The notes below the pieces were generated by a model. That model searched no databases. It saw only the letters and a list, made by a program, of their open reading frames with translations, and was not told the origin of the DNA. The position numbers were made by a program, and so were the translations under genes. This document shows, piece by piece, positions 1 to 64,000 of a stretch of 64,000 bases of DNA. The number at the start of each line of letters is the position of its first letter. The stretch's first letter is position 1. Source of the stretch: a virus; the IMG/VR virus record IMGVR_UViG_3300006925_000013, positions 1 through 64,000 of that record; one strand, written 5' to 3'.

Positions 1-136
1 TATGAGTGTGGAAGATTATGAACTCATAGAACCAGTGGTTGAAAGAACTAATATGATGACAGGTAAGAAATTTACCGAGTCAATCAATACGCCTCATTAT
101 ATGAGTCCAAGTTCTGAAAGTTACTGGAGTGCATAA
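1..136 (+). CDS. C-terminal end of an unidentified protein (possibly partial)
   Basis: A reading frame runs from the left edge to a TAA at 134-136 and ends in ...SSESYWSA. The first ATG in this frame is at position 2, so the window holds either a complete 44-residue protein or, more likely, the tail of a longer gene cut by the boundary. The visible part is polar and has no recognisable motif. It is followed nine bases later by a tRNA gene. Function cannot be assigned. Confidence 0.5.
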   Translation, partial: MSVEDYELIEPVVERTNMMTGKKFTESINTPHYMSPSSESYWSA

Positions 137-144
137 TAAAATGT

Positions 145-219
145 GCCCCGTTCGTCTAGTGGTTAGGACACCGGGTTTTCATCTCGGCAACAGGAGTTCG
201 ACTCTCCTACGGGGTACCA
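145..219 (+). tRNA. tRNA-Glu (anticodon UUC)
   Basis: A complete cloverleaf can be drawn. The acceptor stem GCCCCGT pairs with ACGGGGT, with a G-U at position 1:72. The anticodon stem CCGGG/CTCGG carries loop TTTTCAT with anticodon TTC, and the T-loop is GTTCGACTC. The discriminator A is followed by an encoded CCA at 217-219. UUC reads GAA, which is very frequent in the genes of this AT-rich genome, so the tRNA probably supplements host decoding. Confidence 0.95.
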
Positions 220-237
220 ACTAAATAGCGACAAGTA

Positions 238-272
238 GAGGAGTGTCTTCCGGGTGCCCGGTGTTATACCTC
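238..272 (+). ncRNA. structured segment downstream of tRNA-Glu
   Basis: An inner hairpin CCGG-GTGC-CCGG (250-261) lies inside an imperfect outer pairing of GAGG (238-241) with CCTC (269-272). There is no plausible coding frame between the tRNA and the terminator at 342. It may be a processed 3' trailer of the tRNA transcript or a small RNA. The structure was drawn by eye only. Confidence 0.3.
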
Positions 273-341
273 CAAAATCACATAACATAATTTGCCAGTC
301 AATTTTATAATAGTTAAGTGACTTTAAATAAAAACTATAGA

Positions 342-369
342 AGGCGAGTTTTACATTCGCCTTTTTTTA
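342..369 (+). terminator. intrinsic terminator
   Basis: AGGCGA (342-347) pairs with TCGCCT (357-362) and runs straight into seven T residues. It ends the tRNA-Glu transcription unit just before the next late promoter. Confidence 0.85.
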
Positions 370-375
370 TGACAG

Positions 376-383
376 CATAAATA
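376..383 (+). promoter_or_regulatory. late promoter CATAAATA
   Basis: The motif is one base from the T4 late consensus TATAAATA. Five bases (CTAGC) separate it from the ATG at 389. If initiation follows T4 geometry, the first transcribed base is the A of that ATG and the mRNA is leaderless. Confidence 0.7.
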
Positions 384-388
384 CTAGC

Positions 389-625
389 ATGTCAGATAAG
401 TTGGAAAAGATAATTGGTAAGATTGTCATGGACCTAATGCTTGAAGCACATGCCAAAGGCATTGCATTAAGTTATGAAGACATTTGTAAAATGGTAGGCA
501 TACCTGAACAAGACATCACAGACAGTAACGCATATTTCACAATAAACGACGAGTTCATTGATGCCGTATCTGACAAAGATGTTAGGGAGGCTATGATAGA
601 AAGAGCCTTCTCTACTTTACACTAG
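389..625 (+). CDS. hypothetical protein, 78 aa, leaderless late gene
   Basis: This small acidic, mostly helical-looking protein (MSDKLEKIIGKIV...) has no family motif I recognise. The start is set by the late promoter whose predicted start point coincides with this ATG. There is no Shine-Dalgarno sequence, which agrees with leaderless translation. It is first in a run that continues with a zinc-finger protein nine bases downstream. Confidence 0.7.
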   Translation: MSDKLEKIIGKIVMDLMLEAHAKGIALSYEDICKMVGIPEQDITDSNAYFTINDEFIDAVSDKDVREAMIERAFSTLH

Positions 626-633
626 AGAAAATT

Positions 634-843
634 ATGCCAAAGAAAGAACAGAGTCTAGACTCTATACAAAAGCGACAACAAACATATGATGAAAAATGGG
701 GACCATATCAATTACATAAAAGGCATTGCAAAGCATGTAAAAAGACTTTTAAGTGGGCAGGCAGAGCCAAAACAAAAGGCTTCTTACGAGCAATGTTTAA
801 CAAAAACTGCGAAGCCTGTGTTAAAGAATCCCTCAGTATTTAA
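634..843 (+). CDS. small zinc-finger-like protein, 69 aa
   Basis: A basic protein with two Cys pairs, CKAC near residue 33 and CEAC near residue 60. The CxxC-x(n)-CxxC arrangement suggests a structural zinc ribbon that binds nucleic acid or protein. The ATG follows a GAGAAAA ribosome-binding site. Its last 26 bases overlap the probable start of the following membrane protein. The partner is unknown and the fold is inferred from Cys spacing alone. Confidence 0.65.
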   Translation: MPKKEQSLDSIQKRQQTYDEKWGPYQLHKRHCKACKKTFKWAGRAKTKGFLRAMFNKNCEACVKESLSI

Positions 844-1273
844 AGTTGGATTAATATTATTTGGTGCTTTGGTAGTGAGCAGACTTTTACCATTGCCACC
901 AAACAGCGAACCACTATTAGGTTTAGCAGTTCTAACACCTTACTTAACTAAAAACAACCTAGCATTCTTATTACCATTAGGTGTAATGTTTGTGAGTGAT
1001 TTGTTTATAGGTTTCCATAACAGTATGTTAATGACTTATTCAGCATTAGCATTAACACCCTTCATTAGCAAAATGCTAGACAGCAAGTATGTGTCATTAT
1101 TAAGCAGTTGGTTAGTATGGCATGTAATGGCAAACGCAGGCCAATGGTTCCCTCCATTTAGTCCAGAAGCATTGTTATTTGATATTAGATTTTTAATAAG
1201 TGGATTGTCTATTGTTGTACTTTTTGATGTAGTACAAAAAATGACTTCAACTAATTTACAGTATTATAAATAA
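818..1273 (+). CDS. DUF6580-like multi-pass membrane protein
   Basis: The hydrophobic protein begins near LKNPSVFKVGLILF and contains SRLLPLPPN followed by several membrane segments, the pattern of the DUF6580 family (transporter-like, function undefined). The frame is open upstream to an ATG at 686, but that stretch overlaps the whole zinc-finger gene and looks like its shadow, so I prefer the GTG at 818. The stop codon at 1271-1273 lies inside the late promoter for tRNA-Ala. The start is uncertain. Confidence 0.6.
   Translation: MLKNPSVFKVGLILFGALVVSRLLPLPPNSEPLLGLAVLTPYLTKNNLAFLLPLGVMFVSDLFIGFHNSMLMTYSALALTPFISKMLDSKYVSLLSSWLVWHVMANAGQWFPPFSPEALLFDIRFLISGLSIVVLFDVVQKMTSTNLQYYK
1265..1272 (+). 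promoter_or_regulatory. late promoter TATAAATA for tRNA-Ala
   Basis: This is a perfect match to the T4 late consensus. Predicted initiation is near 1278, five bases before the mature tRNA 5' end at 1283. It overlaps the stop codon of the preceding membrane gene. Confidence 0.75.
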
Positions 1274-1282
1274 CACTACTAA

Positions 1283-1358
1283 GGGGCCATAGTTCAGTTG
1301 GGAGAACGTCTGGTTTGCAACCAGAAGGTCCGGGGTTCGAATCCCCGTGGCTCCACCA
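1283..1358 (+). tRNA. tRNA-Ala (anticodon UGC)
   Basis: The acceptor stem GGGGCCA pairs with TGGCTCC, with one G-U. The anticodon stem TCTGG/CCAGA carries loop TTTGCAA, giving anticodon TGC. The T arm is CCGGG-GTTCGAA-TCCCCG-like, the discriminator is A, and CCA is encoded at 1356-1358. A late promoter immediately upstream suggests expression late in infection with almost no 5' leader to trim. Confidence 0.95.
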
Positions 1359-1367
1359 GGTATTAAT

Positions 1368-1736
1368 ATGGAATTTAACATTTTATTTTGGCTTTTTACT
1401 AAACATATAATTGCAGATTATTATATGCAATATCCTTGGATGTTCAAGTACAAAGGTACATATGGACACATTGGTGGACTTGCTCATGCAAAACTACACG
1501 GCTTGTTTACTTTTATTGTACTACTAAATTTTGCAAACCCATTAACAGCATTTGTATTAGGTGCCATAGATGCAATATTACATTATCACATAGACTATGC
1601 AAAGAACAAATTATGGGAAAGATTTCCAACTAATCCTTCTGAACAAAAGTATTGGGTAATACACGGAACAGATCAATTAGCACATGGCATGACATATTTC
1701 TTATTAGTACATCTATTGGTCCATGGGCATGTTTGA
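1368..1736 (+). CDS. DUF3307-like membrane protein, 122 aa
   Basis: The protein starts MEFNILFWLFTKHIIADYYMQ and has several hydrophobic segments with conserved-looking His residues (HIGGLAHAKLHG, HYHIDYAKN, HGTDQLAHG). This matches the DUF3307 family seen in phages and bacteria, whose function is undefined. The ATG lies ten bases after the tRNA CCA, so it is probably read from the tRNA-Ala promoter. An in-frame start inside the tRNA was rejected. Its 3' end overlaps the next gene by 14 bases. Confidence 0.7.
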   Translation: MEFNILFWLFTKHIIADYYMQYPWMFKYKGTYGHIGGLAHAKLHGLFTFIVLLNFANPLTAFVLGAIDAILHYHIDYAKNKLWERFPTNPSEQKYWVIHGTDQLAHGMTYFLLVHLLVHGHV

Positions 1737-2355
1737 AAAGTTAGTTGAATATATAGAAAACACAGACCTCACAGTTCTCGAAGGAGCAACTATAGAGTAT
1801 GAACCACATCAATATAAATTAATAGTGCTAGAAGATGTTCTTAGTGATGAAGAAATAGAATATGCTAAAGAAGTATACGATGCACCAACAACAAAAAGAT
1901 ACGATGTGTATGCACACCCACCTGAAACACATAAAATACACAGGCAAAGAGCAGACTTTTCTGATATACATGAAATCAGTTTAGAGTTACAAAAAACAAT
2001 AGACTCTATTAAAGCAAAGTTTGATTTAAATGGCTTGGGTATTCCTAGTACAAGCATGTGGCAAGACTCACCAGGCTTTGAATTGTTTCCGCATTGTGAT
2101 CAAAAAGTTTTAAATGTAACTATGCAAATATATTTAGATAATGATTGCGATGAAAGATGTGGCACAACATTTCTAAAGCCAGTATTCGAAAGTGAACACG
2201 GCGAAGAATTATTAACAACCTATTATGGAAAAGGTAACGGTTATATATTGTTAAACACAAATAAAGAAATGCATGGTATGATGACACCTGTTCCAGAAGG
2301 ACAAAAACGAACCAGTTTATACATTGTATTCGGCAAAAGCGAGGTAATTAACTAG
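1723..2355 (+). CDS. 2OG-Fe(II) oxygenase-like protein
   Basis: The 210-residue protein contains a double-stranded beta-helix signature: PHCD with H124 and D126 as the HxD iron ligands, a distal His in MHGMM (H184), and a basic 2-oxoglutarate ligand in QKRTSLY about eleven residues later. Such enzymes couple oxidation of a substrate to decarboxylation of 2-oxoglutarate; the substrate cannot be told. The ATG at 1729 is an alternative start. The gene overlaps its upstream neighbour and is followed two bases later by the next gene. It is one of three such enzymes in the window. Confidence 0.7.
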   Translation: MGMFEKLVEYIENTDLTVLEGATIEYEPHQYKLIVLEDVLSDEEIEYAKEVYDAPTTKRYDVYAHPPETHKIHRQRADFSDIHEISLELQKTIDSIKAKFDLNGLGIPSTSMWQDSPGFELFPHCDQKVLNVTMQIYLDNDCDERCGTTFLKPVFESEHGEELLTTYYGKGNGYILLNTNKEMHGMMTPVPEGQKRTSLYIVFGKSEVIN

Positions 2356-2356
2356 T

Positions 2357-2575
2357 ATGACAAGCAAAACACAAATGACTAAAAAGCAATTGATTGATGC
2401 TTTGTCTTCTGCTGAGCAACGCATAGCAGAATTAGAAACACAGGTTGATGTATTAGAAAAAGAAAAAGTTCATATAGGTGCTAAATTATTAGACGATGAA
2501 CAATCAAATATGGTCAACATTCTTAAATCTAAAATAGAAGAGTTAGAGAAACAAAATAAGTTAGATGAAAAATAA
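2357..2575 (+). CDS. small coiled-coil protein, 72 aa
   Basis: Heptad-like residues dominate from about residue 10 to the end (ALSSAEQRIAELETQVDVLEKE). The composition is charged with no cysteine or membrane segment. The gene starts two bases after the preceding stop and overlaps the next by eleven bases, so it is part of one translationally coupled operon. Function unknown. Confidence 0.65.
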   Translation: MTSKTQMTKKQLIDALSSAEQRIAELETQVDVLEKEKVHIGAKLLDDEQSNMVNILKSKIEELEKQNKLDEK

Positions 2576-2885
2576 CATAGTCGACTTGACTGCTTACAGA
2601 GAAAAACTTAAGGCGGCTGAACTCGGTAACGACACTCTATTTGAAGAAACAATAGATGATGTCACAAGAGATCTAACAAAGTTTATGGTTCACTTAGGCA
2701 TGGACTTGGATGTGGATATTACACATGAAAGTTTTGCTGTTTATTGTAGTACTGCCGTTGGCTATTACAAAAAAGCATTACGAGTAGCATATGGTTTAGA
2801 AGATTATAAATCAGAGTTGTCCAATTCAGATGCAACTATATGGGATTTAATAGAGGATATAAACAATAACAAAGATGATGAATAA
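2565..2885 (+). CDS. hypothetical protein, 106 aa
   Basis: An acidic, alpha-helical-looking protein (MKNNIVDLTAYREKLKAAE...) with no motif I recognise. It overlaps both neighbours, the coiled-coil gene by 11 bases and nadE by 11 bases, which suggests coupled translation. The composition is typical of small T4-like phage proteins expressed with metabolic genes. Confidence 0.65.
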   Translation: MKNNIVDLTAYREKLKAAELGNDTLFEETIDDVTRDLTKFMVHLGMDLDVDITHESFAVYCSTAVGYYKKALRVAYGLEDYKSELSNSDATIWDLIEDINNNKDDE

Positions 2886-3864
2886 GAAAACTGAACAAGC
2901 AAATTTAAAAAAGTTAATACTTGATTATAACAGAAAGCCTGTGTTGTCTCCTGCATTTGAAAAACTGCTAGACAGTTACATCAAAAGCGGAAAGTACATG
3001 TCAGTTGAAAAACTGCAAGTGCTACGAAATGATATAGTACAGAACTTAGTTGAGTACGCCAACAAATACAAAATAAGCAACGTCTGTGTTGGACTCAGTG
3101 GAGGCATAGATAGTGCCTTAACTGCAAGTTTATTTAGAGATGCAGGCTATCATGTAATTGGTGTAACAATGCCTATTAATCAAATAGAAGATGAAACAGA
3201 CAGAGGCTTTGAAACAGCAAAGGCACTAGGCATAGACCACAGACATATTGATTTAACAGAAGCATACGAAAGTTTGCTTCAACAAGAATATAAAATTGAT
3301 GCTAGTTTAATCAGCAATGATCACTCTAGTAAGATTAGAAAAGGAAACATTCGAGCCAGATTGCGTATGATTACGTTGTACAATCTTGCTGGTGCGAGTC
3401 AAGGCTTTGTAGCAAGTACTGATAATTTTTCAGAACTAGCCGCAGGGTTTTGGACACTACACGGAGACGTGGGCGATGTATCGCCAATACAATCATTAAG
3501 TAAGAGTTGGGAAGTTCCTGCTCTTGCTGAAATGCAAGGTGTACCCGATAGTGTCGTGTTTGCTGTTCCAACAGATGGATTAGGAATATCTAGTTCAGAC
3601 GAGGATCAGTTTGGGTTCAGTTATCTTGAATTTGATTTAGCCTTATTCAAGTTACTGGAAAATGTAGACGGAGTGGAGTTCGAAAATACCATATCAGATA
3701 TTGCCGGATTCAAAGATGTAAAGGACAAATTAATAGTAGAAGAGGTCGCAAGTAGAATTAGAGGCACAACATACAAGAGATTCAATCCTTATAATCTTGC
3801 ACATACGTTTGAAAAAGATCGATATGATCTACTAGATAAACTAGATAACCAATTGAGGAGATAA
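2875..3864 (+). CDS. nadE: NH3-dependent NAD synthetase
   Basis: The PP-loop SGGIDS is at residues 75-80, and later GNIRARLRM and STDNFSELAAGFWTLHGDVGD match the ATP and deamido-NAD binding segments of NadE. The enzyme adenylates nicotinic acid adenine dinucleotide and amidates it to NAD+. Length (329 aa) fits the ammonia-dependent form without a glutaminase domain. It begins with tandem ATG codons overlapping the previous gene. Phage NAD synthesis would support nucleotide metabolism or replace NAD lost during infection. QueC was considered and rejected because of the NadE-specific C-terminal motifs. Confidence 0.85.
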   Translation: MMNKKTEQANLKKLILDYNRKPVLSPAFEKLLDSYIKSGKYMSVEKLQVLRNDIVQNLVEYANKYKISNVCVGLSGGIDSALTASLFRDAGYHVIGVTMPINQIEDETDRGFETAKALGIDHRHIDLTEAYESLLQQEYKIDASLISNDHSSKIRKGNIRARLRMITLYNLAGASQGFVASTDNFSELAAGFWTLHGDVGDVSPIQSLSKSWEVPALAEMQGVPDSVVFAVPTDGLGISSSDEDQFGFSYLEFDLALFKLLENVDGVEFENTISDIAGFKDVKDKLIVEEVASRIRGTTYKRFNPYNLAHTFEKDRYDLLDKLDNQLRR

Positions 3865-3867
3865 ACC

Positions 3868-4155
3868 ATGGAAAATTCAATCATAGGTATAGTTGTTGTA
3901 GTAGCGATTGTTGGATTTGTTGTTTACCAATCATTTTTTAAGAAAGATGATGTAGTAGAAAGCAAACCTACACCTGCTCCTGCACCGGCACCTGCACCAA
4001 AGGCTCCTGCTAAACCTAAAGTTCCTACTGCGGCAGAACTTAATAAAAAGACTAAAGCAGAATTAGAACTATTAGCAAGAGAAAATGGTGTTGAACTAGA
4101 TTTGCGTAAGAAAAAAGCAGACCTAGTGAAAGAAGCCAGAGCATCTTTCAAGTAA
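3868..4155 (+). CDS. membrane-anchored protein with Pro-Ala linker and HeH/SAP-like tail
   Basis: Three parts are visible: a single N-terminal membrane helix (residues 4-24), a Pro-Ala-Lys linker (about 33-50), and a C-terminal helix-extended-loop-helix unit (NKKTKAELELLARENGVELDLRKKKADLVKEA), as in LEM/HeH or SAP-like DNA-binding motifs. It could tether DNA or a protein to the inner membrane. It follows nadE by three bases and is closed by a terminator. Confidence 0.65.
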   Translation: MENSIIGIVVVVAIVGFVVYQSFFKKDDVVESKPTPAPAPAPAPKAPAKPKVPTAAELNKKTKAELELLARENGVELDLRKKKADLVKEARASFK

Positions 4156-4181
4156 GCAATACAAGGACCAAGTATTCAATA

Positions 4182-4207
4182 AGCAGGCCTAGTGCCTGCT
4201 TTCCTTT
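4182..4207 (+). terminator. intrinsic terminator
   Basis: AGCAGGC (4182-4188) pairs with GCCTGCT (4194-4200) and is followed by a T-rich run. It separates the nadE operon from the next late promoter. Confidence 0.75.
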
Positions 4208-4224
4208 GGCTGTGATTTATACAC

Positions 4225-4232
4225 GATAAATA
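4225..4232 (+). promoter_or_regulatory. late promoter GATAAATA (leaderless)
   Basis: Five bases (CTGCT) lie between the motif and the ATG at 4238, which puts predicted initiation on the start codon. Confidence 0.75.
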
Positions 4233-4237
4233 CTGCT

Positions 4238-6091
4238 ATGCTAAACTTATATCTGTGCCAACCTAACTTTAGATTTGGTATTGCAGGAAAAACTGGTTAC
4301 TGGATTCCTTACAGCATTGGCTGTTTATGGAGTTATGCTAGTCAGTTTGATGATATAAAAGAAAATGTAGATCTCAAAGACATAATATTCCGCAGAGAAA
4401 ATGTAGATACTCTAGTTGATAGACTAGAAGACCCAGACATAATAGCATTTAGTTGTTACATGTGGAACTGGGAATGGAGCAAAGCAGTTGCTCAAAAAGT
4501 CAAACAAAAATATCCTAAATGCAAAATAGTATTTGGTGGCCCACAAGTTACTGATAGACCAGATGAAGAAGAATTCTTTAAGCATCACAAGTATGTAGAC
4601 TCAATTAGTTTAGCAGAAGGCGAATTAAGTTTTACAGATATATTACGAAATCTAATCAACGGCAAACTAATAGAAAAAATATATAACTATCCAAGACTAA
4701 CAGAATTAGACATACCAAGTCCTTACTTAACAGGTGTGTTTGAAAAGATTATAGCAGACAATCCAGGCGTACTATGGAATGGCACATTAGAAACTAATCG
4801 TGGCTGTCCATTTGCTTGTACATTCTGTGACTGGGGTGGCTTAACATATAGTAAACTTAAAAAGTTTCCTGAAGAAAAAGTATTACAAGAACTACATTGG
4901 ATGGCACATAACAAAATGGATTATGTAACAATAGCAGACGCAAACTTTGGTGTGTTTACAGATAGAGATATGAAGTTTACAGAAGAACTTGTAGCATTAC
5001 AAAAAGAGTTTGGCTATCCACAGGTTGTTGATGCCACATGGTATAAGAACAGTTCAGAAGAGATAATGGAAATTGTTAAGAAGTTTATCAGCAGTGGCTT
5101 CAATAGAGGACTAACTTTAAGTGTACAAAGTATGGACATGGATGTACTAGAAGAAATTAAAAGACGTAACATGGAGTTTAGTAATCTCAAACACATATTT
5201 GATATATGTAATAGAGAACAGATACCTAGTTACACAGAACTTATACTAGGCTTACCCAAAGAAACATTTGAAAGTTGGAGTAAAGGTTTATGTGATGTAA
5301 TTGAAATGGGTCAACACAATGCTATTGAAAGTTGGTTAGCACAATTACTAGAGAACGCACACCTTAATACACCTGAGCAAAGAGCAGAACACGAAATAGA
5401 CACGATAGTTGTGAAAGATTATATATCAGGCTTTGAGGAAGAAGATGGCATCAGCGAAAGTGTCACGTTAGTCCGCGGAACTAAGGACATGCCGATGCCT
5501 AAGTTTATAGACAGTTGGATGTATGCTTGGATGATCAATAATTTTCACAACTACGGCTGGACACAGATCATCAGCAGGTTCCTACGCAAGTATAAAGATA
5601 TGAGTTACTTGGAGTTTTATAATAGACTGTGGACACTTATACAAGAAGACGATGGTTATGTTAAGCAGTTATTTGACACAGCAAAAGCACAACTCACAGA
5701 ATACTTAGAGACAGGTATTGCTGATGGCTTTAGTGGACATACACTTATGTGGTCAGCACAAAGCGACTTTCACAAGGAGCCACTAAAAATATTTCAGTTC
5801 ATTGATAAGCATTACAGTAGAGAATGGTTAGACTTGCCAGAGAAGTATTACCCACAACTTATGAAACTACAAACGTTTTATGTTAGCCACCTAACTGTAT
5901 CTTATCCAACACAAATGAATTTTGGATATAACTTTTTAGAATACATCAATGATGAGGACTCAGAATTATTAAAAGACAAAACAGAATACACCTTAGATTT
6001 AATCATGCCATGCGACAGTGAAGAAGAATACTTAGACAGAATGTATTACAAAAGAAGACAAGGTTGGGGCAAAGTTTTGTTTTCCACTTAA
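4238..6091 (+). CDS. B12-binding-domain radical SAM protein
   Basis: The 617-residue protein begins with a cobalamin-binding-like Rossmann domain (about 1-140; IVFGGPQVTDRP and SLAEGELSF are typical). A radical SAM barrel follows with the cluster motif CPFACTFC (C190, C194, C197) and then a long C-terminal region (about 430-617). Such enzymes use S-adenosylmethionine and often cobalamin for methylation or rearrangement at unactivated carbons; the substrate is unknown. It is transcribed alone from a leaderless late promoter, so it acts late, possibly on virion or cell-surface components. A second member lies at 18202. Confidence 0.8.
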   Translation: MLNLYLCQPNFRFGIAGKTGYWIPYSIGCLWSYASQFDDIKENVDLKDIIFRRENVDTLVDRLEDPDIIAFSCYMWNWEWSKAVAQKVKQKYPKCKIVFGGPQVTDRPDEEEFFKHHKYVDSISLAEGELSFTDILRNLINGKLIEKIYNYPRLTELDIPSPYLTGVFEKIIADNPGVLWNGTLETNRGCPFACTFCDWGGLTYSKLKKFPEEKVLQELHWMAHNKMDYVTIADANFGVFTDRDMKFTEELVALQKEFGYPQVVDATWYKNSSEEIMEIVKKFISSGFNRGLTLSVQSMDMDVLEEIKRRNMEFSNLKHIFDICNREQIPSYTELILGLPKETFESWSKGLCDVIEMGQHNAIESWLAQLLENAHLNTPEQRAEHEIDTIVVKDYISGFEEEDGISESVTLVRGTKDMPMPKFIDSWMYAWMINNFHNYGWTQIISRFLRKYKDMSYLEFYNRLWTLIQEDDGYVKQLFDTAKAQLTEYLETGIADGFSGHTLMWSAQSDFHKEPLKIFQFIDKHYSREWLDLPEKYYPQLMKLQTFYVSHLTVSYPTQMNFGYNFLEYINDEDSELLKDKTEYTLDLIMPCDSEEEYLDRMYYKRRQGWGKVLFST

Positions 6092-6125
6092 AACACCATA
6101 AAACTTAACTGATGTGTTAATTAAT

Positions 6126-6133
6126 GATAAATA
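6126..6133 (+). promoter_or_regulatory. late promoter GATAAATA with long leader
   Basis: The motif has predicted initiation near 6139. Unlike the leaderless promoters, it is followed by roughly 195 noncoding, structured bases before the next start codon. Confidence 0.65.
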
Positions 6134-6138
6134 ATCGT

Positions 6139-6334
6139 TGGAAGATTATTGGTCTCTTCCGCAACAGGACGGTTGATTGATTGTCGGTTGTAGTGGTATG
6201 TATTCACTGTAGGTCTCATTAAGAAGATACAACAAAACGAAATCACAAAAGTTAAGGAACTTTAACCCCTGAGCATGGTTCGTAAGAACATGTGAACGAC
6301 TAGTGCTAATTGTTATTTAGACTAGGAGAAAAAT
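6139..6334 (+). ncRNA. structured 5' leader or small RNA
   Basis: This noncoding stretch contains at least three clean hairpins: GGAAGA/TCTTCC (6140-6160) at the predicted 5' end, AAAGTT-AAGG-AACTTT (6248-6263), and GTTC-GTAA-GAAC with a GNRA-type loop extended by CAT/ATG (6274-6292). The density of structure next to a short membrane gene suggests a regulatory leader or a stable RNA. No Rfam family is recognised by eye. Confidence 0.5.
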
Positions 6335-6520
6335 ATGACAACAGATACAATTAAAAGTTTTGTTTCTGGAACCTTTACAAATTTACCAACATCCTTTGAA
6401 AACTTCAAAGAGAAGTATTGTCCAGACGGACAGACGTGCAATGATATTGCCACGTTTGGAGGCTTAGCCTTTATGGTCTGGTTTATGTACCTCGCTATGG
6501 AACCTATCATTAGATTCTAA
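6335..6520 (+). CDS. small membrane protein, 61 aa
   Basis: The protein has a soluble N-terminal half with two Cys (YCPDGQTC) and one C-terminal hydrophobic helix (GGLAFMVWFMYLAM). The ATG follows an AGGAGAAAA ribosome-binding site. It is the only gene between the structured leader and a terminator, so it forms its own late unit. A role in virion membrane interaction or lysis is conceivable but unsupported. Confidence 0.7.
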   Translation: MTTDTIKSFVSGTFTNLPTSFENFKEKYCPDGQTCNDIATFGGLAFMVWFMYLAMEPIIRF

Positions 6521-6563
6521 GTAAATACTCTTGCCCAGAGCAAAGGTTTATTAACAGAGACAC

Positions 6564-6594
6564 AAGGCCTCACTTCATGTGGGGCCTTTCTTTA
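6564..6594 (+). terminator. intrinsic terminator
   Basis: AAGGCCTCAC pairs with GTGGGGCCTT around a short loop, followed by TCTTTAT. It ends the forward unit. Its right edge touches the stop codon of the convergent reverse-strand micro-gene. Confidence 0.8.
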
Positions 6595-6693
6595 TATAAG
6601 CAGAATGCCTATAATAAATCCTATGTTGAGTCCTATAGAACAGACCAACAACATATCTTTCTTAAAAGAATACGGAACTAATTCAGTTACCAT
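6592..6693 (-). CDS. 33-residue membrane microprotein (reverse strand)
   Basis: On the reverse strand an ATG at 6693 is preceded by GTAGGAG seven bases upstream and opens a 33-codon frame, MVTELVPYSFKKDMLL... ending in a single hydrophobic helix. Further upstream is a reverse-strand GATAAATA late promoter (6726-6719). Promoter, ribosome-binding site and a membrane helix together make this tiny gene credible despite its length. Function unknown. Confidence 0.55.
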   Translation of the reverse strand: MVTELVPYSFKKDMLLVCSIGLNIGFIIGILLI

Positions 6694-6718
6694 TAAATTA
6701 CTCCTACAGTAATATTCT

Positions 6719-6734
6719 TATTTATCGATAAATA
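6719..6734. promoter_or_regulatory. abutting divergent late promoters
   Basis: TATTTATC followed directly by GATAAATA makes a perfect 16-bp palindrome: one GATAAATA late promoter on each strand with no base between them. The forward copy (6727-6734) serves the lipase operon and the reverse copy serves the 33-codon gene. Confidence 0.7.
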
Positions 6735-6759
6735 CTAGCATAATTAGGTAGGAGTAATT

Positions 6760-7575
6760 ATGACAGTAGAAAACAAACTTATTAGTGATAATCTGGAAGA
6801 GATATCACAAGCCAAAGTAATGGCACGTTTGGCAGGACGCAGTTACCTAGACCCCGATGACCCTGAAAGAAAAAAGAAAAGACCTCCTGGATTTGGCAAA
6901 AAGAATCCAGTGTTCGTTTCTGTAGAGAATGCCCAAGCATGGGTATACTATGGAGCAGGTAAAATAGTTGTAGCATGTAGAGGGACAGAGCCAACTCAGT
7001 TCGCTGATGTTCTAGCAGACTTAAAGACTATTCCTGTAAGACACGATAGAAATGGTATGGTTCATTCAGGATTTTGGGAAGAGGCTAACAAAGTCTACCC
7101 AGGCATTCTAGAGGCAGTAAAGGCCGGTAGAAAGAAAGACGAAAAAGTATATGTATGTGGGCACAGTTTAGGCGGTGCTATGGCAGTTTTAGTAGCAGAA
7201 ATGTTATGCCACGACAAGATACCTGTTGAAGAACTTAGAACTTTTGGACAACCAAGAGTAGGAACAAGGAAGTTTAGAAGACATTTAGAAGGTTGTAAAA
7301 TAGGTTCATACCACAGATATGTAAATAACAACGACATTGTGCCTAGAGTACCACCTGCATTGTTTGGATTTGTACATGGTGGCAAACTAATGTACATCAA
7401 TAGTTATGGTAATATTAGAAACTCGACTATATGGCAAAGAATCAAAGACGGTTGGAGAGGCTTTTGGGCCGCATGTAAACAGTTTAAGTTCTTTGATTTT
7501 GTAGCAGATCACGGTATGCCACATTATATTCAGCATGTAGATAACCTAGATGAAGAGTCTCCGCAAGGTAAGTAG
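6760..7575 (+). CDS. class 3 lipase-like alpha/beta hydrolase
   Basis: The 271-residue protein shows a lipase class 3 pattern: CRGTEP for the oxyanion region, nucleophile elbow GHSLGG near residue 133, FGQPRVG after it, and NNDIVPRVPP with the likely catalytic Asp. A final His is present near GGKLMY or in DHGMPHY. It would hydrolyse acyl esters of lipids. No signal peptide is visible, so it acts in the cytoplasm or after lysis. Expression is from a late promoter with a GGTAGGAG ribosome-binding site. A lipase could aid membrane breakdown or lipid scavenging. Confidence 0.75.
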   Translation: MTVENKLISDNLEEISQAKVMARLAGRSYLDPDDPERKKKRPPGFGKKNPVFVSVENAQAWVYYGAGKIVVACRGTEPTQFADVLADLKTIPVRHDRNGMVHSGFWEEANKVYPGILEAVKAGRKKDEKVYVCGHSLGGAMAVLVAEMLCHDKIPVEELRTFGQPRVGTRKFRRHLEGCKIGSYHRYVNNNDIVPRVPPALFGFVHGGKLMYINSYGNIRNSTIWQRIKDGWRGFWAACKQFKFFDFVADHGMPHYIQHVDNLDEESPQGK

Positions 7576-7582
7576 ATAAATA
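7575..7582 (+). promoter_or_regulatory. late promoter GATAAATA
   Basis: The motif begins at the last base of the lipase stop codon. Predicted initiation is near 7588, giving a 17-base leader with AGGAGA before the ATG at 7605. Confidence 0.65.
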
Positions 7583-7604
7583 CTATTACAAATAGGAGAT
7601 CAAA

Positions 7605-7769
7605 ATGGATAAACTTAAAGATTGGATATTTGACAGAACACAAGAGAGAACCAGTTGGGACGGTGCAGTCCTAATAGGTGGTGGTATTGTAATGATACTA
7701 ATACCAACAAGTTTAATAGGTTGGGGCATGATTGCATATGGTGCCTGGACAATTTATAAAGAGGAATAA
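7605..7769 (+). CDS. small membrane protein, 54 aa
   Basis: The frame starts MDKLKDWIFDRTQERTSWDG, followed by about 30 hydrophobic residues (VLIGGGIVMILIPTSLIGWGMIAYGAW), enough for one long or two short membrane helices. It has its own late promoter and a good AGGAGA site, and its stop is one base before the next ATG. The layout resembles small inner-membrane phage proteins such as holin-like factors, but that is only a guess. Confidence 0.65.
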   Translation: MDKLKDWIFDRTQERTSWDGAVLIGGGIVMILIPTSLIGWGMIAYGAWTIYKEE

Positions 7770-7770
7770 G

Positions 7771-8082
7771 ATGAGTCACTATACATTAGCAACGCCATTA
7801 GATACATGGCAAAAGATTAGAGATGACATGGTTGCAAAAGGGGTAGACCCTGATGTAGCATTAGCGGCCGCTAAAGAAACACCAGCGGCAACTGGTAATA
7901 CACCCGTTGATGAAACAGAATACAAGTGTATTTTTTGCAGAGACGTTAGTGGTACTATTACACAGTACTTTGAGCATATTGAAAATGGAACATTGCACAA
8001 AGCAACTGGATACGATGCAAGTACTTTAGCAGATTCAGATCTAACTAGAGAAGAAATAGAAACCTTAGACGCAACATACTAA
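7771..8082 (+). CDS. small protein with C2H2-like zinc motif, 103 aa
   Basis: The central sequence CIFCRDVSGTITQYFEH...LH has Cys-x2-Cys and two His at spacing suited to a zinc finger. The remainder is polar and acidic. The ATG at 7771 directly follows the upstream stop with AGAGGAATAAG as ribosome-binding site; an upstream in-frame start at 7732 lies inside the previous gene and was rejected. Function is unknown; a structural zinc site is inferred. Confidence 0.65.
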   Translation: MSHYTLATPLDTWQKIRDDMVAKGVDPDVALAAAKETPAATGNTPVDETEYKCIFCRDVSGTITQYFEHIENGTLHKATGYDASTLADSDLTREEIETLDATY

Positions 8083-8083
8083 G

Positions 8084-8983
8084 ATGAACTATAAAGAAGT
8101 CATAGAAGCCTTGCATAAAAAGAGGCTAGACGCAGAAGCCGGTGGCGGCGGAGGCGGTGCTGGAGCAGGCGGCGGAGCCGCAGGTGGTTCTGGTGGTGCA
8201 TCTGCTGGTGGTAGTGCAACAGGTTCAAGTGGAGACGGTGGGTCTGCAGACGGAGGTAGCACTGGCGACAGTGGCACAACTTCATCCGCTGACTCCACTT
8301 CTTCAGAGCCAACTACATCACGAGGCGGTTTCTTTGTAGGCTATGGCGGTTACTGGAGTCCTCCAGGCAAAAAGAAAAAGAAGAAGAAAAAGAAAGCAAA
8401 AGTAGGTTCAGTCAAAGACGGCATTTATGAAGGTGATATCATTGATGCTAGAGACAAGTTTGGTAAGCCAGCACCAGAAATCAAAGTAATGGCAAGAATT
8501 ACTTTACCTAATAAACAAACTGATTGGTTGCCAGCCTATTCAGGTAAGGATTTAGCATTTGCTAAAGACAAAGCAAAAAGATTAATAAATCCTGTACAAC
8601 AAGGTGTTAGTCCTCTTAAACCTGAAGATGTTAAGATTTCAGTTGATGGTGTATACATTGCTATACCTGAATTACAAATTACTGAAAGCCAGGAAGAAAT
8701 TAGCACACTAGAAGATAAACTTTATAAGTTAGAAGGTGCATTAGGTATGGCAAGAAACATTACTAGAGATATTAAGTATGTGGATACACACATTGAAATT
8801 ATATCTAAGTTGGCCGGTGTAGCAGAAGATGTAGGCTTAGAGTTAGACAAATACGATGAAAGCAAAGTATTAGAACTAAAGAATGATTTAGAGTCTGCTA
8901 TATATCAATTAGAAGAACCATTCGAAGACGCAATCCGCGACATTCAAAACAAAATTGACGAACTCGAATACGAGGACAATTAA
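8084..8983 (+). CDS. Gly/Ser-rich protein with poly-Lys block and coiled-coil tail
   Basis: The 299-residue protein has a short helical start, a low-complexity Gly/Ala/Ser/Thr segment (about 20-85), the motif GGFFVGYGGYWSPPG, nine lysines in a row (about 96-104), a compact middle part and C-terminal helices with heptad character (about 195-299). The flexible Gly-rich segment followed by a basic block resembles virion or DNA-associated linkers. It follows the previous stop by one base and shares a TAATG junction with the next gene. No family recognised. Confidence 0.65.
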   Translation: MNYKEVIEALHKKRLDAEAGGGGGGAGAGGGAAGGSGGASAGGSATGSSGDGGSADGGSTGDSGTTSSADSTSSEPTTSRGGFFVGYGGYWSPPGKKKKKKKKKAKVGSVKDGIYEGDIIDARDKFGKPAPEIKVMARITLPNKQTDWLPAYSGKDLAFAKDKAKRLINPVQQGVSPLKPEDVKISVDGVYIAIPELQITESQEEISTLEDKLYKLEGALGMARNITRDIKYVDTHIEIISKLAGVAEDVGLELDKYDESKVLELKNDLESAIYQLEEPFEDAIRDIQNKIDELEYEDN

Positions 8984-9612
8984 TGTTTACCTCTAAAGAG
9001 GAATTTTTTAAACATAATCCTGAGCGTAGAGTTCTTAATAGAGTACAAGGTCAAATATTTACACCAGAAGAGTGTGATATTATCTATAATCAATTCCCTA
9101 AAGATCCATTTCATCAAGCAACTGTATTTAATATTGCTATGGAAGGCGATAAAATAGTTGATGTTGACGAAAAATATCGACCAGATATGAGCAAAAGAAC
9201 CGAAACTATAGTTGATCTTGGCGATACTCATTCAAATTCTTACTTTGGTGATACTGTTATTACTGGTAGGGACTTTTTAAAAAGTAAATTAGATCATTGG
9301 ATATGCGGTAATTTTGATCAGTGGGCAAAGGTTATTAGGTATGAAACAGGTGACTTCTTAAGGAACCACATTGATTCAGGAGATACCGAAATACTTAAAA
9401 AACGCCAATGGACATTGATTATTCAGTTGTCTGATGAAAGCGATTACACTGGTGGCGATGTTGTAATAGGTGATTGGATTATTCCTAAGCAAAAAGGTTT
9501 TGTGTGTTTATTTAATGGCGGTCATGTTCCACATGAAATTACTGAAGTCACTTCTGGCGAACGCAGATCATTTATCACTTGGTTAAGCGAAAAAGACTTG
9601 ACTTTTCTATAA
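8983..9612 (+). CDS. prolyl 4-hydroxylase-like 2OG-Fe(II) oxygenase
   Basis: The 209-residue protein carries the P4H core: NHIDSGD with iron ligands H129 and D131, TGGDVVIGD, then VPHEITEV with distal H184 and a basic 2OG ligand in GERRSF. Family members hydroxylate proline in proteins or related substrates. A collagen-like fibre protein at 29722 offers an obvious speculative substrate. Translation is coupled to the preceding gene by a TAATG overlap. A sigma70-like promoter for the next gene begins in its last codons. Confidence 0.8.
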   Translation: MFTSKEEFFKHNPERRVLNRVQGQIFTPEECDIIYNQFPKDPFHQATVFNIAMEGDKIVDVDEKYRPDMSKRTETIVDLGDTHSNSYFGDTVITGRDFLKSKLDHWICGNFDQWAKVIRYETGDFLRNHIDSGDTEILKKRQWTLIIQLSDESDYTGGDVVIGDWIIPKQKGFVCLFNGGHVPHEITEVTSGERRSFITWLSEKDLTFL

Positions 9613-9626
9613 AAATTCCATATAAT
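9598..9626 (+). promoter_or_regulatory. sigma70-like promoter
   Basis: TTGACT (9598-9603) and TATAAT (9621-9626) are separated by 17 bp. The -35 element is inside the end of the oxygenase gene. Initiation near 9633 gives a short leader containing TGGAG before the ATG at 9649. Confidence 0.8.
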
Positions 9627-9648
9627 ATTACTTTACTGGAGTAATCTT

Positions 9649-10188
9649 ATGGCCACACATGCGATGATAGATATAGAAACACTAGGCACTGAGCCTGATT
9701 GTGTTGTACTATCTGTGGGTGCAGTAAAATTTGATCCATATAAACTAACAGACCCACATGCTAAAACATTATGGCGTCCAAGTGCTGACGAACAGATGGA
9801 TGCTGATCGTAGTGTGTTAGACGACACACTCAAATGGTGGGCAGGACAACCGCAACACATTCAAGACGAAGCATTCACAGAAGACAACAGAATTACTTTA
9901 GATCAATTCTTTAAAGATCTCAATAAATATTTAGTGGGTGTTGATAAAATATGGTGTCAAGGCCCGCAGTTCGATATGGTAATATTAGAAAATTTGTACA
10001 AGCAGTTTGGTCATCACATGAATTGGGCCTTCTGGCAGGTAATGGATTGCAGAACTATATTTAATATGATGCCTGTTGATCCTCGTAAAGCCATACAACA
10101 AAATCTTCATAGTGCAGACGAAGACGCATATTATCAAGCAGTATGTGTGCAAGGTGTTTATCAACACTGGTCTATTGAGGGAAGATGA
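9649..10188 (+). CDS. DEDD-type 3'-5' exonuclease
   Basis: The protein begins MATHAMIDIETLGT, an Exo I motif with the first D and E. GPQFDMVILENLY is the second acidic motif, and HSADEDAYYQA supplies the last His/Asp pair, so the DEDD nuclease site looks complete at 179 aa. It resembles phage DexA and Rv2179c-type exonucleases that degrade DNA or RNA from the 3' end. An early-type promoter precedes it, suggesting action before late gene expression, for example on host nucleic acid. It overlaps the next gene by four bases. Confidence 0.75.
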   Translation: MATHAMIDIETLGTEPDCVVLSVGAVKFDPYKLTDPHAKTLWRPSADEQMDADRSVLDDTLKWWAGQPQHIQDEAFTEDNRITLDQFFKDLNKYLVGVDKIWCQGPQFDMVILENLYKQFGHHMNWAFWQVMDCRTIFNMMPVDPRKAIQQNLHSADEDAYYQAVCVQGVYQHWSIEGR

Positions 10189-11315
10189 TATTCTTACTTG
10201 CTAAAAAAGATTATCCTAAACCAAAATTCTTAACATGTCAGTATGAGAATGACGATATATGTTTGTATCTAGATGGTTACTGGGAGACTACTGACACAGG
10301 TTTTTACAAAGGTTTCAAGTATGAGTATGTAAAAATTGATATTGTAGATGGCTCAATAGATATATCTATGCCTTTATATCATCAAAGTAAAACATATTTT
10401 AATAATGACACAGGACTGTTATTAACTAATAATTATTGTTTCTATGACAATAACACACCTTGCAGTATAGATCATTTTAAATATGACGGCCAATCACATT
10501 TTACTGAATCAATTATTCCTGATTTTGGATTTGAAGATATTACATTTGAAACAGCCGCAAAAATTATAGAAGAAAAAATAGCAGAAAGAATTTCATCTGC
10601 CTGTTCTGAGTATAATAAATCTGCATTGTTTTTTAGTGGCGGACTAGATACAGCAGTAGTCCTAGCAATAATTAAAAAATATAAATTTCCTATATCAATA
10701 AATTATTCTACAAGTGGATTAGAAATACCCGACCTTGTTAAAATACACACAAAGAATTATAGAACACCATTATATAATGAATACTTAAACAGATATATTG
10801 CATACAAAGAATGTATAGTCAGTGAGCCTTTTACAGCAATGCTAACTGGATTCGTAGGAGGCATTGAAACATTAAGGTTTCCGCACCATGCTACTTCTAT
10901 AATGAATTGCTTTGGCTTAGATTATCATGAAGAATTAAATAAACACCCTAATTCTTATCTGTATAACTTTCATATTAGTGAAACTATACCAGACGACTTT
11001 CCTATATACGAAGGCACAGATATAACAGAAGCAAAGAAATTTGTACTAAATCAAATATTGCATAACAAAGAAATACTATCTATTGACTATCACAATATAA
11101 TATCGCCATGGCGAGTTCCTGAGATACCACAATTAATGTTGGGTTTGTCTATTGATGACTTGACGCAACAAACATTTTGTAGTACAATACACAAAGTTAT
11201 TATAGAAAACACTTTTCCTGATATCATCAAAATGGTACCAGATCAAAAATACGAATCTATAAATAATTACAAAGCATTTCCGCCTGACAAAAGAAGGTGG
11301 GGAGATATTAACTAG
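10185..11315 (+). CDS. PP-loop ATPase, asparagine-synthetase-like, no glutaminase domain
   Basis: The 376-residue protein contains [11 protein letters not shown] at about residue 149, the ATP-pyrophosphatase loop. The overall pattern resembles the synthetase half of asparagine synthetase-like proteins. There is no N-terminal Cys nucleophile, so it would have to use free ammonia or another nucleophile. Substrate unknown. The AT-rich codon use and clustered Ile/Asn/Tyr codons differ slightly from neighbours. It sits between an exonuclease and clpP in one operon. Confidence 0.6.
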
Positions 11316-11323
11316 GAGCAACA

Positions 11324-11914
11324 ATGAATTTTATACCTTATGTAGTAGAAAAAGTAGCAGGTGGCGAACGTAGTTACGACATCTACAGCAGATTATTAAA
11401 AGAAAGAATTGTATTTTTAAATGGCGAAGTAAACGATCAGGTATCAAATAGTATTTGTGCTCAGTTACTTTTCTTAGAAGCAGAAGACAGTACAGAAGAT
11501 ATTAATTTTTATATTAACTCACCAGGTGGCGTAGTTACTGCTGGTATGGCAATGTATGACACAATGCAATATATCAAACCAGATGTGTCAACTATTGTTA
11601 TGGGGCAGGCATGTAGTATGGGCAGTCTACTTGCAACAGCAGGAGCACCTGGTAAAAGATTTATGCTACCAAAAGCAAGACATATGATACACCAGCCAAG
11701 TGGTGGTGCAAGAGGACAGCAATCAGATATCGAAATTGCCGCACAAGAAATACGCAGAATGCGAACAGAATTAACTGAGATCTATGTAAAACATAACAGC
11801 AAAGGAAAAACCTTTGAAGAGGTTAATGCTGACATAGAACGTGATAATTTTATGACAGCCAATGAGGCGTTAGATTACGGGTTGATAGACGAGATTGTTG
11901 ATAAACGTCCATAG
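11324..11914 (+). CDS. clpP: ATP-dependent Clp protease proteolytic subunit
   Basis: The 196-residue protein aligns along its length with ClpP. It has the catalytic Ser in ACSMGS (S98), His in MIHQP (H123) and a downstream Asp in the DRDNFM-like segment ([18 protein letters not shown]). INSPGG and the heptamer-forming regions are present. ClpP forms a 14-mer chamber fed by an AAA+ unfoldase; a phage ClpA lies at 26065. The ATG follows TAGGAG. It could remodel host or phage proteins during infection. Confidence 0.9.
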
Positions 11915-11921
11915 TAAAACA

Positions 11922-11929
11922 GATAAATA
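11922..11929 (+). promoter_or_regulatory. late promoter GATAAATA (leaderless)
   Basis: Five bases (TCTGT) separate the motif from the ATG at 11935, placing predicted initiation on the start codon. Confidence 0.7.
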
Positions 11930-11934
11930 TCTGT

Positions 11935-12099
11935 ATGGATCTATTAAAAGAATTTAAACCTCAAGTCTATACACCTAAAAAAGTAAACAAAGAAGGCTAC
12001 GACGAAGACGGGGTACTTCACGATAAGTGCGGTACACCTGATTGTTGCCAGTCTTGTGATACTGCTGAGGAGCAGGACAATGACAAAACCATCGATTGA
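11935..12099 (+). CDS. Cys-rich small protein, 54 aa, leaderless
   Basis: The frame encodes MDLLKEFKPQVYTPKK and a C-terminal cluster CGTPDCCQSC with four Cys in ten residues, suited to metal or disulfide binding. Late-promoter spacing fixes the start, and there is no Shine-Dalgarno site. Its last 20 bases overlap the next gene, which has its own GAGGAGC site inside this frame. Confidence 0.65.
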   Translation: MDLLKEFKPQVYTPKKVNKEGYDEDGVLHDKCGTPDCCQSCDTAEEQDNDKTID

Positions 12100-12910
12100 T
12101 TTAACATTTCTAAAGTATAAAAATTCTATACAAGATCCTGATATATTTGATAACTTTCTATCATTAGGATTCAGACAAGCAAACGAAAGCCTAGAAGATG
12201 TGTCTTCATGGCATACCGCCGGCGGTGTTATACTGCATGTAAAAACTGTAATTAACGAGAATAGCGGTGTATATGGATTAGGCTTTTTTAGTGATGAACC
12301 AGATGGGTTTCAAGAGTTAGAAGATCCTAATGGTTTCTCATTAACTGTGGCAGGCGAACATGCAATGGAGTCTTATTTAAATGATTCCTTTGATAGAAGA
12401 AACGTAACACGTGACCCCAGTGAGTTAATTAATTTTTATGGGTTAGTGTATCATACTAATAATATGCAAGAAACCATAGACTTTTATATGGCTAATTGGG
12501 AATGGCAAATACTAGAGCAAGAAGAAAAATACACTTTATTAACCAGTTCTAATAGCAGAAGTATTATAAAGTTCGTTGAAGCAGAAAACAATGCAATACA
12601 GACGGCGTATGTAGGCGTAAAAGACATTAAACACCTCAGGTCACAACTGTCTTTTGAGGACTATAACATTGTAAATCCAGGAAGATCTAAACTGAATAAT
12701 TACAAACTACCTGCAGGATTTAACGAAAGTATTATTAACAATTATCAACTATCAATTGGCGGTAGAAATCAAAACTTTGCTATTGAGTTTTGTGTAAAGA
12801 ATGCTTTACCAAACTTAGATATGATTTTTAGCCAACGTTTTGCATTTAATACATTAAGTCAAACAAACTATGACAAATTCTACGAAACCACTGAACCAAG
12901 TATACTCTGA
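12080..12910 (+). CDS. VOC-like (glyoxalase-fold) protein
   Basis: The 276-residue protein has two segments that look like vicinal-oxygen-chelate modules, for example FYGLVYHTNNMQETIDFYMANW followed by a short beta pattern and VGVKDIKHLRSQL. VOC proteins are metal-dependent dioxygenases, isomerases or binding proteins. Metal ligands are not clearly readable, so function remains open. I chose the ATG at 12080 after GAGGAGC over an upstream in-frame start inside the Cys-rich gene. It overlaps the next gene by 41 bases. Confidence 0.5.
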   Translation: MTKPSIDLTFLKYKNSIQDPDIFDNFLSLGFRQANESLEDVSSWHTAGGVILHVKTVINENSGVYGLGFFSDEPDGFQELEDPNGFSLTVAGEHAMESYLNDSFDRRNVTRDPSELINFYGLVYHTNNMQETIDFYMANWEWQILEQEEKYTLLTSSNSRSIIKFVEAENNAIQTAYVGVKDIKHLRSQLSFEDYNIVNPGRSKLNNYKLPAGFNESIINNYQLSIGGRNQNFAIEFCVKNALPNLDMIFSQRFAFNTLSQTNYDKFYETTEPSIL

Positions 12911-13160
12911 CGAAGAAAGCAATATAATCTTTGGTAAACTTGACCCTACATTAGAAGAAAGAACCTTTGGTATGAATTCACTATGGGAGTCCTTTAAGTA
13001 CAAGGCACCTATAAATAATAAGGCACATCATAAATTGTCTAGAGAGTTTTGTTTAAAAGAAAAATTAAAGATATATGATGTAATGATTAGGGGAAGACAG
13101 ATAGGTTTCAAAGATAAAATGGCTTACACTAAGTATCTTTTAAAAGTAAAAAATGTTTAA
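12870..13160 (+). CDS. hypothetical protein, 96 aa
   Basis: A basic protein (MTNSTKPLNQVYSDEESNIIFGK...) with a Lys-rich C-terminal half and no recognised motif. It begins 41 bases before the end of the previous gene and overlaps the next by eight, so it belongs to one tightly packed unit. Confidence 0.6.
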   Translation: MTNSTKPLNQVYSDEESNIIFGKLDPTLEERTFGMNSLWESFKYKAPINNKAHHKLSREFCLKEKLKIYDVMIRGRQIGFKDKMAYTKYLLKVKNV

Positions 13161-13482
13161 TGATTTTAGCAAATACAATGATGAGGAACTTCTTACTCAC
13201 ATAGACGATTTGTCTAAGAAGTTACTTACTGCTAATCCAAACTATCCTGCTTTCAGACAGTTAGAAGAGTATATTAACGAAGCAAGATTTGAATATAGAG
13301 AACGTATTCAATTGAACATGGCAAAAAAAGATATAGAAGAGGGTGTCGGTGTATACGAAATAGGCGAAGGTGAAATGGAAGTACAACCTGATCCTGTACC
13401 TGAGGAAGTTAAAGAAGAATTAAGACAAACAGCAATTACAAAATTACTAGCACAACATTATGTTTATAACAACAAGAAATAA
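13153..13482 (+). CDS. hypothetical protein, 109 aa
   Basis: An acidic, helix-rich protein (MFNDFSKYNDEELLTHIDDLSKKLL) with a Glu/Pro-rich stretch near residue 75 and a basic end. No family recognised. It overlaps genes on both sides, and its composition suggests a small structural or scaffold-type protein, but nothing confirms that. Confidence 0.6.
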   Translation: MFNDFSKYNDEELLTHIDDLSKKLLTANPNYPAFRQLEEYINEARFEYRERIQLNMAKKDIEEGVGVYEIGEGEMEVQPDPVPEEVKEELRQTAITKLLAQHYVYNNKK

Positions 13483-14200
13483 TTACACTAAAATAACAAA
13501 AGATATCTATATGATGAAAGTATTATCTAGTACAGAAGATACTATGTACTCTTTAGATATAATACCATACACAATCAATATTGAATTTACACTACTACCA
13601 GAAGATGGCTTTAAAGAAAAAGATGTTTCATACTATCATTCACTAAACTATCACAAAATGAATTTTATGCTAGAAGCAGTATTTGATAATTCATTAGTAT
13701 TTGATCCAGGAGGTGCTAATTTTGTTTTAAAGAATTGTATGGACTTAGATAATCCTTTAGTTTATGTTCCTAACACTGGCGATGCATGTTTAAATATAGT
13801 TTTACACTCTAAGTTTAATGCAATCACAGAGCATTGTTACATAGGTAATGTAGAAATCATTGACTTACGAACAAAAACCAGTTATACTTATACAGATGAT
13901 GAATTAAATTATGAGTATTTGCCTAGCATGGACACAATGATAGATGGTATAAAGTTCAATGAAATACCATGGTGGTTTAGAAATGACATATCCACATACG
14001 ATGGTAGTGCAAAAGATCAAGAAGAATATGATAACTTTATGGCAAACCATTTTGAAAACACGCAACATCATGTAACAGAACCGTTTGACACAATTGAAAA
14101 CAAAGTTAGAACAATACTTAATCCAGAATCAAAAGACACAGGCGAAATTATTAATTTAGATGAATACAAAAAGAAATCATGGAAACCAAAGATCGTTTAG
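13460..14200 (+). CDS. hypothetical protein, 246 aa
   Basis: A largely beta-looking N-terminal half (LDIIPYTINIEFTLLPED) and a polar C-terminal region with many Asp/Asn residues. Tandem ATG codons at 13511 and 13514 are alternative starts; neither start has a strong ribosome-binding site. A DxGGANFVLKNC stretch may form a beta hairpin. I do not recognise a family. It overlaps the DnaE-like fragment by 22 bases. Confidence 0.55.
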   Translation: MFITTRNNYTKITKDIYMMKVLSSTEDTMYSLDIIPYTINIEFTLLPEDGFKEKDVSYYHSLNYHKMNFMLEAVFDNSLVFDPGGANFVLKNCMDLDNPLVYVPNTGDACLNIVLHSKFNAITEHCYIGNVEIIDLRTKTSYTYTDDELNYEYLPSMDTMIDGIKFNEIPWWFRNDISTYDGSAKDQEEYDNFMANHFENTQHHVTEPFDTIENKVRTILNPESKDTGEIINLDEYKKKSWKPKIV

Positions 14201-14715
14201 ATAAGTTCAGTAGAAGTCAAAACTGCGAAAACGTTGGCATTGAGTTGCTGTATAACAACAAAGTGCTAGAAGGCATTGACTTTATATCTACTGAAGACGT
14301 AAACACTTTTAATAGTAATTGCAATGAACTGGAAATAAATCCATTACAACTGTTAGCCAACATGGGCATCGACGTAGATACATATCATACCAGTATGCAA
14401 TCACAATGGATGATTCCAGATCACTATAAAGATATAGATATCGATCAATATGTTGTCCATAAACTACCACCCGAACCCACCCAAGATCAAATAAATAGAG
14501 TAGTAGATGAATTAGAACTGTATAGGGCCAGGAACCTATATCCTATTCTAAGGGCATTGATATATATTATTGATACCATGCGAAAACATGAGATTGTTTG
14601 GGGTGTTGGTAGAGGTAGTAGTGTTGCAAGTTATGTATTATACTTAATAGGCATACACAAAGTTGATAGCCTTAAATACAATTTAGACATTAAGGAATTT
14701 TTAAAAGATGAGTAA
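14179..14715 (+). CDS. DnaE-like fragment carrying a GRGSS motif
   Basis: The C-terminal part (about residues 138-178) reads WGVGRGSSVASYVLYLIG then VDSLKYNLDIKEFL. This closely mimics the GPGRGS...ITDIDPLKYDLLFERFL stretch of bacterial DNA polymerase III alpha, just before its catalytic PDxD motif. The protein ends there, so the palm aspartates are absent and it cannot polymerise. It may be a degraded polymerase piece kept for binding nucleotide, DNA or the host replisome. The gene is in frame, expressed within an operon and looks intact. Confidence 0.6.
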   Translation: METKDRLDKFSRSQNCENVGIELLYNNKVLEGIDFISTEDVNTFNSNCNELEINPLQLLANMGIDVDTYHTSMQSQWMIPDHYKDIDIDQYVVHKLPPEPTQDQINRVVDELELYRARNLYPILRALIYIIDTMRKHEIVWGVGRGSSVASYVLYLIGIHKVDSLKYNLDIKEFLKDE

Positions 14716-15229
14716 ACATTTAACAAGCAAAGGCAAAGTCATAGATATGGAATCTATTATTGCTCAGCAAGGCGATGCTCCTGCTATTGGCAACATGCCC
14801 GTAAATGGTAAAGGTGACCTCATCGGACCAGGTGGCCAAATTATCAAAACAGCAGATCAAAGAGCAAGAGATCATTATAAGAATGTTGATGGTTCTGAGT
14901 CTGGTCAAGTTAGTATTAAAAATGCACAACCATCCTTTAGTGGTGTAAATGCAGAACCTTCTGATTTATCACCAGAAGTCAAAACTGCCGCAACAGGCAA
15001 GTCAGAGGCTAAAATAAAGCCAGACCCAGTAGTTAAACAAGAACCTGTAAAACAAGAAGTTAAAATGCAAGAAGAAAAAGATGTAGAAGAACTTACTAAA
15101 ACACAGGTTGCAAAATCAAAAGCACAGGCACAAAGCAAAGAACCAATAGGGTATAAGGAGGTGGAACTGCCCAATGGAGATATAGAAATGGTGCCAATAT
15201 TTGAGGACGACTGGGAAGACGATGCATAG
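14708..15229 (+). CDS. low-complexity acidic/Lys-Gln-rich protein, 173 aa
   Basis: The N-terminal third (IAQQGDAPAIGNMPVNGKGD) looks ordered. The middle is rich in Lys, Gln, Glu and Val (VVKQEPVKQEVKMQEEKD) and probably extended or coiled, and the tail is very acidic (FEDDWEDDA). It overlaps the DnaE-like fragment by eight bases and the GroES-like gene by eight. The composition suits a virion-assembly or linker protein; no family recognised. Confidence 0.6.
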   Translation: MSKHLTSKGKVIDMESIIAQQGDAPAIGNMPVNGKGDLIGPGGQIIKTADQRARDHYKNVDGSESGQVSIKNAQPSFSGVNAEPSDLSPEVKTAATGKSEAKIKPDPVVKQEPVKQEVKMQEEKDVEELTKTQVAKSKAQAQSKEPIGYKEVELPNGDIEMVPIFEDDWEDDA

Positions 15230-15740
15230 ATTAAAAGCAATAGGTGACAACCTTTTATGTATAAATGGCGACTTCGGTGAGAAGAAATTAGCCAGTGGTA
15301 TTATTATACCAAACGATGACAGCAAGGAATCAGGTGTTAGAAGCAGATGGTTCCAAGTTTTTAGTGTAGGTCCAACTATCAGAGAAAAGTTTGGCGACGA
15401 ACTTAAACCAGGCTACTGGGTAGTAGTTAAACACGGTAGATGGACTCCTAATATACAATTACCAATTGATGAATACAGAGAGCAACTCTCAGAAACGATT
15501 GGTGTGATGCCTGAAGATGTAGACAAACATGTTTCTTCAGGAGCCAGATACAATGATAAATTTATGTTTTGGAAAGTAGACTATCATGACGGTGTACTAG
15601 GGTATTTCCCAGGAAGTGTACTGCCAACAGAATACTATGAAAGCCAGCAAGTCACATCTTCACTAAGAGATGATCAAAGAGTTTATACTGCTAAACAGAC
15701 TGCTAAACAAGAAATTTATACTGAATCTGGTGAAGTGTGA
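15222..15740 (+). CDS. GroES-like co-chaperonin (gp31 analogue)
   Basis: MHRLKAIGDNLLC...LASGIIIPND...VFSVGP...PGYWVVVKHG is the Cpn10 beta-barrel pattern with a long variable loop where GroES carries its mobile loop. At 172 residues it is larger than GroES (97), as is typical of phage gp31-type co-chaperonins that adapt host GroEL for capsid protein folding. I chose the ATG at 15222, overlapping the previous stop, over an upstream in-frame start. Assignment rests on the barrel pattern. Confidence 0.65.
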   Translation: MHRLKAIGDNLLCINGDFGEKKLASGIIIPNDDSKESGVRSRWFQVFSVGPTIREKFGDELKPGYWVVVKHGRWTPNIQLPIDEYREQLSETIGVMPEDVDKHVSSGARYNDKFMFWKVDYHDGVLGYFPGSVLPTEYYESQQVTSSLRDDQRVYTAKQTAKQEIYTESGEV

Positions 15741-15997
15741 GTATAGATACACAGTCCTTAAAAGAATCACTAGGCGATACAGCATTAGCATTAGTTATTA
15801 ACTTTCCGCTGAACATGTTGCTATTGTACATTGCCAATAGAACATTCATACCTAATTTAGATAGCGAAGGAGATATAATCTTTTGGACTTCGGTATTCCT
15901 AACATTTTGGTTTACTTTAGTTGCCATTACAAGAAAATATTTTGTAAGGGTTTGGTTTAAGAATAAAGAATTGAGGAAAGCACATGCCGTACATTGA
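15737..15997 (+). CDS. two-helix membrane protein, 86 aa
   Basis: The GTG start at 15737 overlaps the previous TGA. Two hydrophobic stretches (ALALVINFPLNMLLLYIA and IIFWTSVFLTFWFTLVAI) are separated by a short polar loop, followed by a basic C-terminus, giving a likely N-in/C-in inner-membrane topology. It resembles small DUF7220-type phage membrane proteins. Function unknown. Confidence 0.6.
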   Translation: MSIDTQSLKESLGDTALALVINFPLNMLLLYIANRTFIPNLDSEGDIIFWTSVFLTFWFTLVAITRKYFVRVWFKNKELRKAHAVH

Positions 15998-16226
15998 AAA
16001 GACAGGTAACAGAGCAATAGCAGAACAACTATGGCAATGGGAAGGAGTAATGCACGACCCAAACATAGATGGCTTTAATGGTTGGGGTTGTAAGAAAAAG
16101 ATTTATGAAGTTTACTTCCAAGCCAAAAAGGCATTAGACAATGCACCTACTTATGTAGATGAAGATATATTCTTACACGAGCATAGAAAAAAAGAAATAG
16201 AACATCAACTTAAAAGAAAAAGATAG
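15984..16226 (+). CDS. hypothetical protein, 80 aa
   Basis: A small protein (MPYIEKTGNRAIAEQLWQWEGVMHDPNIDG) with an aromatic centre and a strongly basic helical tail (HRKKEIEHQLKRKR). It overlaps the membrane gene upstream and shares one base with the GTG of the next gene. No family recognised. Confidence 0.6.
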   Translation: MPYIEKTGNRAIAEQLWQWEGVMHDPNIDGFNGWGCKKKIYEVYFQAKKALDNAPTYVDEDIFLHEHRKKEIEHQLKRKR

Positions 16227-16984
16227 TGGAAATCCTGATTGGCAAAAAACAAGCATACCCTTTTGTGTTTGTTAAAGGTAGACGTTGCGGTTCAAACTCA
16301 TTAAATGTCTGGCTTGAAGCATACATTGGTAGAGAAAATTATTTAGACTTGTCAGGCGACAACTGGTCTATTAATTATGATTTATTTGATGTAGTAGAAA
16401 ACGATATACTAGCCGCACCTAAAGTAACTTTTTGCCGTAATCCATATTCAAGAGTAGTAGCAGGTTATCTAGCAGACATTTGGCATTATGCTCCTTACTT
16501 TCCTGTAAACATAAGTGACCCTGATCACCCTAACCAACCACCACCCAATGCAGACCATTCTACACAAATTGATATGTCTCTATATAAAATGACTGATGAT
16601 ATGGACAAGCACATAGAAGCATTTACATATTTCTTAGATGAGATGTGCGATTACATGAGCGGCAATGAAGCAAGGCATTGGTGGCAAGTTACATTGGTAA
16701 ACGAACCTTTGATACATACAATACTAGACAATGAACCATCCAATATAGAATTTTTTGATTTTGTTTTAAAACAAGAAGAACTACAAGAACGTTGGCCTGA
16801 AGTGTCTAAATTAATCATAGGCAAGGAAACAAAAATACATAAAGCAAATAATTTTCATGCTAGACACCCAAGCGATAATAGAACAACATCAGACTTTATG
16901 CAATTATTAGATCACAACAACAATAGAGACAAAATTGCAGAATACTGGAAAGAAGATTTTGAATGTTTTGGCTACGAAAAATAG
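16226..16984 (+). CDS. sulfotransferase-like protein
   Basis: The 252-residue protein shows both PAPS-binding signatures of the sulfotransferase superfamily: FVKGRRCGSNSL (about 15-26, 5'-phosphosulfate loop) and CRNPYSRVVAGY (about 70-81, 3'-phosphate site). It would move a sulfo group from PAPS to a sugar, lipid or protein. The start is a GTG overlapping the preceding TAG. Two further sulfotransferase-like genes lie at 52414 and 52973. Acceptor unknown. Confidence 0.7.
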   Translation: MEILIGKKQAYPFVFVKGRRCGSNSLNVWLEAYIGRENYLDLSGDNWSINYDLFDVVENDILAAPKVTFCRNPYSRVVAGYLADIWHYAPYFPVNISDPDHPNQPPPNADHSTQIDMSLYKMTDDMDKHIEAFTYFLDEMCDYMSGNEARHWWQVTLVNEPLIHTILDNEPSNIEFFDFVLKQEELQERWPEVSKLIIGKETKIHKANNFHARHPSDNRTTSDFMQLLDHNNNRDKIAEYWKEDFECFGYEK

Positions 16985-17013
16985 TTGACTTTTATCTACA
17001 TTTAGTTTATAAT
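16985..17013 (+). promoter_or_regulatory. sigma70-like promoter
   Basis: TTGACT (16985-16990) and TATAAT (17008-17013) are separated by 17 bp. Initiation near 17020 leaves a short leader with AAAGGA before the ATG at 17031. Confidence 0.85.
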
Positions 17014-17030
17014 ACACAAAAGGAATATAT

Positions 17031-17267
17031 ATGAAACAAGGTAACTTATTTGATGAACTGTATGATGCACAGGAAACTGACGATTATACAGATGATACTA
17101 ATCATGCAAATGCAAATGGTTTGTATCCAATAGCAAGTGAAGATGTTATTAAGCAAGAACTAGTTACATATTATAGAGTTGCAGGTGCTGTTAAGAAAGT
17201 AACAAAGTCTAGAAACTTTCTTTTTAATGAACATAACGACACAACAACTATTGAGGTTTTTAAATGA
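17031..17267 (+). CDS. hypothetical protein upstream of the clamp loader, 78 aa
   Basis: An acidic N-terminal part (LFDELYDAQETDDYTDDT) is followed by a more basic half. It is the first gene from a sigma70-like promoter and overlaps the clamp loader start by four bases, so the two are co-translated. It is too short to be T4 gp62, the usual clamp-loader partner. A regulatory role is possible from position only. Confidence 0.6.
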   Translation: MKQGNLFDELYDAQETDDYTDDTNHANANGLYPIASEDVIKQELVTYYRVAGAVKKVTKSRNFLFNEHNDTTTIEVFK

Positions 17268-18190
17268 AAGAATTATGGGTAGAAAAATACAGACCTAACA
17301 CAGTAGATGGATATGTATTTAGAGATATCAATCAACGTAAGCAGATAGAAGGCTGGATTAATGATGGTGCATTGCCACACTTACTGTTTAGTGGTGCTCC
17401 AGGTACAGGTAAAACTACATTAGCAAAGGTATTGCTACACAGTTTAGAAGTAGATCAATTTGATATACTTGAAATTAATGCTAGTAACGAAAATGGTATT
17501 GACGTTATTAGAGATAGAATCACAAACTTTGTGAGTACTATGCCGTTTGGAGAGTTTAAGTATGTATTGCTAGATGAAGCAGATTACATTACTCCTAATG
17601 GGCAGGCGGCGTTACGTGGTATGATGGAAATGTATCATACAACTGCTAGGTTCATATTAACCTGTAACTACCCACAAAGAATTATCCCGGCTCTTCATTC
17701 TAGGTCCCAAGGTTTCCATATTGAGAAACTAGACATAAATGAATTTACAGCCAGGATAGCAACTATCTGTGTTGAAGAGGGCGTACAGATAGATTTAGAA
17801 ACCCTTGACACTTATGTACAAGCAAGTTATCCAGATCTTCGTAAGAGCATCAACTTGGTACAACAAAATGTAGTCGACGGTGTATTACAAAGTCCTCAAG
17901 ATGGCGATGCCGCACAAAGCGACTGGATGCTATCTATGGTAGAGTTATTCAAAGCAGGCAAATACAAAGAAGCAAGAACACTTATTTGTGACCAAGCAAG
18001 GCCCGAAGAATACGAAGATGTGTTTAAGTTTTTATACAGGAACTTAGATTTATGGGGAGCAGAGCCACTGAAGCAAGACCAAAGCATTGTTATCATAAGA
18101 GACGGTATGGTGAAGAGTGTGTCTTGTGCAGACCCAGAGATTAACCTTAGTGCAACTCTAGTAGAACTAGAGATGAATGCTATGGGTTAA
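17264..18190 (+). CDS. 44: sliding-clamp loader AAA+ subunit (gp44)
   Basis: The 308-residue ATPase has EKYRPNTVDGYV at the N-terminus, Walker A GAPGTGKTT (about residues 46-54), Walker B LLDEAD and sensor-1 LTCNYPQRI, followed by SRSQ with the arginine-finger region. It opens and loads the sliding clamp onto primed DNA for the family B polymerase. The T4 partner gp62 was not found in this window. Expression from the preceding early-type promoter fits a replication gene. Confidence 0.9.
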   Translation: MKELWVEKYRPNTVDGYVFRDINQRKQIEGWINDGALPHLLFSGAPGTGKTTLAKVLLHSLEVDQFDILEINASNENGIDVIRDRITNFVSTMPFGEFKYVLLDEADYITPNGQAALRGMMEMYHTTARFILTCNYPQRIIPALHSRSQGFHIEKLDINEFTARIATICVEEGVQIDLETLDTYVQASYPDLRKSINLVQQNVVDGVLQSPQDGDAAQSDWMLSMVELFKAGKYKEARTLICDQARPEEYEDVFKFLYRNLDLWGAEPLKQDQSIVIIRDGMVKSVSCADPEINLSATLVELEMNAMG

Positions 18191-18196
18191 TAAATA
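18189..18196 (+). promoter_or_regulatory. late promoter AATAAATA (leaderless)
   Basis: The motif overlaps the gp44 stop codon. Five bases (TTAGC) separate it from the ATG at 18202, placing predicted initiation on the start codon. Confidence 0.65.
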
Positions 18197-18201
18197 TTAG
18201 C

Positions 18202-19743
18202 ATGAAAAAGAAAGCAGTTGTTATATCTGAATCTAACAAACAAAAGCCAAGAATATCTAAAGAAATAATTCGTTCTACTTTTCCAGCAAACTACAGATCT
18301 TTAGGTGCTCATGTTATCAAACACGAGTTTGAAAAGTTAGGTGTAGAATCAACTGTTATAGATTTTTGTTTTCATTTTGACGAAGAAGACTTAATCAAAG
18401 GTGTAATAAATTTTTTACGCAATTCAGATGTACAGTTTATATGTATAAGTGCCACTCTATCTATGGGACTAGAGCAAGAGTATATTGCACTTGCTCGTAA
18501 AATTAAAAGTAAATTGCCTAATGCAAAAATATTATATGGAGGCAATAGAAGAGTACAACGTAACGACATGGAATACATGAAACATTGCGATGGTATTTTC
18601 TTAGGTAGATGTGCAGAAATGCTAACAGATTTTGTTGCTGGTAAAGACATGTCAAAGTTTATACAAAATCCAGAGTTTACAAATATTTTTGCTAACCATA
18701 ATTATAATTATGACATTGAAAAACCTATTACATACGGTTTATTTAAAGATGATGACTTTTTAGAATCTACTGACGTAATAGGATTTGAAGTTGCATTAGG
18801 CTGTAAATTTAATTGTAGTTTTTGCAATTATCCATTACGAGCGTCTAAGACTTTATATATGAATTGCGAAGAGCAACTTTATTACACAATGCAACACGCA
18901 TATGATACATACGGTATTACACACTTTTACGCCGCAGACGATACAATTAATGAGTCAGATGAAAAACTTGAATTACTTGCTAAAGTTGTTAATAAATTAA
19001 GTTTCAAACCCAGAATAACATCTTTTGCTAGACTTGATGTTATGGCAAAAAGACCTCACCAGATTGATTTGTATAAAGAAATTGGAATGAATGGTGCTAA
19101 CTTTGGTATAGAAAGTTTTGGTAATGCCGCAATAAAAGCCACAAGAAAGAAAAGCACAATAGAAGATCTTGTGTATGTTTCTCAAAGGTTAAGAAAAGAA
19201 ATAGATGACTTTTGGATTAGTTCAGGTTTTATATTTGGATTAGCAAACGACAGTTACGAAGAGTTTGAAAAAAATTTAAGATACTGTGAAGACAATTTAC
19301 TTGTTGATAATGCTGGTACTATAACATTAATCATTGAGCCTAAAAAGAATCATCCTGGCTACAAAGACTTTGGAGGAGAATGGTTAGCATGGGACGAAGG
19401 CGCCTTTGCTGATATAGATATATACCCAGAAAGATTTGGTTACACCATAGACGAAAATACATTAGAATGGTCAAACGAATACACTAATAAATCAGAAGCA
19501 AAAGAACGTACTGACATAGCCTCGAAAGCAATACAAAAAAGAAATGTCATAACAAATCATATTGAAGCATTTACTTGGCAAAGTGTCATGGCACAAGGCA
19601 TAGCATCATCAAGAAACGACTGGTATGAACAAAAAGAAACCTTGTCAGGATTAGGTCTTGTTCAAAAAGCAACTTATATTACAGATCAAACAGTAAATAG
19701 GTATGTAAATAAAAAATTAAATTGGTTACTTAATGAAGTATAA
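18202..19743 (+). CDS. second B12-binding-domain radical SAM protein
   Basis: The 513-residue protein has an N-terminal cobalamin-binding-like domain (ILYGGNRRVQRND and GIFLGRCAEM in the usual places). It then has the radical SAM cluster motif CKFNCSFC (C201, C205, C208) and barrel segments such as FYAADDTINESDE and GANFGIESFG. It is only distantly like the protein at 4238, yet shares domain order and leaderless late control. The reaction could be a methylation or carbon-skeleton change. The next gene overlaps by eleven bases. Confidence 0.8.
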   Translation: MKKKAVVISESNKQKPRISKEIIRSTFPANYRSLGAHVIKHEFEKLGVESTVIDFCFHFDEEDLIKGVINFLRNSDVQFICISATLSMGLEQEYIALARKIKSKLPNAKILYGGNRRVQRNDMEYMKHCDGIFLGRCAEMLTDFVAGKDMSKFIQNPEFTNIFANHNYNYDIEKPITYGLFKDDDFLESTDVIGFEVALGCKFNCSFCNYPLRASKTLYMNCEEQLYYTMQHAYDTYGITHFYAADDTINESDEKLELLAKVVNKLSFKPRITSFARLDVMAKRPHQIDLYKEIGMNGANFGIESFGNAAIKATRKKSTIEDLVYVSQRLRKEIDDFWISSGFIFGLANDSYEEFEKNLRYCEDNLLVDNAGTITLIIEPKKNHPGYKDFGGEWLAWDEGAFADIDIYPERFGYTIDENTLEWSNEYTNKSEAKERTDIASKAIQKRNVITNHIEAFTWQSVMAQGIASSRNDWYEQKETLSGLGLVQKATYITDQTVNRYVNKKLNWLLNEV

Positions 19744-20530
19744 AATAGGAATTATAGGTAAAGGTTTTGTAGGAAGTGCTGTCAGTGATGGCTTTTCTAA
19801 TATAGAACAGTACGTGGTGGATCCTAAAATTTCAGAGGACAACACAATTGATAAACTTGTCAATGACTTTGATCCACCACTTACTTTCGTTTGTGTTCCG
19901 ACACCACCTAATGAAGACGGTAGTGTTAATGTAGACATTGTTACTGAAGTTCTACAAGAATTAAACGATTGTGAGTATAAAGGTATAGTTGTTGTTAAAA
20001 GCACAATTATACCTGACTACTTACATATATTTAAAAAATCCTACAAATTAAAAATAGTTTATAATCCAGAGTTTCTCACTGAAGCAAATGCTTCACAGGA
20101 CTTTGTTAATCCAAACATGCAAGTACTCGGAGGGAAATGGAAAGACTGCGACACAGTTGAAAAAGCATACAATAGGTATAGCAATGTGAGAGTAGTTCCG
20201 ACATTCAAAGTAGACTTGAGTACTGCAAGTTTGATTAAGTATACTATTAATAGTTGGTTAGCAACTAAAGTTGTTTTCTTTAATGAACTATACAACCTAC
20301 AACAAGCAAGTAGCAGTATGGTTAGTTGGGATCAGTTTACAGATATGCTAACAAGAGATCCACGCATGGGCAATAGTCATATGAAAGTGCCCGGGACTGA
20401 TGGCGAGTTTGGCTTTGGTGGACATTGTTTTCCTAAGGACACAGAAGCATTAATCAATTATGCTCAAAGTAAAAACATTAAATTATCACTGCTAGAAAAA
20501 GCAGTTAGTAAAAACAAGAAGATAAGATGA
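19733..20530 (+). CDS. nucleotide-sugar 6-dehydrogenase, shortened
   Basis: GIIGKGFVGSAV at the N-terminus binds NAD, CVPTPPNEDG and VVKSTIIPDY are family motifs, and GFGGHCFPKD carries the catalytic Cys (C232). Full-length UDP-glucose/GDP-mannose dehydrogenases are about 390-430 residues; at 265 this one lacks the C-terminal UDP-sugar-binding domain. It could oxidise a nucleotide sugar with altered specificity or act with a partner. It overlaps the radical SAM gene and the sufE-like gene. Confidence 0.75.
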   Translation: MKYKIGIIGKGFVGSAVSDGFSNIEQYVVDPKISEDNTIDKLVNDFDPPLTFVCVPTPPNEDGSVNVDIVTEVLQELNDCEYKGIVVVKSTIIPDYLHIFKKSYKLKIVYNPEFLTEANASQDFVNPNMQVLGGKWKDCDTVEKAYNRYSNVRVVPTFKVDLSTASLIKYTINSWLATKVVFFNELYNLQQASSSMVSWDQFTDMLTRDPRMGNSHMKVPGTDGEFGFGGHCFPKDTEALINYAQSKNIKLSLLEKAVSKNKKIR

Positions 20531-20946
20531 TAGCAACTATAGAACCCATAGTAGAAACACTAGAAGCATTAGAAACTGATTTAGACCGTTATGAATACTT
20601 AATTGAATTAGGCGACAGTCTTGCAGGTATTGGTGTTACAGAAATGATTAATGACGAAAACTATGTTGCAGGATGTCAAAGCGATGTGTGGTTAACACAC
20701 ATACTAGACGAAAACAATACATTGCAATTCTATGCACATTCAGACAGTAAACTTGTTAAAGGTTTATTACATATTTTAGTAGAGGCATTCAGTGGTTACC
20801 AACCAAATGATATGCTTAATTTTAACATGTCTTCCGTACAAAAGATACCATTAGGTGCTCAACTTAGTATGCAAAGACAAATTGGTATGATGAGTGTGTT
20901 TAGGAAAATGCAATACATATCAAAACAATATACAGCATCAGCATGA
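20527..20946 (+). CDS. sufE: SufE-like sulfur acceptor
   Basis: The 139-residue protein has the SufE core: YEYLIELGDSL near the N-terminus and VAGCQSDVWL, with C50 as the sulfur-accepting Cys. SufE receives persulfide from the desulfurase SufS and passes it to the SufBCD scaffold for Fe-S cluster assembly. A phage copy could support clusters for its radical SAM enzymes. Overlaps with both neighbours indicate a single operon. Confidence 0.85.
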   Translation: MIATIEPIVETLEALETDLDRYEYLIELGDSLAGIGVTEMINDENYVAGCQSDVWLTHILDENNTLQFYAHSDSKLVKGLLHILVEAFSGYQPNDMLNFNMSSVQKIPLGAQLSMQRQIGMMSVFRKMQYISKQYTASA

Positions 20947-21191
20947 TTACAATACCCGATATAATAGGATTCACAGGTGTGGCATTACTTATAGTCACAT
21001 ACGCATTATTACAATTAGAACGCATAGACCCTAAGGGTTTTTGGTACAGTTTCAATAACTTAATTGTAGCAATACTTGTAACAGTTAGTCTAGTTTACAC
21101 ACCTAACCTAGCAAGTTTGGTAATAGAATTCTTTTGGTTTATAATCAGTGCCTATGGAATCTACATGTACTTTAAAAGGAAAAACAGTTGA
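20943..21191 (+). CDS. CBU_0592-like three-helix membrane protein
   Basis: The 82-residue protein has three hydrophobic segments (IIGFTGVALLIVTYALL, FNNLIVAILVTVSLVY, LVIEFFWFIISAYGIYMYF) and a short basic tail. The pattern IGFTGVALLIVTYALLQLERIDPKGFWYS matches the CBU_0592-type membrane domain family of unknown function. It overlaps the genes on both sides by four bases. Confidence 0.65.
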   Translation: MITIPDIIGFTGVALLIVTYALLQLERIDPKGFWYSFNNLIVAILVTVSLVYTPNLASLVIEFFWFIISAYGIYMYFKRKNS

Positions 21192-21727
21192 AAATAGCAA
21201 TTACAGGACATAGCAAAGGCATTGGTAAAGCATGTTTTGATTTACTAAGCAAAGAGCATGATGTAATTGGTATGAGTAGAAGCAATGGCTTTGATATAAA
21301 TGAAATTAAACCTATCATAATGACAGCCAACTCCTGTGATGTGTTTATTAATAATGCATACAGTGGCACTAAACAATCTGAACTTTTTGATCAATTGTTC
21401 AACTTGTGGAGAACAGACGATACTAAAACTATTGTAAATATTAATAGTAGAAGCAAGTATGACGGTGTTAGGACATCATTGTATGGAGCAGATAAAAAGC
21501 ATTTAGATCATATAGCACAATCTAATGTATTCAGCGATATGAATAAAAGAGTCAGAGTAATTAATATTAATCCAGGCTATGTAGATACTGATATGATACC
21601 GCCACGTGCTAAAGATTACAATAAACTTTCACCTGAAACAGTAGCAGAAGCAATTAAGTGGTGCATTGATAAACCACAAGAAATAGAAATCAACGAGTTA
21701 TCATTATGGTCGACCTGGTTACAGTAG
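21188..21727 (+). CDS. short-chain dehydrogenase/reductase
   Basis: TGHSKGIG at residues 6-13 is the SDR nucleotide-binding loop, VFINNAYSG is the NNAG-type motif, INSRS contains the catalytic Ser, and YGADKKHL carries the Y-x3-K pair. NINPGYVDTDM follows. A TTG start overlaps the membrane gene. At 179 residues it is shorter than usual (about 250), although all catalytic motifs remain. It may act on a nucleotide sugar or related alcohol. Confidence 0.75.
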   Translation: MKIAITGHSKGIGKACFDLLSKEHDVIGMSRSNGFDINEIKPIIMTANSCDVFINNAYSGTKQSELFDQLFNLWRTDDTKTIVNINSRSKYDGVRTSLYGADKKHLDHIAQSNVFSDMNKRVRVININPGYVDTDMIPPRAKDYNKLSPETVAEAIKWCIDKPQEIEINELSLWSTWLQ

Positions 21728-21915
21728 CAGAAGAAATGATTAAGTACGAGCCTGAATTTAGAGAAGGTGGGTTTGTCTACACGCATATTAAACAAAACAA
21801 AAGCGACCCTCTGGTTGCTATTAAAAGTGCAGTTGATAGGATGACCGACTTGTATGATTTAGAGCATAACCAAGTCGGCCAAGTTAGCGAAATTATCTTA
21901 CAAAGATTAGTTTAA
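21706..21915 (+). CDS. hypothetical protein, 69 aa
   Basis: A small helical protein (MVDLVTVAEEMIKYEPEFREGGFVYTHIK). It overlaps the SDR gene by 22 bases, and its stop overlaps the convergent phoH gene by nine bases. No family recognised. Confidence 0.6.
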   Translation: MVDLVTVAEEMIKYEPEFREGGFVYTHIKQNKSDPLVAIKSAVDRMTDLYDLEHNQVGQVSEIILQRLV

Positions 21916-22656
21916 ATCATTATAGACACTTAGTATTTCTGCAACAGCAGGGTGCCTTTCTATATCTTTGCTAGTAAATTCTATTGTTCTAATGAATTCG
22001 TAATCCTTTTCTTCTAGTCTTTCTAAGAAATCCTTTAATCCATTGTCACCAAAGCCTCTATCATGTTGACGTAAGTCACCGGTAATAACCATTTTACTGC
22101 CTACGCCTATTCTAGTTAAAAGCATTTTCATCTGTTCAATAGTTGCATTTTGCATTTCATCTGCAATAACAAATGAGTTTTTAAATGTTCTACCTCTCAT
22201 ATATGCCAGTGGTGCAATCTCAATAATGTTTGCGTCTATCATATTTTCTATGTGACTGGGTGTAAAGTGTTCCTCAAAAATATCTATAATTGGCCTAGTC
22301 CATGGAGCCATCTTATCCTGTAATGTACCAGGTAAGAAGCCGTGTTGCTCATCAACACTTATTGCTGGCCTTGTAATAACTATTTTGGACACCATTCCAG
22401 ACATTAACGACTGTACGGCCTTCTTTGTAGCAATATATGTTTTACCCGTACCTGCTGGTCCTACAGCAAATGTAATAGACGTATTTGTATGCTCTAGTGA
22501 TGCAAGTAAATTGTCTTGGGTTATGTTTCTAGGTACTACTGTACAATTAGCCGTCTTCGTATTATATCTGTTATCAAGTTTCAATATTAATTCCTCCGTT
22601 TGTAGTTGGCGTATTTTCGCCTTGAATTCTCGTTCTTTGCGTTTTTTTCTTGACAT
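21907..22656 (-). CDS. phoH: PhoH-like ATPase
   Basis: The 249-residue reverse-strand protein has Walker A GPAGTGKT (66-73), ITRPAISVDEQHGFLPG, Walker B FVIADEMQN and the sensor-like VITGDLRQHDRG, all diagnostic of PhoH. PhoH proteins are RNA-associated ATPases often carried by marine phages; their role in infection is unsettled. The ATG follows AAGGAG. Upstream are a CTAAATA late-type element and a terminator-like hairpin before the ribosome-binding site. The 3' end overlaps a forward gene. Confidence 0.9.
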   Translation of the reverse strand: MSRKKRKEREFKAKIRQLQTEELILKLDNRYNTKTANCTVVPRNITQDNLLASLEHTNTSITFAVGPAGTGKTYIATKKAVQSLMSGMVSKIVITRPAISVDEQHGFLPGTLQDKMAPWTRPIIDIFEEHFTPSHIENMIDANIIEIAPLAYMRGRTFKNSFVIADEMQNATIEQMKMLLTRIGVGSKMVITGDLRQHDRGFGDNGLKDFLERLEEKDYEFIRTIEFTSKDIERHPAVAEILSVYNDLN

Positions 22657-22679
22657 GGTTGTCTCCTTATTAGAGCCAT

Positions 22680-22709
22680 AAAAAAACCGTGCATGGGTTC
22701 CATGAACGG
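22680..22709 (-). terminator. phoH: terminator-like hairpin in the phoH leader
   Basis: Read on the reverse strand, CCGTTCATGG pairs with CCATGCACGG (one mismatch, GTT-type loop read as AAC) and is followed by seven T residues. It stands between the reverse late-type promoter (22774-22768) and the phoH start at 22656, the position of an attenuator. Confidence 0.6.
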
Positions 22710-22767
22710 TGGGGTTCTGTATGTATTTCTACAACTTTTTAAATGGTTGTTAATCATCATGTAATAT

Positions 22768-22774
22768 TATTTAG
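22768..22774 (-). promoter_or_regulatory. phoH: late-type promoter CTAAATA, reverse strand
   Basis: On the reverse strand CTAAATA occurs about 112 bases upstream of the phoH start. It diverges from the forward GATAAATA at 22815. The core departs from the usual ATAAATA, so it is less certain. Confidence 0.45.
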
Positions 22775-22814
22775 TATTTGACGTCAATGTTAAAACAACT
22801 CATTTAATAACTTT

Positions 22815-22822
22815 GATAAATA
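22815..22822 (+). promoter_or_regulatory. late promoter GATAAATA (leaderless)
   Basis: Five bases (CTTGT) separate the motif from the ATG at 22828, again the leaderless spacing. Confidence 0.75.
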
Positions 22823-22827
22823 CTTGT

Positions 22828-23379
22828 ATGTCAAAATATACATCTGAAGATATAAACAACACTATTAAAGCAATCAACCAAGATCGTACACTTCTTGATA
22901 TGCTATTAGAACTAGATGGTCTGTTTGAGCACCTAGGTATTTATGCATTTAAGAACTGGAAGAAGGGCAAGATAGTCGAAGTAGGACGTCCTAGTAAATA
23001 CTGGATTGACCTAACATTGATGTATGATAAAAACGATATGCCAGACCCAGAAGGAGCATTACGTTTAACTAACAAAGATTGCAAAGTTAAATTTAATGAA
23101 GATGTATTTGAATATCCTAAAAAGATAATGGGTCCAGATGATATAGAAGTCGAAATCAAACGTAATAGAGTGTACAGAAAAACTAAAACAGAATCAGATC
23201 CTGTATGGTTAGTCGAATTAAGAATACCAAGAAAGTATTTAGAACATTATGATGAAGCAGAAACTAAAATAAATGACGATGTTATATCTACACAGGATGC
23301 AGACGAAGGTGCAATGTTACAACAAGGAGTTGATCCATCAGCACCTGCACCAGCAGATCCACTAGGAGGCGGCATATAA
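22828..23379 (+). CDS. conserved phage protein, probable virion component, 183 aa
   Basis: The start MSKYTSEDINNTIK is fixed by late-promoter geometry; an in-frame ATG at 22813 overlaps the promoter and would not be transcribed. The protein has a mixed alpha/beta body and a Pro/Ala/Gly-rich tail (PSAPAPADPLGGGI). The late promoter and downstream lysis and fibre genes suggest a structural role, but no family is recognised. Confidence 0.65.
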   Translation: MSKYTSEDINNTIKAINQDRTLLDMLLELDGLFEHLGIYAFKNWKKGKIVEVGRPSKYWIDLTLMYDKNDMPDPEGALRLTNKDCKVKFNEDVFEYPKKIMGPDDIEVEIKRNRVYRKTKTESDPVWLVELRIPRKYLEHYDEAETKINDDVISTQDADEGAMLQQGVDPSAPAPADPLGGGI

Positions 23380-24134
23380 TGAAGCACGAAGATTTAGTAG
23401 ACTTAGTTATACCTAAAGTAAGCCTAGACGAATTTGCACCTAAAACAGGTGACAACAAAGACGTTATTGTTATAGGCTTTTATGTAGATGATCTTGATCC
23501 TGCTAAAGACTTATCAAACTTTATTGAGGCCGGAGCATACGAAACATTAGATTGTGAGGCATCACCTGCCTCAAATGAAGACGGACACTACATGGTGTTT
23601 GTTGAAGTAGACAGAGACGATAAAGTCTTTGAGAAATTAGATAAAATTTTACATGATGTAGAGAACTTGTCTGGTAAATTAGCATGGACTGTAAAGCCTT
23701 ACTATGCAGAACAAGATTTCAAACTACACGAAGATACATGGAAAGATTTTGTAATAGTGGACCCAGATATGTATGTAGATAAAAAAACATTCCAACAAAA
23801 CAAAGTACAAGCAGAAGAATCTGCTTACAAAGAAAACTTAGGTAACTTTTTAATTGACAGTTTAATGTCAAACGTAAGTTTAGATAAAGACACAGAAAGA
23901 GATACAATACAATTTCAAAGAGGTAAAAGAGTATTTGAATTTGAATTAGTCAACTTTGGTCAAAAAGATATACTAGAAGACATTTCATCAGAACCTATTA
24001 GAAGTATGTTAAGCGATGACTTGGCATTTGCTGATGCAATTGGTAAAACATACGCAATTAATAACTTTAGCGATGGTAGGTTTACAATTTCTAGAGAAGG
24101 CAGTGACGATGTTATGTTATTGAGAAAAATATGA
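23379..24134 (+). CDS. hypothetical late protein, 251 aa
   Basis: A strongly acidic protein (MKHEDLVDLVIPKVSLDEFAPKTGDNKDVIVIGFYVDDLDP) with a beta-rich first half and a second half containing QFQRGKRVFEFELV. It shares a TAATG junction with the preceding late gene and overlaps the ACP-like gene by four bases. It may be virion associated, by position only. Confidence 0.6.
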   Translation: MKHEDLVDLVIPKVSLDEFAPKTGDNKDVIVIGFYVDDLDPAKDLSNFIEAGAYETLDCEASPASNEDGHYMVFVEVDRDDKVFEKLDKILHDVENLSGKLAWTVKPYYAEQDFKLHEDTWKDFVIVDPDMYVDKKTFQQNKVQAEESAYKENLGNFLIDSLMSNVSLDKDTERDTIQFQRGKRVFEFELVNFGQKDILEDISSEPIRSMLSDDLAFADAIGKTYAINNFSDGRFTISREGSDDVMLLRKI

Positions 24135-24361
24135 GAGTAGAAATTTTAGAAGTCCTAGAAGGACATTTTGGCAAAGATAAAGATATTACTGTAGACAGTC
24201 ATATAATGGACGACTTAGGCGGTGATGAATTTGACATAGTTGATGTATTTGTTCAGATAGAATCCAAACTAGGTATATCCATACCAGAAGAAGAAACATT
24301 TGATATAATGACTGTGTCTGCACTATGTGAAGTAGTAGAGAGACATGTTGGGTCAAATTAA
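24131..24361 (+). CDS. acyl-carrier-protein-like, phosphopantetheine Ser missing
   Basis: The 76-residue acidic protein fits the four-helix ACP pattern (ITVDSHIMDDLGGDEFDIVDVFVQIESKLGISIPEEE). In real ACPs the helix-II start reads DSLD with the prosthetic-group Ser. Here the equivalent residues are DEFD (32-35), with Glu33 in place of Ser, so it cannot carry 4'-phosphopantetheine in the usual way. It may act as a protein-protein adaptor or mimic host ACP. It overlaps its neighbours by 4 and 17 bases. Confidence 0.65.
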   Translation: MRVEILEVLEGHFGKDKDITVDSHIMDDLGGDEFDIVDVFVQIESKLGISIPEEETFDIMTVSALCEVVERHVGSN

Positions 24362-24830
24362 ACTAGTTTTCTTTTTTCTAATGTTGTCCGGGGCCGCAGG
24401 AGGCTTATGGTATGTACAACATCTAAAAGCAGAAAACGAAATCCTTACACTAAACAATGAAAAACTTAATAATGCTGTTGAGCAACAACAAGCAGTTATT
24501 GAGCAACAGTTACGTGATATAGAAACTAAGACCGCACTCAATAACCAGTTAAATGAAAACAATGCTAAACTTACAGCAGATTTAAATCTTGCAAATGAAA
24601 AGTTTAACAAAGTAAATGCATCAGGCGAAAGAAGAGATGTTGGTGCATTAGCAGTAGCAAAGCCTAAAAGTATACAAAGAATAGAAGGCAAAAGAGAAAA
24701 ACAAAGAGCAAGGTGTTTTGAAATAGCACAAGGCTCACCACTAACAGAGGAGGAGTTAAATGCAACTAAGAAATCGCAGATTAATGCAGAATGCACTAAT
24801 ATTGCCAATCCTAATTACGTTCCTTATTAG
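24345..24830 (+). CDS. inner-membrane spanin (Rz-like)
   Basis: MLGQIKLVFFFLMLSGAAGGLWYVQHLKAENEIL gives one N-terminal membrane anchor, followed by a long coiled coil (about 28-95) and a basic C-terminal part with two Cys. Length (161 aa) and topology match i-spanins that bridge the periplasm. The overlapping lipoprotein gene at 24760 supplies the outer-membrane partner. Together they would fuse inner and outer membranes at lysis. Confidence 0.7.
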   Translation: MLGQIKLVFFFLMLSGAAGGLWYVQHLKAENEILTLNNEKLNNAVEQQQAVIEQQLRDIETKTALNNQLNENNAKLTADLNLANEKFNKVNASGERRDVGALAVAKPKSIQRIEGKREKQRARCFEIAQGSPLTEEELNATKKSQINAECTNIANPNYVPY

Positions 24831-25206
24831 TGGTTGTGCATCTACAAAGTCTTTAGAAATCTTTACTAAAGAAGTAGAACGTATGCCCTTAGACTTAGAT
24901 ATGCCTCCAGTTGTAGCATTGGAGCAAATTAATTGGAAGATTATAAACGAAGGCAACCAAGAAGAAGTATTTGCTGAACTTAAAAAAGCAAACATAGATG
25001 CTGTATTATTTGGTCTTACTGACGAAGATTACGAACTATTACAAAAAAACAATGTGCAAATGAGAAATCAAATCATAAAGTACAGAGCAATCATAGAAGC
25101 ATATAAACAATACTATGAGCCAGAAGAACAGCAAGGCAAAGAAGACAGTAGCAGTATTATTAAGTCTAGTGACTTTGAGCCAAAAAAACTCACAAAAGAC
25201 GATTAA
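24760..25206 (+). CDS. outer-membrane spanin (Rz1-like lipoprotein)
   Basis: The N-terminus MQLRNRRLMQNALILPILITFLISGC has a basic start, a hydrophobic stretch and the lipobox LISGC, so the mature protein would begin at a lipidated Cys26. The body is periplasmic with helical segments. It begins 71 bases before the end of the i-spanin gene in another frame, the overlapping Rz/Rz1 arrangement. At 148 residues it is larger than lambda Rz1. Confidence 0.7.
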   Translation: MQLRNRRLMQNALILPILITFLISGCASTKSLEIFTKEVERMPLDLDMPPVVALEQINWKIINEGNQEEVFAELKKANIDAVLFGLTDEDYELLQKNNVQMRNQIIKYRAIIEAYKQYYEPEEQQGKEDSSSIIKSSDFEPKKLTKDD

Positions 25207-25209
25207 CAC

Positions 25210-25238
25210 TTGACATTTCTGTCAAAGAACATTATAAT
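25210..25238 (+). promoter_or_regulatory. sigma70-like promoter
   Basis: TTGACA (25210-25215) and TATAAT (25233-25238) are separated by 17 bp, a consensus match. Initiation near 25245 leaves at most a two-base leader before the ATG at 25247. Confidence 0.9.
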
Positions 25239-25246
25239 AAGTTAAT

Positions 25247-26056
25247 ATGGATCACTACCAAACATTGGGGGTTAGCCGCGATGCTGATGCCTCCGCTATC
25301 AAAAAAGCATATCGCAAATTAGCGAGTAAGCATCATCCTGACAAAGGCGGTAACCCTGAAGAATTCAAAAGAGTGCAAGAAGCATACGACACACTAAGTG
25401 ATCCACAAAAACGTAGTCAGTATGATAATCCTAATCCTTTTGAAGGCTTTGGTGGTGGTGATCCTTTTAGTGGCGCCAATCCGTTTGGAGATATATTTAG
25501 AGATATATTTGGACAAAGAGGTCAACGTCGTAGAGAACAAAACTTTGATGCTCAAACAGATATACTATTATCATTGGAAGATGTGTTTTTTGGTGTAACA
25601 AAAAGAATAGATGTTGGTACAGGTGTTATAGATCTCAATATACCAAAAGGCACAGAAGAAGGTACTCGTTTCACTTTACATGGCAAAGGCCCACAGCAAG
25701 ATCCTAACTTACCGCCAGGTAATTTATTTGTAAGAGTCAGATATCAGCCACATAGAGAATTTGCTAAAAATGGTAACGACCTTATTGGTATTGTAGAAAT
25801 TGATTATCTAGAAGCCATTGTTGGTACCACTATTGAAGTTAGGCATGTTAATGGCAGGATGTTATCAGTAAACATTCCGGCACTAACACAACCTAACTCT
25901 AGACTTAAATTAAGAGGAGAGGGTTTTACAAATCCACGTAGCAGTATAGTAGGAGACTTCCTTTTACAAGTGTCTGTTACTGCACCCGAATCCATAGATC
26001 ATGATCATGTTAACCTTATACGAAGAATTAATCAAGAACGTAGGAGAAATAATTAA
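25247..26056 (+). CDS. DnaJ/CbpA-like J-domain co-chaperone
   Basis: The J domain (1-65) contains HPD at 30-32 for stimulating DnaK. A Gly/Phe-rich linker follows (about 66-95), then two C-terminal beta domains ([36 protein letters not shown]). There is no Cys-rich zinc domain, so it is a CbpA-type rather than DnaJ-type protein, at 269 residues. It would steer host DnaK to phage clients. A sigma70-like promoter just upstream implies early or middle expression. Confidence 0.85.
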
Positions 26057-26059
26057 ATA
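26052..26059 (+). promoter_or_regulatory. clpA: late promoter ATTAAATA (leaderless)
   Basis: The motif overlaps the stop of the J-domain gene. It has one change from ATAAATA, but five bases (CTATT) again separate it from the ATG at 26065. Confidence 0.55.
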
Positions 26060-26064
26060 CTATT

Positions 26065-28242
26065 ATGAATGTTGAAGGAATTATAGAAAAAGCATACGAA
26101 ATATCTAATCAATTTAGTCATGAGTATATGACTCTAGAGCATGTTGCTCTGGCTCTTATTAAAGATAAAGAGATTAAAAAAGTATTAGGTGAATGTAATG
26201 TTGAAATTAAACAATTAGAAGCAGACATTGTGACTTATCTTAATGACGATGAGTACAACAATCTTAAATCAGAAGGCGGTAGCACAGGCAAGCCTAAGAA
26301 AACTGTAGCAGTTGAACGTGTCTTTCAAAGAGCATTTGCACAAAGTATCTTTAATGGTAGAGATAAAATATCTGCAATTGATTTGCTAGTTAGTATTACA
26401 AATGAAGAAAATTCACATAGTGCATATTTTTTAGCAGTTAATGGTTGCCATAGAGAAAATTTAATTGAAATATTAGGCGATGTCGTTGAAGGCGAACTAG
26501 TAGAAGAAACACAAGACTACATTAAAAACTTAAACGAAGAAGCAATGAACGGAAGTATTGATCCTCTCATTGGTAGAAGCGAAGAAGTAAATGATGTTGT
26601 TGAAATACTTGCTAGACGTAAAAAGAATAACGTATGCTTAGTTGGTGAACCCGGAGTAGGTAAAACTGCTATTGCAGAAGGTATGGCATGGAAAATTATC
26701 AACAAGCAAGTTCCTAAAACACTAGAAGATAAAACTGTTTATCAAATAGATGTTGGTACAATGTTAGCAGGTACAAAGTTTAGAGGTGACTTTGAAGAAA
26801 GACTAAAAACAGTTTTAGAACAGATAGAAAAGAACGAAAATGCTATTCTGTTTATTGACGAAATACATATGATTATGGGTGCCGGTAGTGCTGGTAGCAG
26901 TCAAGTAGATGCGGCAAACATGTTAAAGCCATTGTTAGGCAAAGGTAAACTATTGTGTATTGGTGCAACAACACCAGATGAATTTGCAAGTACATTTGAA
27001 AAAGACAGAGCATTAATGCGTAGGTTTGCAAGACTAGACGTAGAAGAAACAACACTTAAAGATACTATTAAAATATGCCAAGGCTTACAGCCATACTACG
27101 AAGAGTTTCACAAAGTCAAGTATGAAGAAGGTGCTATAGAAAAAGCATGTGAATTGGCAGACAGATATATTAAGAATAAGTACTTTCCAGACAAAGCATT
27201 AGACATTGTAGATGCCGCAGGTGCAGTCACTAAAGTATTAGAAAAGAAAGTTGTAAATCTTGACTCAGTAGTAGCACAGGTATCAAAGATTGCTAAAATT
27301 AAACAAGAAGTAGTAGATGTTAAAGACACAAAAGGCTTCAGCAAGTTAGATAAAAAGATTAAAAAGAAAGTGTTTGGACAAGACGAAGCAGTCGATAAAC
27401 TAGTAGAAAGTATACTTGTTAGTAAAGCAGGCCTAAGAGAACCAAACAAACCAATTGGTAGTTTCCTATTTGTAGGACCGACTGGTGTAGGTAAAACAGA
27501 AACAGCAAGAGCATTAGCAGACGAATTAGATATTAAACTTGTTAAGTTTGACATGTCAGAGTATATGGAAAGACATAGTGTAAGTAAACTAATTGGTGCT
27601 CCTCCAGGTTATGTAGGACACGCAGAAGGCGAACTAGGACAAGGCATGTTGCTTTCTGAAATTGATAAGAATCCTAATTGTGTGTTGCTACTAGATGAAG
27701 TAGAGAAAGCCGCACCAGAAGTATTACAAGTGTTACTACAAGTAATGGACGATGGTAGACTTACAGGTGCAACAGGCAAGCAAGTAGACTTCAGTAATGT
27801 TACACTTATAATGACAAGTAACTTAGGTGCCGCCAAGGCAGAAACAAGCAAGATTGGATTTGGTGAAACATCACATACAGACACAGATATAAAAGCAGTC
27901 AAAAGTTTCTTCACACCAGAGTTTAGAAACAGGATAGACTCTTATGTTAAGTTTAACAAACTAGGAATGAAAGAAGTTAATCTTATTATTGATAAAATTG
28001 TTAGAGAAACAAACGAATTACTTGCTAGTAATGACAGTAAAGTTAGTATTGAACTTACCAAAGCGGCTAAGAAATATATTGCAGATAACGGATTTGAACC
28101 TAGCATGGGTGCAAGGCCTTTAAAAAGATTGTTCGAAGATGTTGTCAAGAAGCCAATTAGTAAAAAAATATTGTTTGATAAAATAGAGGAAGGCGTAGTA
28201 CTTGTAGATTATATTGAGCAGTTTGAATTCACTGTCAAATGA
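26065..28242 (+). CDS. clpA: ClpA-type AAA+ unfoldase
   Basis: The 725-residue protein has a Clp N-domain (about 1-140), AAA-1 with Walker A GEPGVGKT (194-201) and Walker B LFIDEIH, and AAA-2 with Walker A GPTGVGKT (471-478), LLLDEVEKA and a C-terminal substrate-binding domain ending [13 protein letters not shown]. There is no middle coiled coil, so it is ClpA-like rather than ClpB. The ClpP-docking loop SKIGF is at 595-599. It would unfold substrates for ClpP, plausibly the phage ClpP at 11324. Confidence 0.9.
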
Positions 28243-28787
28243 ATTTAGGCAATACTGTTTCCGGTATAGATATCCGGCCATCATTTAAATTATGGTGGAA
28301 TAAGTATCATATCAAAGCAGAAGTAAAAGGCAATTGGCTTATACACGATCCTATGGTATTAGAAGAAATATACAAATTTCAAAATCAGTACTGCTGGGAC
28401 ACAATGAAATTTGCATGGCACAAAAATTATTCAGTGTATTTTTCAGATAGCAAAGTTGCTAAAAAATTTATTAGAAAATTTAAAGATAGTATAATTAGTG
28501 TACAAGGTATACGTTCGCAAGAAGAATATGATGTTATTACATCAAATAATCAAATACTTAGAAGACAACTGTTTTTTAATAAATATAGATATGTAGCATA
28601 CAAGTATTGGCCAAATATTGATTGGGTTAAAAAAGTTAGCAAACTTAGTATGGATGCAAAAGTAACACACACTGGTGATGGTTGGAAATCAACAGTTTAC
28701 ATGACCAATAAAAAAGATGTTGCTAAATTACAATTAACAGTAGGTAATAGCGAAATATATAAAGTTGTTACCACAGAGGAATTATAA
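28239..28787 (+). CDS. hypothetical protein, 182 aa
   Basis: A basic, aromatic-rich protein (IRPSFKLWWNKYHIKAEVKGNWLIHDP) with no recognised domain. It overlaps clpA by four bases and ends directly before the lysozyme ATG, so it belongs to the same transcript. Many Lys/Tyr/Trp residues suggest a nucleic-acid or cell-wall contact, which is speculative. Confidence 0.6.
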   Translation: MNLGNTVSGIDIRPSFKLWWNKYHIKAEVKGNWLIHDPMVLEEIYKFQNQYCWDTMKFAWHKNYSVYFSDSKVAKKFIRKFKDSIISVQGIRSQEEYDVITSNNQILRRQLFFNKYRYVAYKYWPNIDWVKKVSKLSMDAKVTHTGDGWKSTVYMTNKKDVAKLQLTVGNSEIYKVVTTEEL

Positions 28788-29261
28788 ATGGGATTATTTG
28801 GAAGAGACACAAAATTAGATAGAGAAGCAGTTTTTGAGCAACTTAAAATAGATGAAGGAGTAGTCAATGAGATCTACCTCGACCACTTGGGATACCCGAC
28901 TTTTGGAGTGGGGCATTTGGTCCTCGACACCGATCCAGAGCATGGAGCAGAAGTTGGAACACCAGTATCAGAAGAACGTGTTAAAGAATGTTTTGAAAGA
29001 GACCTTGACACAGCAATATCTGAGTGTGAGTTATTATACGAAGAAGGGGTGTTTGGAGACTTACCAGACGAGGTCCAGCAAATCTTGGTTAATATGATGT
29101 TTAACATGGGTCGTACAAGACTTAGTAAGTTTAAGAAAATGCATGCCGCAATTCTAAAAGAAGATTGGAAAGAAGCCGCAAAGGAAGGTAGAGATTCAAG
29201 ATGGCACAAACAAGTAACTAACCGTGCTGAAAGACTGATGACTCGACTCGAACAAGTTTAA
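28788..29261 (+). CDS. e: T4-type lysozyme (GH24 endolysin)
   Basis: The 157-residue protein aligns with T4 gp e: IDEG (E23), YLD (D32) and PTFGVGH (T38) reproduce the catalytic E11/D20/T26 with identical spacing, and RWHKQVTNRAERL matches the C-terminal RWYNQTPNRAKR region. It cleaves peptidoglycan glycan strands. There is no signal peptide, so a holin is needed for release. The gene starts one base after the previous stop. Confidence 0.9.
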   Translation: MGLFGRDTKLDREAVFEQLKIDEGVVNEIYLDHLGYPTFGVGHLVLDTDPEHGAEVGTPVSEERVKECFERDLDTAISECELLYEEGVFGDLPDEVQQILVNMMFNMGRTRLSKFKKMHAAILKEDWKEAAKEGRDSRWHKQVTNRAERLMTRLEQV

Positions 29262-29287
29262 CAACATTCTCATAAGTGCCTTATTGA

Positions 29288-29295
29288 GATAAATA
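29288..29295 (+). promoter_or_regulatory. late promoter GATAAATA
   Basis: The motif has predicted initiation near 29301, ten bases before the ATG at 29311, with TGAGG at the 5' end as possible ribosome-binding site. An imperfect hairpin CTCATAAG/CTTATTGAG sits just upstream. Confidence 0.65.
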
Positions 29296-29310
29296 CAATT
29301 GAGGCTACTT

Positions 29311-29670
29311 ATGAGAAGAACATTAGAAATGCTAGGAAACTCAAGCGATAACATGAGTTTAACCGGCGACAAAATCAAAGCAGATAGTTATTTCGGTTAT
29401 ACGGACGGAATTCACTCCGTTAGTGTAAAGTTAAATGCTTTTGTAGGCAAGATTAAACTGCAAGGCACACTATCATTAACCCCTGAATCAGCCGATTGGG
29501 GAGATATTAAACTAATTGAAAAAGCATCTGCAACTACAGGCACAGAAATTCACACATTTAAGGGTAATTATGTATACCTAAGAGCCGTTCTAGATAGAAC
29601 AGGAGTCGGCGATGGTAGTACATACGAGTCATCTTACGGTAGTATCTCACAAATTTTATTAAGCAATTAA
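29311..29670 (+). CDS. probable virion protein, 119 aa
   Basis: A beta-rich protein (MRRTLEMLGNSSDNMSLTGDKIKADSYFGYTDGIHSVSVKLNAFVGKIKLQGTLSL) ending SYGSISQILLSN. The repeated beta-strand pattern and position in front of the fibre genes suggest a small fibre or baseplate component. I chose the ATG rather than a TTG twelve bases upstream. It has its own late promoter. Confidence 0.65.
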   Translation: MRRTLEMLGNSSDNMSLTGDKIKADSYFGYTDGIHSVSVKLNAFVGKIKLQGTLSLTPESADWGDIKLIEKASATTGTEIHTFKGNYVYLRAVLDRTGVGDGSTYESSYGSISQILLSN

Positions 29671-29682
29671 ATCAACTTAGTT

Positions 29683-29690
29683 GATAAATA
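29683..29690 (+). promoter_or_regulatory. late promoter GATAAATA for the collagen-like fibre
   Basis: Predicted initiation near 29696 gives a leader of about 26 bases containing AGGAA before the ATG at 29722. Confidence 0.7.
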
Positions 29691-29721
29691 CATTATAATT
29701 GCAAATTAGAATAGGAATACT

Positions 29722-32700
29722 ATGCCAAATGTAACAGGAGATAATTTAACTTTTAATATAGACGGGATCACCGATAATCAGATCCTAGTTTACGATTCTG
29801 CACAAGGAATTTTTGTAGCACAAGATAGTTTGTCTTCAGATGCCAATGCCGCCGTTACTGGTGGTGCTAATGTTGGTGCTTCAGGCATTGGACTATTCTC
29901 AGCAAAAGACGGTTCACAATTAAACTTTAAAAAGATACAAGGCTCAGGTGCAACAACTGTAACTGAATCTGCAAACGTTATTACTGTTTCCTCAACAGCA
30001 TATACACTACCAACACCATTAAGCATTCACAATGTGAATGGCAATACAAATATCTTCTCAGGTAGAAACTTTGGTGATAATGCTAATATCACAGCATACG
30101 CAGGTATATTAAATAACGCAAACTATCCTACTAACAGTCAAAGTGCAGGATTTGATGCTAAAACAAGATTTGTTATTAGTTCAAACGATGCCGCAGATGT
30201 AGAACTTAGTTCACAACATAGTTTAATATTAGGAACAAAAAGCACAGATGGTCATATTGAAGTTAGAAGTGCAAACAGTACTGTATTTTATGTAGGTAGT
30301 GCAAGTAGTACAACACCAGCATTAAAAATAAATTCTAATAGAAGTACAACATTTGCTAACGCATTTACATTACCAACATCAGATGGTACTAACGGACAAG
30401 TACTTGTAACAAATGGTTCAGGTGGTGTTAGTTGGACAACATTACAAACTGGTGGTTTAACTGCTAGTCAACTAACTGCCAACTTAGCAAATTATATTCC
30501 TAAGAGTGCCACAAGTGCACCAGATACAACAATGTCATATGACATTGGTAACAGCAATTACAAATATTTAAATATATTTGCAAACAGATTTAGAGGAACA
30601 GCAGACTCGGCCATTAGATTAGAAGATGGCTCAACTATTATTACAGCGGCAACATTAGCAAACGCAGTCAACAAAACAAATAATTTAAGTGACTTACCAG
30701 ATGCCGCAACAGCAAGAACAAATTTAGGTGTTTACAGCAAAGCAGAAGTTGATGCCAATATTGCATCAGCACAATTACAAAATGCTATAAGCACAGTTAC
30801 TAGTGTTGGCTCAGCAAATACAATCAGTGCCACAAGTGCCACCCACGCAATTAGATTTGAGGGCGGAACAGGTATTGATGTAAATCAATATACAGCCAAC
30901 AATACTATACAGATTTCAAAAACAGATGCTATCACAGGCGTATTTAAAAACGTCGATGTAGATGGCACACTTCTTATTGCAGATAACAATAATGATACAT
31001 TAAATTTAGTTAGCGGTAGTAATGTAAGTTTTACTGCTAATCCAGGAACAGATTCAATTATAATTGATGCTACATTAAATGATAGTAGTATTGACAAGTA
31101 CACTAAAGCAGAAGTTAATACAGCAATTACCTCTAATGTATCTGCATTAAGATATTATAAGAGTTTTACAGGCGATTCAGGTTCAACAGATGCTAGTGCC
31201 AAAGACGATACATTTAATATTGTTGGTGGTACAGGTATAACAACATCAGTTACAGGCGATACAGTAACAATTAATAATACCCAACTAAATGATGGTATAT
31301 TTAAAAATATTAGTGTTGCTGGACAAGACTTAATTATTGCAGAAAATAATCAAGATACATTAAATTTTGTAGCAGGTAGCGGTATTTCGATTACTGCTGA
31401 TGCAAGTACTGATACTATTACAATTAATAACACAGGCAGTGGCGGAGGCGGTGGAGCCGGCGAAGCATTTAAAACTGTAAGTGTACAAGGTGGTAATAGT
31501 GTAGTAGCAAATGTAGCCGCAGACCAATTAACATTTATAGCAGGTGCTAATGCAACAATATCAGCAGATAGCAATGCTCAAACAATTACAATCGATGCTA
31601 CCGGTTCAGGTTCAGGAGTCAAAGGTGATACTGGAGCAACTGGCCCAGCAGGTAGTGATGGGGCAAAAGGACAAAAGGGTGAAGTAGGAGAGACTGGCGC
31701 AACAGGAGCCACAGGTCCACAAGGAAATGTAGGTAATACAGGACCTGCAGGAGCCAATGGAGACAAAGGTTCAAAAGGAGATCAAGGTGCCCAGGGAACA
31801 ACTGGTGCAACTGGAGATAAAGGTGCACAAGGAGATGTTGGACCAACAGGACCAGCAGGTGCAACTGGACCAGCAGGAAACGATGGAGCAAAAGGCGAAG
31901 TTGGCCCACAAGGACCACAAGGAACTGCCGGAGATAAAGGAGCCACTGGAGCAACAGGACCTCAAGGAGATGCAGGACCAACAGGACCACAAGGAACTGC
32001 TGGAGATAAAGGTGAAGTTGGAGCAACTGGACCACAAGGACAAAAAGGTGAAATAGGTGCTGGTACTAACCAAACACTAAGTATGACAGGTAATGTCATT
32101 TCAATTAGTGGCGGTAGTAGTAATGTTGATATAAGTTCAGCATTAGATAGTGTTGATGCCTCAGTTGCCGTTGCAAATGTTTCCCCAAGTGGTGGCTCTG
32201 AAGGCGACTTATGGTGGGCAAGTGATGACGGTGATCTATACATTTATTATGATAGTTCATGGGTAGCGGCCTCATCAGCAGGAGATAAAGGACAAAAAGG
32301 TGATACTGGACAAAAAGGTGAAACTGGAGCCACAGGTGCTCAAGGTACAACTGGTGCTCAAGGTGTAGCAGGTCCAACAGGTCCACAAGGATCAAAAGGT
32401 GATATAGGTCCACAAGGTTCAACTGGTGCTCAAGGTGCCACAGGACCTCAAGGTGCTCAAGGACAGAAGGGAGCCACAGGTGCTGATAGTACAGTAGCAG
32501 GTCCAACAGGACCAGCAGGAGCAACAGGACCAGCAGGTCCAACAGGTCCTCAGGGAGATGCTGGTAACGATGGAGCCAAAGGACAAAAAGGAGAATTAGG
32601 ACCACAAGGTGCAACTGGACCACAGGGTGGACAGGGTACTAAAGGTGAAGTAGGTCCACAGGGTTCAGCAGGTGCTACAGGACCAACAGGACCTCAAGGT

Positions 32701-33399
32701 AACGTAGGACCAGTAGGTCCAACAGGAAGTAAGGGTGACAAAGGTGAATTAGGTGGCCCAACTGGACCGACAGGTGATAAAGGACAAAAAGGTGACACTG
32801 GACCACAGGGTACAGCAGGTAGTGACGGTAATGCAGGTCCAACAGGTCCACAAGGACCAACAGGTGCTAAGGGTGAACCAAGTACAGTAGCAGGTCCACA
32901 AGGACCAGCAGGATCAGATGGAGCAGATGGATCAGATGGTGCGGCTGGAGATAAAGGACAAAAAGGTGAGCCAGGTGGCGGCGGAGGCGGCGGTTCCGTA
33001 ACACGTGGTAACACTTATGAAAGAATGAAACTCAATTACAGTACGTCAGGCGCACTATCAAGTATATCAGATACTACAGCAGGCATTAATGCTACAACAA
33101 TTACCAGCGATACAGGTGCTGAGATTGAAGTACAGTTTACAGGATTTGATTATCCACCAGTAGCAATTATGGCCCATGGTTATCAATATGCGTCAAACAA
33201 ATACAGCATGAATGCTGTTAGTGGTGACTGGACAACAAGAACAGTAGACGGCGGCGGAAGCAGTGGATCTCCAACAGCATTTGGAAGTTTCTCAAGTGAT
33301 GCTAACGTAGACTTGAAAGTCACAGAAGCGATAACAGGAGCAAGTAGATCGTTTGGAACAAGCACCCATGCTTGGATTACGTTTGTGATGGCGGAGTAA
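29722..33399 (+). CDS. collagen-like tail fibre/adhesin, 1225 aa
   Basis: The first half (1-630) is Ser/Thr/Asn-rich beta structure with three copies of a roughly 48-residue repeat (see 30938-31611). Two collagen-like Gly-X-Y blocks follow (about 633-780 and 853-1090), separated by a folded insert with [20 protein letters not shown]. The C-terminal domain (about 1100-1225) ends [10 protein letters not shown]. Collagen-like segments form trimeric stalks, so this is probably an elongated fibre with a receptor-binding tip. Gly-X-Lys triplets are frequent. It could be a substrate for the phage prolyl-hydroxylase-like enzyme, though that is speculative. Confidence 0.85.
30938..31611 (+). repeat. 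three copies of a ~48-residue fibre repeat
   Basis: Copies begin at about 30938, 31294 and 31465. Each reads roughly F-K-x-V/I-x-V-x-G...I-A[20 protein letters not shown]...D-x-I-T-I-x-x-T. The first two are separated by a variable spacer containing AEVN and GDSGST; the last two are nearly contiguous across a short Gly-rich linker. Confidence 0.6.
31617..32060 (+). repeat. collagen-like Gly-X-Y block 1
   Basis: An almost unbroken run of Gly-X-Y triplets, with frequent GPQ, GPA, GAT, GDK and GEV units. The DNA is correspondingly a degenerate 9-base repeat (GGA-CCA-CAA type). Confidence 0.85.
32278..32985 (+). repeat. collagen-like Gly-X-Y block 2
   Basis: A second, longer Gly-X-Y tract with two short interruptions containing DSTVAGP and PSTVAGP. 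It is rich in GQKG, GPTGP and GDKG triplets and ends in a Gly-only run before the C-terminal domain. Confidence 0.85.
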
Positions 33400-33403
33400 T
33401 ACT

Positions 33404-35416
33404 ATGTCTTATAAGACTAGTCAAATAGAACTCAATGTACCAAATAAAGTTTTAGGTGTTAATGTAACTAGCATTACTGGTAAAACTGTATGGCCACATG
33501 CTAACGGTTCAGCAGACAGATGGTACTCAGGTGGTAGTTCCCCAAAAAATTATCAATGGACTATTGTGTTTTCAGTTACATCTCAATCACATGGTTCTCA
33601 CTTAACAAGAAAAGACAGAGAGTTTAACGGACTTGATGTAGCAGTTGGCGACTGGGTAGCAGGAGCAACTGACGGTAAGTGTTTAAAAATTATTTCAGTT
33701 GACAGCAAAAGTGCTAGTTCAGTAACATGTGTTGTTGAAGACGTAGCACGTTACAATACATTTAAAAGTAATACAGGACTTGGTATATTCAATAGTGGTA
33801 GTGCTGTAGTGTTCACACTAAACGAAAGTGGACACCCAATGTTAGATCCACTTCCAACTGGTATTGTTAGTTCGGACTTTTACGCAAACGTAAACAGTAG
33901 ATTTCAATACTTAAATCCACAATTAAATTACTTATTAGAAAAGACAGCACACGGTTTTAGTGTAGGTGATGTTATAGCAGTCAGTGATACAGGAGATTTT
34001 GTTAAGGCAAATGCCGCTCTAGTAAGTAAGAGTTTTGGTGTTGTAGTAGAGAATGGCCCAGGACCTAACGCATTTATGGTGTCACCTAATAACAGAATTA
34101 TAGACTTTGTACCAGCAATACCAGGTTCAGCAGGAGATTTTATTTACGCAGATACAGATGGAGACTTAACTACATCTGATACAGGTAAAATAATGTTCTT
34201 AAAGATTGCTAATGCTGTAGAAACAAGCACAACTGGTTCAGCAATAAACCCAACAATACCAGATGGTACAGTTGTTAAATTTAATGGTGTAAGTCACACA
34301 TTTAATGGAGCAGGCTTTAGTAGTACATTATCAGAAACTGTAAGTCAAATAAATGGACTTAGTGGTACAAGTATAACAGCAGATACATCACCGGCACCAA
34401 CAACTGTGACTTCAAGTGCTAGTGGAACAGCATACGGACTAGTTGGCGGTTATACAACATTTAGTGCTATTTTTAATGGCGGTAGTGGTAATACAACAGT
34501 AAACTTTACTACTAATGCCGCAGGACAAAGTGCATACGGTATAGCAGTTGCTATTCCAGAAGACATGGCAACAGATATTAATGCCGCAAGTATTCCTAAT
34601 TTGACTGCTACATTTACTAGTAGTGCATTAACACTCACAGAAGCAAACGGTAATGCTATAAACATCTTTAATAATTCTAATGATACTAACGGTAATCCAT
34701 TTGTAGGTAGTAGTAATGTTTCTGGGTTACCTTCTTTTACATCAGCAAGTACAGGTAGTAAACTAAAACTTACTAGAACTGATGGTGGGCCAATTGATAT
34801 TTACGATAGCACAGGTAACTTTGAAAACAACGCAGGTATTTTCAGTGTACACAATGGAATGTTCCCATTAGCAATGAATGTAGAACAAGGTATTAGAAGT
34901 GCTAGTGTAACAGTAGTATCAGATATAAGTGCTAGAAATTCACTATCACCTACAACAGGTGACCAAGCATACGTTATAGATAACGGTGTTGGTGAGTGGG
35001 CATTATACTTATATGATGGTAGTAGTTGGACTAAGGTAAGTGACCAGGATAGTGCTAATACCGACGCACAGACGCTCACATACAACGTAACAGCACCAGT
35101 AGGAGGCTTTGGTAACAGTCAAAATTATGACTTAGGTAATGTATCGCCAGGTGGTAAAATACAAAGTGTTAGTGTCGAAGTACACACAGCATTCACAGGT
35201 GGTTCACAAGAAGCCACAATGGAAGTTGGTACCACAGTAGATACAGATTTCTTACATGGACAGGACGATAACGATCCTGGCTCAGCAGGCGGATACATAA
35301 CAAATCCAGAGTATGTATGGCCTTCTTCTAATACAGATGAATTAGAAGTAAACTTCAGAATCAATCATTACGGCGCAACAGCCGGTAATGCCACTGTTAA
35401 AGTCACATACGTTTAA
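33404..35416 (+). CDS. virion/fibre protein, 670 aa
   Basis: The protein begins MSYKTSQIELNVPNKVLGVNVTSITGKTVWPHANG and is rich in Ser/Thr/Gly beta structure throughout, with repeated NG and TSS motifs. The C-terminal part (about 560-670) carries VSVEVHTAFTGGSQEATMEVGT, similar to phage fibre tips. It lies four bases after the collagen-like gene with no separate promoter visible, so the two are co-expressed and may form one fibre. Confidence 0.7.
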   Translation: MSYKTSQIELNVPNKVLGVNVTSITGKTVWPHANGSADRWYSGGSSPKNYQWTIVFSVTSQSHGSHLTRKDREFNGLDVAVGDWVAGATDGKCLKIISVDSKSASSVTCVVEDVARYNTFKSNTGLGIFNSGSAVVFTLNESGHPMLDPLPTGIVSSDFYANVNSRFQYLNPQLNYLLEKTAHGFSVGDVIAVSDTGDFVKANAALVSKSFGVVVENGPGPNAFMVSPNNRIIDFVPAIPGSAGDFIYADTDGDLTTSDTGKIMFLKIANAVETSTTGSAINPTIPDGTVVKFNGVSHTFNGAGFSSTLSETVSQINGLSGTSITADTSPAPTTVTSSASGTAYGLVGGYTTFSAIFNGGSGNTTVNFTTNAAGQSAYGIAVAIPEDMATDINAASIPNLTATFTSSALTLTEANGNAINIFNNSNDTNGNPFVGSSNVSGLPSFTSASTGSKLKLTRTDGGPIDIYDSTGNFENNAGIFSVHNGMFPLAMNVEQGIRSASVTVVSDISARNSLSPTTGDQAYVIDNGVGEWALYLYDGSSWTKVSDQDSANTDAQTLTYNVTAPVGGFGNSQNYDLGNVSPGGKIQSVSVEVHTAFTGGSQEATMEVGTTVDTDFLHGQDDNDPGSAGGYITNPEYVWPSSNTDELEVNFRINHYGATAGNATVKVTYV

Positions 35417-35467
35417 AAAAAGCACAGAAATTTTAAGGTATTTAAAGGCCAGTTTTTCTGGTTCAAA

Positions 35468-35475
35468 GATAAATA
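35468..35475 (+). promoter_or_regulatory. late promoter GATAAATA with a ~90-base leader
   Basis: Predicted initiation is near 35481. The leader (35481-35571) can form ACATT/AATGT (35499-35518, around TTCCGGAA) and GGAGTT/AACTCC (35531-35557) hairpins just before the AAGGAGA ribosome-binding site. Confidence 0.6.
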
Positions 35476-35571
35476 GTAGTACACAATACATCAACACACA
35501 TTATTCCGGAACAATGTAAAAATTGAAAGAGGGAGTTGAATACCCTCAAAAACTCCAAGGAGAAAATCAAA

Positions 35572-37320
35572 ATGGCAGATGTAAAGAATTTTGGTCTAAA
35601 AGGTATATCCAACGATGTACAACTTGGCAAAGGTGGTGGACGATTTAAGTGGGTAAGTGCTAATGATAGATACGAATTCACAGGGTCAGATGGTTCAACA
35701 CTTAAGGCTATTAGAGCCGCCAACGTTGACGTTCAAGGATCATTACTTTCAGACGATATAACATCAAGTAGTGTTACTGTTAACGGTGACGCAGTCATTA
35801 CAGGTGACTTAACGGTTAATGGTGCAACCACAACTGTTAGTTCAACTAATACAACAATCAGTGATGCCTTACTAGAATTAGGAACAGGCACAACTGGTAC
35901 ACCTTCAAACGACGTCGGTCTTGTTATCGAAAGAGGCGACAGCGACAACGTATTTTTAGGTTGGGACGAATCAGCAGATAAAGTAGTATTTGGAACAGGA
36001 TCTTTCACAGGTTCTTCAACAGGTGCTTTAACTTATACTGCGGCTGACATGCAGGCGGCTGGAATCACAGGTTCTAGTTTTACTGGTGCCAGTGGTGCGT
36101 CAATCACAGCATTCCTAGATGAAGATAATATGTCTTCAGATAGTGCTACTGCTGTACCAACTCAACAAAGTGTGAAGGCTTATGTTGATGGCGAAGTTAC
36201 TACTTTAAACAGTACTATTACAACAGCAAACAGTAACATGCTCACGTATGTAAATACTGCTAACACTGAAATGAAAGCATACGTCGATGGCTTAGACAGA
36301 GACGATGACTTAGCATTTACTGGTGACGACGGTACAGGAAGAACTCTAGACTTAGATACTGGTACATTAACTATCGCAGGTGGAACTGGAATAACTTCAG
36401 CCTCCGGCGCAAGTAGTGTAACATTAGGTTTAGATAATACAGCCGTTACAGCAGGTGATTACGGTGATGCTTCTAATGTAGCAACTTTTACAGTTGATGC
36501 ACAAGGTCGTATAACAGCGGCGGCAGAAGTATCAATTGCAACATCATTGACTATCCAGTCAGATGATGCGGCTGATAACGTAGTTGCATTAGCAAGTGAC
36601 AAGTTAAAACTATTAGGTGGAAGAAACATTACTTCAAGTAACACAAATGATGACGTTACTTTTGCAATGGATCAAACATTATCAGATATGACAGCAGGTA
36701 CATTTAGTGGATCACTACAAGGTGGTACATTAACAGACGGAACTGCTTCTATTAATTCTGGTAGTGCTACTGGACTAGTAAACGTAACTGCTTCAGGAAT
36801 TGTATCTTTTGGTACATTAACTGACAGTGGTGAAAGTATTGCAGTAACTAAGTTCGTTGATGAAGCAGACGGAATTAGTAGTAACGATAACGATACTACT
36901 TTACCAACATCAGCGGCAGTTAAAGACTATGTTGATAACAACGGTGGTGACGGTCTTACATTAAGAGCAAGTTTCACAGCAAACAGCAGTGACTCTTCTT
37001 TTGATATAGGTACTGTACCTAACGTATCAGGAAGAACATATTACGCAAGTAGAGTGATTCTTAATGTTACAACATTGATAGCAGGTGGTTCAGTTGACGG
37101 TATGTTAGTTAAAGATAACGCAGGTGCAGGTAATGTACTAGCGGCTCATACAACTAACGACGTTGCAGTTGGAACTTATGTTATTGACTTACCTTTTGCA
37201 AGTTCGCTAACTAAAAATGCGGCAGTACAACTTGAGTTCGTTCAAAGTGACGGATCAACAAGTGCTACACCTACAGCAGGTGTTGTAACAGGTGTTGTTG
37301 AATACAAGTATGTTGTTTAA
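35572..37320 (+). CDS. virion structural/fibre protein, 582 aa
   Basis: The ATG at 35572 follows AAGGAGAAAATCAAA; an in-frame TTG at 35536 is rejected because of that site. The protein begins MADVKNFGLKGISNDVQLGKGG and contains a module TGDLTVNGATTTVSSTNTTI followed by DNVFLGWDESADKVVFG. This module recurs in the protein at 40224, so the two share a domain. It also has repeated TQQSVKAYVDGE and TSAAVKDYVDNN units. The unit ends at a strong terminator. A baseplate-wedge or fibre role is likely. Confidence 0.7.
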   Translation: MADVKNFGLKGISNDVQLGKGGGRFKWVSANDRYEFTGSDGSTLKAIRAANVDVQGSLLSDDITSSSVTVNGDAVITGDLTVNGATTTVSSTNTTISDALLELGTGTTGTPSNDVGLVIERGDSDNVFLGWDESADKVVFGTGSFTGSSTGALTYTAADMQAAGITGSSFTGASGASITAFLDEDNMSSDSATAVPTQQSVKAYVDGEVTTLNSTITTANSNMLTYVNTANTEMKAYVDGLDRDDDLAFTGDDGTGRTLDLDTGTLTIAGGTGITSASGASSVTLGLDNTAVTAGDYGDASNVATFTVDAQGRITAAAEVSIATSLTIQSDDAADNVVALASDKLKLLGGRNITSSNTNDDVTFAMDQTLSDMTAGTFSGSLQGGTLTDGTASINSGSATGLVNVTASGIVSFGTLTDSGESIAVTKFVDEADGISSNDNDTTLPTSAAVKDYVDNNGGDGLTLRASFTANSSDSSFDIGTVPNVSGRTYYASRVILNVTTLIAGGSVDGMLVKDNAGAGNVLAAHTTNDVAVGTYVIDLPFASSLTKNAAVQLEFVQSDGSTSATPTAGVVTGVVEYKYVV

Positions 37321-37354
37321 TCGTTTAGTTTAGACTAATCAAAATAAACATTGG

Positions 37355-37380
37355 AAAAGCGGCTTCGGTCGCTTTTCTTT
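37355..37380 (+). terminator. intrinsic terminator with UUCG loop
   Basis: AAAAGCG and CGCTTTT flank a GCTTCGGT loop region containing TTCG, followed by CTTT. It separates the late fibre unit from the early-type promoter at 37385. Confidence 0.85.
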
Positions 37381-37384
37381 TGAC

Positions 37385-37413
37385 TTGACACAGAGGATAA
37401 AAGAATGTATAAT
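37385..37413 (+). promoter_or_regulatory. sigma70-like promoter (leaderless spacing)
   Basis: TTGACA (37385-37390) and TATAAT (37408-37413) are separated by 17 bp. Seven bases after the last T is the A of the ATG at 37420. Confidence 0.85.
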
Positions 37414-37419
37414 ACATGT

Positions 37420-38016
37420 ATGAAAAATAAAGTTATATTAACAGACTGCGACGGTGTGGTATTAGATTGGGAGTTTGCATTCCATAATTGGATGGAACAC
37501 AGAGGACACTTCCCAGTAGAAAATCACAGATTACATTACAGCATTAGAGAAAAGTTTGATCTTAGAAACGACTCTACTGGTGATCAAGTAATTAAAAATT
37601 TTAATGAAAGTGCGGCAATTGGATTTTTGCCTCCACTTAGAGATGCTCAATACTTTGTTAAAAAGTTACATGAGCAACATCAATATCAATTTGTAGCAAT
37701 TACAAGTTTGAGTTTAGACCCTTATGCACAAGAACTTAGAACTAAGAACTTGAATAAACTGTTTGGTGACGACTGTTTTAAAGAAGTTATTTGTTTAGAT
37801 ACAGGTGCAGACAAGGATGAAATATTACTAGAGTTTGGTAAAAAATATCCTGGAGCATACTGGATTGAAGACAAGCCACAGAATGTTGATTGGGGCATAG
37901 ATGCTGGTCTAAAAGGTATCTTAGTTGAACATGGACACAATATGCATTACAAAGGTGATGCAAGTGTATGTAAAAACTGGGAAGAAATATACAATTTAAT
38001 TGTAAAAACCGGTTGA
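37420..38016 (+). CDS. HAD-like phosphatase / nucleotidase
   Basis: LTDCDGVVLDW (residues 7-17) supplies the HAD nucleophile Asp and acid Asp. AITSLS is motif II and IEDKPQNVDWG is the motif IV acidic cluster. At 198 residues it resembles 5'(3')-nucleotidases or small HAD phosphatases that remove phosphate from nucleotides or metabolites. I chose the ATG at 37420; an in-frame ATG at 37405 lies inside the -10 element. Substrate unknown. Confidence 0.7.
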   Translation: MKNKVILTDCDGVVLDWEFAFHNWMEHRGHFPVENHRLHYSIREKFDLRNDSTGDQVIKNFNESAAIGFLPPLRDAQYFVKKLHEQHQYQFVAITSLSLDPYAQELRTKNLNKLFGDDCFKEVICLDTGADKDEILLEFGKKYPGAYWIEDKPQNVDWGIDAGLKGILVEHGHNMHYKGDASVCKNWEEIYNLIVKTG

Positions 38017-38041
38017 CCTCGACCCTAGAATTTGCTATAAT
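38013..38041 (+). promoter_or_regulatory. sigma70-like promoter, GGTTGACC family
   Basis: TTGACC (38013-38018) and TATAAT (38036-38041) with a 17-bp spacer, followed by ATATACATAAT. Near-identical promoters occur at 62559 and 63284. Initiation near 38048. Confidence 0.85.
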
Positions 38042-38081
38042 ATATACATAATTTAGCAAAAACAGACGGTAGGAGGTCTTT

Positions 38082-38456
38082 ATGCAAAACTTAAATACAA
38101 CAAATCAAAGCAAAGATAAAATTACAGCACCACTAGGTTACTGGATTAGTTCGCTTACTTTGATTGACAAGGCATTGCCTAGTTACAATATCCAACTTAC
38201 TGGATTAGAAAGCATGTGGTACAATCACGAAGAAAACATTGATCACCCAGAAGGTAGCGAATATCCAACTGGTGTCAATACTGCTCACAGAAATGTGATG
38301 GTGAAAAGAGTATGTGATAGTGTTTATGCTAGAACAGGTATCAACCCTGCAGATTATTCAAATGTTATTCATGCAAGTACATCACCTGGTAGAAACAAAG
38401 ATGGCAGTTTCAGAGATGATGTTGTTGAAGGTAGATATGTTTTGAGGAATGTGTAA
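38082..38456 (+). CDS. hypothetical protein, 124 aa
   Basis: A soluble protein (MQNLNTTNQSKDKITAPLGYWISSLTLIDKALPSYNIQLTGLESMWYNHEENIDHPEG) with aromatic and His residues in the middle. It follows an AGGAGGT site and leads a three-gene early unit. No family recognised. Confidence 0.65.
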   Translation: MQNLNTTNQSKDKITAPLGYWISSLTLIDKALPSYNIQLTGLESMWYNHEENIDHPEGSEYPTGVNTAHRNVMVKRVCDSVYARTGINPADYSNVIHASTSPGRNKDGSFRDDVVEGRYVLRNV

Positions 38457-38713
38457 TGGAACTTTTAGAAATTAAACAAGCAATTAAAAACGGTAACTTT
38501 AGTTTGTCAGAACTTAACGAACTAAGTGCATTTACCAATTCTGTTAAAACACTTAATGCTAAAGCAAGTCTAAGTGTCGGCGACAATGTATTTGTTGTTC
38601 AAAAAACAAAACGCACACCTGGTGTTATTACCAAAGTGAATGTTAAGAAGGCTATTGTAGATATGCGAGGCCGTTCATATAGTGTTCCACTTTCAATGAT
38701 AGAGGCCGCTTAA
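38456..38713 (+). CDS. small protein with KOW/SH3-like half, 85 aa
   Basis: The C-terminal half SVGDNVFVVQKTKRTPGVITKVNVKKAIVDMRGRSYSVPLSMI reads as a small beta-barrel of the KOW or SH3 type, often RNA- or protein-binding. The N-terminal half is helical. It shares single-base junctions with both neighbours. Confidence 0.6.
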   Translation: MELLEIKQAIKNGNFSLSELNELSAFTNSVKTLNAKASLSVGDNVFVVQKTKRTPGVITKVNVKKAIVDMRGRSYSVPLSMIEAA

Positions 38714-39462
38714 TGAATATTAAGAAAGCAAGAACAGGTAAATGGTTTGAGGATCAGTATAGTCTTACTGATCTTCTTTCATTGTCAGTAGCAGTAAACA
38801 GAGTAAATGGTGGTTACATCAAAAAGGATGCCAACATCGAAGAAGATGAAAACGGTTATCAAAAGAAATTGCCTAACCTGTTTATTATCAATAACCACTT
38901 AGGTATTGAAAAATTCAAAACATCTCGTATTGATAAAACACTAGATACCTATTACAATGATATCTCAGTTGTTGAAAGCGATAGCGAAAATGTTGAGCAT
39001 ATGATTAAATATTTCAAAGGCCTAAGTCTAAAAGCAATCAAACGTGACATCAGTGACTTTGAAAAATCGATCCTAGGACTTATTAATAAGGAATTTGTTC
39101 AATACAAGGACATTGGTATTATTGCAAGTTTGCCTAGTGTATATGAAAACGGACAAAAGCAACGTGCATTTAACAAAATGGAAAAAGAACTTGCACAACA
39201 AAGTCAGCATGTTGGAAGACTACATGAACGTGAAACATTTAATGTTGAAATACTTCACAAGAAATTTATTTGGAGAAGTAACAGTTATTTGTATGTTGCC
39301 AAAGAAGGCAACTCCAATATTGTAAAATTCTTTTCACAAAAGTCTAATGCTGACGTAGGTGATAGCATTACTATTACTGCATTTGTCAAAGATCATACAA
39401 GTGGCAAAATGTCACGTGGTGCTGAAACTTACTTGAACAGAGTTAAGTTTTCTGAAGAGTAG
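38713..39462 (+). CDS. conserved phage protein, 249 aa
   Basis: A basic protein with a helical first part (about 1-140, Lys/Asp rich) and a beta-looking end containing HKKFIWRSNSYLYVAKEG and ITITAFVKDHTSG. It is expressed from an early-type promoter with two small genes and is converged upon by a reverse-strand gene overlapping 20 bases. A nucleic-acid role is possible from composition only. Confidence 0.6.
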   Translation: MNIKKARTGKWFEDQYSLTDLLSLSVAVNRVNGGYIKKDANIEEDENGYQKKLPNLFIINNHLGIEKFKTSRIDKTLDTYYNDISVVESDSENVEHMIKYFKGLSLKAIKRDISDFEKSILGLINKEFVQYKDIGIIASLPSVYENGQKQRAFNKMEKELAQQSQHVGRLHERETFNVEILHKKFIWRSNSYLYVAKEGNSNIVKFFSQKSNADVGDSITITAFVKDHTSGKMSRGAETYLNRVKFSEE

Positions 39463-40111
39463 CAATTAAATAAACCATAACCCTTTGCATAGTGTCCGGT
39501 TCTACAGTAAGGTCCGGGCAACTATGCCAACCTTTACTGCTTCTTGGTAATATGTATGCCCTATTAGGAACATAAGGCATTTGGTGTCCCATTCGTACTA
39601 ATTTACTATCTTCGCCAAATGTAGGATCTAGTCCTTCGTCTATGGCTTGATCATAAGCACAATCAACCTCCCAAAACATAGTACCTGTGTGTGCAAATTC
39701 ATCTGTATCTGCTAATGAATGCTGAACTGTATAATAGTAAGAAGGGTGATCTACGTGAACATCATGTACTGAATTTTTGTTTGTGTCCATCCACATAAAC
39801 GGTTGATTGATGTTTACATTACTTGACATATTCATTACATTACCTATTGCATCTAAAACCTCTTGGTTTCTATACACATATTCTGTGGCTATTTGCAATG
39901 CTTCTTGTGGGTCGTCTGGACCTATATGATACCCATGTCTACCTGGTAGTTCCTCGTTTTGCCATTGATTCCATGGTATACAATTTTGTACCTGTGCGTA
40001 CAAATCAGGGTGCATAAAATTTTCTACATCCATAACGTGTAGTTTATCTGTTTCAATTGGTGCTGTATCTAATATTCTATCTACAGTCCATTTAGTGTAT
40101 TCTGTACTCAT
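39443..40111 (-). CDS. 2OG-Fe(II) oxygenase-like protein, reverse strand, leaderless
   Basis: The 222-residue protein holds VHVDHPSYYYTVQHSL with H119 and D121 as HxD ligands, distal His in KGWHSC (H196) and R210 in MQRVMVYL, the layout of 2OG-dependent dioxygenases. The reverse-strand TATAAATA ends six bases before the ATG, so the mRNA should be leaderless. The 3' end overlaps a forward gene by 20 bases. It is the third 2OG-type enzyme in the window; substrate unknown. Confidence 0.7.
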   Translation of the reverse strand: MSTEYTKWTVDRILDTAPIETDKLHVMDVENFMHPDLYAQVQNCIPWNQWQNEELPGRHGYHIGPDDPQEALQIATEYVYRNQEVLDAIGNVMNMSSNVNINQPFMWMDTNKNSVHDVHVDHPSYYYTVQHSLADTDEFAHTGTMFWEVDCAYDQAIDEGLDPTFGEDSKLVRMGHQMPYVPNRAYILPRSSKGWHSCPDLTVEPDTMQRVMVYLIATLQKT

Positions 40112-40116
40112 ACATA

Positions 40117-40124
40117 TATTTATA
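40117..40124 (-). promoter_or_regulatory. late promoter TATAAATA, reverse strand (leaderless)
   Basis: A perfect late consensus on the reverse strand, read 40124 to 40117, with five bases (TATGT) before the ATG at 40111. Confidence 0.75.
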
Positions 40125-40129
40125 AAAAA

Positions 40130-40137
40130 GATAAATA
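40130..40137 (+). promoter_or_regulatory. late promoter GATAAATA, forward, paired with a reverse late promoter
   Basis: It lies five bases from the reverse-strand late promoter. Predicted initiation near 40143 starts directly at the first of three hairpins. Confidence 0.65.
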
Positions 40138-40142
40138 TAGTT

Positions 40143-40223
40143 AAGTCCTAATAGGATTTGACTACATGTTTACATGTAGACTAGCAGTATGCTAGACAAG
40201 TACATATTGGAGAGACGTAACTA
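40143..40223 (+). ncRNA. leader with three tandem hairpins
   Basis: From the predicted start point the leader folds into AAGTCC/GGATTT (40143-40159, one G-U), CTACATG-TTTA-CATGTAG (40162-40179) and CTAGCA-GTA-TGCTAG (40181-40195), separated by two or one bases. An unpaired stretch with TTGGAGAG follows before the ATG at 40224. It probably affects mRNA stability or translation. Confidence 0.55.
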
Positions 40224-41336
40224 ATGGCAATCATAATGAACGCCAAAGGTACCTCGCAAAGTAGTTTTAGAATTGGAAAACGCGGTTCTAGAATTTACGG
40301 GACATCTGACGCACCTAGTGACGTTAGTAATATCTCGACAGGTGATCTTTGGTTCGATTCAAGCAATACACTATTAAAAATTGCAACTGTATCAGGTGGT
40401 TCTGTAACATGGAATAAACTGACGGTAGGCGATGCTGACACATTAGATAGCATTAATAGTACAAGTTTTGCTAGAATTGATACAGACAATACCTTTGCAA
40501 ATGATATTACTATAACAGGTAATCTTACTGTAAACGGTACACAGTCTATCATTAATACAGAAACTCTCAATATTGCTGACAATGAAATAGTTTTAAACAG
40601 CGACCTTCCATCAAACCAACCCGCAACTGCTAACGCAGGAATATTAGTAAACAGAGGTAACGAAAGTAATGTTTATATTCGCTGGGACGAAGAAGAAGGC
40701 GAATGGACCGTAAATGGTCAAACGTTTAGTGCTGGTGCTTTTGTTGGTAACCTAAGTGGTAATGTAACAGGAAGTATAGCACCCAATGGAGCACCTAACG
40801 TTGTAAGAGCAAATACACTTATTGTAAACGGCACTTACACTATGCCAACAGCAGATGGTAGTGCTAATCAAGTATTAACTACAGATGGTAGTGGTACAGT
40901 AAGTTTTGCTAATGTAGATGCTACACCAGGCGGCAGTAACACGCAAATTCAATATAACGATGAAGGTACATTCAATGGTTCATCAGCATTTACATATGAT
41001 GAGTCAGAAGCAAAACTATCAGTAGGTGGTTCTGTTTCATCAATATTATTTGAAACTGTAAGCGATTACGGTGCAATTACAGCCTCAGTAACAGACAGTT
41101 TAGACTATGGTAATTTAACAGATTCAGTAGTTGCCCTAGTCAACAGTGACTATGGCGTTGTTGAAACAAGTGGAGGACCAGTTGAGTTTCCACGATATGC
41201 AGTATTATCAGTACCTGATGCATCTGCATACATTGGGCATATGATATATGTAACCAATGAAACAGGAGGTCCAGTAATGGCATTTAGCGATGGCACTAAC
41301 TGGAGAAGAGTAACAGACAGAGCAGTCATAAGTTAG
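40224..41336 (+). CDS. virion structural/fibre protein, 370 aa
   Basis: The protein begins MAIIMNAKGTSQSSFRIGKRGSR and contains ITITGNLTVNGTQSIINTETLNI...ESNVYIRWDEEEGEWTVNGQTF, paralogous to the module in the 35572 protein. The C-terminal part has FPRYAVLSVPDASAYIGHMIYVTNETGGPVMAFSDGTNWRRV, a pattern seen at fibre or baseplate C-termini. It has its own late promoter and structured leader. Confidence 0.7.
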   Translation: MAIIMNAKGTSQSSFRIGKRGSRIYGTSDAPSDVSNISTGDLWFDSSNTLLKIATVSGGSVTWNKLTVGDADTLDSINSTSFARIDTDNTFANDITITGNLTVNGTQSIINTETLNIADNEIVLNSDLPSNQPATANAGILVNRGNESNVYIRWDEEEGEWTVNGQTFSAGAFVGNLSGNVTGSIAPNGAPNVVRANTLIVNGTYTMPTADGSANQVLTTDGSGTVSFANVDATPGGSNTQIQYNDEGTFNGSSAFTYDESEAKLSVGGSVSSILFETVSDYGAITASVTDSLDYGNLTDSVVALVNSDYGVVETSGGPVEFPRYAVLSVPDASAYIGHMIYVTNETGGPVMAFSDGTNWRRVTDRAVIS

Positions 41337-41348
41337 TAGGAGAACATA

Positions 41349-41675
41349 ATGGCAGAAGAAACAACAACAGCAGTACACCATCCGGCTGATACAAATGGAG
41401 ATGGGAAAGTTTCAAAAGCAGAAGAGCAAATGTACTTAGAGTTCAAAAGAAAAGAACTTGAAGATCTAGATGCAATGAGAGATGCTCAACGTAGCATGGC
41501 TTGGTTTGCACTAAGTGGTATGTTACTGTATCCTTTTGCAGTAGTAATAGCAGTATTGGCTGGCTTAAATCAAGCAAGTGAAATACTAGGTGACATGGCC
41601 GCTACATACTTTGTAGCAGTTGCCGGTATCGTTGCCGCCTTCTTTGGTGCTCAAGCATTTAGTAAAGGTAAGTAA
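41349..41675 (+). CDS. EF-hand-containing membrane protein, 108 aa
   Basis: An EF-hand loop DTNGDGKVSKAE (about residues 13-24) has Ca-coordinating Asp/Asn/Asp at the expected spacing. An amphipathic helix follows, and then two membrane segments (WFALSGMLLYPFAVVIAVLAG and YFVAVAGIVAAFFGAQAF). A calcium-binding soluble part attached to a two-helix hairpin is unusual. A holin-like function is conceivable because the lysozyme lacks a signal peptide and no other holin is recognised, but this is inference. Confidence 0.65.
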   Translation: MAEETTTAVHHPADTNGDGKVSKAEEQMYLEFKRKELEDLDAMRDAQRSMAWFALSGMLLYPFAVVIAVLAGLNQASEILGDMAATYFVAVAGIVAAFFGAQAFSKGK

Positions 41676-41680
41676 TTACT

Positions 41681-41986
41681 ATGGTAGATAAGGTAAGAAA
41701 ACATTTTGTAAGGATTGTAGTTGAAAAGGAAATATCACGTGATGATATTGTTGACTTTTTTGACATAGTTCAAAGTGTTGTTCCTACCAAAGTATTTTCA
41801 TCATTTGATGGTAGTGGCAATAAAGTTAAAGCAGAAGTAGTCCATTACGAATCAGATGATGTACAAGTGTACGAAGTATTAACTGAAGAAGATATTAGTG
41901 CTGAGGAAGGCACTAAAATTGCAGATATACTTGCAGAAGAATTAGATGTGGTCGATTGGGACTTTGAGGCCAGTACTGAATATTAG
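41681..41986 (+). CDS. hypothetical protein, 101 aa
   Basis: An acidic alpha/beta protein (MVDKVRKHFVRIVVEKEISRDDIVDFFDIVQSVVP) ending in a very acidic tail. It follows the EF-hand gene by five bases and probably shares its transcript. No family recognised. The next promoter starts just after its stop. Confidence 0.6.
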   Translation: MVDKVRKHFVRIVVEKEISRDDIVDFFDIVQSVVPTKVFSSFDGSGNKVKAEVVHYESDDVQVYEVLTEEDISAEEGTKIADILAEELDVVDWDFEASTEY

Positions 41987-41989
41987 TAC

Positions 41990-42018
41990 TTGACCACAAT
42001 CTACTTTTTTAGTATAAT
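41990..42018 (+). promoter_or_regulatory. sigma70-like promoter
   Basis: TTGACC (41990-41995) and TATAAT (42013-42018) with a 17-bp spacer. Initiation near 42025 gives a 29-base leader to the ATG at 42054. Confidence 0.8.
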
Positions 42019-42053
42019 ACTTAGATAATTAATTACATACACACAGGATTATT

Positions 42054-42320
42054 ATGGCGTTCAATAAAACATTCAATCAAGAAGAAGTCGCAAGACTTAA
42101 AAAACTAGTTCAAGAAGGAGACCAAGTCCTTTACGAAGTAGAATCACTCCAAGTAGGTTTAAGAGAAACTGTTAAAGCAATAGCAGAAGAAATGGATATT
42201 AAACCTGCAATCCTTATGAAAGCAGTTAAAGTTGCTCATAAGGCATCATTTACTGACGAAACAGACAAGTTTGATGCACTAGAAACTATTCTAGCCGCAG
42301 TCGGTAAAGATCACTTATAA
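42054..42320 (+). CDS. DsbA-like DNA-binding protein, 88 aa
   Basis: The size and helix pattern (FNQEEVARLKKLVQEGDQVLYEVESLQVGLRETVKAIAEEMDIKPAILMKAVKVAHKASFTDETDKFDALETIL) resemble T4 DsbA, a small double-stranded-DNA-binding protein encoded near late-transcription factors. Similar short proteins occur near polymerase genes in T4-like phages. If correct it would bind DNA near late promoters. The assignment is from overall pattern, without diagnostic residues. Confidence 0.5.
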   Translation: MAFNKTFNQEEVARLKKLVQEGDQVLYEVESLQVGLRETVKAIAEEMDIKPAILMKAVKVAHKASFTDETDKFDALETILAAVGKDHL

Positions 42321-42346
42321 AACAGGACCAATAAACTAAAAACAGG

Positions 42347-42374
42347 TTGACAATATAGTTCTATCTGTTATACT
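42347..42374 (+). promoter_or_regulatory. sigma70-like promoter (leaderless spacing)
   Basis: TTGACA (42347-42352) and TATACT (42369-42374) with a 16-bp spacer. Seven bases after the -10 end is the A of the ATG at 42381. Confidence 0.7.
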
Positions 42375-42380
42375 ACTAAT

Positions 42381-42641
42381 ATGAGTCTGACTGTAGAAAA
42401 GGTATATTTATTTGACATGCAATGGACAGATGATGCTGACTATGAGCACATCTTCGAAGATCGCCTGCATGACACAATGATTCCTTTCTTTGCATTTGGT
42501 GAAGAAGCAACCTTTTCTAGAGAAGTAGACTATACAAGCAGTTATAAACCAGTAGCAAAAATATATGCAAAGTTTATAACAGAGGCAAGCAAATATAAAT
42601 TTATGTTAAAATATTCGGACAAATTAAATGAGTTACGTTGA
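42381..42641 (+). CDS. hypothetical protein upstream of DNA polymerase, 86 aa
   Basis: A small acidic alpha/beta protein (MSLTVEKVYLFDMQWTDDADYEHIFEDRLHDTMIPFFAFGEE). It overlaps the polymerase start by 14 bases and leads its transcript from a promoter that should give a leaderless mRNA. A role in polymerase regulation is possible from position alone. Confidence 0.65.
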   Translation: MSLTVEKVYLFDMQWTDDADYEHIFEDRLHDTMIPFFAFGEEATFSREVDYTSSYKPVAKIYAKFITEASKYKFMLKYSDKLNELR

Positions 42642-45333
42642 CGCAGTTTTTGAACAGAACAAAGGCATAGTAAGAGTCGTTGAACGTACTAAAGAGGGCG
42701 AACGCAAGATTATTGATCACCCTATGCGATACTACTTTTATGTAGATGATCCTAAAGGCAAACAGCATAGTGTGTATGGCGACCCAGTAAGTAAGATTAC
42801 AGCAAACAATTGGAAAGACTTTAAACGTAATGTTGCATTGTATCAAAACAAACGCACATATGAAAGTGATCTAAAACCTGTAAACAGAGTATTAGCAGAT
42901 CATTACTTGGGCATGGATGCACCAGACTTACACAAATGCTTTTTTGATATCGAGGTAGACTTTGATCCAGATAGAGGTTATAGTTCTCCTGAAGATGCAT
43001 TTATGCCTATTACCAGTATCAGTGTTTACTTAGACTGGATGGATAAGATTGTTTGTTTAGCAGTTCCGCCTAAGACACTTAATTGGGAACAAGCACAAAA
43101 GATAGCAGATAATGTAGGCGACACTATATTGTTTGGTAATGAAAAAGCAATGTTAGATGCTTTTCTTAGTCTCATAGATGATGCAGATATATTGAGTGGT
43201 TGGAACAGTGAAGGTTATGATATTCCTTATACTGTAAACAGAATTATCAAAGTGTTAGGTAAAAGCGAAACAAGACGTCTGTGTTTACTAGACAAAAACG
43301 TGATTAAAAGAGAATATGTTAATCACGGTAGAGAAACACAAACATATGACTTAGTAGGTCGTGTACACTTAGACTATATGCAACTGTACAGAAAGTATAA
43401 CTATGAAGAGCGTCATAGTTACAGACTAGACTACATTGGTGAAATGGAAGTAGGTGAAAAGAAAGTTGTGTATGATGGTAGTTTAGACAGACTATACAAT
43501 CACGACTTTGAACTGTTCTTAGAGTATAACATACAAGACACAATGCTACTTAAGAAACTAGATGATAAGTTGCAGTTTATAAGTCTTGCCAGTGAGATTG
43601 CACATCAAAATACAGTATTACTTCCAGTAACAATGGGTGCGGTACAGACTATTGACCAAGCAATAGTTAATGAAGCACACAGACGTGGCATGGTTGTTCC
43701 TGATAGAAATAGAACTAAAGATTCAGATAACCCATGGGGGCATACAGTAGCAGGTGCCTATGTGGCATTTCCTAAGAAAGGTATGCATGAATGGGTAGGG
43801 TCGATGGACATAAACAGTCTGTATCCTAGTGTCATTAGAGCATTGAATATGGCTCCTGAAACTATTGTAGGACAACTAAGGCAAGAGTACACAGATAAAG
43901 AAATTACAGAAAAAATGCAAATAGAAAAGAAATCATTTGCAGATGCATGGGCAGGTAAGTTTGGTACTAATGAATATGAAATGGTTATGGCTAAAGATGT
44001 TGACAAGCCACTTATATTAGACTTAGAAGACAAAAGAGAAATTAGTGTTAAAGGTGCTGACGTGTATAACATGCTGTTTAATAGCGAGGAGCCATGGTGC
44101 ATTAGTGCAAATGGTACTGTATATAGAACAGACGTACAAGGTATTATACCCGGTCTATTAGAGAAATGGTATTCAGAGAGACAAGAATTACAGGCTAAAA
44201 AGAAACAAGCAACAACACCAGAGGACATAGCATTCTGGGATAAGAGACAGTTAGTTAGAAAAATTTTACTTAACAGTACATATGGTGCTATTTGTAATCC
44301 AGGTAGTAGGTTCTTTGACCATAGAATAGGACAAAGTACAACACTCACTGGTAGAGCAATTACTAGACACATGGGAGCAGAAACAAACAAAATGTTGACT
44401 GGCGAATATGATCACACAGGCGATACTATTGTTTATGGTGATACTGACTCTGTATATTTTAGTGCTCATGAAATTAGTAAAAAGCAAGATATTGAGTTAG
44501 ACATGGATAGTGCTATTGCATTATATGATAATATTTCAGATACAGTTAGTGACTCTTTCCCTTCATTTGCTAAACAGGCCTTTAACATTTCTACTAGTCA
44601 AGGTAATATACTTAAAGCAGGTAGAGAAGTTGTTGGTAGAGCAGGTATCTTTATTACTAAGAAAAGGTATGCTATCAATGTATTAGACTTAGAAGGTTGG
44701 CAACCAGAAGGCGGAAAACTTAAAGTAATGGGCCTAGATCTTAAGAGATCAGACACACCTGAGTTTGTGCAAGACTTCTTAAGTGACATACTAGGGCAGA
44801 CACTAAACGGTGACGGTGAAACAAAAGTACTTGCAAGTGTAAGAGAGTTTAAGAAGGAGTTCAAAGCAATGGACTCTTGGAAGAAAGGTATGCCTAAAAG
44901 GGTAAACAACTTAACATATTACACAGAAGCATACAATAAAGCATTCAGTATGAACAAGAGTGCTAGTCTTTACAAGTTAGAAAAACTCAAAGACGAAAAG
45001 AAAGTAATGATTCCTGGGCATGTTAGAGCAAGTATTAACTGGAATAACATGTTAAAAGCAAACAGTGATCAATACAGTATGCAAATAACAGATGGTATGA
45101 AAGTAATTGTGTGCAGGTTAAAGAGTAATGCAATGGGTTATACAAGTATTGCATACCCAACAGATGAAATGCATATACCAGATTGGTTTAAACAACTGCC
45201 TTTTGATGACGATGCAATGGAAGAGGCAGTAGTTGATAAGAAAGTAGAAAACTTATTGAATGTACTAAAATGGGATTTGTCGCAGACAGATACTAGTAAT
45301 ACATTCCATAGTTTATTTGATTTTGATGATTAA
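42628..45333 (+). CDS. 43: family B DNA polymerase (gp43)
   Basis: At 901 residues it matches T4 gp43 in length. Exonuclease motifs are FFDIEVDF (Exo I), GWNSEGYDIPYTVNR (Exo II) and YNIQDTMLLKK (Exo III). Polymerase motifs are DINSLYPSVIR (A), KILLNSTYGAICNPG (B) and VYGDTDSVYF (C, the two catalytic Asp). It replicates phage DNA with proofreading. It is expressed with a small upstream gene from an early-type promoter. No intein or insertion is visible. Confidence 0.95.
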   Translation: MSYVDAVFEQNKGIVRVVERTKEGERKIIDHPMRYYFYVDDPKGKQHSVYGDPVSKITANNWKDFKRNVALYQNKRTYESDLKPVNRVLADHYLGMDAPDLHKCFFDIEVDFDPDRGYSSPEDAFMPITSISVYLDWMDKIVCLAVPPKTLNWEQAQKIADNVGDTILFGNEKAMLDAFLSLIDDADILSGWNSEGYDIPYTVNRIIKVLGKSETRRLCLLDKNVIKREYVNHGRETQTYDLVGRVHLDYMQLYRKYNYEERHSYRLDYIGEMEVGEKKVVYDGSLDRLYNHDFELFLEYNIQDTMLLKKLDDKLQFISLASEIAHQNTVLLPVTMGAVQTIDQAIVNEAHRRGMVVPDRNRTKDSDNPWGHTVAGAYVAFPKKGMHEWVGSMDINSLYPSVIRALNMAPETIVGQLRQEYTDKEITEKMQIEKKSFADAWAGKFGTNEYEMVMAKDVDKPLILDLEDKREISVKGADVYNMLFNSEEPWCISANGTVYRTDVQGIIPGLLEKWYSERQELQAKKKQATTPEDIAFWDKRQLVRKILLNSTYGAICNPGSRFFDHRIGQSTTLTGRAITRHMGAETNKMLTGEYDHTGDTIVYGDTDSVYFSAHEISKKQDIELDMDSAIALYDNISDTVSDSFPSFAKQAFNISTSQGNILKAGREVVGRAGIFITKKRYAINVLDLEGWQPEGGKLKVMGLDLKRSDTPEFVQDFLSDILGQTLNGDGETKVLASVREFKKEFKAMDSWKKGMPKRVNNLTYYTEAYNKAFSMNKSASLYKLEKLKDEKKVMIPGHVRASINWNNMLKANSDQYSMQITDGMKVIVCRLKSNAMGYTSIAYPTDEMHIPDWFKQLPFDDDAMEEAVVDKKVENLLNVLKWDLSQTDTSNTFHSLFDFDD

Positions 45334-45335
45334 CT

Positions 45336-45359
45336 TGGTCGTTAGGTATCAAACGGCCA
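45336..45359 (+). terminator. hairpin after polymerase gene
   Basis: TGGTCGTT (45336-45343) pairs with AACGGCCA (45352-45359), one G-U. There is no T-tract directly after, so it may be a weak terminator or an RNA-stabilising hairpin at the polymerase mRNA 3' end. Confidence 0.4.
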
Positions 45360-45387
45360 GGATTTATAAACTTTTTAGGTGTAAAGG

Positions 45388-45395
45388 CCTAAATA
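45388..45395 (+). promoter_or_regulatory. late-type promoter CCTAAATA
   Basis: CTAAATA departs from the usual core but lies at suitable distance; initiation near 45401 gives a leader of about 23 bases with AGAGGTG before the ATG at 45424. Confidence 0.45.
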
Positions 45396-45423
45396 ATAAC
45401 TTTAATATAAGAGGTGACAACAT

Positions 45424-46167
45424 ATGATAAAAGATATATTTAAAGACATACTAAGGCATACTCACGCCTTAGGTTTTATTGAAATGGTTAAGATTAGTGG
45501 CGATGAGTCGTCTACTACAATTGAAGCCATGGATGCAGACAAAACTGTTATCCTGCAAGGTAAACTACATAATCCTGTAGCAGACTTTGTAGATCAAACA
45601 GTAGGTCTTAGCAGAATGAGTGTACTAGATGGATATTTAAAATTTCCAGGTTTTGTAGACGAAGGTTCTGAAGTAAGTGTAGAAACACAGAGCAGAAACG
45701 GAGATGACATACCTGTACAAATTAGTTTTAAAAGTGCAGAAGGACACACTGGTAGTTACAGATTTATGTTAGCAGATGTAATTAATCAGCAACTAAAATC
45801 TGTTACAATGAAAGAGATCCCATGGGACGTTACTATTGTGCCATCACAGAAGAACTTAAAAGACTTAGGTTACTTCAATGGTGTGTTAGGTGGTTTTGAA
45901 CCTGTGTTCTCTCCAAGTACAGAAGATGGTGCATTATATTTTAGCATTGGCGAAGGTGCCGGTGATAAAGGTAAATTACCAATCAACAACAATGTCGATG
46001 GCGAACTATCCGGTAACTGGAAATGGGAAATTGATAAAGCACTAAGCATTCTAAGACTAAGCGATAGTGCTAATTGTACTGTTAGTTTTGCTAATGCAGG
46101 TGCAATGCAAATTGTTATTGACAGTGGTTTAGGCGAATACAAATACATATTACCTGCTAAGAGTTAA
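45424..46167 (+). CDS. 45: probable sliding clamp (gp45)
   Basis: The 247-residue protein has the repeated beta pattern and overall length of T4-like clamps (gp45 is 228 aa), with a hydrophobic LDGYLKFPGF stretch in the first domain and IVIDSGLGEYKYILPAKS at the end. Clamps tether the polymerase to DNA and in T4 also activate late promoters. It lies directly between polymerase and the TGT-like gene. Sequence similarity is weak, so the call rests on length, pattern and neighbours. Confidence 0.6.
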   Translation: MIKDIFKDILRHTHALGFIEMVKISGDESSTTIEAMDADKTVILQGKLHNPVADFVDQTVGLSRMSVLDGYLKFPGFVDEGSEVSVETQSRNGDDIPVQISFKSAEGHTGSYRFMLADVINQQLKSVTMKEIPWDVTIVPSQKNLKDLGYFNGVLGGFEPVFSPSTEDGALYFSIGEGAGDKGKLPINNNVDGELSGNWKWEIDKALSILRLSDSANCTVSFANAGAMQIVIDSGLGEYKYILPAKS

Positions 46168-46169
46168 AC

Positions 46170-47711
46170 ATGACAGAAGACTTAGGAAAGAAGCACCAGG
46201 ATTGGGCAGTTTACCTGCCTGCTATTAGTGGCTTCTATGTAACACAATTACAAAAGATGAATGCTAATCCAAGTGAATGGAGATGTCCTGAAGGCTTTGA
46301 AAAAGGCACACAAGGCATGAACTTCCTTGATCCTGAGAATAGTTATTATCATTATCCATGGGGTCTATACTCCGGTGGACACGCACACTTAGATCCTGTA
46401 AAAAGTGACGAACGTGAACCAATGATACAAGGCAGAGACCGTAGCAAAACAATGATACTAGGAGACTCAGGTGGTTTCCAACTTGCTACTGGTGTTATTA
46501 AAATGGATTGGAGTAATGCAAAAGATCCCAATGACCCTGCTAGAACAGAGTTTTGTAATAAGATACTTACGTGGTTAGAGCATACAGCAGACTGGAGTAT
46601 GACATTAGATGTTCCTGCTTTTGCGGCAGTTGGTAAACTAAGTGAAAGAACAGGACTTACAGAATTTCAAGACACACTAGATATTAGTCTACTTAATTTA
46701 GACTATTTTATGAGGAACAGAACACCAGGTGCTACCAAGTTCTTAAATGTGTTAAGTGGTAGTAACGAAGAAAATAGCAAACAATGGTATGATGCTGTAA
46801 AGCATTTTTCCAATAAAAGTTTTGTGCAAGAAGCATACGGTGATGAGAATAGAACCTTAGAAGGTTACGCATTCGCTGGTATCAATATGAAACACATGTA
46901 TAGTGTGTTAAGTAGACTATTGGATCTTAGAGAAGATGGTTTACTTGAAGGTAAGGATTGGATACACTTCTTGGGTACTGGACGCCTTAATTGGGCATGT
47001 CACCTTACTAGTATCCAAAGACAGTTGAGAAAATATGACAATCCTAATATTACACTATCATTTGATGCGGCATCACCTTTTGTTAATACAGCATATGGCC
47101 AAACCTACACACATAATGAGTTTAGAGCCAAGCGATTCGGATACTTTATGGATAGAGCATTCGATAACAAAGATCTCAAAGGATCAAAGATGCCTATGCC
47201 TTTTGCACATTCCCCTATAATGAGTAGACTTACAGTTGGTGACATCTGTGTTTTAGGACATGGTGATGTTAATAGGAATGGTAAAGAGACTACAACTAGT
47301 TGGGACACACTAAGTTATGCACTTTATATGGGTCATAGTGTTTACAATCACATTACAGCAACGCAAGAAGCAAACAGACTTGCTGATATGGAAAAACACA
47401 GAACACCTACACATTGGAAGAACTGGAAGAAGGTAAAAGGCAGTAGTGTGAGCAATGAAACTTCTCCTTATGTACCAGGTACTATTTTGATGTTCGATAG
47501 TTTTGCAGAAGAAGTGTTAGATCCAAATAACACCAATGCAAGACAAATGTTAGAAGATAACAAAGAATTTTTAAAAGAGATTAGTTTCTCAGACGGTAGT
47601 GCTGAGCAAACTACATTTGGTTCGTTATTCGAAACAGAAGAATACGAGTCAGGTGACAGTGAAGCAGACATGCAAGAAGATATAATGAGGGCCGATTATG
47701 ACGGAGAATAA
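46170..47711 (+). CDS. dpdA: TGT-family protein, DpdA-like
   Basis: The 513-residue protein shows tRNA-guanine transglycosylase hallmarks: GDSGGFQ with D99 as the base-binding/acid Asp, LDVPAFA, LSGSNEEN, FLGTGRLNWA and LSFDAASPF with D299 as candidate nucleophile. Phage DpdA proteins are divergent TGT relatives that insert 7-deazaguanines into DNA. Genes for deazaguanine synthesis lie at 51992, 56350 and 57039, which favours DNA rather than tRNA modification. The classic TGT zinc Cys cluster is not visible at the C-terminus. Confidence 0.7.
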   Translation: MTEDLGKKHQDWAVYLPAISGFYVTQLQKMNANPSEWRCPEGFEKGTQGMNFLDPENSYYHYPWGLYSGGHAHLDPVKSDEREPMIQGRDRSKTMILGDSGGFQLATGVIKMDWSNAKDPNDPARTEFCNKILTWLEHTADWSMTLDVPAFAAVGKLSERTGLTEFQDTLDISLLNLDYFMRNRTPGATKFLNVLSGSNEENSKQWYDAVKHFSNKSFVQEAYGDENRTLEGYAFAGINMKHMYSVLSRLLDLREDGLLEGKDWIHFLGTGRLNWACHLTSIQRQLRKYDNPNITLSFDAASPFVNTAYGQTYTHNEFRAKRFGYFMDRAFDNKDLKGSKMPMPFAHSPIMSRLTVGDICVLGHGDVNRNGKETTTSWDTLSYALYMGHSVYNHITATQEANRLADMEKHRTPTHWKNWKKVKGSSVSNETSPYVPGTILMFDSFAEEVLDPNNTNARQMLEDNKEFLKEISFSDGSAEQTTFGSLFETEEYESGDSEADMQEDIMRADYDGE

Positions 47712-47895
47712 AGCATACAGTGGTACATACACATTCGAAGGGCATGACGTACAATTTCATGTGTTGGAGAATGGTGCAACAATGGAAATAGTAGAAACTA
47801 AAGACGGTAAAACAATGCCTGTTAGACTTGTAGACCTTGAAGAAGGTGTAGACTTTCAGGATAAGTTAATTAAATGGGGGTACACTAGTTACTAA
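47698..47895 (+). CDS. hypothetical protein, 65 aa
   Basis: A small beta-rich protein (MTENKAYSGTYTFEGHDVQFHVLENGATMEIVETKDGKTMPVRLVDLEEG). It overlaps the DpdA-like gene by 14 bases and shares one base with the next gene. No family recognised, but it is co-translated with the putative DNA-modification gene. Confidence 0.6.
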   Translation: MTENKAYSGTYTFEGHDVQFHVLENGATMEIVETKDGKTMPVRLVDLEEGVDFQDKLIKWGYTSY

Positions 47896-48401
47896 TGGAT
47901 AGAGAAGGACACGAAGACGTAAAGTTTTTTGTTGGTACTGAGGTAGAGCAATCTCCTGCATACGGACAAAAAACATTATTTGTAGTTGGTTATCAGCCTA
48001 AGGAAGAAATACTTGCTAGGGCATTAAACAGCGGGTGTCCACATATCTATTTGGGTGCCAACCAAAGTTTCAACCCTCCAACTGATAAGGATTGGCAGGG
48101 TTGGGACGAACTTATTACTGGACTTTTAAAAGATGATATTTGGATTACGTTAGACTTTGATGTTAGTTTAGCAGAAAGAGTATTAGAATGTGGCTGGACT
48201 GAGTATAGTACATTTATACCAATGATTAGTGTTAAGTTACCTTACATTAATCAATTTAACTACAATGCTACACTTAAACTAGATGACAAAGACTTTAAAG
48301 CAACTAATCCAGGTGTTTGGTGTCATAGTTTACATGAACTACAAAATAGAAAAGGATTTACAGACTGGACAAAATATACCAAAGACGAGGTTATTGATTA
48401 A
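47895..48401 (+). CDS. conserved phage protein next to DpdA-like gene, 168 aa
   Basis: An alpha/beta protein with KFFVGTEVEQSPAYGQKTLFVVGYQ, CPHIYLGANQSF, IWITLDFDVSLAERVLECGW and a C-terminal NPGVWCHSLHEL. The alternating strands and helices suggest a barrel-like or Rossmann-like fold. It overlaps both neighbours by one base. A role in base modification is suggested by position only. Confidence 0.55.
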   Translation: MDREGHEDVKFFVGTEVEQSPAYGQKTLFVVGYQPKEEILARALNSGCPHIYLGANQSFNPPTDKDWQGWDELITGLLKDDIWITLDFDVSLAERVLECGWTEYSTFIPMISVKLPYINQFNYNATLKLDDKDFKATNPGVWCHSLHELQNRKGFTDWTKYTKDEVID

Positions 48402-48994
48402 TGCGAGACAAGTTAGCAATGAGCATGACAAAGTTTTTTCGCTTTATAGCAGATACATTCTTTGCTAAACGTTATGGTCATAGAGCAGTTGTATTAGAAA
48501 CAGTAGCAGGTGTTCCTGGCATGGTTGCTGGTATGTGGTTACACATGAAAAGCCTGCGTAAGATGAAAGTTGGGTATGGGCCTGACATAAGAGAGATGTT
48601 AGCAGAAGCAGAGAATGAAAGAATGCACTTAATGTTCTTTATTGAGATAGCACAACCTAATTGGTTTGAAAGGTATTTGGTTTTGTTTGCTCAATTTATT
48701 TTTATGTTATTTTACTCTGTATTGTATATAATAGATTACAAAACAGCACACAGAATGATTGCTTACTTTGAAGAAGAGGCAGTAAGAAGTTATACTAGTT
48801 ATTTAGAATTAGTTGAAAGTGGTGAAGTGCCAAATGTACCTGCACCTAAACTTGCTATCAAATATTATAAAATGAAGGATGATGCTAAGTTAAGTGATTT
48901 GATTAAAAAAGTTAGAGCAGATGAACAACATCACAGCAAAATTAATCACAAGTACGCAGATGGCGATACATCATTTAAAAGGAAAAACGGTTGA
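48401..48994 (+). CDS. alternative oxidase (di-iron quinol oxidase)
   Basis: The 197-residue membrane-bound protein has all AOX/PTOX iron ligand motifs: LETVAGVPG (E33), ENERMH (E73, H76), the FEEEAVRSY helix, and ADEQHH (E175, H178), with hydrophobic helices between. It oxidises quinol and reduces oxygen to water without pumping protons. Related plastoquinol oxidases occur in cyanophages; here it may keep electron flow or remove excess reductant during infection. It overlaps the previous gene by one base. Confidence 0.85.
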   Translation: MRDKLAMSMTKFFRFIADTFFAKRYGHRAVVLETVAGVPGMVAGMWLHMKSLRKMKVGYGPDIREMLAEAENERMHLMFFIEIAQPNWFERYLVLFAQFIFMLFYSVLYIIDYKTAHRMIAYFEEEAVRSYTSYLELVESGEVPNVPAPKLAIKYYKMKDDAKLSDLIKKVRADEQHHSKINHKYADGDTSFKRKNG

Positions 48995-49019
48995 CATTGG
49001 CCACAAAAAATGATATAAT
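48991..49019 (+). promoter_or_regulatory. sigma70-like promoter, duplicated sequence
   Basis: TTGACA (48991-48996) and TATAAT (49014-49019) with a 17-bp spacer TTGGCCACAAAAAATGA. The promoter at 55471 has the same 17 bases except the last. Initiation near 49026. Confidence 0.85.
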
Positions 49020-49039
49020 AACTAATATGGAGAATCTAT

Positions 49040-50266
49040 ATGGAGGAAGGTAATTTGTACAAAATGAAAATGCGTAAATTGTTCTACATGGGTCTTGAGT
49101 CTTATGAAGCAAGATACACATTACAATTACAAGACTGGAACGAGCGAGAGTTTAAAAAGCATGATATTGATTATGAAATAATCAAAGGTGAAGAACTTGA
49201 TAACAGTAAAGCAATCGTTACAGGTAGTGTACTTGATGCACATGGAAGAAGTTATTACAGTCTAAGTCAAACAATGAACTTAGTACAGAAAATGAAGAAC
49301 GGTGAAATCACAAGCGATGACGTAATCTTCTATGAAGATATGTTTACACCAGGCTTAGAATGTTTACCTTACATAATGGACCAGTCTCCAGAAGAATACA
49401 GACCTAAAGTATTCCTAAGGTTCTTAGCACAAACAACAGACCCAGATGACTTCCTTATTAGAGAAGGTATGTTTGACTGGATGCGTAGATATGAACAAAT
49501 GGTAGATGAGTTTGTTACAGGTATTATTGTAGCAAGTGAAGAATTTGTAGCACACTTAAGAACAGCAGGATTTAAGAAGCCTATATATGTAACAGGCTTA
49601 CCGTTTGGTAAGGAAGAAGTGCAAGAACGTGTTCCTAATCCTAAGCCACTTAATGAAAGAAGTAACAGAGTAGGCTTTGCGGCACGTTGGGACGATGAGA
49701 AGCAACCACACTTTTATATGGACTTAGCAGAGGAGTATTACAAAATAGATCCTACTGTTGAGTTTGCAATCTTTTGTGGACACCCAGAACTTAAAAGTTC
49801 AGATCAAGAGTATGTTGATAGAGCATTAGCATTACAAGAAGGTGATACTGCAAACTTTAAAATTTACACAGGCTTAAAGAAAAACGATTACTATAATTTG
49901 TTAGCAGACAGTAAAGTGTTATTCAATTGTGCATTGCAAGATTGGGTAAGCAATACTGTTAGTGAAGCCGATACATTTGGTACACTTACACTATATCCAG
50001 CATATAGAAGTTTCCCAGAAGTATTTGCTAACAACGGTAGACACTTATACGTTCCATGGAGTATGGAAGATTGTGTAAGCAAACTGTCTAATATGTTTGA
50101 TGACATTAAAACAGATAACCTAAGCGAATACAATATCGGTAAGATTAGTGACTATCAGAATGGCACTATCGAAAGAACATTAAAAGTACTTTCTGGATTA
50201 GGTCTTGAACAACAAAGAGACAGACAGCATTACAGAAGAAAGGTAGCAAAGGCAAAATATGATTGA
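49040..50266 (+). CDS. GT-B-fold glycosyltransferase-like protein, 408 aa
   Basis: The protein has two Rossmann-like halves. The second (about 205-380) reads RVGFAARWDDEKQPHFYMDLAEE, FAIFCGHPEL and a late VSEADTFGTLTLYPAYRSFPEVF segment, as in GT4-type donor-binding domains. It would transfer a sugar from a nucleotide donor to DNA, protein or a glycan; acceptor unknown. The ATG follows GGAGA. A nine-codon frame starting at 49027 overlaps this start and may just be leader sequence. Confidence 0.65.
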   Translation: MEEGNLYKMKMRKLFYMGLESYEARYTLQLQDWNEREFKKHDIDYEIIKGEELDNSKAIVTGSVLDAHGRSYYSLSQTMNLVQKMKNGEITSDDVIFYEDMFTPGLECLPYIMDQSPEEYRPKVFLRFLAQTTDPDDFLIREGMFDWMRRYEQMVDEFVTGIIVASEEFVAHLRTAGFKKPIYVTGLPFGKEEVQERVPNPKPLNERSNRVGFAARWDDEKQPHFYMDLAEEYYKIDPTVEFAIFCGHPELKSSDQEYVDRALALQEGDTANFKIYTGLKKNDYYNLLADSKVLFNCALQDWVSNTVSEADTFGTLTLYPAYRSFPEVFANNGRHLYVPWSMEDCVSKLSNMFDDIKTDNLSEYNIGKISDYQNGTIERTLKVLSGLGLEQQRDRQHYRRKVAKAKYD

Positions 50267-50435
50267 AGCATTAATGACAGTTGTTAATTTTTTTATAGGT
50301 ATAGTGTTTGTTATAGTAGCGGCATACTTTGCCTATATGAGTAGTGTACTTGTTTCTGAAAGGAAAGCAAGGTATAGAGCAGGTACACATGATTATTACG
50401 ATAATCCAATAGAGGAGAACGATGAGCAGAATTAA
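50259..50435 (+). CDS. small membrane protein, 58 aa
   Basis: The frame MIEALMTVVNFFIGIVFVIVAAYFAYMSSVLVSERKARYRAG has one N-terminal membrane helix followed by a charged cytoplasmic tail ending EENDEQN. It overlaps the glycosyltransferase stop by eight bases and the outer-membrane protein start by 14 bases, so it is translationally coupled to both. Confidence 0.65.
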   Translation: MIEALMTVVNFFIGIVFVIVAAYFAYMSSVLVSERKARYRAGTHDYYDNPIEENDEQN

Positions 50436-51084
50436 AAAAGCAGTATTGTTTATTTTAGTTATAGTAGGATTAGTATTAATTACTATGCCTGCTAATGCAA
50501 CAGGCAATGCTAAATTTGGATGGACCCAAATTAATAGCGACACAACTACATTAAAGTTAAGTCTAGACCATGAATGGGATAATCCACTTATTGACTATGT
50601 TGTAGAAACAGACTATGTTTACAAGGAACAAGAAGACGTAGTCAAAATGGATAAGTTTAGTATTATAGGCAAAGCAAATAAAGATATTACACCTAAGTAT
50701 TATGCATTTAGTGTTTCAAGTTATGATAGAGATAAATTGAGATTGTCAGGTGATAGAATAGTTACTGGTGGCGGCATTGGTATAAAAGTTTTTAGAAATG
50801 ATAATTGGAAAATAAGTCATGAGGCTTCAGTTGCATACTTAACCACAGATGAAGTAGACGAAGCAATACTTAGAAACAGTTTATGGGTATTTTATAAACT
50901 AAATGACAGTCTTAATATTACTAACAAGTTGTTAAATGAAACAGGCACAGATACATATTTGCGTAATGAAACAGCAATTAATTATAGTTTAAATGAAAAG
51001 GTATCATTAGGTTTTAGTAACACTTACACAGAAGATCCGATTGACAATAATGTTTTAAGTGTTACAATAGGAGTTAAGTGGTAA
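50422..51084 (+). CDS. DUF481-like outer-membrane beta-barrel with signal peptide
   Basis: An N-terminal signal peptide (MSRIKKAVLFILVIVGLVLITMPANA, cleavage likely after ANA) is followed by about 190 residues of amphipathic strands with alternating hydrophobics and a terminal aromatic (SVTIGVKW), the signature for outer-membrane insertion. The pattern resembles DUF481 barrels. A phage-coded outer-membrane protein could block superinfection or mark infected cells. A PANATG-type junction and a GAGGAG site set the start. Confidence 0.65.
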   Translation: MSRIKKAVLFILVIVGLVLITMPANATGNAKFGWTQINSDTTTLKLSLDHEWDNPLIDYVVETDYVYKEQEDVVKMDKFSIIGKANKDITPKYYAFSVSSYDRDKLRLSGDRIVTGGGIGIKVFRNDNWKISHEASVAYLTTDEVDEAILRNSLWVFYKLNDSLNITNKLLNETGTDTYLRNETAINYSLNEKVSLGFSNTYTEDPIDNNVLSVTIGVKW

Positions 51085-51302
51085 TGGGTCATCCTACTAA
51101 TACACAGATTAAAAAAGCAATAGACGAAGGTGTTGCTAAAATACTCCGTGAGTTAGAAGTGATCAAACAACAAGGTCGCCCAGCAGGATTACACATTGAA
51201 AGCGGTTGGAAAGATAAAGAAAAAGAGGGCAGTTGGTACGAAGGCGGTAACCCGCATAAAGACGATAGCCAAGAAACATATGATCCTGAAGTAGATGATT
51301 GA
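51084..51302 (+). CDS. hypothetical protein, 72 aa
   Basis: A small charged protein (MGHPTNTQIKKAIDEGVAKILRELEVIKQQ...), helical then disordered and acidic (DDSQETYDPEVDD). I chose the ATG that overlaps the preceding stop by one base (TAATG) over a GTG six bases earlier. Confidence 0.6.
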   Translation: MGHPTNTQIKKAIDEGVAKILRELEVIKQQGRPAGLHIESGWKDKEKEGSWYEGGNPHKDDSQETYDPEVDD

Positions 51303-51390
51303 GATACTGATATGGAGTTTAATAGTAATTACATGGGCATCAGTAGGATTACATGTAATAAAAGAGTTTGTGAGAAATCACATAGAATAG
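51295..51390 (+). CDS. 31-residue membrane microprotein
   Basis: The frame MIEILIWSLIVITWASVGLHVIKEF with a short charged tail is one membrane helix. The ATG overlaps the previous stop, and the AGGAGA for the next gene follows its own stop. Similar tiny helices occur at 6592 and 50259. Confidence 0.5.
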   Translation: MIEILIWSLIVITWASVGLHVIKEFVRNHIE

Positions 51391-51399
51391 GAGAATGAA

Positions 51400-51810
51400 A
51401 TGATAGAACCTAGTGTAAAGAGACCTAGTTTATTTAGAAGAACTGTAATGGGACTTGTAAAAGGCTGGAGACGTGTAATGGATGTGAGATACAATCCATT
51501 AAGAGTAATTAAAGACCCAAGTTTACAAACATACTTTATGTTGGTATTGTTTACTGTATGGAGTGTGTTCTTTGGCTTCTTAGCCGCAAACTACTTAGGA
51601 TTCTTTGATTATAATACTGTTACTAGTATTATTATACATATTTCTATTTTACTACCATTAGCATTTACTAATGCAATCTTTGTTGATGCAGAACGTGATG
51701 GACACAAATGGTTAAAGGAATGGAAGGAAGAGCAAAATAGATATACCATAATAACTAATAGGTTGAAAAAGAAAAACCTAGTTATGTGGGATCCAGGCAA
51801 GGAGGCGTAA
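51400..51810 (+). CDS. two-helix membrane protein, 136 aa
   Basis: A basic N-terminal region (RRTVMGLVKGWRRVMDVRY) precedes two membrane segments (YFMLVLFTVWSVFFGFLAANYLGFF and VTSIIIHISILLPLAFTNAIFV) and a charged C-terminal helix. It is preceded by AGGAGA. Function unknown; it is part of a run of small envelope-related genes after the outer-membrane barrel. Confidence 0.65.
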   Translation: MIEPSVKRPSLFRRTVMGLVKGWRRVMDVRYNPLRVIKDPSLQTYFMLVLFTVWSVFFGFLAANYLGFFDYNTVTSIIIHISILLPLAFTNAIFVDAERDGHKWLKEWKEEQNRYTIITNRLKKKNLVMWDPGKEA

Positions 51811-51992
51811 TGGCAATATCAGATGAGATGAGAGAACAACTAGAACAGATTGTTCAGTATGGTGATCAAATAAAAGCAATGTTCAAAGAACAAGATGACG
51901 TTGACTATGAGATTGGTGACTACGATGAACCTATCACACAACTGTTAGGTCATATGAATGAAGTAATGGAAACAATTGACGGAGGTTGGTAG
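51810..51992 (+). CDS. hypothetical protein, 60 aa
   Basis: An acidic helical protein (MAISDEMREQLEQIVQYGDQIKAMFKEQDDVDYEIGDYDEP). The ATG follows AAGGAGGC and overlaps the previous TAA by one base; an in-frame start 24 bases upstream lies inside the membrane gene and was rejected. It shares its last base with the next GTG. Confidence 0.65.
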   Translation: MAISDEMREQLEQIVQYGDQIKAMFKEQDDVDYEIGDYDEPITQLLGHMNEVMETIDGGW

Positions 51993-52417
51993 TGAGAAGT
52001 ATTTGGGTAACATTCAGTAAAGAGGGTATTCACAAGTACCCTGCCGCCTTGGAAGATCCTAATTTAGCAACAGGCGATTGGGACGATGTATCCTTTTTAG
52101 GATATCCACACAGACACATCTTTCACTTTAAGGTATGGCTTGAAGTGTTTCATGATGACAGAGACGTAGAATTTATACAGTTCAAGAGATGGATGGAAAG
52201 ACTGTATGCACATGACACATTGCAATTAGATTACAAGAGTTGTGAAATGATTGCAGACGATTTAGCGAGTGAGATACAAGCAATGTATCCTGATCGCTAC
52301 ATAAAGATTTCGGTAGCCGAGGATAACGAGAACGGTTGCGAAATGGAATACTTTGTTGAGGATCATGAGGAAGGCCCAGATCAAGACTTAGTTGATGTAT
52401 TTGAGAGTTTAAAGTGA
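51992..52417 (+). CDS. divergent QueD / 6-pyruvoyl-tetrahydropterin-synthase-like protein
   Basis: The 141-residue protein parallels QueD: GIHKYPAA (H14) for the AAHRL ligand, YPHRHIFHFKVWLEV (H40, H42) for the HGHSFxVxLE ligands, VEFIQFKRWMERL for the DFAELK helix, then SCEMIADDLASEIQ and VAEDNENGCEMEY for the final helix and catalytic Glu strand. The QueD catalytic Cys is absent. QueD makes 6-carboxytetrahydropterin from the FolE product. GTG start after GGAGG. The fit with folE and queE nearby supports the call. Confidence 0.5.
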   Translation: MRSIWVTFSKEGIHKYPAALEDPNLATGDWDDVSFLGYPHRHIFHFKVWLEVFHDDRDVEFIQFKRWMERLYAHDTLQLDYKSCEMIADDLASEIQAMYPDRYIKISVAEDNENGCEMEYFVEDHEEGPDQDLVDVFESLK

Positions 52418-52989
52418 ACAATGTAATTGGTATTAATGGTTCTATACATCCGCTATACAGCGGTGCTTATATAGAAAAAAGTAATCTTGGTATTTTACAT
52501 TTACCAAAGAATGCTTCTTCGTCAATAAAACGTGCATTAAAACCAATTACTGATAAAACCGAAATAATTTTAAAAGATCTTACTATAGATAAATTTTGTG
52601 TAATATTAAGAGATCCAGTAGAACGATTTATAAGTGCTGTAAATATGTATTTGCACCCTAGAAAGATTACATCTAATTATGTAGACATTAGGAAAGAGGA
52701 TAACAAATACGGTATATTTAAAAGCAACGATGCACACTTTTTTTCGCAAAATACTTTTATTGAGGGTTTGGACAAAAGTAAAATTGATTTCTTTTGGTTA
52801 AACAATAATATAATTGATGATTTAAATAATTTTTATAATTTAAATATGGAACAAAATTATATAAATCGATTTAGTAAAATAGTAAAAAGTGTTGATATTG
52901 ACATTATTAAAGATGTTTATGTAAAAGACTATGAGTTAATTGACTCTGTTAAGTTCGTTAATAAGGTAGACAATGGAAACATCAATTGA
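52414..52989 (+). CDS. sulfotransferase-like protein, tandem copy 1
   Basis: LHLPKNASSSIKRAL (28-42) fits the PAPS 5'-phosphosulfate loop and VILRDPVERFISAVNMYL (63-80) fits the 3'-phosphate site. At 191 residues it is compact. AT content and Asn/Ile/Lys use are higher than in neighbours, which may mean recent acquisition. It overlaps its paralogue by 17 bases and the QueD-like gene by four. Confidence 0.7.
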   Translation: MNNVIGINGSIHPLYSGAYIEKSNLGILHLPKNASSSIKRALKPITDKTEIILKDLTIDKFCVILRDPVERFISAVNMYLHPRKITSNYVDIRKEDNKYGIFKSNDAHFFSQNTFIEGLDKSKIDFFWLNNNIIDDLNNFYNLNMEQNYINRFSKIVKSVDIDIIKDVYVKDYELIDSVKFVNKVDNGNIN

Positions 52990-53563
52990 TAACAAATATA
53001 CAAATTGTATGCCAGGTGATTGTGTATACAACAAAAAAGAGGACATTGCATTCTTGTTAGTACCTAAATGTGCTACAAGTGTAATTAGAGATTTTGAAAA
53101 AACAAATAACGATTGGAAAAGAATTACATTATGGGAAGAAGAAAAATGCCCAAGTAGGTTTATTGTGATATTAAGAGATCCAGTAGAACGATTTATCAGT
53201 ACTATTAATATGTACTTAGGTTGGAGAGAAGTAGAACCTCATACAAACTATGTTACTTTTAATTTTAGTGATGAAGGATTTTATTTAGAATCTAACGATG
53301 CACATTTTAAGCCACAAAAAAGTTTCTTAATTGATATGTTTGATATTATAAAAAAATATAATGCCAACCCTATCATAGATTATTTTTATTATAACAAAAA
53401 TATTTATAATCAAATCAATGATGAATATGGTTTCAACATTGACGCAACAAAACGTTTGATGCAATCAATAGACATTGTTAATGACGTTAATAAATCAGTA
53501 GTCAGACAGGCTTATAGAGCCGATTACGATTTAATTAAATCTGTACAATTTAAAAACACATAG
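52973..53563 (+). CDS. sulfotransferase-like protein, tandem copy 2
   Basis: LLVPKCATSVIRDF (28-41) and IVILRDPVERFISTINMYLGW (64-84) repeat the PAPS-binding layout of the preceding gene. Both share the later SNDAHF and DYxLIxSVxF motifs, so they are paralogues from a tandem duplication that has diverged strongly. The pair may modify one glycan at two positions or form a heterodimer. Confidence 0.7.
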   Translation: METSIDNKYTNCMPGDCVYNKKEDIAFLLVPKCATSVIRDFEKTNNDWKRITLWEEEKCPSRFIVILRDPVERFISTINMYLGWREVEPHTNYVTFNFSDEGFYLESNDAHFKPQKSFLIDMFDIIKKYNANPIIDYFYYNKNIYNQINDEYGFNIDATKRLMQSIDIVNDVNKSVVRQAYRADYDLIKSVQFKNT

Positions 53564-53572
53564 GAGATAATT

Positions 53573-53755
53573 ATGACAGAGACACATTTAAAAATTAAAG
53601 CACTTTTCGAAGAGTATGTAAGTGAAAACGAAAAATTTAAAGAAGGCCAAGGCGTAAAAGCATCGGCAACAAGAGCAAGGAAGGCATTAATGGAAATTAC
53701 TAAACTAGCGAAAGTTAGAAGAGGTGAGATTCAAGACGCAAAAAATAATGCCTAA
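53573..53755 (+). CDS. basic helical protein, 60 aa
   Basis: MTETHLKIKALFEEYVSENEKFKEGQGVKASATRARKALMEITKLAKVRRGEIQDAKNN has a C-terminal ASxTRARKAL segment like histone-H1-type or small DNA-binding phage proteins. The ATG follows AGGAGATAATT. It overlaps the next gene by eight bases. A DNA-binding role is inferred from charge. Confidence 0.65.
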   Translation: MTETHLKIKALFEEYVSENEKFKEGQGVKASATRARKALMEITKLAKVRRGEIQDAKNNA

Positions 53756-53912
53756 CATTAAACGTATTCCTTTCACTGAAAAGAAAGGAAACAAGGAGAC
53801 AGTAGTCCAACCTACTAAATCTAAACCAGCAGGATCTCTTACAGATGTTGTTGATGAAGTTGAGGATTGGGGCGGACTTTTAGATCCAAAGGAGGAAAAT
53901 AAAGATGAGTGA
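53748..53912 (+). CDS. hypothetical protein, 54 aa
   Basis: A small, probably disordered protein (MPNIKRIPFTEKKGNKETVVQPTKSKPAGSLTD) with an acidic Trp-containing tail (VEDWGGLLDPKEENKDE). The ATG at 53748 is chosen over an in-frame GTG at 53724 inside the preceding gene. It overlaps galE by eight bases. Confidence 0.55.
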   Translation: MPNIKRIPFTEKKGNKETVVQPTKSKPAGSLTDVVDEVEDWGGLLDPKEENKDE

Positions 53913-54900
53913 TAAACCAACAGTAGTTATTACAGGCGGACTTGGTTTTATTGGTGCACAGGTAAGTAAAACTTTTGCAGGTGCTGGATATGACGTAATT
54001 GTTATAGATTCTAACACGAGCAGAAAGTGGACACTACCAGAAGGTGCTACTTTATTTCCACATGAATTTCAGGCTACAACTACAGCAGGTATACTCGAAA
54101 TGTTTAAACCACAAGCGGTTATACATTTAGCGGCCAGTCATGTTGTTCCTGATAGTATTATTGACCCTGGCAAGTATTATAAAAATAATGTGTCGGGTAC
54201 TCAAGCACTATTAGATATGTGTGTTAAAGCAGGAGTTAAAAACTTTATCTTTAGCGGTTCTAGTAGTGTATATGGTGAAAGAGATAGCAGAGAACCATTT
54301 GCAGAAACTCTTACACCAACACCAATGAGTCCGTATGCAATGAGTAAGCACATGACAGAACTTATGTTAGAAGATTACAGCAAAGCATATGGGTTAAATT
54401 ATATTAGTACAAGATATTTTAATGCCGCTGGTGCAGACCCAGAAGGTAAAAATGGTTATACACAAGAACCAGCAACTCATGTAATGCCTATCATTATTGA
54501 TAAAATTACAAATGACGAGGTATTTAATATTTGTGGCGATGATTACGATACTAAAGACGGTACTTGCATTAGAGATTACTGTCATATACAAGACATAGCA
54601 AATGCTAAACTAAAAGCAGTAGAGCATTTAAGCAATGACGGTGAAAGTGGTATTGTAAACTTAGGCTCTGGTACAGGATTTAGTATTCATGATTTAATAA
54701 TTTCAGCACAAAACGTTGTTGGAAAAAGTTTAAAATATGAAGTAGGTCCTAGAAGAGCAGGAGATCCATCGTACTTATGTGGAGATATATCTAAAGCCAA
54801 AACTTTATTAGATTGGGAACCAACATATTCATTAGATGATATGTTTGCACATTCTAAGTTTTGGGTAGACAATAAAAACAAGGTAATTAAAAATAAATGA
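53905..54900 (+). CDS. galE: UDP-glucose 4-epimerase-like SDR
   Basis: The 331-residue protein has GGLGFIG (11-17) for NAD, FSGSSSVYG with the catalytic Ser, and YAMSK (Y144, K148), then RYFNAAGADPEG and DGTCIRDYCHIQDIA typical of GalE. It interconverts UDP-glucose and UDP-galactose or a related pair. With the dehydrogenase at 19733 and the glycosyltransferase at 49040 it could feed glycan synthesis. An AAGGAGG site precedes the ATG. Confidence 0.85.
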   Translation: MSDKPTVVITGGLGFIGAQVSKTFAGAGYDVIVIDSNTSRKWTLPEGATLFPHEFQATTTAGILEMFKPQAVIHLAASHVVPDSIIDPGKYYKNNVSGTQALLDMCVKAGVKNFIFSGSSSVYGERDSREPFAETLTPTPMSPYAMSKHMTELMLEDYSKAYGLNYISTRYFNAAGADPEGKNGYTQEPATHVMPIIIDKITNDEVFNICGDDYDTKDGTCIRDYCHIQDIANAKLKAVEHLSNDGESGIVNLGSGTGFSIHDLIISAQNVVGKSLKYEVGPRRAGDPSYLCGDISKAKTLLDWEPTYSLDDMFAHSKFWVDNKNKVIKNK

Positions 54901-55469
54901 TAGGAAGACGTAAATCAGTAAACGTTATTAATAGAACAGGTACACCTGTTATGTCAGTTGTCGGTGCAATAGGCAAAGGAGATGATTTAAGTTTAATCAA
55001 AAAGAAATTTCCTGTAACTGATAAAGAAATAATAGATGTTATACATTTCTTTTGTAATAATGTAGATTTTGATCAAAGTCATTTGTCTGTGTTTAAAGCA
55101 GTTGAATTTGATGATAATAAAATATCAGTACAACTTGACGAAATATCTGCAGAATTCTACTTAAGAATGTTAAACAGATATATCTTTAAATATAAAAAAA
55201 TAACTGATTTTGATGATATGCTATCAGAAGGTCTTAAAATGACATTTGGTGTTGTTTTAAACCTTAGTAGCAAGATTCTTGACGACACATATAATATATC
55301 AGGAGATAGCGAAGTGTTAAATCCTGTTTTAGATGCTGGATTTTATAAAGAACTTAAATTGTTTTTAGAATTTACTGGCAGAGATATTGTAGAGGAGGCA
55401 TCTAAAATAAACTTAGATGATTTTGATAAAGTGGACTTTGTTTTATTAGAAAACGACTTTGAAAGATAG
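54897..55469 (+). CDS. hypothetical protein, 190 aa
   Basis: A protein with a short basic start (MIGRRKSVNVINRTGTPVMSVVG), then helical acidic segments. It overlaps galE by four bases and ends two bases before an early-type promoter. No family recognised; gp62 was considered because of length but no supporting motif was seen. Confidence 0.6.
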   Translation: MIGRRKSVNVINRTGTPVMSVVGAIGKGDDLSLIKKKFPVTDKEIIDVIHFFCNNVDFDQSHLSVFKAVEFDDNKISVQLDEISAEFYLRMLNRYIFKYKKITDFDDMLSEGLKMTFGVVLNLSSKILDDTYNISGDSEVLNPVLDAGFYKELKLFLEFTGRDIVEEASKINLDDFDKVDFVLLENDFER

Positions 55470-55470
55470 G

Positions 55471-55499
55471 TTGACATTGGCCACAAAAAATGGTATAAT
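55471..55499 (+). promoter_or_regulatory. sigma70-like promoter (leaderless spacing), duplicated sequence
   Basis: TTGACA (55471-55476) and TATAAT (55494-55499) with a 17-bp spacer matching the promoter at 48991 except one base. Seven bases after the -10 end is the A of the ATG at 55506. Confidence 0.85.
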
Positions 55500-55505
55500 A
55501 AGAAC

Positions 55506-55994
55506 ATGGATAAACTATATTATAGTTGGGACGACTTAAACAGAGATTGTAGAATTATTGTGCGAGAAATGGCACATGAAAGTTACAAGCCTGAAGTTAT
55601 AATTGGTCCTGGAAGAGGTGCGTATGCCTTTGGTGTAATGATGAGTCATTACTATGAAGTGCCATTTGAAGCATTTAGATGGCAAACTAGAGACGCACAT
55701 ATCGAAGATTCGGAGACTCTAAGACATATTTTATCTAAATACAATGATAAAACAGTTTTAGTTGTTGACGATATTAATGATACTGGAACAACATTACAAG
55801 GTATTGATAAGGTAATCACAGACTATGTAGATAGCACAACTAATAAGATGGCTTATGCACATCAGGATATTAGATATGCTACATTGTTTGATAAAGAGTC
55901 TAGCAGTTTTGACAAAGTTGAATTTACTGCTAACAATGTATTACCCGATCAAGAACGTTGGATAGTGTTTCCGTATGAGGAGTGGTGGAGATGA
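55506..55994 (+). CDS. purine phosphoribosyltransferase-like protein
   Basis: VLVVDDINDTGTTL (about 88-101) is the PRPP-binding motif of type I phosphoribosyltransferases, and VIIGPGRGAYAFGVMMSHY is the upstream loop. At 162 residues it resembles xanthine-guanine or hypoxanthine phosphoribosyltransferase, which salvage purine bases. It might also act on deazapurine bases given the nearby pathway genes, which is speculation. The start follows directly from promoter geometry. Confidence 0.75.
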   Translation: MDKLYYSWDDLNRDCRIIVREMAHESYKPEVIIGPGRGAYAFGVMMSHYYEVPFEAFRWQTRDAHIEDSETLRHILSKYNDKTVLVVDDINDTGTTLQGIDKVITDYVDSTTNKMAYAHQDIRYATLFDKESSSFDKVEFTANNVLPDQERWIVFPYEEWWR

Positions 55995-56185
55995 GAACAG
56001 CAGAAATAGTAAATGTAGATGGTACTGGTTACATAGTACATCTATTAAAAGACGGTGATGCTTTTGGTAAAATTGACGTTAGAGATAAGTCGATACACTA
56101 TGCACAGGATGTTGCAGAGAATTGGGAAAATGGTATCTTAAGGGAAGACAATGAGTACATCAAGAAGTTTGAAAAATCATCTTAG
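55991..56185 (+). CDS. hypothetical protein, 64 aa
   Basis: MRTAEIVNVDGTGYIVHLLKDGDAFGKIDVRDKSIHYAQDVAENWENG looks like a small beta-rich fold. The ATG sits after GAGGAG and overlaps the previous TGA by four bases; an in-frame GTG nine bases upstream is less likely. It overlaps the next gene by 35 bases. Function unknown. Confidence 0.6.
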   Translation: MRTAEIVNVDGTGYIVHLLKDGDAFGKIDVRDKSIHYAQDVAENWENGILREDNEYIKKFEKSS

Positions 56186-56363
56186 TGTCTTAGAAGCAAG
56201 GCACAGAGAGTTAGATAAAGCAATTAACGAGGAGTATGATCATTATGATAATGATGAAATTGTTAAAAAGCACAAATTTCAGAAACTTAAACTCAAGCAA
56301 GACATCGAACAACTTAAACATGAAATTTCTATAAAGGAGAAAGAAGAACATGGAAACAAGTAA
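56151..56363 (+). CDS. YdcH/DUF465-like protein, 70 aa
   Basis: LEARHRELDKAINEEYDHYDNDEIVKKHKFQKLKLKQDIEQL matches the DUF465 (YdcH) helical hairpin, small proteins of unknown role in many proteobacteria. It starts within the previous gene and overlaps folE by 14 bases. Confidence 0.7.
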   Translation: MSTSRSLKNHLSVLEARHRELDKAINEEYDHYDNDEIVKKHKFQKLKLKQDIEQLKHEISIKEKEEHGNK

Positions 56364-57039
56364 AAAAATTAAACAAAGATTAGTTGAGGCAGGCAAAAGA
56401 CATTGGGCCGGCGACAATATCTCTGACTTTATTGAAGACGGAGAGAAGCAACAACTGATTGACGAACTTGCGGTTAAGTTCGAGGATGTATTACAAGGCT
56501 TGGTTATTGATACTGAAAATGATCCTAACAGTAATGATACTGGTAGGCGTCTTGCTAAAATGTATATTAATGAACTAATGGCTGGTAGATACGAAAACAT
56601 GCCTAATGCAACTGCTTTCCCTAACGACAGCGAAGATAGATATGAAGGTATGCTGGTTGTAAGAAGTGAACTCACAAGTATGTGTTCACATCACCATCAG
56701 ATTGTTAGAGGTGTGGCATACATTGGTATCATTGCCGCAGACAAACTAATTGGTTTGAGTAAGTACACTAGGATTGCACAATGGTGTGCGGCTAGAGGTA
56801 CATTACAAGAAGAACTTGCTAACGACATTGTTAGAGAGATTCAAAAAGCAACAGGGGCCGAGCACTTAGGTGTGTATGTACAAGCCACACATGGTTGCGT
56901 AGAGAACAGAGGTGTTAAGGCACATAGTAGTCTTACACAAACAACTGTATTAAAAGGCGCATTTAAAAATGACGCAGGTACAAAGAAAGAGTTTATGGAT
57001 AACATTAAACTACAACAACAATATTCTTGCGATAAGTAA
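56350..57039 (+). CDS. folE: GTP cyclohydrolase I
   Basis: The 229-residue protein has the FolE zinc ligands in MCSHHH (C112, H115) and HGCVENRG, plus SKYTRIAQW and GTLQEELANDI. It converts GTP to 7,8-dihydroneopterin triphosphate, the first step of folate and 7-deazaguanine synthesis. It overlaps queE by one base, which ties it to the deazaguanine route rather than folate. AAGGAG precedes the ATG. Confidence 0.9.
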   Translation: METSKKIKQRLVEAGKRHWAGDNISDFIEDGEKQQLIDELAVKFEDVLQGLVIDTENDPNSNDTGRRLAKMYINELMAGRYENMPNATAFPNDSEDRYEGMLVVRSELTSMCSHHHQIVRGVAYIGIIAADKLIGLSKYTRIAQWCAARGTLQEELANDIVREIQKATGAEHLGVYVQATHGCVENRGVKAHSSLTQTTVLKGAFKNDAGTKKEFMDNIKLQQQYSCDK

Positions 57040-57926
57040 TGACATTAAAGTATAGCGAAACATTTTATTCAGCACAAGGGGAAGGCCAGTATGTAGGTAT
57101 CCCTAGTCTGTGGATGAGATTCTTCCTATGCAATTTACAATGTAATGGCTTTGGACAAAAAGACCCAACAGACCCTAGCACATATGATTTACCATATGAA
57201 AAATTAGATATCACAGACATCACTAATGTATTTGATTTACCTGTGTTTGAAAAAGGTTGTGATAGCAGTTACACTTGGAGTAAGAAATATAAACATCTTA
57301 TCACTGATAAAACTGTAGATGAAGCCGTAGACGAACTTACAGCACTTCTACCGCACGGTAAGTTTGTACACCCAGTTACACAACAAAACGCACACATGGT
57401 CTTTACAGGCGGCGAGCCAATGCTTAAAAACACACAGCCTGGCATGATGAACATTATAGAAGAGTTCAAACGCAGAGATAATATGCCAATGAACGTTACT
57501 GTGGAAACTAACGGCACCAAGCCTATCACAGATGAATTTGCTGATTGGGTACATCGTAATTATACAGGTTGGATAGGCAGAGAATGGTATTGGAGTTTAT
57601 CGCCTAAGTTATGGAGTACTGCTGGTGAGAAGCCTAAGAAAGCAATACAGCCAGAAGTAATTGGTAGATATGCTGAAGTAAGTCCTAAAGGACAATTGAA
57701 GTTTGTTGTTAATGGCTCAGAAGCAAGTTGGCAAGAAGTGGAAGACAATGTAAAACTGTTTAGAGATGCTGGCTGTAATTTCCCTGTATGGATTATGGGA
57801 GTTGGCGGCACATTTGAAGGCTTAGTACAAACTGAAGCCACCATTGCCGATGAGGCTATACAACGTGGATACAATTATACAAGCAGAGTCCACGTTCATA
57901 TATACGGAAATGCAATAGGAAAATAA
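57039..57926 (+). CDS. queE: 7-carboxy-7-deazaguanine synthase, with insertion in the cluster loop
   Basis: SETFYSAQGEGQYVGIPSLWMRFFLCNLQC is the QueE N-terminus, FTGGEPML and VETNGTKP are further family motifs, and the C-terminus is barrel-like. The [4Fe-4S] Cys are C31, C35 and C74, where GCDSSYTW aligns with the usual WCDTPYTW. The normal C-x3-C-x2-C is therefore split by an insert of about 36 residues. QueE ring-contracts carboxytetrahydropterin to carboxydeazaguanine. At 295 residues it is longer than usual (about 210-250). Confidence 0.85.
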   Translation: MTLKYSETFYSAQGEGQYVGIPSLWMRFFLCNLQCNGFGQKDPTDPSTYDLPYEKLDITDITNVFDLPVFEKGCDSSYTWSKKYKHLITDKTVDEAVDELTALLPHGKFVHPVTQQNAHMVFTGGEPMLKNTQPGMMNIIEEFKRRDNMPMNVTVETNGTKPITDEFADWVHRNYTGWIGREWYWSLSPKLWSTAGEKPKKAIQPEVIGRYAEVSPKGQLKFVVNGSEASWQEVEDNVKLFRDAGCNFPVWIMGVGGTFEGLVQTEATIADEAIQRGYNYTSRVHVHIYGNAIGK

Positions 57927-57927
57927 A

Positions 57928-58341
57928 ATGGAAGAGTTTTTTCACAAACATATTATTAAATTTACAATTATAGTCACATTACCTTTATGGGTAGCATGGG
58001 CATTTGCAGATGACAAAGTTATAGGGTATACTGAACACGGTATTCCTGTTACTAAAGATGCTTTAGAAATTAACACATTTAATTACACAAGAGTTAGAGG
58101 TTGGGAATGGAATGATGAGGAAAATATACTAACTCTAAGATTTACAAATAAGAAAAAAATAGATGTAGAGTTTTATAATAGATGCTGGGACATACAGTAT
58201 GCTTCAGCCTTGCAATTCAACTCATGGGCAGGAACTACTTTTATTGGTAAGGGAGACAACATCACGCCTATAGGTTGGACAAATAAAGGAAAATATCCTT
58301 GTACAATAAAAAGTATGTATTTGGCGGTTGAGGAAGAATAA
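57928..58341 (+). CDS. membrane-anchored or exported protein, DUF6491-like, 137 aa
   Basis: A hydrophobic N-terminal segment (FTIIVTLPLWVAWAFA) could be a signal peptide or anchor. The body is beta-rich with two Cys (NRCWDIQYASALQF and KYPCTIKSMYLA), which could form a disulfide in the periplasm. The pattern fits DUF6491 loosely. It follows queE by one base. Confidence 0.55.
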   Translation: MEEFFHKHIIKFTIIVTLPLWVAWAFADDKVIGYTEHGIPVTKDALEINTFNYTRVRGWEWNDEENILTLRFTNKKKIDVEFYNRCWDIQYASALQFNSWAGTTFIGKGDNITPIGWTNKGKYPCTIKSMYLAVEEE

Positions 58342-58346
58342 AATTT

Positions 58347-58499
58347 ATGTATAAGTGTTTTATCTGTAGCAAGGCCGTAAATTATTTAGATATAAAATAT
58401 CATACAGCAGATAAAACTAAAATATTTTGTGGTGCTAGTTGTAGCCTAACATACTATCAACAATTAAAGGAGAAAGAAGATGGCAAAGATGAAGTTTAA
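58347..58499 (+). CDS. small zinc-ribbon protein, 50 aa
   Basis: MYKCFICSKAVNYLDIKYHTADKTKIFCGASCSLTYYQQL contains CFIC and CGASC, a four-Cys zinc ribbon. It starts five bases after the preceding stop and overlaps the next gene by 20 bases; the AAAGGAG for the next gene lies inside it. Confidence 0.65.
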   Translation: MYKCFICSKAVNYLDIKYHTADKTKIFCGASCSLTYYQQLKEKEDGKDEV

Positions 58500-58893
58500 A
58501 GATATGATGGACCCTAAATTATGGTTCAAAAGCGAAAAGGATAGACGTATTGCTATTGCTAATAGAGATTTAACTGGCGGCGAGTTAGAAAAAGAACTTG
58601 CTACTATTGAAGATAAGCCTTATGTAAACGTATTGCAAATGGATGTTGATCCAATAAATCCTAAAAAAGGCTTTGTTGAACTTGACTTTAACGAGCAATT
58701 TGTTACAATGTTACAGACAAACGGTTACAGTGGCAAAAGCGATGACGACATTGTAAATGCATGGTTTAACGATTTGTGCAGAACTATACTGCAACAAGAA
58801 ATGGCTGACATGGACTTTGGTATGCAGGATATGGCACCTAACAGTAATGATGTCATAACAGTAACAGACGAAGACAAAGAAGCGAAGGAATAA
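58480..58893 (+). CDS. hypothetical protein, 137 aa
   Basis: The protein begins MAKMKFKDMMDPKLWFKSEKDRRIAIANRDLTGGELEKELATIEDKPYVNVLQMDVDP, with a very acidic tail. It shares its last base with the flap-endonuclease start. Conserved-looking but no family recognised. Confidence 0.6.
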   Translation: MAKMKFKDMMDPKLWFKSEKDRRIAIANRDLTGGELEKELATIEDKPYVNVLQMDVDPINPKKGFVELDFNEQFVTMLQTNGYSGKSDDDIVNAWFNDLCRTILQQEMADMDFGMQDMAPNSNDVITVTDEDKEAKE

Positions 58894-59885
58894 TGAAATA
58901 CATTTTAGTTGACACACTTAACATGTTCTTTAGAGCAAAACATGTGACTGCTCGTACTAGCGATATTGATATGAAAGTTGGTATGGCAATGCACATCATG
59001 TTTAATAGTGTAAAGAAAGTGTGGAGAGAGTTTGATGGTGATCATGTAATATTCTGTTTAGAAGGACGTTCATGGCGTAAAGACTTTTACGAACCTTACA
59101 AGAAGAATAGAAAGGTCACAATGGATCAAAGGTCTCCTAGTCAACAAGAAGAAGATGAAATATTTTTTGAAGCATACGATCACTTTGTTGATTACTTAAA
59201 GACTAAGACTAATTGTACTGTATTACATCAACCACAATCTGAAGCAGATGATTTAATTGCTATGTGGACACAAGAACACCCAAATGACGAACACGTTATT
59301 GTTAGCACAGACAGTGACTTTTATCAACTTATAAGCAATAACATCAGTCAGTATAATGGTGTAACAGACCAAATAGTAAAGATAGATGGCATATACGAAG
59401 CAAAGACTATGAAACGTGCTATTGATAAAAAGACACAAGAGCCTAAAGCAGTACCAGACCCTAAATGGTTACTGTTTGAAAAGTGTGTAAGAGGTGATAC
59501 ATCAGATAACATCTTCTCTGCTTTTCCAGGTGCTAGAAAGAAAGGCAGTAAAAACAAAACAGGTATGCTAGAAGCCTATGCTGATATGGAACGTGGAGGC
59601 TTTGACTACAATAACTTTATGTTACAACGTTGGGTAGATCACAATGAGCAAGAGCACAGAGTAATAGATGACTTTGAACGTAATAAAATACTTATTGATC
59701 TTACACAACAACCAGATGAAATTAAAACTGCTATTAGAGAAGTATTTAACGAATCATCTAACAAAGACAAAGTGCAAAATGTAGGAATACATTTTATGAA
59801 ATTCTGTAACAAGTGGAATATGCCTAAACTTACAGATGCCGCAACAGAATTTGGAGAAATACTTAACGCATGTCAGAAACAATAA
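58893..59885 (+). CDS. rnh: flap endonuclease / 5'-3' exonuclease (T4 RNase H-like)
   Basis: The 330-residue protein starts MKYILVDTLNMFFRA (first acidic site) and has EGRSWRKDFYEPYKKNRK, QSEADDLIAMW and VSTDSDFYQLI, with the acidic cluster of the FEN family, then VRGDTSDNIFSAFPG. It removes RNA primers from lagging-strand fragments. It overlaps the gene at 59870 by 16 bases. Confidence 0.9.
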   Translation: MKYILVDTLNMFFRAKHVTARTSDIDMKVGMAMHIMFNSVKKVWREFDGDHVIFCLEGRSWRKDFYEPYKKNRKVTMDQRSPSQQEEDEIFFEAYDHFVDYLKTKTNCTVLHQPQSEADDLIAMWTQEHPNDEHVIVSTDSDFYQLISNNISQYNGVTDQIVKIDGIYEAKTMKRAIDKKTQEPKAVPDPKWLLFEKCVRGDTSDNIFSAFPGARKKGSKNKTGMLEAYADMERGGFDYNNFMLQRWVDHNEQEHRVIDDFERNKILIDLTQQPDEIKTAIREVFNESSNKDKVQNVGIHFMKFCNKWNMPKLTDAATEFGEILNACQKQ

Positions 59886-60049
59886 GAAAAATATGGGATG
59901 CCATTAAGTATGGTCCAGAGGAAACGTTGGTTACATTTGAATCACCTGATAAAGGTAAAACAGTATTTCAATGTACATCAACAACAAATAAAAGAACAGG
60001 ACAAATAACAAGACAACGAGAGTTGATTAAGGAGAATAATGATGAGTAA
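59870..60049 (+). CDS. hypothetical protein, 59 aa
   Basis: The frame MSETIRKIWDAIKYGPEETLVTFESPDKGKTVFQCTSTTNKRTGQITRQRELIKENNDE begins in the end of the flap-endonuclease gene and overlaps the next start by eleven bases. A compact beta-hairpin-like middle and helical ends are visible. Its coupling on both sides supports it as a real gene. Confidence 0.65.
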   Translation: MSETIRKIWDAIKYGPEETLVTFESPDKGKTVFQCTSTTNKRTGQITRQRELIKENNDE

Positions 60050-60563
60050 AAAAGCAACAATTAAGAAGGTTGATGATGCAAGTTGGCTAGTAATAGATCA
60101 ACATCGTGGGAACGTAGGTGTCTTATATCAAAATGTCCAAGGTGATTATGAATACTTGGCAAGTGATATTAAGGAAAAATTTAAAAGCGATCGAGCAGTA
60201 GAAAAGTACTTTGGTGCTAGAGTATTCCAGCAACAAACTGTTGAAAGTGCAATACAACCAGATAAAATGTTTATTGCAGGATTTGAAATACCTTTTCCAT
60301 CACCTGAACTTATTACACCTGACCACCCTGAGTACACAAAAGATGTACCACTATTCAGTAAAACTGCAAACAGCGATGTATTGTATGCGGCAGGTTGGTA
60401 TGCTATTAACTTTGAGAAAGGTTGGAAACATGGTTACTGTCCTAAAGCAAGTACACTATTCCAATATGGCTACGAAGGCCCTTTTAAAACCAAGGATGAA
60501 TTAAGATTCAGACTTAAAGAACTTAATAAGATCAAAAGAAATGAAATTAAAAACTCTGATTGA
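60039..60563 (+). CDS. conserved phage protein, 174 aa
   Basis: A mixed alpha/beta protein (KKATIKKVDDASWLVIDQHRGNVGVLYQNVQGDYEYL) with GARVFQQQTVESAI and YAAGWYAINFEKGWKHGYCPKAS. Tandem ATG codons open it. It overlaps the next gene by 23 bases. No family recognised. Confidence 0.6.
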   Translation: MMSKKATIKKVDDASWLVIDQHRGNVGVLYQNVQGDYEYLASDIKEKFKSDRAVEKYFGARVFQQQTVESAIQPDKMFIAGFEIPFPSPELITPDHPEYTKDVPLFSKTANSDVLYAAGWYAINFEKGWKHGYCPKASTLFQYGYEGPFKTKDELRFRLKELNKIKRNEIKNSD

Positions 60564-60711
60564 GAATCTTAAATACTATAAGTCTATCGGAAGTTCTGAA
60601 GTAACATTGGACATTAACGATTTACTTGAAGCATTACAAGACGTATCAAAAGTCGATGAGATAAAACCAAAGAAAAGCCTAACGTTGAATGCCGATGGCG
60701 GCAAGTTCTAG
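60541..60711 (+). CDS. hypothetical protein, 56 aa
   Basis: MKLKTLIENLKYYKSIGSSEVTLDINDLLEALQDVSKVDEIKPKKSLTLNADGGKF is a helical small protein. It starts inside the previous gene and overlaps the next by 23 bases, making a nested chain of coupled starts. Confidence 0.6.
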   Translation: MKLKTLIENLKYYKSIGSSEVTLDINDLLEALQDVSKVDEIKPKKSLTLNADGGKF

Positions 60712-60985
60712 TTTTTTAACAAGGCAACATGGTTTCGTGAGTTTTAACAAAGGTACATACAACGCCAAATATAAATACAATTACAAAATGCCTAGTTATG
60801 GTATTAATCATCATTACTTAAAATGGTGCGAAGATAATATAACAAATGGATTTGGTTGGTGGTTTAAAAGAACTGAGCCTTATATTACCGAACCACACAA
60901 AGACGATAGGGCATTTGTAAGTTTTAAAACAAAAGAAGACCATGCTAAATTTACTTGGTATATGTTAAAGCAAAATGAAAATTGA
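60689..60985 (+). CDS. aromatic-rich hypothetical protein, 98 aa
   Basis: MPMAASSSFLTRQHGFVSFNKGTYNAKYKYNYKMPSYGINHHYLKWCEDNITNGFGWWFKRTEPYI is rich in Tyr, Trp and Phe; the end (DRAFVSFKTKEDHAKFTWYML) reads as a small alpha/beta fold. It overlaps the glutaredoxin gene by eleven bases. Function unknown. Confidence 0.6.
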   Translation: MPMAASSSFLTRQHGFVSFNKGTYNAKYKYNYKMPSYGINHHYLKWCEDNITNGFGWWFKRTEPYITEPHKDDRAFVSFKTKEDHAKFTWYMLKQNEN

Positions 60986-61205
60986 AATATATACAAAAAC
61001 TACATGTCCTTATAGCACTATGGCAAAACAAGTGTTAGATCTTAATGGATATGAATTCACAGAAACAGTATTAGATGATGACGATAAACGCACACAATTC
61101 TACGAAAGTTGCGGAGATAACGTTAATACTGTACCACAAATATTCGTAGATGGAGAAAGAATAGGAGGTTTTCAACATCTTCTTAGGTCAAAACTAATTA
61201 ATTAA
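60975..61205 (+). CDS. glutaredoxin with CPYS active site
   Basis: MKIEIYTKTTCPYSTMAKQVLDLNGYEF has the thioredoxin-fold start with active site C11-P-Y-S14. TVPQIFVDGERIGGF supplies the cis-Pro and glutathione-binding strands. The second Cys of the usual CPYC is Ser, so it is monothiol-like and may serve in deglutathionylation or Fe-S handling rather than as a classical ribonucleotide-reductase donor. Confidence 0.85.
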   Translation: MKIEIYTKTTCPYSTMAKQVLDLNGYEFTETVLDDDDKRTQFYESCGDNVNTVPQIFVDGERIGGFQHLLRSKLIN

Positions 61206-61227
61206 AGTATGTTTTAACTGTATTTTA

Positions 61228-61235
61228 GATAAATA
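61228..61235 (+). promoter_or_regulatory. late promoter GATAAATA
   Basis: Predicted initiation near 61241 gives a 13-base leader with AGGAGA before the ATG at 61254. Confidence 0.65.
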
Positions 61236-61253
61236 AAAGTACAGGAGACATAC

Positions 61254-61568
61254 ATGAGTAGACCAAAACCAACAGTAATTTTAGAGCATCACGATACTAC
61301 AAATTATAAAACAGAGCAGGTACTAGCGGCTGGAAACGTTTTTAGTGTGTTCTTTCAAGGTTCGCCAATTAATCTAAGAACTATGCATTCTTACTTAGAT
61401 TATCCTGGACCAAAGTATAAGAAAACTAGTTTTTCTAATCCTGGACATGCATTTAACTTAGCAGAGCGGCTAAACAAACAATTTAACACAGAAGAATTTT
61501 GTGTAGTTAAATTAGAAAGTGGGCCTGTTGTAAGTGAAGATGAAGTCAAAAATGGCAATTCAAAATAG
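61254..61568 (+). CDS. hypothetical protein, 104 aa
   Basis: A basic protein (MSRPKPTVILEHHDTTNYKTEQVLAAGNVFSVFFQGSPINLRTMHSYLDYPGPKYKKTSF) with FCVVKLESG near the end. It has a late promoter and AGGAGA site. It overlaps the next gene. Function unknown. Confidence 0.65.
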   Translation: MSRPKPTVILEHHDTTNYKTEQVLAAGNVFSVFFQGSPINLRTMHSYLDYPGPKYKKTSFSNPGHAFNLAERLNKQFNTEEFCVVKLESGPVVSEDEVKNGNSK

Positions 61569-61956
61569 TTTACAATATAAAATAGTAGATAAAATCAAAC
61601 AAGAATTAGATATTAGTCAGTATTCTGTACTTGACATTATGCCTTTGTTTTTTAAAAATCACAGGATTAGAGGTAACAAGGTTATAGGAGTTAGACTCAC
61701 CAAGTACGGTTTAACACTTATGGAAAAGAGTTTTACTTGCTATAATTTTAAACTAGATAACTTTAAATTATCAAACAAAGCAGTAGTTAAACTAGATCAA
61801 ACTATGCAATGGCCTTACTTTGTAGACAATAAAAAGTTAGTGCTATTCAGCGAAAAGGATTCTGTTATACTTAAACTGAAAGGTCAGAACTTGGAGAAAT
61901 GGTTACAAGGTCTCCGCAAACCAAAAAATCCTACCAAAGACGATCTCTCTGAGTAA
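61534..61956 (+). CDS. hypothetical protein, 140 aa (start uncertain)
   Basis: A basic alpha/beta protein (QNSLQYKIVDKIKQELDISQYSVLDIMPLFFKNHRI). Possible starts are ATG at 61534, 61540 and 61552; the last (MAIQNS) overlaps the previous gene least and follows GATGAAGT. No family recognised. It ends at a short intergenic region with an inverted repeat. Confidence 0.55.
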   Translation: MKMKSKMAIQNSLQYKIVDKIKQELDISQYSVLDIMPLFFKNHRIRGNKVIGVRLTKYGLTLMEKSFTCYNFKLDNFKLSNKAVVKLDQTMQWPYFVDNKKLVLFSEKDSVILKLKGQNLEKWLQGLRKPKNPTKDDLSE

Positions 61957-61962
61957 ATATTA

Positions 61963-61980
61963 ATGTACATTAACGTACAT
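61963..61980. repeat. inverted repeat ATGTAC-ATTAAC-GTACAT
   Basis: A perfect 6-bp inverted repeat with a six-base spacer lies between two forward genes, 26 bases before the ATG at 62007. It has no T-tract, so it may be an operator or mRNA hairpin rather than a terminator. Confidence 0.5.
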
Positions 61981-62006
61981 ACACACTGACACACAAGGAG
62001 AAAATT

Positions 62007-62219
62007 ATGTCACAAGGAAAAAGTGGGTTCGAACTACGAACCGATATCTTAGGAATGGCAATGGGCATGTTAGAAAATAACAGAGACCAGGAAGTACATT
62101 CATTTTACAGTATCCCAGAAGATCACAGAGAAGGTAAATCAGCACCGGTTATCTGGATCTCTCCGGAGGAAGTAATCAATACAGCCAAAGAACTTTACGC
62201 ATTCGTTAACGAAAAGTAA
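62007..62219 (+). CDS. hypothetical protein, 70 aa
   Basis: MSQGKSGFELRTDILGMAMGMLENNRDQEVHSFYSIPEDHREGKSAPVIWISPEEVINTAKELYAFVNEK resembles small conserved late T4-like proteins with the ELRTDILGMA pattern. AAGGAGAAAATT precedes the ATG. It is followed by a bidirectional terminator. Confidence 0.65.
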   Translation: MSQGKSGFELRTDILGMAMGMLENNRDQEVHSFYSIPEDHREGKSAPVIWISPEEVINTAKELYAFVNEK

Positions 62220-62237
62220 GTATTTAGGTACTGTATA

Positions 62238-62263
62238 AAAAAAGGGTCCTAGGACCCTTTTTT
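62238..62263. terminator. bidirectional intrinsic terminator
   Basis: A perfect palindrome: six A residues, GGGTCC, TA-centre, GGACCC and six T residues. It serves the forward gene at 62007 and the convergent reverse gene at 62275. Confidence 0.9.
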
Positions 62264-62274
62264 AGTGGTTGTGT

Positions 62275-62400
62275 CTACGATGCAATTATATCTTGCACGT
62301 TTTCCATACGACCTGATTTCATCAGTGTATCTAATTTTTTCCAAGTGACCAATGCGAAACGATGAGTTGCACTGGCTACTATTCCTAAGGACTTCGCCAT
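62275..62400 (-). CDS. 41-residue basic protein, reverse strand
   Basis: On the reverse strand an ATG at 62400 preceded by GGAGAATAAC opens a 41-codon frame (MAKSLGIVASATHRFALVTWKKLDTLMKSGRMENVQDIIAS) ending just before the bidirectional terminator. A reverse GATAAATA late promoter lies at 62520-62513. Promoter, ribosome-binding site and terminator all match, so I consider it real. Function unknown. Confidence 0.65.
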   Translation of the reverse strand: MAKSLGIVASATHRFALVTWKKLDTLMKSGRMENVQDIIAS

Positions 62401-62507
62401 GTTATTCTCCTGTGATATTCTAACATAACTGCTAGTAGGTTTGCAGTAACTTCATCCCTATTGGGCTCTGTTACAGAATACCAAACTCTATGTTACAATT
62501 ATGTTAC
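62401..62507 (-). promoter_or_regulatory. leader of the 41-residue gene with tandem repeat
   Basis: Near the predicted 5' end, GTAACATAATT is nearly repeated (forward strand TATGTTACAA twice, 62490-62510), and further in ACTGC/GCAGT can pair. This occupies most of the otherwise noncoding stretch 62401-62512. Confidence 0.35.
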
Positions 62508-62512
62508 AAAAG

Positions 62513-62520
62513 TATTTATC
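62513..62520 (-). promoter_or_regulatory. late promoter GATAAATA, reverse strand
   Basis: The motif is read 62520 to 62513, with predicted initiation near 62507 and a 107-base leader to the ATG at 62400. It lies about 40 bases from a divergent sigma70-like promoter. Confidence 0.65.
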
Positions 62521-62558
62521 ATTTGTACGAAAATCATACAATTTTTACTGAAAATAGG

Positions 62559-62587
62559 TTGACCAGTACCCCAAAATTTAGTATAAT
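62559..62587 (+). promoter_or_regulatory. sigma70-like promoter, GGTTGACC family
   Basis: TTGACC (62559-62564) and TATAAT (62582-62587) with a 17-bp spacer, followed by ATATGCATAATTT, very similar to 38013 and 63284. Initiation near 62594; GTAGGAG precedes the ATG at 62621. Confidence 0.85.
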
Positions 62588-62620
62588 ATATGCATAATTT
62601 GTAAAAAGGTAGGAGTTTTT

Positions 62621-63091
62621 ATGTACAAAGTATTTCAAATCAAGTTAAGTGACGAAGTTACAGATTTCGTTAATTCTAACGACAGAGGACACACAGGTGC
62701 CGCTGAAAAATATCCTGAGTATAACGCACACATGGAAGTGATGCGAGGTGCTGAAGGTTTCAAGGGAGAAATGTTTAATCATTATACCCAAGTTTGTGAA
62801 GTTGCTCACTTTGAAGACAGCAACTTAGAAGAAGTATTCAAAATTTTGAATGGTTACTACTATGATGACGACACTGGTTTAGATCAGTGGTTCGACACAT
62901 TCGTAAGTGGTTTCAAAATGAAGACGTTCACTAGGAAAGATGGTGAGGTTGTTACATATCGTGACATGCATTCTCTTTCAGTTGGCGACATTGTATTTGA
63001 TTCAGTTGATGATTCATATCACATTGTTGATAGTTGGGGTTTTAAGGACATCACTTCTGATGTTCTTTCAGGAGTTCAACAAGTAGCATAA
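62621..63091 (+). CDS. hypothetical protein, 156 aa
   Basis: The protein begins MYKVFQIKLSDEVTDFVNSNDRGHTGAAEKYPEYNAHMEVMRGAEGFKGEMFNHYTQVCEVAHFEDSNLEEVFKILNGYYYDDDTGLDQWF; the second half contains MHSLSVGDIVFDSVDDSYHIVDSWGF, a beta motif often seen in small phage proteins of the cyanophage/pelagiphage type. It is expressed from an early-type promoter. Function unknown. Confidence 0.7.
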   Translation: MYKVFQIKLSDEVTDFVNSNDRGHTGAAEKYPEYNAHMEVMRGAEGFKGEMFNHYTQVCEVAHFEDSNLEEVFKILNGYYYDDDTGLDQWFDTFVSGFKMKTFTRKDGEVVTYRDMHSLSVGDIVFDSVDDSYHIVDSWGFKDITSDVLSGVQQVA

Positions 63092-63306
63092 TGGAATACG
63101 TCGAATCTTTGGATTATAAAATCCGTTACTTAGATAAATTTAGTGCTAGGGCAGGTAAACATAATTGGATATCTGACCCTAAAACTTATTCTGATAGTGA
63201 CGTTTTCCTTAGGTTAGATGAGTTACAAGCATTAGGCTACTTGGTTGAATTAACTTTTAATTTAAAAAATAAGAAAGAAAAGGTTGACCTAGGTCAGGTT
63301 TTTTAG
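63091..63306 (+). CDS. hypothetical protein, 71 aa
   Basis: A small basic protein (MEYVESLDYKIRYLDKFSARAGKHNWISDPKTYSDSDVFLRLDELQALGYLVELTF). It shares one base with the previous gene, and its last codons contain the -35 element for the next promoter. No family recognised. Confidence 0.6.
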   Translation: MEYVESLDYKIRYLDKFSARAGKHNWISDPKTYSDSDVFLRLDELQALGYLVELTFNLKNKKEKVDLGQVF

Positions 63307-63312
63307 TATAAT
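63284..63312 (+). promoter_or_regulatory. sigma70-like promoter, GGTTGACC family
   Basis: TTGACC (63284-63289) and TATAAT (63307-63312) with a 17-bp spacer; third close copy of the 38013/62559 promoter. Initiation near 63319; GTAGGAG precedes the ATG at 63348. Confidence 0.85.
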
Positions 63313-63347
63313 ATATACATATTAAATAATTTCGTAGGAGTAATTAT

Positions 63348-64000
63348 ATGTCAGATAACATTCGAACAGTAAAACTAAGCAGGGCAAAGAACCACATCAA
63401 ACGTGCTTTCTCTAAAAAACGTCCTGTATTCATTTGGGGTCCTCCAGGAGTTGGTAAGTCCGACGTACTGGCTCAGATCGCTGAAGAAGGTAACAACCTT
63501 TTAATTGATTTGAGAATGGCTTTGCTAGACCCAACAGATATCAAAGGGTATCCTTACAGAGATGAGGACACTAACAAAATGATGTGGGCGGCACCTGCCG
63601 AACTACCATCAGAAGAACTTGCTAGTCAGTATGAAACTGTCTTCTTGTTCTTAGACGAACTTAACTCTGCACCTCCAAGTGTGCAGGCAACTGCTTACCA
63701 GTTGATCCTTAACCGTAGGGTTGGACAATATGTATTACCAGATAACGTGGTAATTGCGGCGGCTGGTAATAGAGACACTGATAAAGGTGTTACTTACAGG
63801 ATGCCAAGTCCTTTAGCAAACAGATTCCTTCACTTAGAAGTTGAAGTTAATCATGACGATTGGCAGTCTTGGGCAGTTGATAATGACATCAACCCAGATG
63901 TTGTTGGTTACTTGGCTTTTGCTAAACAAGACCTTTTTGACTTTGATCCAAAGAGTTCAAGCAGGAGTTTTGCTACTCCTAGGTCTTGGGCATTCGTTAG
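63348..64000 (+). CDS. MoxR-like AAA+ ATPase (partial, runs off window)
   Basis: The frame is open from MSDNIRTVKLSRAKNHIKRAF to the right edge (217 codons). It has Walker A GPPGVGKSD (about 31-39), Walker B LFLDELN near residue 103 and sensor-1 AAAGNRDTDKG, then MPSPLANRFLHLEV. This pattern fits MoxR/CbbQ-type ATPases that work with a VWA-domain partner, which may lie downstream outside the window. Confidence 0.85.
   Translation, partial: MSDNIRTVKLSRAKNHIKRAFSKKRPVFIWGPPGVGKSDVLAQIAEEGNNLLIDLRMALLDPTDIKGYPYRDEDTNKMMWAAPAELPSEELASQYETVFLFLDELNSAPPSVQATAYQLILNRRVGQYVLPDNVVIAAAGNRDTDKGVTYRMPSPLANRFLHLEVEVNHDDWQSWAVDNDINPDVVGYLAFAKQDLFDFDPKSSSRSFATPRSWAFV

Follow-up and report, generated by a model that had tools for sequence, protein, structure and literature searches.

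Structured leader RNAs of phages related to T4 have been described on a few occasions. The manA (RF01745) and wcaG motifs are structured candidate cis-regulatory RNAs from T4-like phages and marine metagenomes, located in potential 5' UTRs and with unknown ligand (PMC2864571). Methylophage Melnitz, a marine T4-like phage, and related phages carry a glutamine riboswitch of the known glnA class at the tmRNA gene (PMC9004378), and a scan for riboswitches in pelagimyophages was negative (PMC7029224). Outside this group, metastable structures are reported for the mRNA of the type I toxin AapA3 (PMC6733600).

Here, we analysed 64,000 nt of viral DNA (positions 1 to 64,000 of IMG/VR virus record IMGVR_UViG_3300006925_000013, which comprises 71 kb; hereafter the window), in which a leader of ~195 nt extends from a late promoter at 6126–6133 to the ATG at 6335 of a gene for a small membrane protein. 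The initial annotation had singled out this leader for its length, and rightly so, since, wherever another late promoter of the window is closely followed by a gene, the start codon is mostly reached after 11–39 nt and in a few cases after 66–94 nt. Positions 6140–6328 apparently represent the founding copy of an undescribed family of structured RNAs, no description of which was found in the literature searched. Comparison of the relatives establishes the helices (P4 by conservation, not covariation), a pseudoknot, the mutual exclusion of this pseudoknot and the last helix, P6, and the fixed cis position of the RNA. The reading we favour, with some reservation, is that translation of the small membrane protein is under the control of the leader, acting in cis as a riboswitch-like RNA switch. 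It rests on comparative analysis alone, in the absence of expression, probing or reporter data.

Relatives of the leader and their genomic context

An initial search with the 61-residue protein yielded seven contigs, one of them clearly divergent, and the remaining relatives were found with patterns taken from the leaders of these seven. In total, 20 leader copies (18–20 of them distinct) were identified in contigs of uncultured T4-like phages, with further contigs carrying identical copies, and 18 distinct members constitute our working set. Every copy is located behind an ATAAATA-type late promoter, with P1 at nearly constant distance from the promoter core and a gene for a small hydrophobic protein directly downstream, so that the unit consists of one promoter, one leader, one small gene and usually a terminator thereafter. 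A covariance model built from the members scores each of them with 81–154 bits and detects the RNA once per phage record, no other match in the records searched being credible. A base pattern without pairing constraint additionally returned 33 non-member loci in other viral contigs, which we attribute to chance as they obtained no model score; these loci form 2–6 of the seven P5 pairs and lack a late promoter, while members pair at nearly all positions. Pattern matches in bacterial genomes, 21 in number, were discarded likewise, as none of them scored with the model. A minimal form of the RNA (~130 nt), in which P4 is missing and P3 is reduced to CCUC-GUAA-GAGG, is found at L024:3292–3421 and identically in L029, on contigs of 217 and 340 kb; in L031, P4 is altered.

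Table 1. Positions of the leader elements and adjacent features in the window.
Feature	Position	Strand	Remark
Conserved element upstream of the promoter, ACCAnAAAACTTAACnnnTGTnTTAA (ACCAnAAAACTTAACnnnTGTnTTAAC, two TTAAC half-sites)	6095–6121	+	Conserved in most of the 18 members
T4-type late promoter, GATAAATA	6126–6133	+	TAAATA core ends 4–6 nt before P1 in all members
P1 hairpin at the predicted transcript 5' end, GGAAGA/UCUUCC, 6 bp	6140–6160	+	z 5.3
Pseudoknot 5' strand in the P1 loop, UAUUGGUC	6147–6154	+	Covaries only with 6298–6305
Linker RCAA, conserved, unpaired	6161–6164	+	
P2 5' strand, CAGG-AC-GGUU	6165–6174	+	z 6.4, 0 of 5000 permutations
P3 domain, type A: GAU/AUC, internal loop UGUCG/ACGAA, GUUGU/ACAAC, enclosing two hairpins	6179–6244	+	
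P4 hairpin, AAAGUU-AAGG-AACUUU, 6 bp	6248–6263	+	Sequence nearly invariant
P2 3' strand, AACCCCUG	6264–6271	+	
Linker AG, unpaired, invariant	6272–6273	+	
P5: 4 bp, bulged G6278, 3 bp, GNRA loop GUAA	6274–6292	+	99.2% of cells paired
UGAA, unpaired, invariant	6293–6296	+	
Pseudoknot 3' strand, GACUAGUG, overlapping the P6 5' strand	6298–6305	+	Complementary to the P1 loop beyond permutation
P6: CUAGU [bulged G] CUAA / UUAG ACUAG, touching the Shine-Dalgarno	6300–6325	+	
Shine-Dalgarno, AGGAG	6324–6328	+	
61-residue protein, one hydrophobic helix, CPDGQTC motif	6335–6520	+	
Intrinsic terminator directly after the small gene, AAGGCC..GGCCTT and T-rich tail	6564–6596	+	

The proteins encoded behind the leader RNA comprise 46–63 residues with one hydrophobic segment, and most of them share the motif C-x-D/S-G-x-x-C. 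Neither Pfam nor PHROG gave a match for the small protein, for which AlphaFold predicts, at low confidence, three helices, the last being hydrophobic. Among 50,697 annotated phage records, no relatives of the leader or of the small gene were detected by DNA and protein similarity. The C-x-D-G-x-x-C motif is lost in the small proteins of L012 (1859–1999) and L037 (331–468), both of which retain the RNA, indicating stronger conservation of the RNA than of the protein encoded downstream. Terminator-like hairpins directly 3' of the small gene are present in 15 of the 18 members, and the unit can therefore be considered monocistronic, the RNA serving one protein.

Leader and small gene are flanked by a radical-SAM/B12-binding gene (4238–6091) and a lipase-like gene (6760–7575). 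The neighbourhood is loosely conserved (2875–6091 and 11324–11914 in the window), with genes for NAD synthetase and a small Rho_N-like membrane protein, and in some cases one for a B12/radical-SAM protein, on the upstream side and a lipase or a ClpP-like protease on the downstream side. Clamp loader (17264–18190) and DNA polymerase (42628–45333) are of T4 type. The closest isolate relatives of this polymerase belong to jumbo phages, namely Sinorhizobium phage Phosso (48%) and Agrobacterium phage Atu_ph07 (43.5%), and the covariance model, run on the records of both, detected no leader RNA. Conservation across the family covers some 30–50 bp upstream of the leader's promoter. This conserved element recurs in front of none of the other late promoters in the window, where no second site reached the score cut-off; it might be an activator site or represent a second promoter that overlaps the first. 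A palindromic bidirectional late promoter, TATTTATCGATAAATA, lies at 6719–6734, between the small gene and that of the lipase, the minus-strand half of which would transcribe antisense to the small gene.

Covariation of the leader helices

The initial annotation had drawn attention to a hairpin at the start of the predicted transcript, which is present with 6 bp, and to at least two more perfect hairpins, one with a GNRA-type loop. Both of the latter exist, at 6248–6263 (AAAGTT/AACTTT, 6 bp) and 6274–6292 (GUAA loop), but the GNRA stem is not closed by simple 4-bp pairing, since it keeps G6278 bulged across the relatives. A further hairpin, P6, had not been listed. The folding energy of the leader is not unusual compared to dinucleotide shuffles (z = -0.44), and of 100 other 195-nt segments, 63% show folding that is as good or better when each is compared to its own shuffles. 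We therefore rejected single-sequence folding energy as evidence; the hairpins alone are not significant, and the case rests on covariation over 18–20 relatives.

Considering the whole model, 96.1% of cells are paired and 18 of 30 pairs show changes on both sides, a result matched by no shuffle, with a covariation score of 0.475 compared to 0.160 for shuffled alignments and at most 0.085 for slid registers. Three of the six P1 pairs have changed on both sides, with GC replaced by CG in L036 and by UA in L037, and the sixth pair occurring as AU, UA or GC. P2 is a long-range helix enclosing P3 and P4, for which the pairing was re-optimised for every permuted partner; CAGG/CCUG of the window is exchanged for CGGG/CCCG in L004 and L006, with a G–U intermediate in L005, and for CAGAUA/UAUCUG in L036. 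P3 occurs in two types, the segments of which were delimited by eye ahead of counting. Type A, with an internal loop of the UGUCG/ACGAA type, has 56 of 56 cells paired in seven members, and type B, with a bulged G, has 62 of 64 cells paired in eight members, compensatory changes being observed in both. P4 is conserved, but its near-invariant sequence precludes proof by covariation. In P5, each of the seven pairs shows changes on both sides, none of 500 shuffles being as good, and P6 is paired in 99.2% of cells, with five of eight pairs changed on both sides and z of 5.4 for the outer and 5.5 for the inner part.

It should be noted that shuffles correct only partly for shared ancestry. This concern is reduced by a test on 12 representatives, one per group, which under re-optimised permutation yielded z of 4.2 for P1, 5.7 for P2 and 4.1/4.4 for P6, and by several independent sequence solutions of the pseudoknot. 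The RNA of the + strand is the functional, selected molecule, since the U–G pairs in P5 and P6 would be A–C mismatches on the other strand. Absence of covariation among relatives had been part of the refutation proposed for the initial annotation; with strong covariation in every conserved helix except P4, this refutation has itself been refuted. The suggestion of a regulatory or stable RNA thus gains support from the covarying helices and from the cis position upstream of the membrane-protein gene.

An Rfam search, likewise proposed at the outset, assigned the leader to no known family. In Rfam 15, including the manA, wcaG, glutamine, SAM, cobalamin and preQ1 riboswitches, ribozymes and tmRNA, the leader reaches the gathering score of no family, and over the whole window only tRNAs do so. 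At permissive E-value, nothing credible was found in the leader of the window or of 11 relatives, all matches being attributed to chance, and ARAGORN found no tRNA or tmRNA in the leader.

The pseudoknot and its competition with P6

In every member, the loop of P1 shows complementarity to the segment that follows UGAA, with sequences that differ by group: UCC/GGA, CUUC/GAAG, CGC/GCG and ACC/GGU are found, and AUUGGUC/GACUAGU in the window. The strand in the P1 loop is of GCAnUCC type in most relatives; in the window's own subgroup the GCA/UGC part is missing, and the loop pairs by a different sequence. When pairing was re-optimised in each permutation, the observed sum was reached in 0 of 20000 permutations for the 18 members (z 4.4) and in 8 of 20000 for the 12 representatives (z about 3.5–3.6). 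Scanning the P1 loop over anchored intervals from P5 to the gene start gave a clear signal at 6298–6305 only. Pairing of the loop with the Shine-Dalgarno region was rejected, since those intervals displayed no covariation.

The 5' strand of P6 consequently covaries with two partners, the P1 loop and the strand abutting the Shine-Dalgarno. At the level of sequence comparison, pseudoknot and P6 are mutually exclusive, and both are maintained by compensatory change. Their estimated strengths are similar in all members, with -3.8 to -7.9 kcal/mol for P6 and -5.2 to -10.1 kcal/mol for the pseudoknot duplex before pseudoknot penalty. Exclusive pairings which both covary and are computed to be of similar strength argue for a switch rather than a static fold, and we consider this our strongest evidence. 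P6 adjoins the Shine-Dalgarno in nearly all members (4–5 nt away in L035), so that the Shine-Dalgarno is mostly located beside P6 and not buried inside. The computed accessibility of GGAG shows no consistent change between the two states, and only the 20 nt upstream change. Since P6 adjoins the Shine-Dalgarno and competes with the conserved pseudoknot, cis-regulation is favoured over a discrete stable RNA.

Proposed mechanism, alternative explanations and known systems

We propose a model in which the late transcript would begin at P1 and its emerging 5' part would fold P1, P2 (around P3 and P4) and P5, joined by the single-stranded linkers RCAA, AG and UGAA. The pseudoknot could then form between the P1 loop and the segment that follows UGAA, closing the 5' domain into a compact fold. 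The 3' strand of P6 and the Shine-Dalgarno, which are made last, would compete, with the post-UGAA segment re-pairing into P6. The A/U-rich stretch preceding the Shine-Dalgarno is predicted to be single-stranded when the pseudoknot is formed and would be paired in the P6 state, with the hairpin abutting the ribosome-binding site. We infer that the pseudoknot corresponds to translation being on and P6 to reduced translation, an assignment we consider more likely than its reverse, even if GGAG accessibility does not decide the matter. That the two states alternate in vivo is likewise an inference, as is the binding of a ligand (metabolite, ion or protein), which, held by the conserved linkers, would shift the balance. 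The controlled gene, which encodes an uncharacterised small membrane protein, gives no hint of a ligand. A more specific hypothesis, which we put forward only tentatively and regard as doubtful, would be a new riboswitch class limited to a group of T4-like phages, in which the P1-loop pseudoknot is locked by a ligand bound at the junction of RCAA, AG and UGAA, this lock setting the timing of the late small membrane peptide and possibly of a membrane event (such as lysis or its inhibition).

One of the states could alternatively be held by a phage or host protein binding P5 (bulged G, GNRA) or the junction, as exemplified by the autogenous leaders of T4 gene 32 and of ribosomal-protein operons. 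P5 does resemble a protein-recognition hairpin in its conserved bulged G, invariant loop type and invariant AG/UGAA flanks, and the bulged-G module is repeated in P3 type B. We nevertheless judge such a translational operator unlikely, given that there is no candidate binder and that enclosure by P2 together with the pseudoknot is more elaborate than most single-protein operators. Without any switching, 5' hairpin and compact fold might merely give protection to a late mRNA of high abundance and leave its ribosome-binding site accessible, in line with P1 forming the predicted 5' end of the transcript in every member and with a possible role of P6 in shielding the Shine-Dalgarno from other pairing. 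Protection, however, requires neither a pseudoknot competing with P6 nor invariant linkers nor a conserved bulged G, and compensatory change maintains both competing pairings, rendering a passive stabilising leader quite unlikely.

The mRNAs of Hok and AapA are kept untranslated by metastable structures, and the late transcript could in principle be such a type I toxin-like messenger, in which exclusive metastable structures hold the mRNA of a hydrophobic peptide untranslated until a late step. A small hydrophobic peptide is indeed encoded downstream, as expected of type I toxin-antitoxin systems; its size and single helix, the monocistronic unit with its own terminator and the mutually exclusive pairings close to the Shine-Dalgarno would all fit. 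What is not met is the expectation of a conserved antisense RNA gene: among the members, there is no conserved antisense promoter, antisense late promoters at similar position being present only in the closest relatives of the window (L003, L005), where they are half of a palindrome serving the next gene. An antisense antitoxin was rejected for this reason and, with no toxicity data available, we consider a toxin-like messenger very improbable. A discrete noncoding RNA, processed from the leader and acting in trans, would agree with the compact fold of ~190 nt with defined ends. Yet the RNA is always joined to an intact Shine-Dalgarno and the small gene, P6 ends at the Shine-Dalgarno, and the absence of model matches beyond the single copies in the phage records searched also speaks against it; we hold it to be very unlikely.

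For the cis-acting switch, two expectations are fulfilled at the comparative level, namely that the 5' UTR of one gene family harbours a conserved structure with covariation, as in cis-regulatory structured leaders, and that exclusive pairing couples the folded 5' domain with an expression platform close to the Shine-Dalgarno, as in riboswitches. Control of metabolically related genes, a further riboswitch characteristic, is not observed, since the gene is always that of the uncharacterised small membrane protein. The leader adds an orphan class of structured RNA, the covarying anatomy of which is complete from the helices and the pseudoknot to the expression-platform hairpin that competes with the latter, to the small number of regulatory RNAs described for uncultured T4-like phages. 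With both exclusive states resolved to single bases, few mutants are needed for a test of the mechanism, providing a route to the function of an unannotated family of small phage membrane proteins.

Like the manA and wcaG motifs, the RNA described here is a structured candidate cis-regulatory leader of T4-like phages, but its structure is different, and those motifs precede cyanophage metabolic and exopolysaccharide genes rather than a single family of small membrane proteins. The glutamine riboswitch of Melnitz likewise resides in a T4-like phage, whereas our leader matches no known class. With AapA3 it shares the small hydrophobic peptide, the structured mRNA and alternative pairings, which in AapA3 control the Shine-Dalgarno; it differs in lacking a conserved antisense promoter and in its late phage promoter and conserved multi-helix pseudoknotted leader. 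SAM-II, preQ1-II and c-di-GMP-II riboswitches and the cobalamin kissing loop combine a folded 5' domain with a pseudoknot beside the ribosome-binding site and exclusive pairing. There is no sequence or covariance-model match to these pseudoknot-based translational riboswitches, and no ligand is known for the leader RNA. It nonetheless resembles them in architecture, with the distinction that its pseudoknot competes with an upstream hairpin and excludes the Shine-Dalgarno itself.
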